Positions 1 to 32,408 of a stretch of DNA of 32,408 bases are shown piece after piece. The stretch is from Alphaproteobacteria bacterium. GTDB lineage: Bacteria > Pseudomonadota > Alphaproteobacteria > Rs-D84. Numbering within the stretch: position 1 is the first letter of the stretch; each line of letters opens with the position of its first letter. The position numbers were made by a program, and so were the translations under genes. Below the pieces are notes generated by a model that did no database searches, was not told the origin of the DNA, and saw only the letters and a program-made list of their open reading frames with translations. The stretch spans positions 1-32,408 of the forward strand of contig WRJH01000007.1 of the NCBI GenBank assembly GCA_009782315.1, read 5' to 3'.

Positions 1-1222
1 CCCTTTCCATCGGGATTTTCGCGCCCATGTCGGCGGCGGCGCGGCAAAGAAAGAATTTCGTCACGGTCAAATCGACCGGCAATTCGAACACTTGGTCCAT
101 ATATGGCGCGGCGCATTCCGAACATACCGCCCGGGCCGTTTTTTTCGACATGAATTTCAAATCGTCGGTCCGGCCGCATCCCGAACACTTGGTCAAATCC
201 AGCGCGTATCCGACAGAACGCAACAGCTGTATTTCCCAATCGATATAACGCTGCCCCCCACCGGAAACGCTGTGCGTTTCCGACTCCCCCCGATGGGGGG
301 AGTAATCGGGACCAATCACTCCCCCCTTGGGGGGAGTCGGCGCGCCAGCGCCGGTGGGGGGATATAAATATCCGCTTATCTCGCCCAGCACGTCGTTCAT
401 ATTCTTGAAAATTTCTTCGTTATCAAATCTTATTATCTTATAACCGTCACTATTTAATGCGCGGGTTCTTTCGACATCGTGCAATCGCCGGCCTTCTTCA
501 TAATGCTGTATGCCGTCCAGTTCTATTATCAATTTTTTTTCCAGGCATGCAAAATCGGCTATATATTTGTCCACCGGACACTGCTTTCGGAAAGCAACCC
601 CCAACTTGTTATCGCGCAGGTAATGCCACAGTAATTTTTCCGCATCCGTCATTTCCCGGCGAAGTTTTTGAGCGTTTGCCAGCGCGCGTTCTGTATATCT
701 TCGCTTTGGAGCATATATTTGCCCCCCACCGGAAACGCTGTGCGTTTCCGACTCCCCCCGATGGGGGGAGTAATCGGGACCAATCACTCCCCCCTTGGGG
801 GGAGTCGGCGCGCCAGCGCCGGTGGGGGGACGATTATCAAATTTCAGAAAGTCATTCACAAGACCGATTAACAATTCTTCCGTTGCATTAAACAGAACGG
901 AATCTTCGGCCCTTTCCGGCACCAGCGCGGAAACCAAAGCGAACGCGGAATTCATAAAAGACAACGCGGCCGCGTCACGCATAATCGGCGCCGCCAAATT
1001 CTTTTCCGATTCGAAATGAAACACGCCCAGTTGCGAATCCAGCCGCGCGTTCCACGACACGTTCCCGCATTGCCCGACCAAAGGCTTGTTTTTTCGGGCG
1101 ACAATCGCGCCCTTTATCATTCCGGCCAGAACACCGTGACGCTGCGTCAGTATTTTCGCAATCATGTCTCGTTCGCCGAATGGCCGCAGACCGATAATAA
1201 TGCCAATAGATTCCAGTTTCAT
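1..1222 (-). CDS. recO: RecO DNA repair protein with in-frame DUF559 endonuclease insertion (C-terminus off the window)
   Basis: RecO helps RecF/RecR load RecA onto single-stranded DNA and anneals strands. The minus frame from ATG 1222 stays open to base 1 (407 codons, 3' end missing); the ORF track omits it because no stop is in the window. Residues 1-130 are RecO-like (start MKLESIGIIIGLRPFGERD, the OB-fold region, then helices). Residues 324-407 resume RecO with YIDWEIQLLRSVGYALDL and a CxxC/CxxC zinc site (C346, C349, C367, C370). Between them, residues 132-167 and 288-323 are identical repeat-encoded linkers and 168-287 are a full DUF559 domain. The split lies where RecO normally has a helix-helix loop before the Y/F-E-LL-LGY segment. 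Without the insertion the protein would be about 240 aa, the family's usual size. There is no Shine-Dalgarno, but a TTGTCG-17-TATAAT promoter ends 10 nt before ATG. The frame and domains are read directly; RecO activity of the chimera is unknown. Confidence 0.9.
   Translation of the reverse strand, partial: MKLESIGIIIGLRPFGERDMIAKILTQRHGVLAGMIKGAIVARKNKPLVGQCGNVSWNARLDSQLGVFHFESEKNLAAPIMRDAAALSFMNSAFALVSALVPERAEDSVLFNATEELLIGLVNDFLKFDNRPPTGAGAPTPPKGGVIGPDYSPHRGESETHSVSGGGQIYAPKRRYTERALANAQKLRREMTDAEKLLWHYLRDNKLGVAFRKQCPVDKYIADFACLEKKLIIELDGIQHYEEGRRLHDVERTRALNSDGYKIIRFDNEEIFKNMNDVLGEISGYLYPPTGAGAPTPPKGGVIGPDYSPHRGESETHSVSGGGQRYIDWEIQLLRSVGYALDLTKCSGCGRTDDLKFMSKKTARAVCSECAAPYMDQVFELPVDLTVTKFFLCRAAADMGAKIPMER
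252..362 (-). repeat. 111-bp coding palindromic repeat, copy B (C-terminal side of DUF559)
   Basis: This is identical over 111 bp to 720-830. It has 11-bp terminal inverted repeats (CCCCCCACCGG / CCGGTGGGGGG) enclosing hairpins: GGAAACGC-TGT-GCGTTTCC, ACTCCCCCC-GAT-GGGGGGAGT, ACTCCCCCC-TT-GGGGGGAGT and a small GGCGC/GCGCC stem, a cloverleaf-like fold. Four of the six reading frames lack stops. In the recO frame it encodes a Pro/Gly/Ser-rich linker beginning PPTGAGAPTPPKGG. Confidence 0.95.
720..830 (-). repeat. 111-bp coding palindromic repeat, copy A (N-terminal side of DUF559)
   Basis: Same sequence, orientation and reading frame as 252-362, encoding the same flexible linker between RecO residue 131 and the DUF559 domain. 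The absence of any mismatch between the copies suggests recent insertion or gene conversion. Confidence 0.95.
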
Positions 1223-1232
1223 TTTGACAATT

Positions 1233-1261
1233 ATTATATACCATATATAATAAAGCGACAA
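1233..1261 (-). promoter_or_regulatory. recO promoter, near-leaderless
   Basis: On the minus strand TTGTCG (1261-1256), a 17-nt spacer and TATAAT (1238-1233) are followed by only 10 nt before the recO ATG. The predicted transcript would start about 2-4 nt before the start codon. Confidence 0.6.
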
Positions 1262-1275
1262 AAAAAAGACGCAAA

Positions 1276-1710
1276 ATGAGAAATAAAAAGCAAAAAGACG
1301 ACAATGCCGATATCGTATTGGACATCGGCCGAAAGATTACGAATATAAACGCCCAACTGGAATATGCCATAAACATCAGGGAAGTTGCCGCCAAAGAATT
1401 GGACGACGGCGTCGCGCCCTGGGGCGTTATTCCGACCAGCCATTCGTATAACAAGATGAAATATTTTTCAAAGGCCGATTACGAATATTTCTGCGACGCC
1501 CTTTGCAAAGGCTTGAAACCTAGAAGCGCGGACGAAACAGAATACGCCGAAATCAGCAAATGCGTGCATACCCAGATTATGATATTGTATTCGATAGACT
1601 GCAAGATAACGGATTATTACAAACAGAAATCCGAATTAGAGGCGCGCATGAATTCGGAAATCGAATTGTGGGACGCGGCCGACGCCGTAATCAAAGGCAA
1701 ACGCAGGTAA
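1276..1710 (+). CDS. Hypothetical 144-aa charged helical protein
   Basis: I do not recognise a family. The protein is soluble, rich in Glu, Lys, Asp and Ala, and looks mostly helical: an N-terminal basic stretch, then IGRKITNINAQLEYAINI, and a C-terminal helix with KQKSELEARMNSEIELWDAADA. Four cysteines are scattered in the middle. There is no signal peptide or membrane segment. The ATG at 1276 follows an A-rich stretch with only a weak GA-containing ribosome site. It diverges from recO across a short shared promoter region and ends at a strong hairpin terminator shared with rplI. Its codon use matches the neighbours and the frame is open throughout, so it is probably a real gene. Confidence 0.65.
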   Translation: MRNKKQKDDNADIVLDIGRKITNINAQLEYAINIREVAAKELDDGVAPWGVIPTSHSYNKMKYFSKADYEYFCDALCKGLKPRSADETEYAEISKCVHTQIMILYSIDCKITDYYKQKSELEARMNSEIELWDAADAVIKGKRR

Positions 1711-1713
1711 AAT

Positions 1714-1739
1714 AAAAATCCGCCGTTTGGCGGATTTTT
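1714..1739. terminator. Bidirectional intrinsic terminator between the 144-aa gene and rplI
   Basis: The stem AAAAATCCGCC/GGCGGATTTTT with a GTTT loop has A/T tracts on both sides, so it can serve both converging genes. The 20-bp hairpin AATCCGCCGTTTGGCGGATT reappears as its reverse complement at 23291-23310. Confidence 0.9.
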
Positions 1740-2360
1740 TTATTCGCTCGCTGACTCATTGTCGGCGACTTCGTCGGCTTTTTCTTCCGCCTGCGTCTTT
1801 GACTCCGGCGCGACTTCGTCCGCCGCCTCTGGCTGCGGTGCGACTTCTTCGTCTTCAATTTTCTTTGTACCGAACGTCAGAACCTTTCCGGCGACCAGCG
1901 CATCGATTTCATCCTGGGTCTGGGCGACATAAACTTTGACCGGAACGATGACGTCGGGATGCAGCGCGATTTTGGTGTCGAACGCGCCGATAGTCTTTAT
2001 GGGATTGCCCAACAGAACCTGGTTGGATTCGACCGCGACGCCCGCCAGTTCGTTCAGCATGCGCGCAATGTCGCGACTGGACACGGAACCGTACAGGTGT
2101 CCGGTGTCGCCGGCGCTGCGTATCATGTGGAATTTGGCGCTTTCAACCGATTTGACTTCGGATTCCGCTTTGGATTTTGCGGATTCATGGCGGGCATGCA
2201 GTTCGGCTTTCTTTGCTTCGAACAACGCGACGTTGCCCTTTGACCAGCGCAGCGCCTTGCCATTAGGCAACAGATAGTTGCGCGCGTAACCGGTTGCCAC
2301 TTCGACCGTGTCGCCGATATGCCCCAGTTTGGATATTTTTTCTGTAAGTATGACTTTCAT
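1740..2360 (-). CDS. rplI: 50S ribosomal protein bL9 with acidic C-terminal tail
   Basis: bL9 binds 23S rRNA near the L1 stalk and helps maintain the reading frame. The N-terminal domain is clear (MKVILTEKISKLGHIGDTVE, then GYARNYLLPNGKA), followed by the charged connecting helix and the C-terminal domain (DIARMLNE... IKTIGAFDTKIALHPDV). The family is usually about 150 aa; this one is 206 aa because of a ~50-residue tail of Glu, Ala, Asp and Pro after residue 155 (EDEEVAPQPEAADEVAPES). AAGGAC lies nine bases before the ATG. It is the last gene of rpsF-rpsR-rplI, separated from rpsR by a nested palindrome. The tail is of unknown function and may be a lineage feature. Confidence 0.97.
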   Translation of the reverse strand: MKVILTEKISKLGHIGDTVEVATGYARNYLLPNGKALRWSKGNVALFEAKKAELHARHESAKSKAESEVKSVESAKFHMIRSAGDTGHLYGSVSSRDIARMLNELAGVAVESNQVLLGNPIKTIGAFDTKIALHPDVIVPVKVYVAQTQDEIDALVAGKVLTFGTKKIEDEEVAPQPEAADEVAPESKTQAEEKADEVADNESASE

Positions 2361-2376
2361 TTCATCTGTCCTTTTT

Positions 2377-2425
2377 TGTAGGGGCGAATTGCATTCGCCC
2401 GGGGCGTATGCAATACGCCCCTACA
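2377..2425. repeat. GTAGGGG-type nested palindrome between rpsR and rplI
   Basis: The outer arms TGTAGGGGCG/CGCCCCTACA enclose two hairpins, GGGCGAAT-TGC-ATTCGCCC and GGGGCGTAT-GCA-ATACGCCCC. It sits inside the ribosomal operon, upstream of the rplI ribosome site, so it would be transcribed and could act as an RNA processing or attenuation hairpin. Related elements are at 3923-3950 and 11596-11652. Confidence 0.85.
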
Positions 2426-2437
2426 TTAAGTTAGGGA

Positions 2438-2665
2438 TTATCCCAGATTGTTGCGCACGAATGGGATAAGCCCGATATGTCTTGCGCGTTTGATTGCCTG
2501 GGCCAGTTTGCGCTGGTCCTTTTGGCTGACCCCGCTGATGCGACTGGGTATAATTTTTCCGCGTTCGGTTATATAGCCTTCCAGCATTTTTTTGTTTTTA
2601 TAGTCTATATCCTTGCCTTTCAGCGGATTGGATTTTTTGCGGTATATTGCTGCACGTACTGCCAT
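2438..2665 (-). CDS. rpsR: 30S ribosomal protein bS18
   Basis: bS18 binds 16S rRNA on the platform as a heterodimer with bS6. At 75 aa it has the usual length and ends with the conserved pattern: [41 protein letters not shown] and H-IGLIPFV. Its ATG overlaps the rpsF stop by one base (TAATG), with GAGGTGG just upstream as the ribosome site, so the two partners are translationally coupled. Confidence 0.98.
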
Positions 2666-3000
2666 TATTCCACCTCTTCCTGTTTTTTCATCATAACGGA
2701 CGGGCCTTTGGCCAATTCTTCGACGCGGACGTTCAGAAAACGGATAAGGTCTTCGTCAATGCGTTCGCGGCGTTCGAATTCCGAAAGCGCTTCGCCCGGC
2801 ATTTCGACATTGAACAGCACATAGTGCGCCTTTTTGTTCTTGCGAATGACATAGGCCAGATTTTTCAATCCCCAGAATTCGGAAGATGCCACGCGGCCGC
2901 CCAATTCTTTGATGATATCGGTGAATTTTTGCGCTTTGTCTTTGACCTGCGCATCGGTCAAGTCTTGGCGGAAAACCAAGACGCTTTCATAGAATGCCAT
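2665..3000 (-). CDS. rpsF: 30S ribosomal protein bS6
   Basis: bS6 is the platform protein that dimerises with bS18. At 111 aa it is of normal length, with the family start [19 protein letters not shown], the [17 protein letters not shown] segment and [14 protein letters not shown] followed by the [13 protein letters not shown] helix. AAAGGAG stands six bases before ATG. It is the first gene of rpsF-rpsR-rplI; a promoter (TTGCAT-16-CATAAT) lies ~60 bases upstream, leaving a leader with a small GATG/CATC hairpin. In other bacteria such leaders can bind S6:S18; here that is only a possibility. Confidence 0.98.
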
Positions 3001-3058
3001 GTTTGCTCCTTTGAGTTTGATAGCCGATGATATTCACCATCAGCAGGAAAGCCCGCCC

Positions 3059-3086
3059 ATTATGAACAAAAATTTAGAAAATGCAA
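3059..3086 (-). promoter_or_regulatory. rpsF operon promoter
   Basis: On the minus strand TTGCAT (3086-3081), a 16-nt spacer and CATAAT (3064-3059). The leader to rpsF is about 50 nt and contains an imperfect hairpin around 3020-3042. Confidence 0.55.
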
Positions 3087-3132
3087 GGAAAATCAAATTT
3101 TATATTTACAAAATAAAATCTTTGTGCTAGTC

Positions 3133-3152
3133 TGTTATAAACAAGCAAAGGA
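3133..3152 (+). promoter_or_regulatory. Extended -10 promoter and ribosome site of the 251-aa gene
   Basis: TG-T-TATAAA (3133-3141) is an extended -10 box with no good -35. AAAGGAG follows at 3147-3152, so the leader is very short. Confidence 0.45.
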
Positions 3153-3158
3153 GTCGAA

Positions 3159-3914
3159 ATGTCCAAAAAAGCCAAAACGAAAACCGCCCCCGAATACAAT
3201 AAAGACAGCGACGGATCTCCAGAAGTTTTTAATTATTTTTACAGGGATTGCATCGACTGCAATAATTATATCAATATCAGCGCGGACGGCATAACGAACG
3301 CGTACGGACAGCCGATAACCACCTATAAATATAACGAGATAATGTTACCCCGGGATGTGGTAGAGCTGTTTGCAAAAAACACAAAGACATTTGCACAGCA
3401 ATGCCAAATCGACGGCAAGCCCGTCAAAATATCGAACATCCATGTCAAGACCGGCGAAATTGACCGCAGTGGCGACGCCAGACCATATCTAGAGGGCGAC
3501 CTGGTATCGACAGGGCTCAGCGGCGACGTAATTGTCTGGTGCAATTTCATTTTCAGGGTCGGAAGAAGAAAATACAGCACGGCCGCATTATATGATTTAT
3601 ACCACCAAAAGGCGGCGCATACCGCATGGCTGAAAAAAGAAGGCAAAGAAGCCACGCCGGAAGAATTGCGCGAAGCGATGCGCTGGGCCGGACCGTCCGG
3701 CTGGATATTCTGGGACCAATACGACAGAGCGAATAGCGCCGCCAAGTGGGCGGCTGTTAATGTTGTAAAAGAATTTATAATAAAAGGCGTTTTATGGCAG
3801 CATCTGCTGGGCGAAAACCGTCCGATGAAAAAGGCCATGGATAATATTGAACGAACCTATATCGGCCGCAATGCCGTGCTGCTGGATTCCAAATCCAAAC
3901 AACATTCGGCATAG
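3159..3914 (+). CDS. Hypothetical 251-aa cytosolic protein
   Basis: No family is recognised. The first ~15 residues are basic (MSKKAKTKTAP). Residues ~20-60 include CIDCNNYINISADG, a Cys-x2-Cys pair. The middle (about 60-140) looks beta-rich (VVELFAKNTKTFAQQCQIDG, then DLVSTGLSGDVIVWCNFIF). The last third is helical and rich in Trp and Ala (MRWAGPSGWIFWDQYDRA, SAAKWAAVNVVKEFI). There is no signal peptide or clear transmembrane segment. The start is supported by AAAGGAG seven bases upstream. It is followed by a GTAGGGG palindrome and then a new promoter, so it is likely its own transcription unit. Confidence 0.75.
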   Translation: MSKKAKTKTAPEYNKDSDGSPEVFNYFYRDCIDCNNYINISADGITNAYGQPITTYKYNEIMLPRDVVELFAKNTKTFAQQCQIDGKPVKISNIHVKTGEIDRSGDARPYLEGDLVSTGLSGDVIVWCNFIFRVGRRKYSTAALYDLYHQKAAHTAWLKKEGKEATPEELREAMRWAGPSGWIFWDQYDRANSAAKWAAVNVVKEFIIKGVLWQHLLGENRPMKKAMDNIERTYIGRNAVLLDSKSKQHSA

Positions 3915-3922
3915 GCGGGTTA

Positions 3923-3950
3923 GTAGGGGCAAATAATTATTTGCCCCTAC
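3923..3950. repeat. Perfect 28-bp GTAGGGG palindrome
   Basis: GTAGGGGCAAATAA/TTATTTGCCCCTAC is a perfect 14+14 inverted repeat directly after the 251-aa gene. It has the same GTAGGGG...CCCCTAC ends as the elements at 2377 and 11596 but a different interior, and could double as a transcription terminator. Confidence 0.9.
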
Positions 3951-3958
3951 ATTTACTG

Positions 3959-3988
3959 TTGACACGCCTGTTGTCTTTTTAGTATTTT
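3959..3988 (+). promoter_or_regulatory. Promoter of the MotA-like/OmpA-like operon
   Basis: TTGACA (3959-3964) is followed by TATTTT (3983-3988) at 18 nt. Downstream, AAAGGAG (3997-4002) precedes a 15-codon frame (3992-4039) whose TGA overlaps the ATG at 4036 as ATGA, which would allow translational coupling; that role is speculative. Confidence 0.5.
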
Positions 3989-4035
3989 CAAATGGAAAGG
4001 AGAGCGCGCCGGTTACAGAACGGGCGCGGAAAACC

Positions 4036-4851
4036 ATGAACACCCAGTTCCACAAGACTCTTAACCGTATGGCGCTGTTCACCGCATTGGTTGGCGCGGC
4101 CCTGGTGATGTGGCACGAACAGTTTCTGGCCATCGCGCTGAACAACATCTGGCTGAACGGCGTTATTATCGGAACGACTTTGTTCGGCGTGGGGTCTGCT
4201 TTCGTCGACATGTTCCGTTTGCTGCCGGAATACAACTGGCTGCGCAAATATTTTTACACGCCCGCGCGCACGAACGATTTGCCGCCGCGCCTGTTCCGCC
4301 CCATCGCCATAATTCTGAACCGCGCGAAAACCGACCGGAACCGATATATATCGCCCCAGACTTTGGACAATTTCCTTAACATAATCCTGGGCCGGTTCGA
4401 AGACAGCCGCGAAGCGATGCGGTACATCACAAACACCTTGGTCTTCTTGGGACTTTTGGGAACGTTCTGGGGGCTTATCGCCACGGTCGGCGGTTTTGCG
4501 GATTTAATCGGCGCAATGGATTTCGCGGATGAAAACGTCATGAGTCTGATGCAGCAAAATCTGGCCATACCGCTGGGCGGCATGGGCACGGCTTTTTCGA
4601 CTTCGCTGTTCGGGCTTGCCGGGTCGCTGATTGTCGGATTTTTGGGATTGCAGACTCAATTGGCCCAGAACGCGATATTCCGCGAACTGGAAGAAAACCT
4701 TTCCGACCGCGCGCGACTGTTCGGATATATCGGCGACGGACGCGCCGGATACGACGGCGCCCTTCCCTATGTCAATGCGGCGGCGCGCGATTTGTCGCGG
4801 TCCATAGACAAATTGGAAAAGACGATTGGGAAAATACCGCCGCACAGGTAA
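4036..4851 (+). CDS. MotA/TolQ/ExbB-family proton channel protein
   Basis: This inner-membrane protein is of the family whose pentamers conduct ions to power a partner protein. There are four membrane segments: about 12-30 and 36-60 (IIGTTLFGVGSAFVDMF), a cytoplasmic loop, then 133-155 (LVFLGLLGTFWGLIATVGGF) and 178-203 (GGMGTAFSTSLFGLAGSLIV). The last two carry the TolQ/MotA core pattern GLLGTFWGLI and GMGTAFSTSL. At 271 aa it lacks the long cytoplasmic tail of ZorA-type proteins. The next gene, 21 bp downstream, is an OmpA/MotB-like partner. With no flagellar or tol genes nearby, it may be a stator-like unit for envelope work. The start ATG lacks a close ribosome site and may be coupled to a short upstream frame. 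Confidence 0.85.
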   Translation: MNTQFHKTLNRMALFTALVGAALVMWHEQFLAIALNNIWLNGVIIGTTLFGVGSAFVDMFRLLPEYNWLRKYFYTPARTNDLPPRLFRPIAIILNRAKTDRNRYISPQTLDNFLNIILGRFEDSREAMRYITNTLVFLGLLGTFWGLIATVGGFADLIGAMDFADENVMSLMQQNLAIPLGGMGTAFSTSLFGLAGSLIVGFLGLQTQLAQNAIFRELEENLSDRARLFGYIGDGRAGYDGALPYVNAAARDLSRSIDKLEKTIGKIPPHR

Positions 4852-4872
4852 TTAATAAAAAGAGAGAGAAAA

Positions 4873-5979
4873 ATGTTAAAATTCCGCGAACGCACCAACA
4901 CATGGCCCGGATTTGTCGATTTGTTTTCGAACCTGGTCATCATACTGATATTCCTTTTGATAGTGTTCATATTCCTGTGGACGGCGACGAACGTGTTTTC
5001 GGCCGGCGGCAGCGGGGCAAAGCTTATCGCGTCGCTGACCAGGCAGAACACCGAAAAAACAGAAGAAATCGAAGACCTGCGCATGAACGAGGCGCAGGCG
5101 CGCGAACTGCTGATACTGGCCCGCGCCGCGCTGGAAACAGTCGAAGCGGAAAAGGTAGAGAAAGAGCAGCAGAATATATCGCTGGCCGAACTGGTCGCCG
5201 CGTACGAATCAAAATTATATGAAATGCAATCCGGCGAAGCGTCAATGACCCAGATTATACAATCGCTGGAATCGCAATTGCGCGCGGCGGAACACGACAA
5301 AACGGACGCCGCGGAATTGGAAATCCAGAAACACGCGCTGATGATGGAACTTTCCCGCATAAACGAGATGCTGGGCGCGGCAGAGGCGCGGTCGGCCGAG
5401 GCGGAAACAAACTATGTCGATATGTCCGCCCGGCTGAACCGGGCGCTGGCGGACAAGGTGGCGGAACTGAACCGGATGCAGGACAATCTGATGGACGCGG
5501 AAATGCGCGCGGCGCTGATGGGCGAATTCCAATCGGAATTCTATCGCGCGGTGCGGACGACATTGGCCGGAATGCCCGGCGTCGACGTGTCCAGCGACCG
5601 GTTCGTGATTTCCAGCGACATACTGTTCGCGACCGGTTCGTTCGAACTGTCCCCGGCGGGCAAAAAACAAATCGGACTGCTTGCCGGCATAATGAAAGAA
5701 CTTGAAATCAAAATCCCCCAGGATGTGAATTGGATAATACGCGTCGACGGGCATACGGATATTCAACCGGTGAAACTGGGGCTGCGCGGATTTGCGAACA
5801 ATACCGAACTGTCGCTGCTCCGCGCGCGCGCGGTGGTGGACGAACTTGTCGGGGCTGGCGTTAAAAAGAGACGGCTTATCCCGTCGGGATTCGGCGAAAT
5901 GTATCCGGTGGCGCCGGGCCGCGACGCGGCGTCCTTGCAAAAGAACAGACGCATAGAATTACGCCTTACCAACCCGTAA
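4873..5979 (+). CDS. OmpA/MotB-like peptidoglycan-binding partner of the MotA-like channel
   Basis: This 368-aa protein has a short cytoplasmic N-terminus, one membrane helix at ~18-38 (LVIILIFLLIVFIFLWTATN), a long periplasmic coiled coil (~55-225, full of Glu, Ala and Leu heptads) and a C-terminal OmpA domain (~245-366). The OmpA motifs are present: FATGSFELSPAG, VDGHTD, LSLLRARAVVDEL, a GFGEMYPV segment and NRRIELRL. It presumably anchors the channel encoded just upstream to peptidoglycan, as MotB and TolR/Pal do. AGAGAGA stands before ATG. The architecture resembles ZorB and alphaproteobacterial ExbB/OmpA pairs; no nuclease or helicase gene follows, so a defence role is not supported. Confidence 0.88.
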   Translation: MLKFRERTNTWPGFVDLFSNLVIILIFLLIVFIFLWTATNVFSAGGSGAKLIASLTRQNTEKTEEIEDLRMNEAQARELLILARAALETVEAEKVEKEQQNISLAELVAAYESKLYEMQSGEASMTQIIQSLESQLRAAEHDKTDAAELEIQKHALMMELSRINEMLGAAEARSAEAETNYVDMSARLNRALADKVAELNRMQDNLMDAEMRAALMGEFQSEFYRAVRTTLAGMPGVDVSSDRFVISSDILFATGSFELSPAGKKQIGLLAGIMKELEIKIPQDVNWIIRVDGHTDIQPVKLGLRGFANNTELSLLRARAVVDELVGAGVKKRRLIPSGFGEMYPVAPGRDAASLQKNRRIELRLTNP

Positions 5980-5980
5980 T

Positions 5981-7738
5981 CTATTTGTTTTTTCTTTCCA
6001 AGTCGACGATTATTTTTTTCCAGTCGACTTTTTTTATCAATCCCTTTTCGACCATGGTTTCGACGAAATTCCGGCGGTATTTCGGACTCACGTTTTGAAT
6101 CGCGATTGTTTCAATTTCGGCGCGCGATTTTGTGAACCATGTGGAAAAAGCGCGCAAACCGCCGTCGTTATTCTTTAACAGCGTCATCGCTATCGCGCGG
6201 ATTACCAGCGCGTCGTCCGCCGCGGAAAGCGAAGCCGCCTTTTTACACATCGCGTCGACAACGGTGTCGCCGTCCTTTATCGTGAAAAGTTTTTTATCGT
6301 ACATTCCGGCGACCATGTCGATATGCCGTATTATGGTGTCGCTGCTTTGCGTGAACAGCGGCGGCTGTTTCATCGCCGCGTCCAGATATTTTTCCATAGT
6401 CAATCCAACGCCCGCGAACGCTTCGACAACCCTGGTGATATATCCCGCGACCGTGTCCGGGCGCAGCGAGAACAAGGGCACCTGTCTTTTCGCCACGGCG
6501 ATATATTTCTCAACCGTCATGCCGTGTTGTTCGAATTTTTCCACGAAACCTTTTATATTATATTCTATGGTTTCGGGCGATGTCGAGAACAGCGACGGGC
6601 GTTTTACCGCGCACGCCACATATTCGTCGTATGAAAGCCCGTACGGTTCGAATACTTCAACGACCCCGTTCACGTTTATCGCCATTCTTTCGGGCGTGCG
6701 GGTGAACATCGTCGGCTCGTCTTTCAACGCCATATTTATATAACTGGCAAGTTTCAGATTGAACTTTTCACAGGCTCCTTTCACATTGTTTTCTATCCAA
6801 CAAGGTTTTGCGGAAAACAGTTGCGGATGTTTCAATGCCGCCGCCAGATATTCCGAAATATCAATACCCAACCTTTTGACCGTCTCTCTTACCCTGTTGC
6901 ATACCGTGTCCGGATTGCGCGAAAACAGCGACGGGTCTTTCTTTACCACAGCCAGGTATTTTTCCAACGTGACGCCGTATTGTTCGAATTGCTTTACGAC
7001 CATCGTTATATTGCGTTCCGCCGCATCGGGCGACAAAGTGAACAGTCTGGGATATTTCATGGCCATCTGAATGTATTCCGCAACGTCCAACCCGAATCTG
7101 TCGGAAACCCCCGCAATATTTCGTTTTGTCGTTTCCAGTTTTTGAGTCAGCAACTGGGGCCATTTCATCGCCACGGGCACGTATTGTTCGGCCGTCAGTC
7201 CATCCGATTCGAATATTCCGGCCACTTCCTTTACATTGGATTCCACCGTGTCGGGCCTGTACGCAAGAGCGTCGGGACGCTTTGTCAAAGCTTTCAAATA
7301 TTGTTCAAGCGTCACGCCGTATTCTTTGAATTTTTCGGCGCCCGCGCGGATATTGCGCCATATAATTCCGGGCGACCGAGTGAACAGTACGGGACTCTTT
7401 TGCGCCACCATCAGATAGCTTTCCAACGTCACGCCGTACGGTTCCAATATTTTCACGATTTCTTTTATGTTATACTCTATCGTGCCGGGCTTTGAATAAA
7501 ACAGCGACGGTTGCGATTTAGCCGCGGCCAAATAATCCGAGAATTCCAAATACGGCGCGAAACGCGCGGCCGCGTTTTCAATTTTTTGCCTGAAATTAAA
7601 ATAACAGGAATCCGGCCCCAAATCGTTGAAAATTGTTCTGCGAAATATGCGGTCAGCGGCTTTGTCCGCGTCTGCGGCGGACATGCCCGGAACCAATATC
7701 AGATTTTTCCTGATACGTGCTTTCAAATCGTTTGCCAT
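5981..7738 (-). CDS. mTERF-like helical repeat protein, eleven ~38-aa repeats
   Basis: At 585 aa, residues ~64-485 consist of eleven repeats of 36-40 aa with consensus G-(V/L)T-E-YL-A-K-P-LF-S-PDTI-NI-V-F-YG. Examples are VTLEKYLAVVKKDPSLFSRN and LTMEKYLDAAMKQPPLFTQS. The P-x-LF turn, the downstream SP-x-TI-x-x-NI helix and the three-helix spacing resemble mTERF motifs, which form nucleic-acid-binding solenoids in mitochondria and plastids. An N-terminal ~60-aa helical cap and a C-terminal ~100-aa domain without repeats flank the array. There is no signal peptide or membrane segment. AGGGGG lies six bases before ATG; TTGACA with an AT-rich -10 region lies upstream, divergent from groES. Assignment to mTERF is from pattern only; other alpha solenoids are possible. 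Confidence 0.8.
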   Translation of the reverse strand: MANDLKARIRKNLILVPGMSAADADKAADRIFRRTIFNDLGPDSCYFNFRQKIENAAARFAPYLEFSDYLAAAKSQPSLFYSKPGTIEYNIKEIVKILEPYGVTLESYLMVAQKSPVLFTRSPGIIWRNIRAGAEKFKEYGVTLEQYLKALTKRPDALAYRPDTVESNVKEVAGIFESDGLTAEQYVPVAMKWPQLLTQKLETTKRNIAGVSDRFGLDVAEYIQMAMKYPRLFTLSPDAAERNITMVVKQFEQYGVTLEKYLAVVKKDPSLFSRNPDTVCNRVRETVKRLGIDISEYLAAALKHPQLFSAKPCWIENNVKGACEKFNLKLASYINMALKDEPTMFTRTPERMAINVNGVVEVFEPYGLSYDEYVACAVKRPSLFSTSPETIEYNIKGFVEKFEQHGMTVEKYIAVAKRQVPLFSLRPDTVAGYITRVVEAFAGVGLTMEKYLDAAMKQPPLFTQSSDTIIRHIDMVAGMYDKKLFTIKDGDTVVDAMCKKAASLSAADDALVIRAIAMTLLKNNDGGLRAFSTWFTKSRAEIETIAIQNVSPKYRRNFVETMVEKGLIKKVDWKKIIVDLERKNK

Positions 7739-7764
7739 TGTGCGCCCCCTGTTTTATTATGGCG

Positions 7765-7794
7765 ATATATTAACCAATAATTAGTATTTGTCAA
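7765..7794 (-). promoter_or_regulatory. Promoter of the mTERF-like gene
   Basis: On the minus strand TTGACA (7794-7789) and an AT-rich -10 region (AATATA/TATATC, 7771-7764) at 17-19 nt. It is arranged back to back with the groES promoter. Confidence 0.5.
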
Positions 7795-7803
7795 CTATAA
7801 AAA

Positions 7804-7833
7804 CTTGAAATCGAAACTATTTCCACTATATTG
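7804..7833 (+). promoter_or_regulatory. RpoH-like heat-shock promoter of groESL
   Basis: CTTGAAA (7804-7810) and ACTATATTG (7825-7833), with 17 nt between CTTG and ACTATAT, resemble the alphaproteobacterial sigma-32 pattern CTTG-N17/18-CYTATNT. It also reads as TTGAAA-16-TATATT for the housekeeping sigma factor. No CIRCE operator (TTAGCACTC-N9-GAGTGCTAA) is present. Confidence 0.55.
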
Positions 7834-7853
7834 CAATAACAGGAGAAAACACA

Positions 7854-8138
7854 ATGTTCAAACCGCTTTATAATTACATATTGTTGGAACGGCTGGAAGA
7901 TGCGGATACCACCGCCGGCGGGATAATCATTCCCGACAACGCCCGTGAAAAACCGGCGCGCGGACGCGTCGTCGCGGCCGGCAACGGAATCTGGATCGAC
8001 GGAATGCTGGTGCCGCCGTCCGTCCGTCCGGGCGACACCGTTATGTTCGCGAAATGGGCGGCATCCGCGGCCGATATAAAACTGGACGGGAAAGATTTTA
8101 TCATTATCAAAGAAACGGATATATTGGGGATAATTTGA
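7854..8138 (+). CDS. groES: Co-chaperonin GroES
   Basis: GroES is the heptameric lid of the GroEL folding chamber in the cytoplasm. At 94 aa it has the normal length and the family landmarks: PLYNYILLERLE at the start, the mobile loop with TAGGIIIPDNAREKP, RGRVVAAGNG, and the C-terminal DFIIIKETDILGII. AGGAGA lies eight bases before ATG. It is co-directional with groEL, 72 bp upstream, with an unusual heptamer-repeat hairpin between them. Confidence 0.98.
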   Translation: MFKPLYNYILLERLEDADTTAGGIIIPDNAREKPARGRVVAAGNGIWIDGMLVPPSVRPGDTVMFAKWAASAADIKLDGKDFIIIKETDILGII

Positions 8139-8139
8139 G

Positions 8140-8200
8140 CGTTTTCCGTTTGCCGTTTACCGGAATTATTGCGGTAAACGGAAAACGGAAAACGGAAAAC
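8140..8200 (+). repeat. Heptamer (CGGAAAA)n hairpin between groES and groEL
   Basis: A left arm (8140-8162) and right arm (8172-8194) pair over 23 bp with one mismatch around a 9-nt loop. The right arm is built of tandem 7-bp units (CGGAAAA) that run into the groEL ribosome site GGAG (8201-8204). This intracistronic RNA hairpin could set the groES:groEL ratio or stabilise the mRNA. Confidence 0.85.
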
Positions 8201-8210
8201 GGAGAATAAA

Positions 8211-9821
8211 ATGGCGAAAGATATAGTATTCAACACAAACGCAATGCTGCGCGGCGTCGACAAACTGGCCAACGCGGTCAAAATCACAATGGGCCCAAAG
8301 GGCCGCACTGTCGTAATTGAAAAATCATACGGCGCGCCGAACGCGACCAAAGACGGCGTGACCGTCGCGCGCGAAGTGTCATTGCGCGATGCGGCAGAAA
8401 ATGTCGGCGCGAAATTAATCCAGGAAATGGCGAAAAAAGCGGGCGACGTCGCGGGCGACGGAACGACCACCGCGACCGTATTGGCGCAACGACTTGTCGC
8501 GGACGGCACGGCGCGCATCGCGAACGGGATGAACCCGATGGACATCAAACGCGGAATAGACATGGCCGCCGCCGCCGTTGTGGGCGACATCGACGCTCAT
8601 TCGGCGCCCGTGAAATCGTCCGCCGAAATCGCCCAGGTCGCGACGATTTCCGCAAACGGCGATTCCGACATCGGCGCTAAGATTGCGGACGCCATGGAAC
8701 GCGTGGGCAAAGAAGGCGTGATTACGGTCGAAGAGGCAAAGGGTCTGGACACCGAAATCGACGTGGTCGAAGGCATGCAGTTCGCGAACGGATTCATGTC
8801 GACTTACTTTGTGACGAATCCGGAAAAAATGCTGTGCGAAATGGATGGCGCGCAAATTCTGGTTTCGGAAAAAAAGATTACCGGCCTGCAAGCCCTGCTT
8901 CCCATTTTGGAACCGGCGCTGCAATCCGGCCGGCCGCTGCTTATCATCGCGGATGACATGGAATCAGAGGCTTTGGCGACTTTGGTCTTGAACCGGCTGC
9001 GCGGCGGATTGAAGGTATGCGCGGTAAAGGCGCCCGGATTCGGCGACCGCCGCAAAGAAATGCTGCGCGATATAGCCACCCTTGTCGGCGCGACCGTGAT
9101 TTCCGACGACATGGGCATGACTTTTGAAAATATTACGCCGCAAGTTTTGGGCGCGGCGAAAAAAATCGTCGTGTCGAAAGACACCACTTTGATAACGGGC
9201 GGCGCCGGGGATGCCGACGCGGTGAAAGCGCGCGCGGACGAAATCCGGGTGGCTTTGGAAAAAACGACGTCCGAATACGACCGTGAAAAATTGTCCGAAC
9301 GGCTGGCGCGCCTGGTCGGCGGCGTCGCCGTGATAAAGGTCGGCGGCATGACGGAATTAGAGGTAAAGGAAAAACGCGACCGCGTGGACGACGCGCTGGC
9401 CGCGACGCGCGCCGCAGTGACGGACGGCATCGTTCCGGGCGGCGGCGTGGCGCTGTTGCGCGCAAGTCTGGCATTGGCGAAAATCAAAGGCGCAAACGCG
9501 GACCAGGACATAGGAATTGAAATCGTGCGCGGCGCGATTTCGGCGCCGGCGGCCCAGATTATCGAAAACGCGGGCGATTCCGCCCTTACAATCATTGCGA
9601 AAATTTCCGATTCAAAAGATTACAATTTCGGATACAACGCCCAGACGGGCGAATACGGCGACATGATGAAAATGGGAATTATAGACCCGGCCAAAGTTGT
9701 AAAGACCGCTATTCTGGCGGCTGCGTCGACGTCCGGCGTGATGCTGACCACCGGCTGCGTCATGACGGAGATTCCGGAAGAAAAACCGGCGCCCCCTTCG
9801 GGCGGCATGCCGATGATGTAA
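8211..9821 (+). CDS. groEL: Chaperonin GroEL
   Basis: This is the 536-aa subunit of the tetradecameric ATP-driven protein-folding chamber. Conserved signatures run throughout: [30 protein letters not shown], the nucleotide motif [33 protein letters not shown], a C-terminal GGGVALLRA, and the Gly-Met tail GGMPMM. It starts after GGAG in the heptamer hairpin region and ends at a strong terminator. It is slightly shorter than E. coli GroEL (548 aa), mainly at the tail. Confidence 0.99.
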
Positions 9822-9847
9822 AAAAAGGGGCGGCGCCCCTTTTTTTT
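9822..9847 (+). terminator. groESL terminator
   Basis: AAAAAGGGGC-GGC-GCCCCTTTTTT directly after the groEL stop; the A tract lets it also work for the converging gene at 9869. Confidence 0.92.
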
Positions 9848-9868
9848 ACAATTAAACATATACGTTCG

Positions 9869-10246
9869 TTAATATATGGAATTCGTGTTGATTGTTTCGC
9901 TGGCCTTTACTCTTTTTCCACCGCTTATACAATTCCCGCGCACCCAAGTTCCGCCGCCGTTTCTGCAGTCGCTGGCAGAACCGTATAGGTTGGCGGGAAA
10001 CTCTATCACATATCCGCCGGCCTCATCGTAATAAATGCACGTGGTCGACATACCGCTGAATTCCGGAGTGTTGCGAAGCGCCTCGCATTCCGCCAATGTC
10101 ATGCCTATCACGGTTGGTTCCGCAACAACCGGTTGGGCAACCATCGCCGGTTGCGCGCGGGTCGCCGCAGTCAATGTCGCCGCGTTAATGCCGGTTATGA
10201 TAAATGTCGCAATCAATGCACCGCAAATTAAAATTGTTTTCTTCAT
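9869..10246 (-). CDS. Small secreted protein of unknown function
   Basis: This 125-aa protein has a clear Sec signal peptide (MKKTILICGALIATFIITGINA, cleavage after NA-A around residue 22). The mature part has four cysteines (in CEAL, TTCIYYDE, ASDCRNGG and GNCISGG), likely two disulfides. It reads as a short domain with MTLAECEALRNTPEF and then GGTWVRGNC, a layout typical of small periplasmic proteins of this lineage, but no named family is recognised. AAAGGAG lies six bases before ATG. It converges on groEL and is followed upstream by two other exported proteins on the same strand. Confidence 0.8.
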   Translation of the reverse strand: MKKTILICGALIATFIITGINAATLTAATRAQPAMVAQPVVAEPTVIGMTLAECEALRNTPEFSGMSTTCIYYDEAGGYVIEFPANLYGSASDCRNGGGTWVRGNCISGGKRVKASETINTNSIY

Positions 10247-10318
10247 GTTTTTCTCCTTTGTTTTTTACATGTTACGGATGCATTGTATCACAGAAACGCT
10301 CTTTTCCCAAATTTTATA

Positions 10319-10900
10319 TCAGAAATTCCACAGCGCGCCCAGGCCTATGAAATTATACCCGCCGTCAACCATCGTCGTGCCGCCGTTGTCGAAATGCTGT
10401 ACATAAATTTCCGCAGACCAGATTTCCGTAAACCGCCATCCGATAAATATTTTCGAACCGAACATCAGCAAAGAATCCATCCGGTCGTCATGATTAAGTT
10501 TTATATACATGCCCGCGCCCGCGCCGAAATAAAAATCATGCGACCACAGCAAAGCCGTATCCCAAGAAATTCCGCCGACGGGATTTGTGTAATTGGTCAT
10601 GCCGCTGTAACCTATATTGACGCCGATGTGCATATTCTGGCGGCCGGGCAGACGAAAGAATTCGAACGGCTGGCTGTATGTGAACATGACTTGTTCGAAC
10701 GGTTCCGACCGCCAGTCGCCGTTTGGAATCATATTGCGAATCGGGCCCGGGCCCACGCTGTGCCCGACGTGCAGTGCGATTTGGTTTTCCGTATCGTGAA
10801 AGAACGGGTTTTCGGCGCGCGCGCCGAAAACAAGGCATAAGGCATAGGGCATAAGGCATACGCGCACGGTAATCGTCAAAATTTTTTCCAATGATTTCAT
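10319..10900 (-). CDS. PagL-like (lipid A 3-O-deacylase/acyloxyacyl hydrolase family) outer-membrane protein, first copy
   Basis: The 193-aa protein has a signal peptide (~1-29) and alternating polar/aromatic beta strands ending in Trp-Asn-Phe, as for a small outer-membrane barrel. The C-terminal segment IYVQHFDNGG followed by GGYNFIGLG matches the PagL active-site region (H-x-S-N... N-x-G). The catalytic Ser position is Asp here, so deacylase activity is doubtful. Part of the signal peptide (VCLMPYALCLV) is encoded by tandem 7-bp units TATGCCY. AAAGGACAAG precedes ATG. The next gene on the strand is a paralogue; together they look like a recent duplication that diverged. Lipid A remodelling is inferred from the family only. 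Confidence 0.65.
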   Translation of the reverse strand: MKSLEKILTITVRVCLMPYALCLVFGARAENPFFHDTENQIALHVGHSVGPGPIRNMIPNGDWRSEPFEQVMFTYSQPFEFFRLPGRQNMHIGVNIGYSGMTNYTNPVGGISWDTALLWSHDFYFGAGAGMYIKLNHDDRMDSLLMFGSKIFIGWRFTEIWSAEIYVQHFDNGGTTMVDGGYNFIGLGALWNF

Positions 10901-10956
10901 ATCTTGTCCTTTGGTATAATATTTTATGCCCTATGTCTTATGCCCTATGCCCTAAA
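10830..10956. repeat. Inverted pair of heptamer arrays (TATGCCY) around the start of the first PagL-like gene
   Basis: 10832-10859 is a run of GGCATAA/GGCATAG units; 10925-10956 is a run of TATGCCC/TATGTCT units in opposite orientation. The arms can pair imperfectly over ~28 bp with the ribosome site and start codon of the gene at 10900 in the loop. The right array abuts the stop codon (10954-10952) of the second PagL-like gene. Confidence 0.75.
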
Positions 10957-11527
10957 AACTCATTCCCACGGCGATGCCGACGCTGTTCATTCCGTTGTTA
11001 AGCTGGTTCAGATGGCCGTCGGAAAAATGCTGGGCCGCAAGTTCCGCATGAAACTGGCCGAACGAATATCCGACGAACACGCGTTCGCCCGCCATCCATT
11101 CCGACCCCAGAAAATCGTTTTTCTGTTCTTTTACAAACGGCCCTATTCCGGCGCCGAAATAGAAATTTCCGGGGGACCAGAATACTACCTCTTGGGACAG
11201 GCCGACTGCCCATTGGGCAATTCGACTTCCCGTCTGGACATTATATTCGCGGCGCATGGACATGTCTTTCGCGCCCTTTGTATCGCCCGTTATGCGCAGG
11301 ACATGAAGGCCGCGCCGCCCGGGCAGACGAAAGAAACTGTTCGGTTGGGAATACGTGAACATCAGCGTGGCGATCCTGTCGGCCCATCCGTCGATGGCGT
11401 AAAACCCGTCCATGCGGAAAGCGTTTTCAAATTCGCCGAACATGGGGTTTTGATGCGGGACAGATTCCGCGCGGGCGGATCCGACCGCAAGGCAAATTAT
11501 GAAGAAAATCAAAAACCTGTAAAACAT
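10952..11527 (-). CDS. PagL-like outer-membrane protein, second copy
   Basis: I start this at ATG 11527 (191 aa) rather than the track's 11608, because MFYRFLIFFIICLAVGSARA is then a normal signal peptide. The mature protein resembles the downstream paralogue: TLMFTYSQPNSFFRLPGRRG matches MFTYSQPFEFFRLPGRQN, and the C-terminal AAQHFSDGHL with NNGMNSVGIAVGMSF matches its active-site strand. Here His and Ser two residues later are both kept, so this copy is the better candidate for an active PagL-type lipid A deacylase, though the family's Glu is not obvious. No clear ribosome site is seen; a GCCGG/CCGGC hairpin lies just upstream (11537-11561). Confidence 0.65.
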   Translation of the reverse strand: MFYRFLIFFIICLAVGSARAESVPHQNPMFGEFENAFRMDGFYAIDGWADRIATLMFTYSQPNSFFRLPGRRGLHVLRITGDTKGAKDMSMRREYNVQTGSRIAQWAVGLSQEVVFWSPGNFYFGAGIGPFVKEQKNDFLGSEWMAGERVFVGYSFGQFHAELAAQHFSDGHLNQLNNGMNSVGIAVGMSF

Positions 11528-11595
11528 GCATGGGCATTTTTGCCGAACGCCGGCAAAAATCACACAGGCATGAAATCCCAAAAATCCGAAAAAAA

Positions 11596-11652
11596 TGTAG
11601 GGGCGCAATATCTTGCGCCCTTATATAGGGTCGAATATATTCGACCCCTACA
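11596..11652. repeat. GTAGGGG-type nested palindrome upstream of tRNA-Gln
   Basis: The outer arms TGTAGGGG/CCCCTACA enclose two hairpins, GGGCGCAA-TATC-TTGCGCCC and GGGTCGAAT-AT-ATTCGACCC. It has the same plan as 2377-2425 with a different interior. Confidence 0.85.
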
Positions 11653-11658
11653 AAACGC

Positions 11659-11686
11659 TTGCAAAATGGAAAAGTTTTCATATAAT
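11659..11686 (+). promoter_or_regulatory. tRNA-Gln promoter
   Basis: TTGCAA (11659-11664), 16 nt and TATAAT (11681-11686), with a GC-rich GGGCGGGCGC discriminator before the tRNA, as expected for stable RNA promoters. Confidence 0.7.
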
Positions 11687-11699
11687 GGGCGGGCGCAAC

Positions 11700-11773
11700 T
11701 GGGGCGTAGTTTAATGGTAGAACAGCAGACTCTGACTCTGTATATCGCGGTTCGAGTCCGTGCGCCCCAACCA
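11700..11773 (+). tRNA. tRNA-Gln (anticodon CUG)
   Basis: The 74-nt cloverleaf has acceptor TGGGGCG/CGCCCCA, D stem GTTT/GAAC with the AATGGTA loop, anticodon stem GCAGA/TCTGT around CTCTGAC (CTG at 34-36), a 4-nt variable region, T stem CGCGG/CCGTG with the TTCGAGT loop, discriminator A, and encoded CCA. It reads CAG codons. Confidence 0.95.
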
Positions 11774-11810
11774 AAAATAAAAATGCCCTTGCGGCATTTT
11801 TATTTTTGGT
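11770..11810 (+). terminator. tRNA-Gln terminator
   Basis: ACCAAAAATAAAAATGCC pairs perfectly with its inverted copy around a CTTGC loop (18-bp stem) and ends in T-rich sequence. The stem includes the tRNA 3' ACCA. Confidence 0.85.
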
Positions 11811-12005
11811 TGCGCGGGCAAGCGAGGCGAGAACCGCAGGTTCGAATCCGAGTATGTGAGAACGAGCCTTTGGCGAAATTCGAACAACTACGAGGATACG
11901 CGCAGCCCAAAGGGCGAGCGAATCCGTGCGCCCCTATATAAAGAGCGCACCATAACCATAGGCCGCTATCCTGTTCTTTCACCAATCGCGTCGGCCGATG
12001 CCATA
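11811..12005 (+). other. Non-coding stretch with tRNA T-arm-like pieces
   Basis: No convincing gene lies here. GGTTCGAATCCG (near 11840) and CGAATCCGTGCGCCCC (11919-11934) resemble the T-arm and 3' acceptor of the adjacent tRNA-Gln (CGAGTCCGTGCGCCCC), differing at one base in the latter. It may be a decayed tRNA duplicate or an integration scar. Confidence 0.5.
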
Positions 12006-12034
12006 TTGAAACGATTCCCTGTTCGTGATATAAT
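12006..12034 (+). promoter_or_regulatory. Leaderless promoter of the DUF3419-like gene
   Basis: TTGAAA (12006-12011), exactly 17 nt, then TATAAT (12029-12034), six bases before the ATG at 12041. Transcription should start at or within a base of the start codon. No ribosome site is present. Confidence 0.7.
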
Positions 12035-12040
12035 GGCGGC

Positions 12041-12796
12041 ATGAAGCAAAAAGGCCCGGCATTTCGTCGCAACAATATACAGTTCAAGGCGCTGTTCAAC
12101 AAAAGTTTCAAAACACGCCTGGTAAAGGACATGGGGCCGTTTATGACAACATGGACCTGGACGAACGAGCCGCTTGAAAAATTTGCGGCCGACCTTGACG
12201 TGCGCGGTAAATCCGTGTTGTCCATCTGCGCGGGCGGCGATATGGCGTTGACCTTTCTTTTGAACGGCGCCAAGTTCGTCGATGTGTTCGACAAGACCAT
12301 AAAAGCAAGGTTCGATACGGAAATCAAAATCGCCACAATGCGGCAATACAAAAAGTTCGACACCGTGTTACGGAAAATGGCGGCATTTGATTCGGCCGCC
12401 AAAAAAGTCGACATATTAAAGAAAAACCGCGTGTGGAACAAGATATCGCCGCAGATGCGGGCGCTTGCGGAAACATGGGATTCGGCCGGTTATAATACGC
12501 CATTCGGCAACGGCCGGCGGCCTTTTGACGAAAACATTGCGCATTACAAAAAAATCCACAAACTTGTCCAAGGCATGTCGGCGCCGCCGCTGGGCGAATT
12601 TATATGGCGGGATTTGGCGGGCATGTCCGGCGTCGGCAAAAAATACGACGTTATCTATCTGTCGAATATACCGGAATACGGCGGATTCGATTGGAACGCC
12701 GTCATGGAAACATTGTCCCCTATTTTGCCCGATGGCGGACAGGTTATAGGAATGTCCGGCAACAAGTTTCATATCGCCACCAAAATCCGCGACTGA
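12041..12796 (+). CDS. DUF3419/BtaA-like SAM-dependent transferase
   Basis: The protein is 251 aa. Residues ~58-85 (SVLSICAGGDMALTFLLNGA, then VDVFDKTIKAR) match the SAM-binding first motif of the DUF3419 group, which includes 3-amino-3-carboxypropyl transferases (typically SI-x-AGD-x-AL-L with a V-D-N-P strand). A second segment near residue 203 (KYDVIYLSNIPEYGGFDW) fits the late Rossmann strand where such enzymes have a D-x-x-x-LSN motif, followed by LSPILPDGGQVIGMS. There is no membrane segment. The substrate is unknown; betaine-lipid headgroup synthesis is the known activity of one branch, but no btaB partner is adjacent. It is preceded by a strong leaderless promoter. Confidence 0.65.
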   Translation: MKQKGPAFRRNNIQFKALFNKSFKTRLVKDMGPFMTTWTWTNEPLEKFAADLDVRGKSVLSICAGGDMALTFLLNGAKFVDVFDKTIKARFDTEIKIATMRQYKKFDTVLRKMAAFDSAAKKVDILKKNRVWNKISPQMRALAETWDSAGYNTPFGNGRRPFDENIAHYKKIHKLVQGMSAPPLGEFIWRDLAGMSGVGKKYDVIYLSNIPEYGGFDWNAVMETLSPILPDGGQVIGMSGNKFHIATKIRD

Positions 12797-12817
12797 ATAA
12801 CCACCGTTTGCAAACGC

Positions 12818-12846
12818 TTGCCTTTACCCGGGTTTGATTTTATAAT
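12818..12846 (+). promoter_or_regulatory. Leaderless promoter of the thiL-like gene
   Basis: TTGCCT (12818-12823), 17 nt, TATAAT (12841-12846), then six bases to the ATG at 12853 with no ribosome site. Confidence 0.65.
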
Positions 12847-12852
12847 CCAAGT

Positions 12853-13875
12853 ATGAACGATAAAAAATTAAAAGATTTTGGCGAGAAAAGACTTCTGGCC
12901 GAAATAATCCTTCCCATGGTGAATCCCGGACGGGACAATATGCTTGCGGGCGACGACTGCGCGATTATTCCGATTACAAAAAACCGGTGGGTTTCCATTT
13001 CGACAGACAGGGTGCCCAGTGATTTGATAAGTTTCAAACTTGGCATACTTGATTACTTTGGCCTGGGCTATTATCTGGCGGTTTTGAATATCAGCGATAT
13101 CTGCGCATCCGGCGCGCGGCCGGTCGGGCTGCTTTTGAATCTTGCCTTTCCGGGGGATTTTTTCGTCGAAGATTTACAGACCCTGTACAAGGGAATCATT
13201 GCGGCGTGCGACGAATACGATTGCAAAATCCTGGGCGGCGATTTCAGCGATTCTGCGGAAATGAATTTAACCGCGACATCCGTCGGCATCGGTGAAGACG
13301 GCCGTCCGCTTTACAGAAACACTATCGGCAACGGCGATGTGATTTATTGTTCGGACTATGTCGGATTGACGCCGACCGCGTTTTTATATTTTCTGACCGC
13401 AAAACCACAAGGCATTTTGCTTTCCGCGAAAGAGGAAGAAATTTTGAAAGACCAATTCAGAAAAGTCAAAGCGCGCAAAAATCTTTCGGAACTTTTGGCC
13501 GCCGCAAACAAAGACCATACAGTTTCATGCATGGACAACACCGACGGGGTTTTTCAATCGTTCAACGAAATGTCGGCGCAAAGCGGTGTCGGCATAGAAC
13601 TGGACGCGGCGAAACTGCCGATTCATGAATTAAGCCATAAACTGGCGGGACTGATGGGCAAAGACGTTTACGAACTGGTCCTGGGTGCGGGCGCGGATTT
13701 TCAATTGTTGGGGGCGATTGATAAAAACATCCCGCAAGATATTCTGGATGAACTGCGGAATGCGGGCCTGTATGAAATCGGAATTGCAACGAACACGGAA
13801 AGCGGGGTTTATTTGAATAAATCCGGGCAATTGTCGCGGCTGGATATTCCGGGTTGGAATTATTATACAGGGTAA
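12853..13875 (+). CDS. thiL: ThiL-like kinase (thiamine-monophosphate kinase/AIR synthase superfamily)
   Basis: ThiL phosphorylates thiamine monophosphate to thiamine diphosphate. At 340 aa the order of motifs fits: AGDDCAIIPI, ISTDRVPSDLI (normally StD-VEGvHF), YYLAVLNISDICASGARPVG, ILGGDFSDSAEMNLTATSVG, CMDNTDGVFQSF and GAGADFQLLGAI. The last two differ from the canonical D-SDGL-D and GgeDYeLl patterns, so the substrate may be altered. The four-base gap to the HAD gene indicates co-transcription. No other thi genes are in view. I am sure of the superfamily, less so of the substrate. Confidence 0.7.
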   Translation: MNDKKLKDFGEKRLLAEIILPMVNPGRDNMLAGDDCAIIPITKNRWVSISTDRVPSDLISFKLGILDYFGLGYYLAVLNISDICASGARPVGLLLNLAFPGDFFVEDLQTLYKGIIAACDEYDCKILGGDFSDSAEMNLTATSVGIGEDGRPLYRNTIGNGDVIYCSDYVGLTPTAFLYFLTAKPQGILLSAKEEEILKDQFRKVKARKNLSELLAAANKDHTVSCMDNTDGVFQSFNEMSAQSGVGIELDAAKLPIHELSHKLAGLMGKDVYELVLGAGADFQLLGAIDKNIPQDILDELRNAGLYEIGIATNTESGVYLNKSGQLSRLDIPGWNYYTG

Positions 13876-13879
13876 GACT

Positions 13880-14527
13880 ATGCGCCACCTGCTGTTGGAT
13901 TTGGACGATGTTTTGTTCGACGTTACCCATACGGACGACGGCAACACCAGATTTTATTGGTCCAAAGACATTGAAAAAGATTTGGGGCTGGCGCCGTTCG
14001 ATTCGCGTGATTTTTTCAAGGCCGACACGTTTACATTGGATGTCCAGGCGGATAATGAAAAATTGCTGCAACATACGGAAATGGTCATGAATTCCGAAAA
14101 ATACAGGCGTTTTGGTGTTTCCGCCGCGGATTTCTTGAATTACTATCATGAAAAAAATTCCATATTCAACACAAAAGTTTATGAATTTTTTATGGAACAA
14201 AAACGGCGCGGTTTCGGAATATCAATCGCCACAAACCAGACCAAAAGACGCATGGAATTTCTGTTGGAAAAATACCCGCAATTGAATAATTTGGCGGAAT
14301 ATATTTTCGTTTCGTCGACAATCGGACACTTAAAACCCGCACCGGAATTTTTCCTGTACGTTCGGGAAAAACTGGCCCTGCCCTTTGCCGAAATCTGCAT
14401 GATTGACGACAAGCAAAAGACAATCGACGCATGCCGCGTCATGGGCATGACCGCATCGCTATGCTTTCATGATTTCGAATCATTCAAACGACAATTCGAA
14501 TCTTTGAAAACCGAAATTATTTCATAA
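13880..14527 (+). CDS. HAD-superfamily hydrolase
   Basis: This 215-aa haloacid-dehalogenase-fold phosphatase is probably cytosolic. Motif I is LLLDLDDVLFD at the N-terminus, motif II is IATNQT (~115), motif III is the Lys in GHLKPAPEFF (~150) and motif IV is CMIDDKQKTIDA (~173), with a helical cap at ~20-90. It is co-transcribed with the ThiL-like kinase four bases upstream, so a role in phosphate-ester metabolism linked to that enzyme is possible. AGGGTAAG before ATG is a weak ribosome site. Its 3' end overlaps the converging MFS gene by 11 bp, with no terminator between. Confidence 0.85.
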   Translation: MRHLLLDLDDVLFDVTHTDDGNTRFYWSKDIEKDLGLAPFDSRDFFKADTFTLDVQADNEKLLQHTEMVMNSEKYRRFGVSAADFLNYYHEKNSIFNTKVYEFFMEQKRRGFGISIATNQTKRRMEFLLEKYPQLNNLAEYIFVSSTIGHLKPAPEFFLYVREKLALPFAEICMIDDKQKTIDACRVMGMTASLCFHDFESFKRQFESLKTEIIS

Positions 14528-15737
14528 TCGCGGCGGCGCCCTGTCGATACCGCATCAATCGGTCGTAAAGTTTTTTCTTTTTCGGAATATATGTCATCGC
14601 CCATATACCGACCATGACCGACGCGACCCCTGACAAGAATATTCCCAATCTATATCCGCCGCCCATCGACACGCCAAGTATAAAAACAGCGTACGATAAT
14701 ATGACCGTGCCCTGTTCGCAAAAACTGTACATCGATAAAAACGCGCCGCGGCTGGCCGACGGAATCGCATGCTGGAACCGCGAATAAACCAGAACGCGGA
14801 CGATGGAATAACAGAAATAGAACAATGCGAAAAACACCAGACCCGGCACGGAAAAAATAGACGCCATGATAATCATGATAAGGCCGATGTACGACACGCC
14901 CGCGAAAAGTTTCCTGTCCGGCATTTTATCGAATTTATCCGCGAACGTATTGCCAAAAGCCTGGAACACCAGCGAAAGTATAAACAGCCCGCCGACCAAT
15001 TCCGGCCGTATTCCCATTTCCACCCCGATAAGCCCCAAATATTCGTCGATTTGCGAAAACCCGTAAAGCAGATTGCAAAGTATCATCAGATACAGAATAT
15101 ACGGCGCGCGGCGCAATACCGTTCCGGCCGTGCGCAGGGATTTTACCACGTTCGCGCTGCGCTTTACCACATTCTGGGTCTTTATATCCATGCGGAACAT
15201 AAACACCATGGCAAGTATCATCGAGATGGCCGTGGCAACCGCGATGACTTCATACCCCAACGGAATCATCAGCGACCCCGTGCCGGCGATAATATACGCG
15301 ATGTTTTCTATGGCGCCCTTGCGACCGCAGACTTTGGTATAAATCGCCTTGTGCCGGCGGGCCTGCAATTCGTCGAAAACTATCGCTTCCCACACGACAT
15401 TATATGCGGCCCACATAATGCCCCATAAAAGAAATCCCAAAGCGAATCCCCAAAAAGTCGGCCAAATCACCCATACGATAAAGCACGACATTTTCATAAA
15501 CTGCGTGACCAGCATTACCGCTTTGCGTGAAAATTTGTTGGCGGACATCAAGACCGGTATCTGGGTCACAACAACGAATAGCGACCAGATGATAAGCAAA
15601 ACAGACAGCCCGACATCCGAAACCCCGGATTCGGCAAAGAACAGCAAATACACGGGATTCATGAATATCAAACAATTAAAGAATGAATACCCGTATACAT
15701 TGAATAAAAACCGGCGTAAAGAAGATTGTTTTTTCAT
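14517..15737 (-). CDS. MFS transporter
   Basis: This 406-aa inner-membrane protein has about twelve hydrophobic helices in two six-helix halves and a short basic C-terminus (YIPKKKKLYDRLMRYRQ). Between helices 2 and 3 lies NKFSRKAVMLVTQFMKM, at the place of the family's loop motif, though the usual G-x-x-x-D-x-x-G-R is not intact; the equivalent in the second half is ADKFDKMPDRKLFAG. The central loop is basic (DIKTQNVVKRSANVVKSL). The substrate cannot be told. A promoter with TAAAAT six bases before ATG suggests leaderless expression. Confidence 0.85.
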   Translation of the reverse strand: MKKQSSLRRFLFNVYGYSFFNCLIFMNPVYLLFFAESGVSDVGLSVLLIIWSLFVVVTQIPVLMSANKFSRKAVMLVTQFMKMSCFIVWVIWPTFWGFALGFLLWGIMWAAYNVVWEAIVFDELQARRHKAIYTKVCGRKGAIENIAYIIAGTGSLMIPLGYEVIAVATAISMILAMVFMFRMDIKTQNVVKRSANVVKSLRTAGTVLRRAPYILYLMILCNLLYGFSQIDEYLGLIGVEMGIRPELVGGLFILSLVFQAFGNTFADKFDKMPDRKLFAGVSYIGLIMIIMASIFSVPGLVFFALFYFCYSIVRVLVYSRFQHAIPSASRGAFLSMYSFCEQGTVILSYAVFILGVSMGGGYRLGIFLSGVASVMVGIWAMTYIPKKKKLYDRLMRYRQGAAAIMK

Positions 15738-15743
15738 ACGGGG

Positions 15744-15772
15744 ATTTTATCACAAAAAGGAATTTATGTCTA
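15744..15772 (-). promoter_or_regulatory. Leaderless promoter of the MFS gene
   Basis: On the minus strand TAGACA (15772-15767), 17 nt, TAAAAT (15749-15744), then six bases (CCCCGT) to ATG at 15737. No Shine-Dalgarno. Confidence 0.55.
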
Positions 15773-15775
15773 ATA

Positions 15776-16990
15776 TTAATGCCTGCGCAAATAAATGCCA
15801 GTAAAGCCGTTCTTTTTGATTCTTTTTACAACCCGGTATGCGTTCTGTTTTTCCAGCAATCTGAAAATATTCGTACTTTTGTCCGAAATAAAAATATTCG
15901 CATGCCGCAAATCTTTCAAAGTAATATCATAACCGTCGGTCATCGGAATAACGTCCGGTATGATTATATAATTCTGGACAGGTTCCATAATTTCGCCGAC
16001 CAGCGAGACATGTTTAACGGATATGTTTTCCGCCTGAACGCCGTTCGCTATCAAATTATCCCGGCTGATTTGCAATTGCAATAAATCCCGGCCGGCCAAT
16101 ATATATCGGCTTATTTTTCCGGGAAAAATTTTATGCGCCAATACCGGGACACGCCCCTGGCCCGGATTCCAAAAAAGACACGCGCCGGACGGCTTTTCAT
16201 TTTTCAACAAATCCAAAAGCAATTCCGATTGATACCCCATCGTATCGAAATCCGGCAGATTAAAGACCGTTTTCAATTTATAAGAAAAACCGAAATCTTT
16301 CTGCGCAATATTATCCCGAATATAGGGCGCAATCTCGTCCGCCGGCACTTTAATGCCGTCCAAATTTTCCGGCGCTTTGAAATGCACGACCCAATGCGCT
16401 TTGCCCATTTCTTCGAACGTAAGGGCGGCGCCGGCGCCGGCCAGAATTTCCCGGATTTGGGTTGTAAGCGGCTTTATCACGACAACGGCGCAGATTCCGT
16501 CGGCGGCAACGGACAGAATCATTTTTTTTATAAAGTCTTCCAGTCCCTTGTCCCCTATTTTCGCCGGAATGTTCGATACGATGAAATCGTATTTTATGTC
16601 CGCGCGTCGGATGCCCAGTTCGCCCGAAACCCGATAATCGCCGATGCCGTTTAATTCGTTGTTAAGTTTTGTAAAATCCAGCGCCAGCATATCCCGGTCC
16701 GTAAACGTCACGTCGATATGCGGAAACTTTTTTTTCAAACATATTCCGATAATTCCCGCCCCGGCGCCGATGTCCTTGGTTTTTACAATCTTTTCGAAAT
16801 TAATTCTCTGGGCCACTGTTTTCAACAACAGCTTTGTCCCGACATCCACGTCGAAACTGCTGAACAATGCGTGGGAAAGGCAGAATTTTAACTTTTCCCC
16901 CATGAATGAAAAATCCACAATCTTGTCGACCAGTATCGAAACTTTTTCGTCCCGGATGCGCCCTGGCAATGATAAATTCGCTTTTTTCAT
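15776..16990 (-). CDS. Two-domain RsmC/RlmG-like methyltransferase
   Basis: The protein is 404 aa. Residues ~30-200 form an MTS-type class I methyltransferase: LSHALFSSFDVDVGTKLLL, SAM motif DIGAGAGIIGICL, acidic TFTDRDMLALDF, and motif IV FIVSNIPAKIG (N-I-P-A in place of NPPF/Y). Residues ~230-404 look like a second, degenerate Rossmann domain (CLFWNPGQGRVPVL, YILAGRDLLQL), the reverse of RsmC, where the N-terminal copy is the inactive one. The target may be rRNA or another macromolecule; the altered motif IV leaves this open. It follows the uracil-DNA glycosylase gene by one base, so the two are co-transcribed. No separate ribosome site is seen. Confidence 0.7.
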   Translation of the reverse strand: MKKANLSLPGRIRDEKVSILVDKIVDFSFMGEKLKFCLSHALFSSFDVDVGTKLLLKTVAQRINFEKIVKTKDIGAGAGIIGICLKKKFPHIDVTFTDRDMLALDFTKLNNELNGIGDYRVSGELGIRRADIKYDFIVSNIPAKIGDKGLEDFIKKMILSVAADGICAVVVIKPLTTQIREILAGAGAALTFEEMGKAHWVVHFKAPENLDGIKVPADEIAPYIRDNIAQKDFGFSYKLKTVFNLPDFDTMGYQSELLLDLLKNEKPSGACLFWNPGQGRVPVLAHKIFPGKISRYILAGRDLLQLQISRDNLIANGVQAENISVKHVSLVGEIMEPVQNYIIIPDVIPMTDGYDITLKDLRHANIFISDKSTNIFRLLEKQNAYRVVKRIKKNGFTGIYLRRH

Positions 16991-16991
16991 A

Positions 16992-17567
16992 TCAACATAT
17001 CACTTTTGAAAATTGTTCCGCCAAAGAATCCAATCCGCCCTTTACATAACGCAAAGCGTTCGGATGAATGCAAAGCCCGACTTTGCGGCCGCCCATATCA
17101 AAAACCCGGCCGCAGTTTTCTTTGGTCCGGACCGTCTGTCCCGTGATTGTTTCGAATGCGACAGAGCCCAGCGCGATTATTAATTTCGGATTTATAGAAT
17201 CTATTTGTCGCGACAAATATTGGCGGCATGCCGCGATTTCTTTTTTCGTCGGTTTTCTGTTTTCCGGCGGCCGGCATTTTATAACATTAGTAATAAACAA
17301 GTCTGCGCGGCGGACGCCGCACCGGTCCAGAATCTTGTCCAGAATCTGGCCGCCGTGTCCGACAAACGGACGGCCCGTTTCGTCGTTTACCGCACCCGGC
17401 GCTTCGCCGACAATCATAATTTTCGCGTCCGCGCGGCCTTCGCCCGGCACGGCTTTATTGCGCGTCCGGCAAAGCGGGCATTTGTCGCATCGGGTTATAT
17501 CGCGGGCAATTTCGTTTATCATCACGCGATTATACGCCATGACAATCGGAATATCAAGATTTGCCAT
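16992..17567 (-). CDS. Family 4 uracil-DNA glycosylase (Fe-S type)
   Basis: It removes uracil from DNA to start base-excision repair. The 191-aa protein has the family 4 pattern: CDKCPLCRTRNKAVPGEG (first cluster cysteines), IMIVGEAPGAVNDETGRPFVG, ITNVIKCRPPENRKPTKKE and a further Cys in AACRQYL, completing a 4Fe-4S set, then IIALGSVAFETITG. The family's H-P-S motif is present in altered form as CIHPNALRY. AGGAAGG stands just before ATG 17567; an internal ATG at 17522 (MINEIARDITRC) would also give a full domain. It diverges from pyrKD. Confidence 0.93.
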   Translation of the reverse strand: MANLDIPIVMAYNRVMINEIARDITRCDKCPLCRTRNKAVPGEGRADAKIMIVGEAPGAVNDETGRPFVGHGGQILDKILDRCGVRRADLFITNVIKCRPPENRKPTKKEIAACRQYLSRQIDSINPKLIIALGSVAFETITGQTVRTKENCGRVFDMGGRKVGLCIHPNALRYVKGGLDSLAEQFSKVIC

Positions 17568-17595
17568 AACCTTCCTGTGGGGGCGCTTTTCATGC

Positions 17596-17623
17596 TTGAC
17601 AAAAGCGTCTGTTTATTTATACT
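17596..17623 (+). promoter_or_regulatory. Promoter of the PyrK-PyrD fusion gene
   Basis: TTGACA (17596-17601), 16 nt and TATACT (17618-17623); AAAAGGAA follows before the ATG at 17653. Confidence 0.7.
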
Positions 17624-17652
17624 TGGATACGCACAAAAAGAAAAGGAATCTT

Positions 17653-19512
17653 ATGACAAATAAAATCGACAAACCGGTTGAAATTTTGGAAAACAATCGA
17701 TTGGCCCCCAATGTTATGGAAATGGTTTTGGATGCGCCGCATATCGCGGAAACGGCACAGCCCGGGCAATTTGTAAACCTGTTCGTCGAACGCGGCCGGT
17801 TGCGCCGACCGTTTACCATATCCGCCGTCGACAACAAATATAAAACCGTCACCGTCAGATACCGCGTCGGCGGCAAAGGAACAAAAGCGCTGGCGAATAT
17901 GAAACCGGGAACGGAATTATTGTGCATGGGCCCCTTGGGGAACGGGTTTTCCATAAAAGGCTGGAAAAAAAACAAATTTACGAACAATATAATAATCGGC
18001 GGCGGAATGGGTTCGGCGTTCGTTCCGTTTATGGAACAAAAATTGTCCAAAAACGGTTCGTTTACGGATATCATAGTCGGCGGCAAGACGAAAAAGGACA
18101 TTTGTTTCTGGAACGACGTCATAGCCAGTCCCGACATCTGGTTCATGACCGAAGACGGCACGCACGGGCACCAGGGTTTGGTTACGGATATATTGCGCGT
18201 CCTTTTGCAATCGGAATTGAAATACGAAAAAATTTACACATGCGGACCGGTCCCTATGATGAAGGCCGTTTATGAAATCGCAAAACAATTCGACATAGAC
18301 GTCGAATGCGCGTTGGAATCCGAAATGGGTTGCGGATACAATGTCTGCAAATCGTGCACTTGCAAGGGGTCGGACGGCAAAGCGGTTTCAATATGCAAAG
18401 ACGGTCCGGTTCTTTCCGGCGACAAAATCGATTGGGAATATCTGGAAGAAAAAGAAGACCAGAAAAAACAAAAAACCGACACGCCCGATTTTACCAGAAC
18501 GCGCAGCCAGATTAAAAATTCGTACAAGTTCGATTTGAACGGATTCTTGAACGACAACCCGTATATCGCGGCAAGCGGATGCGCCGGATTCGGAATCGAA
18601 CAGGACAACATCACGGACATGTCGAACTTCGGCGCGATTTCATTAAAGGGACTGACCCGGAACCTGCGCTTTGGAAATCCCGGAACGCGAATAAAAGAAA
18701 TACCGTGCGGCGGAATTATGAATTCCATCGGATTGGAAAATCCCGGCGTCGAATATTTTGTGAACGAAATATCGCCGAAAATAGAAAAGAAGTTCGATGG
18801 AAAGAACACGAAAATCATCGCGAATATTTCGGCCGCCACGCCCCAAGAATTCGCAGAAATGATTCATCTGTTGAACGGTTCGTACGTCGACGCGTATGAA
18901 ATCAACGTGTCGTGCCCCAATCTGGATAAAAAGATTATCGGCACGAACGCACAGCTTGTTTTCGATGTTACAAAAGCGGCGCATGCGGCGACGCTGCATA
19001 GGCCTATCTTTGTAAAGCTGACCCCGAATGTGGCGAATATCGGCGAAATCGCCGCCGCCGCGGAATCCGCGGGCGCGCAGGCGATATCCCTTGTCAATAC
19101 CGTCATCGGATACGACATGGACCCGAAAACGGGGCGCAGTATTCTTTACAACGGCATCGCCGGAATGTCGCATCACGCGGTCGTTCGGGAAATCGCGCTG
19201 GCCAAAACTATCGAAGTGGTCAAATCGACCGGGTTGCCCGTTATCGCGGGCGGCGGGATATGGGATGAAACGGATATCGTGCGGTTTGCGTTGGCCGGCG
19301 CGGACGCGTTTTCTATCGGAACCGAATTGCTGCCCAATCCGGGATTGATGGAAACCCTGCCCGCGCGCGTCAAAGAATTCTTGGCGCGGTATTGGGGCGG
19401 TAAAACACTTGGCGAAATAACAGGCGCGGGATATTTGAACAACGAGGGGCGCACCATCGCCGATGCAAAGCTTTCGTATATAAAAAGTCAAAACACAAAA
19501 CGAATAAAATAA
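17653..19512 (+). CDS. pyrD: Fused dihydroorotate dehydrogenase B (PyrK electron-transfer unit + PyrD catalytic unit)
   Basis: It oxidises dihydroorotate to orotate in pyrimidine synthesis, passing electrons to NAD+. The track frame begins at 17068, but AAAAGGAATCTT directly before ATG 17653 and the homology support 619 aa. Residues 1-265 are PyrK: FAD motif RRPFTIS (51-57), pyridine-nucleotide motif IIIGGGMGSAFV (~114), and 2Fe-2S cysteines C227, C232, C235, C248 (GCGYNVCKSC). A charged linker (EEKEDQKKQK) leads to PyrD from ~290: ASGCAGFG, YEINVSCPNLD (catalytic Cys as in class 1 enzymes), VKLTPN, SLVNTVIGYDMDP, GLPVIAGGGIWD and FSIGTELL. In Gram-positives these are two polypeptides; here they are one. 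A terminator follows at once. Confidence 0.95.
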   Translation: MTNKIDKPVEILENNRLAPNVMEMVLDAPHIAETAQPGQFVNLFVERGRLRRPFTISAVDNKYKTVTVRYRVGGKGTKALANMKPGTELLCMGPLGNGFSIKGWKKNKFTNNIIIGGGMGSAFVPFMEQKLSKNGSFTDIIVGGKTKKDICFWNDVIASPDIWFMTEDGTHGHQGLVTDILRVLLQSELKYEKIYTCGPVPMMKAVYEIAKQFDIDVECALESEMGCGYNVCKSCTCKGSDGKAVSICKDGPVLSGDKIDWEYLEEKEDQKKQKTDTPDFTRTRSQIKNSYKFDLNGFLNDNPYIAASGCAGFGIEQDNITDMSNFGAISLKGLTRNLRFGNPGTRIKEIPCGGIMNSIGLENPGVEYFVNEISPKIEKKFDGKNTKIIANISAATPQEFAEMIHLLNGSYVDAYEINVSCPNLDKKIIGTNAQLVFDVTKAAHAATLHRPIFVKLTPNVANIGEIAAAAESAGAQAISLVNTVIGYDMDPKTGRSILYNGIAGMSHHAVVREIALAKTIEVVKSTGLPVIAGGGIWDETDIVRFALAGADAFSIGTELLPNPGLMETLPARVKEFLARYWGGKTLGEITGAGYLNNEGRTIADAKLSYIKSQNTKRIK

Positions 19513-19538
19513 AAAACGCCCGAAAGGGCGTTTTTTTA
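19513..19538. terminator. Terminator between pyrKD and the ParB-like/CYTH gene
   Basis: AAAAACGCCC-GAAA-GGGCGTTTTTTT, with A and T tracts on both sides, so it can serve both convergent genes. Confidence 0.92.
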
Positions 19539-20849
19539 TTTCTGCTTTGTTCGCATTATTTCTTCAAATCGGGCGTTCGCCGCATACTGCCCGCCGGCGG
19601 AAAGAATTTTGGTTATGTTCTTGTTCTTGAATGCCGGTTCATGCGTCACGTTTATCGGATGCATTCTGGCCAACCAATTCGGCAAAACATACGTCGCCGG
19701 GTCTTCGTCTTCCAGAAATTCGCGTTCTATGGATACGAACGACAAATTGGGCGTATCGTAAAAATCTATTTCGATAACGCCGTGCCCGTCCGGAATCAGA
19801 CAGCGCGATTTTTGGATTTGCCCAGCCGCAAACCCGCACAGCGCATTATATTCGGATTTGGTTATATCGAATTCCACCTGTGCCCTGTCGCGGCCGGCGT
19901 TGGTCGTGACGTTCTTGAAAGTCGCCACAAATTTCTTGTCGTACGCGCGGTATCTGAATTCGGATTCATCCGGAAAATTCCCCATGAAATCCAAAATGCC
20001 GTCCCGGATTCCGGTCAGATTTTCAGGGTTCAGATTCAGCACCGGGTTGCCGCCCACTTTCAGAATATTTCCGTCCAAAGACAGATTATGTCCGGCGGGT
20101 ATGTATCCCTGGACAATCGTGCCGGACTTTATCAGATACGAATGAGTTTTCGGCAAAACGAATTTCGGCAGAACCCATTTTATTTCGCGTTCGTTCCGCA
20201 GGTTGCGCACTTCGCCCGTGCGCCGCGCCGCATCGACCAGGTCGACATCGGTATCGACGCGCATGATTTTCGTCTGGCCCGGAAATCTGTAATGGCGGAA
20301 ATAATATTTGTATTCTTCGCTTGTCGGATAGCGTTTGTATCTTTTTATAAAGTCCGCCGGCGCCTCTGCCTTGAAATCTTCGAATTCACGGATGCCGGCC
20401 CATCCCGCGGGCGATTCCTTGGTCGACGGCTTCCAATCTTTCGACACGCCGCGAACGAACACGGCGGTGAACGGTTTGTTCTGGCGCGCGGCGTATGTTA
20501 TGCGATGCGTTCCGTCGACCAGCAATGGTTTGCCATCCGTGATTTCGACAATCGGCGGATATAAAGTATACCGAACGCCGTCGATTTCGTATGTAATAAA
20601 GCCCTTTTGGTTCAGAAAATCGATGCCGTGATTTTCCTGTAACTGGCGGTCCAATTCCGCCAGGAATTCCAATTGACTGGTGTACACGTATGTCTGGGAC
20701 GCGACTATGTCGCTTTGCTTTACGGTCCTGACGGAAATGTCCGCGTCCAGATACGGCGCCATATCCGCGTTGCCGAACAGCACCGTGTTGTGTTTGAAAT
20801 AATTGACCAGGGTTGTCTTGTCGCTGATTTCGAGAGATTTAATTTGCAT
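19536..20849 (-). CDS. ParB/Srx-like domain fused to a CYTH (triphosphate tunnel) domain
   Basis: The protein is 437 aa. The N-terminal half contains PPIVEITDGKPLLVDGTHRI (~98-117) followed by TYAARQNKPFTAVFVRG, the D-G-x-H-R pattern of ParB/sulfiredoxin-like folds. The C-terminal half (~215-430) reads as a CYTH domain: NEREIKWVLP carries the ExExK signature, then GTIVQGYIPAG, FRYRAYDKKFVATFK, RAQVEFDITKSEYNAL, SRCLIPDGHGVIEIDFYD, SIEREFLEDED and LPNWLARMHPINVTHEPAF. CYTH enzymes act on triphosphate groups (adenylyl cyclase, thiamine triphosphatase, polyphosphatase). The combined function is unknown, and I know of no standard family with this pairing. AAAGG precedes ATG. It diverges from a nucleotidase. 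Confidence 0.72.
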   Translation of the reverse strand: MQIKSLEISDKTTLVNYFKHNTVLFGNADMAPYLDADISVRTVKQSDIVASQTYVYTSQLEFLAELDRQLQENHGIDFLNQKGFITYEIDGVRYTLYPPIVEITDGKPLLVDGTHRITYAARQNKPFTAVFVRGVSKDWKPSTKESPAGWAGIREFEDFKAEAPADFIKRYKRYPTSEEYKYYFRHYRFPGQTKIMRVDTDVDLVDAARRTGEVRNLRNEREIKWVLPKFVLPKTHSYLIKSGTIVQGYIPAGHNLSLDGNILKVGGNPVLNLNPENLTGIRDGILDFMGNFPDESEFRYRAYDKKFVATFKNVTTNAGRDRAQVEFDITKSEYNALCGFAAGQIQKSRCLIPDGHGVIEIDFYDTPNLSFVSIEREFLEDEDPATYVLPNWLARMHPINVTHEPAFKNKNITKILSAGGQYAANARFEEIMRTKQK

Positions 20850-20912
20850 TGCATACGCCTTTATATTTTGCTACATTTCTCTCAACAAAAGGTTAATAAA
20901 AAGGCGCGTTAT

Positions 20913-21473
20913 ATGTCAATCAAAATATATTTCGATATGGACGGGGTTTTGGCGGATTTCGAACAATCGGCCATAAAATACAGGCCGCGAAGCGCCGACC
21001 TGAACCGGCCGAATGAATATTTGTCCGATGCGCAAAAGGCGGCGAAATTGGAATTTTATCGTAAAATAGAGGGCACGAATTTTTACGGCGACCTGGCCGT
21101 GATGCCGGGCGCGGGCGAAATGATTGCCGCAGCAAAGGCGGTTGCGGGCGATAATGTTTTTATCCTGACAAAAATACCAAAAGCCGCAAATTTTATAACA
21201 GGCGCGCTTTTGACGGACGCGAATGAACAGCGGCGCATTGCCCAACAAAAAATCGAATGGGTATTGCGGCATTTCGGGGATTATTTTTCGCCAGACAGAA
21301 TAATCACGGTTATGGACGGCACCAAGGGCGTATTGTTGCGCCCGACGAAAACCGACATCTTGGTCGACGACCGCCCGGATAATATCGCGAATTGGACGGG
21401 CAGCGGCGGCACGGGAATTCTGTATACGTCGGCCGCGGATACCGCGACAGAATTGGCCGGATTGAAAAAATAA
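20913..21473 (+). CDS. NT5C-like 5'(3')-deoxyribonucleotidase (HAD family)
   Basis: The track ORF starts at 20673 inside the neighbouring gene; AAGG eight bases before ATG 20913 and the motif position give a 186-aa protein. HAD motif I is IYFDMDGVLADFE at the N-terminus, motif II is Thr in FILTKIPK (~90), motif III is Lys in MDGTKGVLL (~133) and motif IV is ILVDDRPDNIANW (~152), the arrangement of the pyrimidine 5'-nucleotidase (NT5C) family. It likely dephosphorylates (deoxy)nucleoside monophosphates in the cytosol. It is divergent from the ParB-like/CYTH gene and not far from pyrKD, so nucleotide metabolism is a shared theme. Confidence 0.82.
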   Translation: MSIKIYFDMDGVLADFEQSAIKYRPRSADLNRPNEYLSDAQKAAKLEFYRKIEGTNFYGDLAVMPGAGEMIAAAKAVAGDNVFILTKIPKAANFITGALLTDANEQRRIAQQKIEWVLRHFGDYFSPDRIITVMDGTKGVLLRPTKTDILVDDRPDNIANWTGSGGTGILYTSAADTATELAGLKK

Positions 21474-21532
21474 ATACTCACAACTGGCAGGAAAGTATCT
21501 TTATAGCCTCTTGTCCCATAATCGTCATTCCC

Positions 21533-21664
21533 GCTTGGTCCACCCCACGCAATCTGCGATTGCGTGGGGACCCCGGGGCGGGGATCCATTGTATAATAAA
21601 GAGTCGCCAGCTTTTCTGGCGACAGCTTTTTTAACAGTAGACCCCCGCCTGCGCGGGGGTGACG
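21533..21664. repeat. 132-bp composite palindromic element
   Basis: The ends CGTCATTCCCGC and GCGGGGGTGACG are near-perfect inverted copies (two mismatches). Inside are CCCCACGCAAT-CTGCG-ATTGCGTGGGG, GTCGCCAG-CTTTT-CTGGCGAC and CCCCCGC-CTGC-GCGGGGG hairpins. The design resembles dispersed intergenic repeat units of other Proteobacteria; no ORF is present. Confidence 0.8.
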
Positions 21665-21764
21665 AGAGGTCTGCACGAGAATGATAAAATCATTGTATAT
21701 ACATTATGTATATACAATTAAAATTTTACCTGTTTTATCTATATAAATAAATTTGACAAAATAG

Positions 21765-21793
21765 TTGACAAATGGATTTTTAAGGGACATAAT
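21765..21793 (+). promoter_or_regulatory. Promoter of the Ala-rich membrane protein gene
   Basis: TTGACA (21765-21770), 17 nt, CATAAT (21788-21793). Because the -10 overlaps the ATGs at 21792/21795, translation more likely begins at ATG 21828, which has AAAGG at 21814-21818. Confidence 0.6.
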
Positions 21794-21827
21794 GATGGCT
21801 AAATACAAAAAAATTAAAGGTCGCATT

Positions 21828-22793
21828 ATGTCAAAGAAAGACACTCTTCAAAATGCCAGCAACAGAATCGCGGAAACCGGCACTTCGACGGTCGCCGGGG
21901 CCGCCGCCGCACGCATGCGCGCCGAAATGATGTCGCCGACGACCCAAAAAGCGCCCGCGGCGCCCGCGGAAAACCCGGCCAAGGCGGCTGCCGCCAAACC
22001 CGCGGTTACGGCGACGCCAATTGCAAGAACCCCCGCCGCACCGTCCGAATTCGAAAAAAATCTGGCCGCCGCATGCAAAACATGCGCCGCCAAAATAAAG
22101 AATGCCGCGCGTTATATATTCGTTCGTATCCCGACAATGTTTTGGAACCTTGTCCGCGGAATCAATATTGTTGGATTGGGCAACTGCGCCCTGCTTTTGT
22201 CGATTATAATCATGTTTTCCATTTTAATAGGCCGCGTTTGGAACGCCGGTCCGCGCGCCATTGCCACGGACAATACGCCCGCCGCCTGGAACCGGACCGG
22301 GCCCGCGCCCCGTCCCGTTACCATGGATGTTCCGGCGAATGTCGTCGTCAGCGCACGGAACGATACGCTGACCGTCACATTGCCGTTGCAGAAAATAGTC
22401 CGCACAGGCGTGCAATCCGGAAATATTGCGGCGCCCGCCGCGCGCCGGATCGCACAACCCCGCCACCAATACTATCCGGCCCGCAAAAATGTTTCGAAAC
22501 AGCTGGTCGCGAATGTCTGGATTTCCGGCGATAAAATCGTCGACGGCGCGGGCACGGGCGGTTCTTCGTTAAAACCGGGCGCAAAAATCCGCGGCAATTT
22601 ATTCTTGCAAAATCACCGCAAATATACATTGCCGTGCGGAATTTATGTTGACGGCGACCTTTATTTGCGCAATATTGGCCTGCTGCGTTTTTGCGACGAC
22701 TTTACGGTCACGGGAAACATATACGTCAGCAGTAATTCCAGCTTTGGCCCCATACCGCGCACGGCGCGTCTGGGCGGCCGGGTGATATTTTAA
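21828..22793 (+). CDS. Membrane-anchored protein with Ala/Pro-rich N-terminus and small beta-solenoid C-terminus
   Basis: I choose ATG 21828 (321 aa, MSKKDTLQNASNRIAETG) because the promoter's -10 box covers the earlier ATGs. Residues ~20-80 are Ala/Pro-rich and low complexity. One membrane helix (~116-136, GNCALLLSIIIMFSILIGRV) would leave the C-terminal ~185 residues outside. The last ~90 residues contain LKPGAKIRGNLFLQ, LPCGIYVDGDLYLRN and FCDDFTVTGNIYVSS, ~22-residue repeats like those of bactofilin or LPxGLxVxGDLxL solenoids. No named family is recognised. It probably forms an operon with the next gene, 16 bp downstream. Confidence 0.75.
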   Translation: MSKKDTLQNASNRIAETGTSTVAGAAAARMRAEMMSPTTQKAPAAPAENPAKAAAAKPAVTATPIARTPAAPSEFEKNLAAACKTCAAKIKNAARYIFVRIPTMFWNLVRGINIVGLGNCALLLSIIIMFSILIGRVWNAGPRAIATDNTPAAWNRTGPAPRPVTMDVPANVVVSARNDTLTVTLPLQKIVRTGVQSGNIAAPAARRIAQPRHQYYPARKNVSKQLVANVWISGDKIVDGAGTGGSSLKPGAKIRGNLFLQNHRKYTLPCGIYVDGDLYLRNIGLLRFCDDFTVTGNIYVSSNSSFGPIPRTARLGGRVIF

Positions 22794-22809
22794 TAAAGGA
22801 AAAAAAGAA

Positions 22810-23289
22810 ATGAACGAAAAAGATTTGGATTTGGCGCTGGCATACATAAAGGACAAGAAAGTGCGAAAAGAAAATTACCATATAATAGACAACATGTACG
22901 AAACGTACTTTATAACCCAGGGCGATTCATTGGTCCAAAGAATGACATGCACCATTATATTGTATCTGTCGGATTTTCGGAAAAAATTATTGGGCCGCAG
23001 TATAGGCAGGATTACGGGCCAGGTAAAGCGGCTGGAAAACGAATCCGCTTTTTGCCATCCCGCCGACGATAAAATGCGGGCACGCATTGCCAATGCCAAA
23101 CATAACGCGATTCAAAAATTCGACAAAGCTTACGTCGGCGCGATGATCGCCCAGCATCGCATTGCCAATTCGGACAAAAAACCGGCGCCCAGAAAGATAG
23201 AATACCGTGCGGATATGACCGTGACCATACCGGTTTACAAACCCACCACTATGATTTATAAAATCCATCGGGCAAACCGAATAAAATAA
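22810..23289 (+). CDS. Hypothetical 159-aa basic protein
   Basis: No family is recognised. It is a basic, mostly helical soluble protein: MNEKDLDLALAYIKDKKVRK at the start, a moderately hydrophobic stretch (MTCTIILYLSDFRKKLLG) around 45-62, a helical middle with RITGQVKRLENE, and a C-terminal extended tail (MTVTIPVYKPTTMIY). AAAGGA lies nine bases before ATG. It lies 16 bp after the membrane protein gene and ends at a terminator, so it is the last gene of a two-gene operon. Confidence 0.7.
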   Translation: MNEKDLDLALAYIKDKKVRKENYHIIDNMYETYFITQGDSLVQRMTCTIILYLSDFRKKLLGRSIGRITGQVKRLENESAFCHPADDKMRARIANAKHNAIQKFDKAYVGAMIAQHRIANSDKKPAPRKIEYRADMTVTIPVYKPTTMIYKIHRANRIK

Positions 23290-23313
23290 AAATCCGCCAA
23301 ACGGCGGATTTTT
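23288..23313. terminator. Bidirectional terminator between the 159-aa gene and the FKBP gene
   Basis: AAAAATCCGCC-AAAC-GGCGGATTTTT with flanking A/T tracts. The 20-bp core is the exact reverse complement of the terminator core at 1717-1736. Confidence 0.9.
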
Positions 23314-23637
23314 TTATTTCTTGATTTCCAAGACTTTAACTTTGAACACAACCTCTTTCCCAGCCAGTTCGGCGGCGTGATATTGTTCCGGGAACGCCAG
23401 AACCACGTCGCGTTCCTCGCCTTTTTTCGCGCCCATCAATTGGTCTTCGAATCCGGGTATGAATTGGCCGCTGCCCAGCTTAAGCGGGAATCCTTCGGCG
23501 GTGCCGCCCGGAAATTGGACGCCGTCCAAAAACCCTGCAAAGTTAATCACGACAGTATCGCCGGATTTCGCGGCGCCATCGCACGCGCCCACAAACAGCG
23601 CGCCGCATAATGACATGGCTATTGATAATTTCTTCAT
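23314..23637 (-). CDS. FKBP-type peptidyl-prolyl isomerase lipoprotein
   Basis: Taking ATG 23637, which follows AAAAGGAGTAAAC, gives 107 aa with a lipoprotein signal [21 protein letters not shown] (acylated Cys in VGAC). The mature domain resembles the minimal FKBP fold of trigger factor: [55 protein letters not shown] and [15 protein letters not shown]. It probably catalyses prolyl isomerisation of exported proteins at the periplasmic membrane face. The track's earlier start at 23658 adds seven residues and lacks a ribosome site. It lies just 3' of another lipoprotein gene on the same strand. Confidence 0.9.
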
Positions 23638-23658
23638 GTTTACTCCTTTTTGTTTCAA

Positions 23659-24213
23659 TTAATAAATGCACTTGAACCCATATTCGCGCATCGTCGAACC
23701 TTCGTCGCGCGTGGCGAAATCAAAATAAGGCGTCGGGCGCAGGACTTCAAAGGACGGGCGGTCGAAAATCATGACATAATTGACGCTGTTGCGACCGCAT
23801 ACCCTTTTGATTTCGAAATCCGCAACCCGGGCCAGAACGTGCGCGGCATCGCCGTCAACGTCCATACCGTTCGCGTTTTGAATTACTTTCAGCCGCATTT
23901 CGCGCATGTCCGTGCTGCCCAGCATTATCTGGACGCGGACTATCGTGCCCTTGTACTCTTCCCATCTGGTTTCGACCCGGCTGGCGTCCCAGCGGGCGTT
24001 CATTTCATTGACCTCTTGCTGTGTTTTCGGGCGAAAGGCGTCGGCGCCGAATTCCGGGTTGTCCGCATCCATAAATCCGGCCGTCCGTTCGTTCAACAGC
24101 GGCGCGTCCGGCCCGCCCATTTCAAAGTCGGTCTGGTTATACCGCGTATCGTTGCCGCCGCATGCGGCCAGAAAAAGCATAGAGCATAGAGCATAGATAA
24201 TAGATTTTTTCAT
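23659..24213 (-). CDS. Lipoprotein of unknown function
   Basis: The 184-aa protein has a lipobox LAAC after MKKSIIYALCSMLFLAAC. The first ~70 mature residues are low in structure (GGNDTRYNQTDFEMGGPDAP), followed by a domain with EEYKGTIVRVQIMLGS, VADFEIKRVCGRNSVNYVMI and a C-terminal GFKCIY; the last two carry a possible disulfide pair. The signal peptide is partly encoded by tandem 7-bp AGCATAG units (24177-24199). AGAGAG precedes ATG. No named family is recognised. It lies 21 bp upstream of the FKBP lipoprotein gene, so the two may be one operon. Confidence 0.8.
   Translation of the reverse strand: MKKSIIYALCSMLFLAACGGNDTRYNQTDFEMGGPDAPLLNERTAGFMDADNPEFGADAFRPKTQQEVNEMNARWDASRVETRWEEYKGTIVRVQIMLGSTDMREMRLKVIQNANGMDVDGDAAHVLARVADFEIKRVCGRNSVNYVMIFDRPSFEVLRPTPYFDFATRDEGSTMREYGFKCIY
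24177..24199. repeat. Heptamer array (AGCATAG)3 inside the lipoprotein signal peptide
   Basis: Three tandem AGCATAG units encode IYALCSML on the minus strand, the same codon register trick as at 10832. Since 7 is not a multiple of 3, adding or losing one unit would shift the frame. Confidence 0.7.
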
Positions 24214-24289
24214 TTTATCTCTCTTTAATTATATAACTGCCGACTTTATACTATCGACTATCGACTTTGATTATAAACACTTTTGCATA

Positions 24290-24318
24290 TTGTCGCAAGA
24301 GGTAAATTATGATACAAT
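24290..24318 (+). promoter_or_regulatory. Leaderless promoter of virB11
   Basis: TTGTCG (24290-24295), 17 nt, TACAAT (24313-24318), then seven bases to ATG 24326. Two ACTATCG heptamers (24250-24264) lie upstream. Confidence 0.55.
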
Positions 24319-24325
24319 TAATGGC

Positions 24326-25288
24326 ATGAGTGATATCGTACTTAACACTTTGATGAAACCTTTGGAAGAATTCTTTATGCCGGAATTCGTCGAAGAAATC
24401 GCAATCAACCATGCGGGAGAGGTTTGGATGCGCCTGCACGGCGCGCGCGTTCCGTGGGTTTCGTATAAATCCGAAAAACTGTCCAAACAATATCTGGTCG
24501 ATTTAATCCATACCGTCGCGAACGTGTACGAACGGCCGTTCGAACCGGTAAAGGGCATTCCGGTCGTTTACGCCACCCTGCCCGGCCAGCACCGGTTTAC
24601 AGGAATAGCGGGCCCCAACGTCATGTACGACGACAATGACGTGACGGGCGGCGTGGCGCTGAACATCCGGGGACATTTTGTCAGCACCAAAGACGCTTTC
24701 AACAGTTATAATCTGAAACAGGGCCAGCCGCTTTTGAAAATCAAACCGCGTTCGAAAAAGAAATCCAACGACCCGTACGTGCATCTGATGAACGCCATAA
24801 ACGACGGAAGTCCGATTTTGATTTCCGGCGCGACCAGCACGGGAAAGACTACATTCCTGAACCACATATTGACGCTGATAGACCAGAACAGCCGCGTTAT
24901 TACGGTCGAAGACGCGCGAGAATTGAACGTGCCGCAAAAAAACCGGGTGCATTTTGTATTATCGCGCACGGAACAAAATAACCAGATGAATTATTCGCGT
25001 TTGCTTGATTTGGTTGTGCGCATGACGCCGGACGTTATAATCGGCGGCGAAATTTCGACGGACAACGCTTCGGCGATGTGGGAAATGATGGGCACGGGGC
25101 ATGACCATTTTTATACTACGATTCACGCGGAATCGGCGGCGGCGGCGTACGGCGCGTTCGCGGACCGGATACTGCATACCCAGCCGGCGTACAAGCGCGC
25201 GGAATTAATCGAAGAAATGAAACGCAAACTGCACGTGGTGCAATTGTCCCGCGACGGCACCCTGCGCGCAGTTACGGAAGTGGTATGA
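24326..25288 (+). CDS. virB11: VirB11-family type IV secretion ATPase
   Basis: VirB11 is the hexameric cytoplasmic traffic ATPase of type IV secretion systems. From ATG 24326 it is 320 aa. The N-terminal domain (~1-140) has FVEEIAINHAGEVWMRLHGA, as in VirB11. The ATPase domain has Walker A GATSTGKTTFLNHIL (~178), ITVEDARELN (Asp box), Walker B DVIIGGEIS (~238) and the His box TTIHAESAAAAYGAF. The track start 24290 would lie upstream of the -10 box, so the leaderless ATG is preferred. No other vir gene is in the window, like the scattered vir loci of Rickettsiales. Its TGA overlaps a possible ATG of the next gene. Confidence 0.92.
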   Translation: MSDIVLNTLMKPLEEFFMPEFVEEIAINHAGEVWMRLHGARVPWVSYKSEKLSKQYLVDLIHTVANVYERPFEPVKGIPVVYATLPGQHRFTGIAGPNVMYDDNDVTGGVALNIRGHFVSTKDAFNSYNLKQGQPLLKIKPRSKKKSNDPYVHLMNAINDGSPILISGATSTGKTTFLNHILTLIDQNSRVITVEDARELNVPQKNRVHFVLSRTEQNNQMNYSRLLDLVVRMTPDVIIGGEISTDNASAMWEMMGTGHDHFYTTIHAESAAAAYGAFADRILHTQPAYKRAELIEEMKRKLHVVQLSRDGTLRAVTEVV

Positions 25289-25329
25289 TATCAAAGGTAG
25301 TTTTTGATTATACGCTAATCCAACCTCAC

Positions 25330-25359
25330 TTGACAAAAATATGGGGGGGGGTAAATAAT
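25330..25359 (+). promoter_or_regulatory. Candidate phase-variable promoter with G9 spacer
   Basis: TTGACA (25330-25335) and TAAATA (25352-25357, 16 nt) or AATAAT (25354-25359, 18 nt) flank a homopolymer of nine G (25343-25351). Gain or loss of a G would change the -35/-10 spacing (10 G gives 17 nt to TAAATA). Out-of-frame ATG-G9-TAA also overlaps the tract. Confidence 0.45.
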
Positions 25360-25368
25360 ACCCCCGGA

Positions 25369-26391
25369 TTGTCCAGGCACGTTTGGCTGATTCGGTTTCT
25401 TGCGTTTGCTGGAATTTTCTTGTTTGCCGCGCCACAAAATGGCGTTTGTCAGACATTGAGATTCGGTTCATTGGCTGTGCCGTTATCCGCAACCAAGACG
25501 TCGTCGCCCGCATTGCATGTACGAACTGCAAGCGGCGTGCGTTACGGACATTTGGTATCGGGTACGGCGCCGGGTCGATTGACGTTCAAAACATCTGCGG
25601 GCATCGTTTACAGTCTGGTCGCAACGTGTGCAGCGCAACATTTTTTTAACAACGGCACTTGCACGAACTGTGCTAACGGCTGCAGCACCAGCCAGGCCTG
25701 TACGCCCGCCCTTGGCGCCGGATGCACAGCTATGACCACAAACAGCGGCATCCAAACCCGTTCCGCAGCGTGCACGAATCCAGCAAATAATGTTCTGCCC
25801 ATGCAATGTGCGGCATTCGGAGCCTGTACCGGCGGCACTTGCTCGACGTGCGCCAGCGGATATACATTATACGGCGGCGCATGCATAATACAGTCGGGCA
25901 ACGAGTGTCTGTCGTTCGGCACTGGCAACGGCGCCGGAACAACTTCTACAATTGCGGCCGATTATACCGCCGGGATTTATACTTGGAATGGCCAAGAGCA
26001 CGGCCTGCCGAACAGCTGGCTTACCCGGACAATAAGAGACGATTTGAATGCGCTGGGGGGGACAGGAAGAGGAGATTATGGCAGCACTGCGCTTGATGCC
26101 GGTAATATACAAAGGTGTATATATCCGACATTTTGGGTTCAAAGTGCTATAAGCTCGACAACGGGCACACGCCCCAATTCCGGCAATCCTGTAATCACCA
26201 CCAGCGGGAACGGCAACGCCGGGCATTGCTGGTGCAGGGTAAAAAGAAGATCTGACAACAGAAATGGCCCATGGATATATCATTACAATATAACAGCCAA
26301 TGCCGCCGGCCGCTGCCCGTCTCGTTGCGCAAGCATCACATACGATGGCCAGGTTCCCGGATTCGGGCCGGCGCTGTTGACGGGATTTTGA
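25369..26391 (+). CDS. Cys-rich secreted or surface protein
   Basis: The track start (25285) overlaps virB11 and gives an over-long N-terminus; TTG 25369, just after the G9 promoter, gives MSRHVWLIRFLAFAGIFLFA as a standard signal peptide (340 aa). The start remains uncertain. After an N-terminal beta-like region (LRFGSLAVPLSATK, YGHLVSGTAPGRLTFKT) comes a Cys-rich stretch (CTNCANGCSTSQACTP, GACTGGTCSTCASGY), EGF/VSP-like in spacing. The C-terminal ~150 residues (YTWNGQEHGLPNSWLTRTI, GHCWCRVKRRSD, CPSRCASITYDG) suggest a compact disulfide domain. No named family is recognised. Adjacent virB11 and the G tract point to a variable surface or secreted product, an inference. Confidence 0.75.
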   Translation: MSRHVWLIRFLAFAGIFLFAAPQNGVCQTLRFGSLAVPLSATKTSSPALHVRTASGVRYGHLVSGTAPGRLTFKTSAGIVYSLVATCAAQHFFNNGTCTNCANGCSTSQACTPALGAGCTAMTTNSGIQTRSAACTNPANNVLPMQCAAFGACTGGTCSTCASGYTLYGGACIIQSGNECLSFGTGNGAGTTSTIAADYTAGIYTWNGQEHGLPNSWLTRTIRDDLNALGGTGRGDYGSTALDAGNIQRCIYPTFWVQSAISSTTGTRPNSGNPVITTSGNGNAGHCWCRVKRRSDNRNGPWIYHYNITANAAGRCPSRCASITYDGQVPGFGPALLTGF

Positions 26392-26409
26392 CGCTGATGG
26401 CAAAATTGT

Positions 26410-26437
26410 AAGGGCGGATAATTTTCCGCCCATTTTT
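26410..26437 (+). terminator. Terminator of the Cys-rich protein gene
   Basis: GGGCGGA (26412-26418) and TCCGCCC (26425-26431) form a 7-bp stem followed by ATTTTT. Confidence 0.75.
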
Positions 26438-26443
26438 ATTAAT

Positions 26444-26656
26444 TTACCGGGCGGGCTCTTGGCAAGGAATACACTTAATTCCAGTAATACGAATAACCTC
26501 ATCGTTAACCATTATTAGACGGGCGTAAACTTGTTGGCATCCTCCTGGACACCCGGAAGCATCTTCACCTTTCAAAATTACTGTCTGTGGAACACCGGGT
26601 GTCTTTGCGGCAGACTCCTGGATTTTCTTAACCTGCGCGCCCCTACATTCAACCAT
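26444..26656 (-). CDS. Small possible zinc-binding protein downstream of xerC
   Basis: ATG 26656 overlaps the xerC stop by eight bases (ATGGTTGA), giving 70 aa; the track's longer start (26680) lies within xerC. It contains ASGCPGGCQQVYARL and IKCIPCQE, two Cys pairs (C-x3-C and C-x2-C) that could hold a metal, plus an early Cys in VECRGAQ. No family is recognised. Codon use (many ATT, GTT, CGT) is more AT-rich than its neighbours, hinting at foreign origin or chance. Coupling to xerC and the intact cysteines support a real gene, but it could be spurious. Confidence 0.45.
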   Translation of the reverse strand: MVECRGAQVKKIQESAAKTPGVPQTVILKGEDASGCPGGCQQVYARLIMVNDEVIRITGIKCIPCQEPAR

Positions 26657-27569
26657 TCGCTTTCGGGTGGGCTTTGGCATATTCCTTCATCACCATCGAC
26701 ATATCGACTTTCGTATAAAGCTGTGTCGTCGACAGCGACGCATGGCCCAGCAATTCTTGCAAATGCCGCAAATCAACCCCACCGGAAAGCAACGATGTCG
26801 CAAAAGAATGGCGCAGCGCGTGCGGCGTCACATATTCCGGCAATTGCAATTGATTCCGCAGATTTTCTATGACTTTTTCCGCCATTCGCGCGGACATCGG
26901 CAACCCGCGCACGGAACGAAACAACGGGCCGTTATCAAACGGCCGCGCGCGGACATATTTTTCAATCGCGTCAAACACGGCGGGCAATACGGGAACCAGG
27001 CGGTCTTTGTTACCCTTGCCGCGTATGCGCAGTACTTTTGGCCGCTTTGCCACGTCGGCGTCGGTCAGCGACAGCGCTTCGGAAATACGCAATCCGCATC
27101 CGAATATTAAAATGACCAAAGCATTGTCGCGCAATGCAACCCACCCCCCTTCGCCAAGGCTTCGGGGGGCAAGCCCGTCGCTAAGCGCGGCATCCGACAT
27201 GTTTTTCACATCCGATGCGCCGATTGCCTTTGACAGGGATTTTGGGACTTTCGGACTGCCCACCAAGGCAATCGATTCGTTTTTAAGCCCGCGCTTTTTA
27301 TCCATGTATTTGAAAAATCCGCGCACCGAAGACAGCGCCCGCGCCGTCGACCGGAACGACAATTTGCGCTTTGCGCGCCCGGCCAGCCATGCGCGAAACT
27401 GTAAAGTATCGACGCGCGCCAAATCTTTCGGGTGTAAATCCGCGCCCGCCCATTGTTCGCAAAAATTAATAAAATCGCGGACGTCCGATTCGTACGCCGC
27501 AACCGTGTGCGCGGAATACCGCCGCACATGGGCAAGATGGTTTATAAAATCAACAATCAGGTCGTTCAT
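26649..27569 (-). CDS. xerC: Tyrosine recombinase XerC
   Basis: XerC/XerD resolve chromosome dimers at dif. From ATG 27569 (MNDLIVDFINHLAHVRRYSA) it is 306 aa, the usual length plus a short insertion; the track start 27611 lies in a heptamer repeat. The N-terminal SAM-like domain has YSAHTVAAYESDVRDF. All catalytic residues are visible: Arg in FGCGLRISEALSL, Lys in RGKGNKDRLVPV, H-x-x-R in HALRHSFATSL, His in LGHASLSTTQLY and the Tyr in QLYTKVDM. Just before LRDNALVILIFG is an extra SDGLAPRSLGEGGW encoded by a palindromic repeat. No classical ribosome site precedes the start. Confidence 0.92.
   Translation of the reverse strand: MNDLIVDFINHLAHVRRYSAHTVAAYESDVRDFINFCEQWAGADLHPKDLARVDTLQFRAWLAGRAKRKLSFRSTARALSSVRGFFKYMDKKRGLKNESIALVGSPKVPKSLSKAIGASDVKNMSDAALSDGLAPRSLGEGGWVALRDNALVILIFGCGLRISEALSLTDADVAKRPKVLRIRGKGNKDRLVPVLPAVFDAIEKYVRARPFDNGPLFRSVRGLPMSARMAEKVIENLRNQLQLPEYVTPHALRHSFATSLLSGGVDLRHLQELLGHASLSTTQLYTKVDMSMVMKEYAKAHPKANG
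27139..27180 (-). repeat. Palindromic insertion in xerC
   Basis: CCCCCC...GGGGGG (27144-27169) pair around a symmetric GAA/GAA internal loop and a GCC-TT-GGC stem. In frame it adds about 13-14 residues (DGLAPRSLGEGGW) where XerC homologues have a short turn before the LRDxAL helix. Confidence 0.65.
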
Positions 27570-27571
27570 AT

Positions 27572-27627
27572 AGGTATGAGGTAGAGGTATGAGGTATTTA
27601 GAGTTTGCCACCTCTTACCTCATACCT
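27572..27627. repeat. Heptamer (TATGAGG) hairpin between xerC and the LOG gene
   Basis: AGGTATGAGGTAGAGG (27572-27587) and CCTCTTACCTCATACCT (27611-27627) form inverted arms built from 7-bp TATGAGG units. The right arm contains the stop codon of the LOG-family gene, and the left arm abuts the xerC start. Confidence 0.8.
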
Positions 27628-28180
27628 GTTCATGCTCCTTCAAATACGCCGCGATTAAATCTTCGGGATAATCGAACATCTGCATATTGTATTCGGCGAT
27701 TGTCGATATAAATCCGGCGCGATGCATGTGCGCCATGACGCGGCCGAATATGTTCCAATATCCGTCGGTGTTCAGAAAATATATGGGCTTTTTGGATTCG
27801 CCGACCTGTTGCATCGTGACGATATCGGTCAGTTCGTTCATGGTTCCCATACCGCCCGGCAATATGCAGAAAGCGTCCGACAAATCGTACATTCTTTGTT
27901 TTCTTTCGTTAATGCCCGTGACGATTTCGGATTCTATCCCCTTGACCAGCGGTTCCTGCAACGCAATGACGTCGTGGGTCGAAATCCCGACAAGCCTGCC
28001 GCCGCCGTCCAGCGCCGATTGCGCGACCGTCCCCATCAGGCCGACCGCCCCGCCGCCATATACCAGGCGGATTCCATTTTCGGCCAAAAGCTCGCCTATA
28101 CGCGCGGCGTCTTTGGCAAACTGGGGGTTGGTTCCGAATTTGTGCCCGCAATAAACGGCCAGCGATTTTATTTTCGACAT
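27620..28180 (-). CDS. LOG-family protein (TIGR00730, cytokinin-type phosphoribohydrolase/lysine decarboxylase-like)
   Basis: The 186-aa cytosolic protein has a Rossmann-like fold. The family start SLAVYCGHKFGTNP, the VYGGGAVGLMGTVAQSAL glycine region, NERKQRMYDLSDAFCILPGG and the hallmark PGGMGTMNEL (PGGxGTxxE) are all present. Known relatives release the base from nucleoside 5'-monophosphates (LOG, PpnN-like). AAAGGAAAAAC precedes ATG, a classical ribosome site. It lies upstream of xerC on the same strand, separated by a heptamer hairpin, and diverges from tilS. Confidence 0.95.
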   Translation of the reverse strand: MSKIKSLAVYCGHKFGTNPQFAKDAARIGELLAENGIRLVYGGGAVGLMGTVAQSALDGGGRLVGISTHDVIALQEPLVKGIESEIVTGINERKQRMYDLSDAFCILPGGMGTMNELTDIVTMQQVGESKKPIYFLNTDGYWNIFGRVMAHMHRAGFISTIAEYNMQMFDYPEDLIAAYLKEHEQV

Positions 28181-28194
28181 ATGTTTTTCCTTTC

Positions 28195-28222
28195 TTTACT
28201 TTTCATAATAATATCATAAAAT
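28195..28222 (+). promoter_or_regulatory. Near-leaderless promoter of tilS-ftsH
   Basis: TTTACT (28195-28200), 16 nt, TAAAAT (28217-28222), nine bases to ATG 28232. Confidence 0.4.
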
Positions 28223-28231
28223 AGCGGGAAT

Positions 28232-29170
28232 ATGAACTATAAACCTGATGATTTTATCGGAAAGCGGACAGCCGTCGCGGTCAGCGGCGGCGCCGATTCG
28301 ATGGCGCTTCTTCACATGTGCCGGGACTGTGACGCGACCGTTCTGCATGTCGACCATGGACTTCGCAAAACATCGGCCAAAGATTCCGAACTTGTGGCAA
28401 GGGCGGCGGCCGAATTGGGCCTGCCGTTCGTATTGCTGAAATGGACCGGCGAAAAGCCGAAAACAGGGGTCGAGGCCGCCGCGCGCACAGCGCGATACGA
28501 ATTATTGCTGAACTGGTGCCGCGAAAACAAAGTCGAAATTTTATTGGTCGCGCATAACGCGGACGACCAGATTGAAACTTTCCTGATGAACCTGGGCCGC
28601 GGATCGGGCGTATACGGCCTGGCCGCGATGCCCGCCGCCCAGGACTGGGACGGAATTCTGGTCGTGCGGCCGGTGCTGGACACGCCGCATGCGGCATTGG
28701 AAAAATACTGCGCCGACAATAAAATCAAATATATCCACGACGAAATGAACGACGACGAAAATTTCACCCGCGTGAAAATTCGAAAAAACCGGCATCTGTT
28801 GCATGACAAGCTGGGCATTTCCGACGAACGAATTCTGACCGCCGTTAAAAATCTGGACCGGGTGCGGTTCATGCTGGAAAACGATGTCGACGATTTAATC
28901 AAAAGCGTGACGGTCGGCGGGCGGGCGGTTTTTTCCGAAAAATTCCTTTCCGACATGCCGGGCGAGACGCGCCTGAAATTCTTGTCGCGGCTGTTTCAAA
29001 TTATCGGAAAATCGGCCTATGGCCCGCGGCTTGAAAAAATCGAACGCGCGGACTATATGTTGCAAAGCGATTGCAAATTCACAATTAACAATTGTATAGT
29101 GCGAAGGTTCAAGAATAAAATCATGGCCGCGCCCGAAGGCGCAAGCGTATCATTCAGGAAGAAAAAATAA
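28232..29170 (+). CDS. tilS: tRNA(Ile)-lysidine synthase TilS
   Basis: TilS attaches lysine to C34 of the AUA-reading tRNA-Ile, changing both codon and amino-acid identity. The 312-aa protein has the PP-loop SGGADSMALLHM near residue 20, VDHGLRKTS (~46), AHNADDQIETFLMNLGRGSG (~107) and HDEMNDDENFTRVKIRKN (~165), all signatures of the N-terminal adenylation domain. It is shorter than E. coli TilS (~430 aa), keeping the catalytic part and a reduced C-terminal region. Its TAA overlaps the ftsH ATG by one base. The tilS-ftsH order is typical of Alphaproteobacteria. Confidence 0.96.
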   Translation: MNYKPDDFIGKRTAVAVSGGADSMALLHMCRDCDATVLHVDHGLRKTSAKDSELVARAAAELGLPFVLLKWTGEKPKTGVEAAARTARYELLLNWCRENKVEILLVAHNADDQIETFLMNLGRGSGVYGLAAMPAAQDWDGILVVRPVLDTPHAALEKYCADNKIKYIHDEMNDDENFTRVKIRKNRHLLHDKLGISDERILTAVKNLDRVRFMLENDVDDLIKSVTVGGRAVFSEKFLSDMPGETRLKFLSRLFQIIGKSAYGPRLEKIERADYMLQSDCKFTINNCIVRRFKNKIMAAPEGASVSFRKKK

Positions 29171-31026
29171 TGCAAAAACAAAATCCAAAAAAAGACAAAT
29201 CGTATCTGTTTCTGGGAATATTCGCCGTTCTGTTCGCCGTATTTATCGCGCGCGTGATTTTCATGGATACGGGAATGCCCATGCTGCGCCCGCGCGGCGA
29301 TGCGACGGCACAGCAAACCGCGGCAAAAGCAATAGAGATGAATTTTTCGGAACTTCTTACCGCATCCAATGCCAAACAAATCTCAAAGATTTCGCTGCGC
29401 GACAATATCGCGACCGGCGAATTAAACGACGGCGCGAAATTCCGGGCCGTCGTCGCGTACGACCCAGCGCTGCTTTCCAAACTGGCGGATGCGGGCGCGT
29501 CCGTCACGCTGGACAATTCCAAGGGATGGATGGACGCGATTGCGACATGGTTTCCGATTCTGTTCACCGTTCTGATTATAATATGGATTTTCCGCAGCGT
29601 CCGCGGCGGCGGCATGGGCGGAATGGGAAGATTAACCCAACAGATGAATCCGACAAAAATTATCGCAGGGTTGAAAAAGAAAACGACTTTCGCGGATGTC
29701 GCGGGAATAAAAACCGCGAAACAGGAAGTATCCGAAGTCGTCGACTTTCTGAAACATCCCGATAAATTCAAAAAAATCGGCGCGCGGATTCCGCGCGGGA
29801 TATTGCTTTCGGGCGAACCGGGCACCGGCAAAACATTGCTGGCGCGGGCGATCGCCGGCGAAGCGAACGTGCCGTTTTTCGCAACGTCGGGCAGCGATTT
29901 TTCCGGAATCATAGTCGGGCTGGGCGTCGCCAAAATCAAAGAAATTTTCGAAATGGCAAAACGCAATTCGCCGTGCATTCTGTTTATCGATGAAATCGAC
30001 GCCATCGGAATGTCGCGCGGCCGGTCGACTTTCAACGACAACGACCGCGAGCAAACCCTGAACCAACTTCTTATCGAAATGGACGGATTCGCGGGCGATT
30101 CGGGCGTCATCGTAATCGGCGCCACCAATCGGCCGGACATGCTGGACGGCGCTTTGCTTCGCCCCGGCCGCTTTGACCGCCAGGTTTATATCGAATTGCC
30201 GGATATGGCGGGTCGGCGCGAAATCCTGGACCTGTATGTAAAGAAATTCAAAATGGGCTCAGGAGTGGACTTGCAACAGGTCGCGCGCGGCACGACCGGT
30301 TTTTCCGGCGCGGATTTGGAAAACCTTTTGAATGAATCGGCGCTTTTGGCGGCGCGCGAAAACCGCAAGGCGATAGAATCGAAAGACATTGACGAGGCGC
30401 GCGACAAAATCCTGATGGGTCCGAAAAAAGACAGAAAAATTTCGGCAAAAGATTTGAAACTGACCGCGTATCACGAAGCCGGCCACGCGTTCGTCAGCGT
30501 GCATTACAGAAACGTCACCGACCCGATTCACAAAGCGACGATTATCCCGCGCGGCCGGGCGCTGGGCATGGTGCAGCGCCTGCCCGTCGATGACAAGGTT
30601 TCCGTCAGCTTGTCCGAAATCCGCGCGGACCTGTCCATATCCATGGCCGGCCGCGTCGCCGAAGAAATGTTTTTCGGCCGCGACAATATAACGACGGGCG
30701 CCGAAGCCGACATCGCGAACGCGACATATATGGCGCGGCGGTCGATTACTATGGCGGGCCTGTCATCAAAAATCGGACCGGTCGCGGTGAACCAAGTGGA
30801 TACTTTCGGACATCGGCACGCGCTGGAAAACGCGTCCGAAAAAACAGCCGAATCGGTCGACCTTGAGGTGCGCGCATGGCTGGACGCGGCGTACAAAGAC
30901 GCGAATGCGATAGTATCGCGCGGACGCAAGACCGTTCAAAAGTTGGCCGAAGAATTGCTAAAGCGGGAAACCCTGTCGCGCGAAGAAATCGAAGAAATCA
31001 TATTGGGTAAAAAGGCAAAAAAATAA
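29170..31026 (+). CDS. ftsH: ATP-dependent zinc metalloprotease FtsH
   Basis: FtsH is a hexameric membrane protease that degrades misfolded membrane proteins and regulators such as RpoH and LpxC. The 618-aa protein has two membrane helices (~11-31 and ~124-143) around a periplasmic domain, then AAA+ motifs: FADVAGIKTAKQE, Walker A LLSGEPGTGKTLLARA (GEPGTGKT rather than GPPGTGKT), Walker B CILFIDEIDAIG, and the second region of homology GATNRPDMLDGALLRPGRFD. The zinc site HEAGHAF is at ~436. It overlaps tilS by one base (TAATG) and the next gene likewise, so all three form an operon. Confidence 0.98.
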   Translation: MQKQNPKKDKSYLFLGIFAVLFAVFIARVIFMDTGMPMLRPRGDATAQQTAAKAIEMNFSELLTASNAKQISKISLRDNIATGELNDGAKFRAVVAYDPALLSKLADAGASVTLDNSKGWMDAIATWFPILFTVLIIIWIFRSVRGGGMGGMGRLTQQMNPTKIIAGLKKKTTFADVAGIKTAKQEVSEVVDFLKHPDKFKKIGARIPRGILLSGEPGTGKTLLARAIAGEANVPFFATSGSDFSGIIVGLGVAKIKEIFEMAKRNSPCILFIDEIDAIGMSRGRSTFNDNDREQTLNQLLIEMDGFAGDSGVIVIGATNRPDMLDGALLRPGRFDRQVYIELPDMAGRREILDLYVKKFKMGSGVDLQQVARGTTGFSGADLENLLNESALLAARENRKAIESKDIDEARDKILMGPKKDRKISAKDLKLTAYHEAGHAFVSVHYRNVTDPIHKATIIPRGRALGMVQRLPVDDKVSVSLSEIRADLSISMAGRVAEEMFFGRDNITTGAEADIANATYMARRSITMAGLSSKIGPVAVNQVDTFGHRHALENASEKTAESVDLEVRAWLDAAYKDANAIVSRGRKTVQKLAEELLKRETLSREEIEEIILGKKAKK

Positions 31027-31649
31027 TGCCGTTCAATATCGAAATCATTCGCATGTCGCCGTCCAACACTAATTCCATATTAATAGACAATGGAACCGAC
31101 GCCGCGATTTTCGACCCGTGGGGGTCGGCGTCCGATTGGGAAAAATTATTGGCGGAACGCGGATTGGATTTGCGCGCAATTTATGTGACGCACGGGCATT
31201 ACGACCACATGTCGGCAATTCCGAAAATGAACGCGAAATGGTTTATGAATCATGCCGATTTGCCCATAATCAAATGGTCCAATCCGTTTTTATTCATGTA
31301 CGGATACGGCGCGATAGACGCAAAGAAAAATCCGCCCATCGACCTGGCGCCCGGAAAAATAGAAATCCTGCCAGGCCTTTCCACCGAAATCATACACACG
31401 CCGGGCCACAGCGCCGGCAGCGTTTGCTTTTATTTTCCGGAACAAAAAACGGTTCTGACCGGCGATACTTTGTTTTACGACACCATTGGGCGGACGGACC
31501 TTCCCGGCGGCAGCGGACAGGCTATGAAAGAATCTTTGGACATCTTGCGCGCGCGGAATTTTCCGGACGATACAACCGTGATTCCCGGCCACGGAAAGAT
31601 GGGAAAAATGTCAGCGGTAAAAAACGACAATATTTTTGCACAATGGTAA
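31026..31649 (+). CDS. Metallo-beta-lactamase-fold hydrolase (glyoxalase II-like)
   Basis: The 207-aa cytosolic protein has the MBL metal motifs: THGHYDHMSAI (HxHxDH, ~57), HTPGHSAGSVCFYF (~125), LTGDTLFYDTIGRTDL (Asp ~146) and VIPGHGKMGKM (~192). This is the arrangement of the small YcbL/glyoxalase II group that hydrolyses thioesters such as S-lactoylglutathione; the true substrate is not known. The ATG overlaps the ftsH stop by one base (TAATG). It ends just before a new promoter. Confidence 0.93.
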   Translation: MPFNIEIIRMSPSNTNSILIDNGTDAAIFDPWGSASDWEKLLAERGLDLRAIYVTHGHYDHMSAIPKMNAKWFMNHADLPIIKWSNPFLFMYGYGAIDAKKNPPIDLAPGKIEILPGLSTEIIHTPGHSAGSVCFYFPEQKTVLTGDTLFYDTIGRTDLPGGSGQAMKESLDILRARNFPDDTTVIPGHGKMGKMSAVKNDNIFAQW

Positions 31650-31664
31650 AAGCTGTGTTATAAT
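31636..31664 (+). promoter_or_regulatory. Promoter of the twin Cys-motif periplasmic protein
   Basis: TTGCAC (31636-31641), 17 nt, TATAAT (31659-31664), overlapping the 3' end of the MBL gene. A ~50-nt leader with a small GGCC hairpin follows. Confidence 0.7.
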
Positions 31665-31719
31665 CTTTCCATGCCGGCCGGAGAGGCCGAAATTAACCAA
31701 TATATATGGAGTGTCTATA

Positions 31720-32172
31720 ATGAAAAAACTTTTAACATTCACAGCCGTGTTCGGAATGATGTTCATGGCCGCGGCAAACGCGAACGAAGGCAAAAAATGG
31801 GCCGAAATGACGCCGGAACAAAAGGCCGAAATGAAACAGAAAAAGATGGAAAAATGCATGGAAAAAGGCAAATCATCGGAAGAATGCAAAAAAGTCATGA
31901 TGAATAAAAAGGAGAAAGGCTGCCCGGACGCCGCGAAAAACGATAAAGACGAATGCCCGAAGAAAGCCAGAATGACCGAAGAAGAACGCGCGGCATGGCG
32001 TGAAAAGAAAGCCAGCATGACGGACCAGGAACGCGCGGCATGGCAGGAAAAACGCGCGGCCAAAAGCGGCGAAGCGCGCAAAGAAAACCGTGCCGCCAAA
32101 AACAATTTGAAATCCGGCAAGAAACCGACAAAGAAAGATACGGCCGAAAAACCCTGGTATAAATTCTGGTAA
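31720..32172 (+). CDS. Small charged periplasmic protein with CX9C and CX10C motifs
   Basis: The start ATG 31720 follows GGAG by about eight bases and gives 150 aa; the track start 31636 lies in the promoter. The signal peptide is MKKLLTFTAVFGMMFMAAANA. The mature part is highly charged and helical: WAEMTPEQKAEMKQKKMEKC, then CMEKGKSSEEC (C-x9-C) and CPDAAKNDKDEC (C-x10-C), followed by two similar repeats, MTEEERAAWREKKA and MTDQERAAWQEKRA, and a Lys-rich tail ending PWYKFW. The Cys spacing recalls helical-hairpin (CHCH-like) proteins. No family is recognised; a metal-binding or chaperone-like role is only a guess. Confidence 0.8.
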   Translation: MKKLLTFTAVFGMMFMAAANANEGKKWAEMTPEQKAEMKQKKMEKCMEKGKSSEECKKVMMNKKEKGCPDAAKNDKDECPKKARMTEEERAAWREKKASMTDQERAAWQEKRAAKSGEARKENRAAKNNLKSGKKPTKKDTAEKPWYKFW

Positions 32173-32184
32173 AAAATTTATGTA

Positions 32185-32212
32185 AAAAAATCCCGCATCC
32201 GCGGGATTTTTT
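32185..32212 (+). terminator. Terminator after the periplasmic protein gene
   Basis: AAAAAATCCCGC-ATCC-GCGGGATTTTTT, 12-bp stem, T tract. Confidence 0.92.
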
Positions 32213-32408
32213 ACTAAACATTCGTTTCGGGGCGAGATGGTCTATTGAGAGGCATTGAACGCATATTTCAGTCAAAAAATGCATATTCCAACATTGTATT
32301 ATTTGTAGCTTGAAAGCCTTTGATAGGCAATAAAAGCACGGGAAAATTACCATATAGACGCCATACGGAATCGCCATATTAGCGCCATATAGATTAAAAA
32401 CTGGTAAA
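32213..32408. other. Gene-free right edge with repeated GCCATA motifs
   Basis: No gene is seen. CGCCATA occurs three times within ~35 bases (32357-32391), bracketed by CCATATAGA on both sides. It may be an operator region for a gene beyond the window. Confidence 0.4.

Follow-up and report, generated by a model that had tools for sequence, protein, structure and literature searches.

An endonuclease gene bounded by palindromic repeats lies in frame within recO and other housekeeping genes and may decay into RPE-like peptide insertions

Introduction

Palindromic repeats bound a DUF559 endonuclease gene that lies in frame within the recO gene of an alphaproteobacterial genome (0.81 Mb in 60 contigs, 88% complete). 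This composite recurs in many genes and in several lineages. At two loci the whole unit lies between target duplications, and at one locus a full element has been reduced to a short palindromic scar. We consider it fairly probable that the element is mobilised by its nuclease, survives within genes where the reading frame is kept, and decays into scars that resemble Rickettsia palindromic elements (RPEs).

The route by which protein-coding palindromes enter genes has been a standing question since RPEs were described. A nuclease situated between such palindromes, together with the reduction of a full element to a bare palindromic insert at a single locus, makes their origin testable. These observations also offer a candidate function for part of the large DUF559 family, and they reveal essential enzymes that carry a foreign nuclease domain without splicing. 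In what follows, the window is the whole stretch of 32,408 nucleotides that was analysed.

The insertion in recO

Both 111-bp copies of the repeat and the DUF559 sequence between them share one frame with the minus-strand recO gene (1222 to 1). This frame opens with an ATG at 1222 and continues to the start of the window as a single stop-free run of 445 codons, in the order recO-N / 111 bp / DUF559 / 111 bp / recO-C, and the insertion amounts to 579 bp, or 193 codons. The initial annotation had treated the repeats by themselves, and so missed both the in-frame recO setting and the nuclease between the copies. The features are as follows, with the recO parts aligned to 15 other RecO proteins.

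831..1222, minus strand: 5′ part of recO (RecO_N and first helices), up to the insertion point; TIGR00613 (E 9e-23) and PF11967
720..830, minus strand: upstream 111-bp copy, in frame, encoding PPTGAGAPTPPKGGVIGPDYSPHRGESETHSVSGGGQ; unit R at ~782-830, GGTCCC spacer, unit L at ~720-776
363..719, minus strand: endonuclease segment in the recO frame; PF04480 (E 5e-36), alignments, structural model and fold match
374-685, minus strand: DUF559 (PF04480) domain, catalytic-type residues intact
252..362, minus strand: downstream 111-bp copy, in frame and identical to the upstream copy; unit R at ~314-362, unit L at ~252-308
314..776, minus strand: putative core element L - DUF559 - R, after the arrangement at most DUF559 loci
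1..251, minus strand: 3′ part of recO (RecO_C, zinc motif), running off the contig start; PF02565 at residues 325-372 of P0001, and alignment

Pfam and NCBIfam assign RecO_N, DUF559 and RecO_C to one protein, which consists of the RecO N-terminal part, PPTGAGAPTPPKGGVIGPDYSPHRGESETHSVSGGGQ (the 37 residues encoded by each 111-bp copy in the recO frame), a 110-residue nuclease domain, PPTGAGAPTPPKGGVIGPDYSPHRGESETHSVSGGGQ again, and the RecO C-terminal part. The units that lie directly beside DUF559, L upstream and R downstream, form an inverted pair, and with the outer units the arrangement reads R.L on both sides. Pfam detected no intein splicing (Hint) domain in the fusion, its matches being RecO, DUF559 and the related MTES_1575 nuclease; an intein is ruled out, as there is no splicing domain and the nuclease is flanked by palindrome-coded peptides.

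RecO was detected in 52 of 60 relatives, and the DUF559 insert occurs only in the window genome and in G012, at the same gap. The RecO of the window groups with its own genus, and its nearest RecO relatives are empty at that gap; in G018 the position holds a short palindrome-like insert. Between the two fusions the inserts are 71% identical and the host RecO sequences 61%. When the fusion was modelled, the RecO parts on both sides reached pLDDT values above 90 and the palindrome-coded peptides fell below 50, as disordered segments, and the DUF559 part was of moderate confidence only, owing to an alignment just two sequences deep in that region. A 58-row alignment that combined RecO with lone DUF559 domains was left out of the results, the lone domains appearing misplaced.

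Other features were encountered along the window. Ribosomal protein L9 (1743-2360, minus strand) has an extra C-terminal tail of ~60 residues. A 585-aa frame at 5984-7738 (minus strand) contains an mTERF domain (PF02536, E 9e-19), which is unusual in a bacterium, the mTERF family being best known from eukaryotic organelles. Terminator-like hairpins, TAAAATAAAAATCCGCC..GGCGGATTTTTTTATT, are repeated at 1708-1744, 19505-19541 and 23282-23318, and an open frame with no Pfam match includes two tandem 45-nt (15-codon) repeats at 31960-32049.

The 111-bp repeat

The copies at 252-362 and 720-830 are identical over the full 111 bp and end in the 11-bp inverted repeat CCCCCCACCGG/CCGGTGGGGGG, both as the initial annotation had reported. 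It had also read the perfect identity as a mark of recent activity, to which recent transposition would correspond, and recent duplication or gene conversion fits equally well. Each 111-mer is made up of two bi-hairpin units of ~50 bp, arranged head to tail with a GGTCCC spacer between them, and each unit combines a C-rich/G-rich hairpin with a second, variable one and an GGTGGGGGG tail.

Folding of the 111-mer goes far beyond chance (z about -10, equalled by none of 200 shuffles). Of the three strong internal hairpins and one weak hairpin first described, the weak one stands (-2 kcal/mol), two are strong (-16 and -17 kcal/mol) and the third is of medium strength (-10 kcal/mol). The cloverleaf-like shape originally proposed, a terminal stem with local hairpins, reaches only -68.4 kcal/mol, and the predicted minimum-energy RNA fold is one long rod at -93.7 kcal/mol; a cloverleaf is thus ruled out as the native RNA fold, the rod being better by 25 kcal/mol. 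Stops occur in exactly one frame on each strand, as had been noted, yet the view that readability in four frames reflects a special design is rejected, because at least four of the six frames are open in 35% of shuffles of the element and in 29% of the 111-bp stretches of the window. Random stretches do as well, and the stop-poor make-up is therefore ordinary.

The nuclease

The catalytic-type residues E20, D48, E59, D61 and D74 are invariant across 41 DUF559 sequences and H65 is nearly so. In the comparisons that could be computed, dN/dS lay between 0.04 and 0.12, values from sequence comparison that indicate purifying selection on the domain. The modelled DUF559 domain has a pLDDT of 88, and its best fold matches in the PDB are 3hrl and the homing endonuclease I-Bth0305I (Foldseek E 5.6e-5, TM 0.65-0.74), ahead of Vsr, the mismatch endonuclease that nicks T:G mismatches. 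On the basis of this model, the window DUF559 is predicted to be a Vsr/EDxHD-type endonuclease of the PD-(D/E)XK/Vsr-like kind.

DUF559 loci in related genomes

DUF559 matches were found in 39 of 100 relatives; all the genomes in the family of the window genome are probably bins from metagenomes. Of the 40 DUF559 loci that were fetched, 33 lie between inverted palindromic units and the other seven lack detectable inverted ends; the corresponding counts for controls were 1/30 at recO and 0/30 at dummy intervals. Since the loci are not mutually independent, it is this contrast with the controls, and not a p-value, that serves as evidence. Among named DUF559 loci from several phyla, 49 of 80 are flanked in this manner, and the inverted pairs that abut DUF559 across phyla have end sequences unrelated to one another. 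Additional palindromic units are arrayed around some of the genes.

Host genes that contain DUF559 in frame among relatives of the window genome are recO, queA, queH, tsaB and truA; in queA of G080 (locus L110), two different DUF559 inserts occupy two sites within one frame of 756 codons. Elsewhere the in-frame hosts, with names read from sequence, are ispE, murD, an AddB/RecB-like gene, wecB and a gene of the methylmalonyl-CoA-mutase type. The insertions in ispE (L176, L184, L201) and murD (L196, L207), which are essential genes of isoprenoid and cell-wall synthesis, come from Gastranaerophilales and related bins, outside the Proteobacteria. The only other DUF559 gene of the window genome (L032, G000 C20:2230-2520) is stand-alone, and the inverted palindromes on its two sides belong to another family (TTATCATGCCCTTCCCAGAAGGGCCGGAA...).

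Dispersed copies of the repeat

About 19 further sites in the window genome, examined as single fetched stretches, carry the repeat as solo units (~50 bp) or as pairs (~104-129 bp). In-frame copies across which the profile match of the host protein continues are present in uvrD/pcrA, xthA, xseA, lepA, terL, ligA, lnt, fmt and mnmE, and a trmN-like gene has an in-frame copy across which the host profile continues less fully. Some seven sites fall between genes or at the ends of contigs. Among the conserved genes of the window genome, none was seen to be broken out of frame by the repeat, sites at contig ends being impossible to judge in this respect. The in-gene units lie in both orientations and use two stop-free coding phases in each, and none of those in the window genome uses the stop-bearing phase. 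The RPE-like, in-frame logic anticipated by the initial annotation is thereby borne out, with about ten conserved genes carrying the repeat in frame; the opposite outcome that it had considered, in which all other copies would be intergenic and free of frame bias, did not occur.

Relatives have in-frame copies in tatD, recN, rnhB, mtaB, rlmE, priA and polA, and also at the end of rsmD. In G000 (the window genome), G012 and G075, the same end family that flanks DUF559 also occurs dispersed. Apart from 12 bp at the xthA copy, target duplications above chance were not found at most of the dispersed repeats.

Target duplications and the queH scar

Clear target duplications were recognized at only two DUF559 loci. 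In G012 a perfect duplication of 25 bp abuts both ends of L-DUF559-R near the start of an oxidoreductase gene; this recent insertion is out of frame on its upstream side, and through the downstream duplicate the host sequence stays in frame. The other case, in G062, is a perfect duplication of 50-54 bp that abuts both ends of the element at the end of an alaS-like frame. Long duplications of variable length would fit widely spaced nicks better than the action of a standard transposase.

The queH gene is present in 144 of 151 genomes, with a full DUF559 insert in five and a scar in one. The scar, in G185, is 112 bp long and in frame, retains both ends of the element and reads HPPSSQAMTPPAPNAWGGGHSDATQNVTRRGVENIQ. 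Its nearest relative, G075 (queH 93% identical), carries the whole DUF559 element, and between the two the inserted span is shortened from 529 to 112 bp by a deletion of 417 bp (139 codons) between 9-bp CGCGRCACA repeats, which keeps the frame. This gene demonstrates that a DUF559 element can leave behind a palindromic peptide insertion of the same size as an RPE.

Comparison of queH between G061 and G026 shows DNA identity rising from 60-80% to ~99% from ~15 bp before the insert through the end of the gene. Such a jump, the strongest sign of homing in these data, is what homing with co-conversion would give, and it could also reflect a chimeric assembly, because the region is a contig end.

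Proposed mechanism and alternatives

The proposed mobile element has a Vsr/EDxHD-type (DUF559) endonuclease gene set between two bi-hairpin ends, L and R; this gene lacks a splicing domain and would be translated within the host protein. Entry into new sites may proceed by nuclease-driven cutting and repair that leaves long target duplications of variable length, and homing with co-conversion is a probable second route, by which the element would pass from allele to allele. Insertions in the middle of a gene would persist only where the frame is kept, and the host enzyme would therefore carry a nuclease domain in addition to its own, joined by disordered linkers that the palindromes encode. 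Loss of the nuclease by a later deletion between short direct repeats would leave ~110 bp of palindromic, peptide-coding sequence in the gene. The RPE-like repeats scattered through these genomes would comprise such scars and non-autonomous paired or solo ends. The decay from element to scar suggests how gene-embedded palindromic repeats originate. The role of DUF559 as motor, its effect in trans on dispersed copies of the repeat, its cutting chemistry and its homing are all inferred.

Alternatively, the palindromes would be REP- or RPE-like miniature elements moved by another enzyme, and DUF559 would be a passenger or would insert beside palindromes that are already tolerated. The repeat-rich genomes G019 and G024 (about 92% complete) gave no DUF559 match, so that the motor may have been lost there or may be something else; the additional units arrayed near some DUF559 genes, and in-gene REP pairs known without a nuclease (PMC3733652), likewise favour another enzyme. 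This explanation is nonetheless unlikely in view of the inverted ends that abut DUF559 across phyla despite their unrelated sequences, the target duplications that bracket the entire L-DUF559-R unit, the derivation of the queH scar from a DUF559 element, and the lack of any Y1_Tnp/RAYT transposase match in the genome of the window.

Recruitment of DUF559 as a functional domain of RecO, with the palindromes as later decoration, has some appeal in that RecO functions in DNA repair, as do Vsr-type enzymes such as VsrA of Caulobacter (PMC12907096), but it is very improbable: DUF559 is absent from 50 of 52 RecO genes, including those of the same clade as the window RecO, the same domain sits in queA, queH, ispE, murD and wecB, and the palindromes are common to both RecO fusions. 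An in silico joining of DUF559 and repeats into recO, which the fragmented assembly (60 contigs) and the frequent position of repeats at contig ends might suggest, is scarcely credible given that the 445-codon frame runs stop-free through both repeats and that the fusion recurs, at an identical recO gap, in an independent assembly (G012, WQUT01000074.1). The nuclease-mobilised element with in-frame survival is the explanation preferred here.

Comparison with known systems

The repeats known as CIRs contain GANTC. The 111-mer resembles them as an alphaproteobacterial hairpin repeat with two GANTC sites per copy, and differs in that CIRs are intergenic and have no known linkage to DUF559. CIRs are the CcrM-associated intergenic repeats of Caulobacter and Brucella (PMC2229807, PMC10969869).

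REPs are short hairpins that lie mostly in inverted pairs, some of them within repair and tRNA-modification genes, and the CGTC REPs, some RPEs included, apparently have no dedicated transposase (REP survey, PMC3733652). In having a nuclease gene between copies of the repeat unit, the window element parallels the REPIN/RAYT arrangement; the flanked gene here, however, is DUF559, of the PD-(D/E)XK/Vsr-like kind, and not Y1, and a RAYT-driven REPIN is ruled out, there being no Y1 transposase in the window's genome. A CGTC (TGTC/CCTC) or GTAG tag beside an 8-9 bp stem is absent from the 111-mer and from four of five other elements, with one chance-like match to tag and stem in the xseA element.

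EDxHD homing endonucleases such as I-Bth0305I (PMC3943268) share the catalytic fold, according to the structure search, and site-biased insertion in conserved genes. The known ones reside in introns or are free-standing (PMC3943268), whereas the window DUF559 is in frame, non-splicing and hairpin-ended. No published description of a palindrome-flanked or in-frame DUF559 was found in the open-access library searched. We tentatively propose, with slightly more doubt than conviction, a class of mobile element absent from the literature searched: a hairpin-ended, non-splicing endonuclease gene, in frame within housekeeping genes, that would spread by homing and transposition and decay into in-frame palindromic peptides.

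The closest likeness in behaviour is to RPEs (Ogata 2000, 2002), which are described as palindromes of 105-150 bp with terminal inverted repeats that have entered unrelated conserved genes without disturbing the frame and add a translated peptide to the product (PMC2229807, PMC10969869). The window repeat is likewise 111 bp long with 11-bp inverted ends, the dispersed dimers measure ~104-129 bp, and copies lie in frame in about ten unrelated conserved genes of the window genome and in more in its relatives. By analogy the repeat appears to work like an RPE, and it is not filed as one because the comparison covered published descriptions of RPEs. What sets it apart is the full-length, nuclease-bearing form present at some sites and the deletion to the short form visible at queH. 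Palindromic peptides such as RPEs have so far been known only as orphan repeats; if the proposed mechanism is true, the DUF559 element could supply the motor that palindromes within genes have so far lacked.
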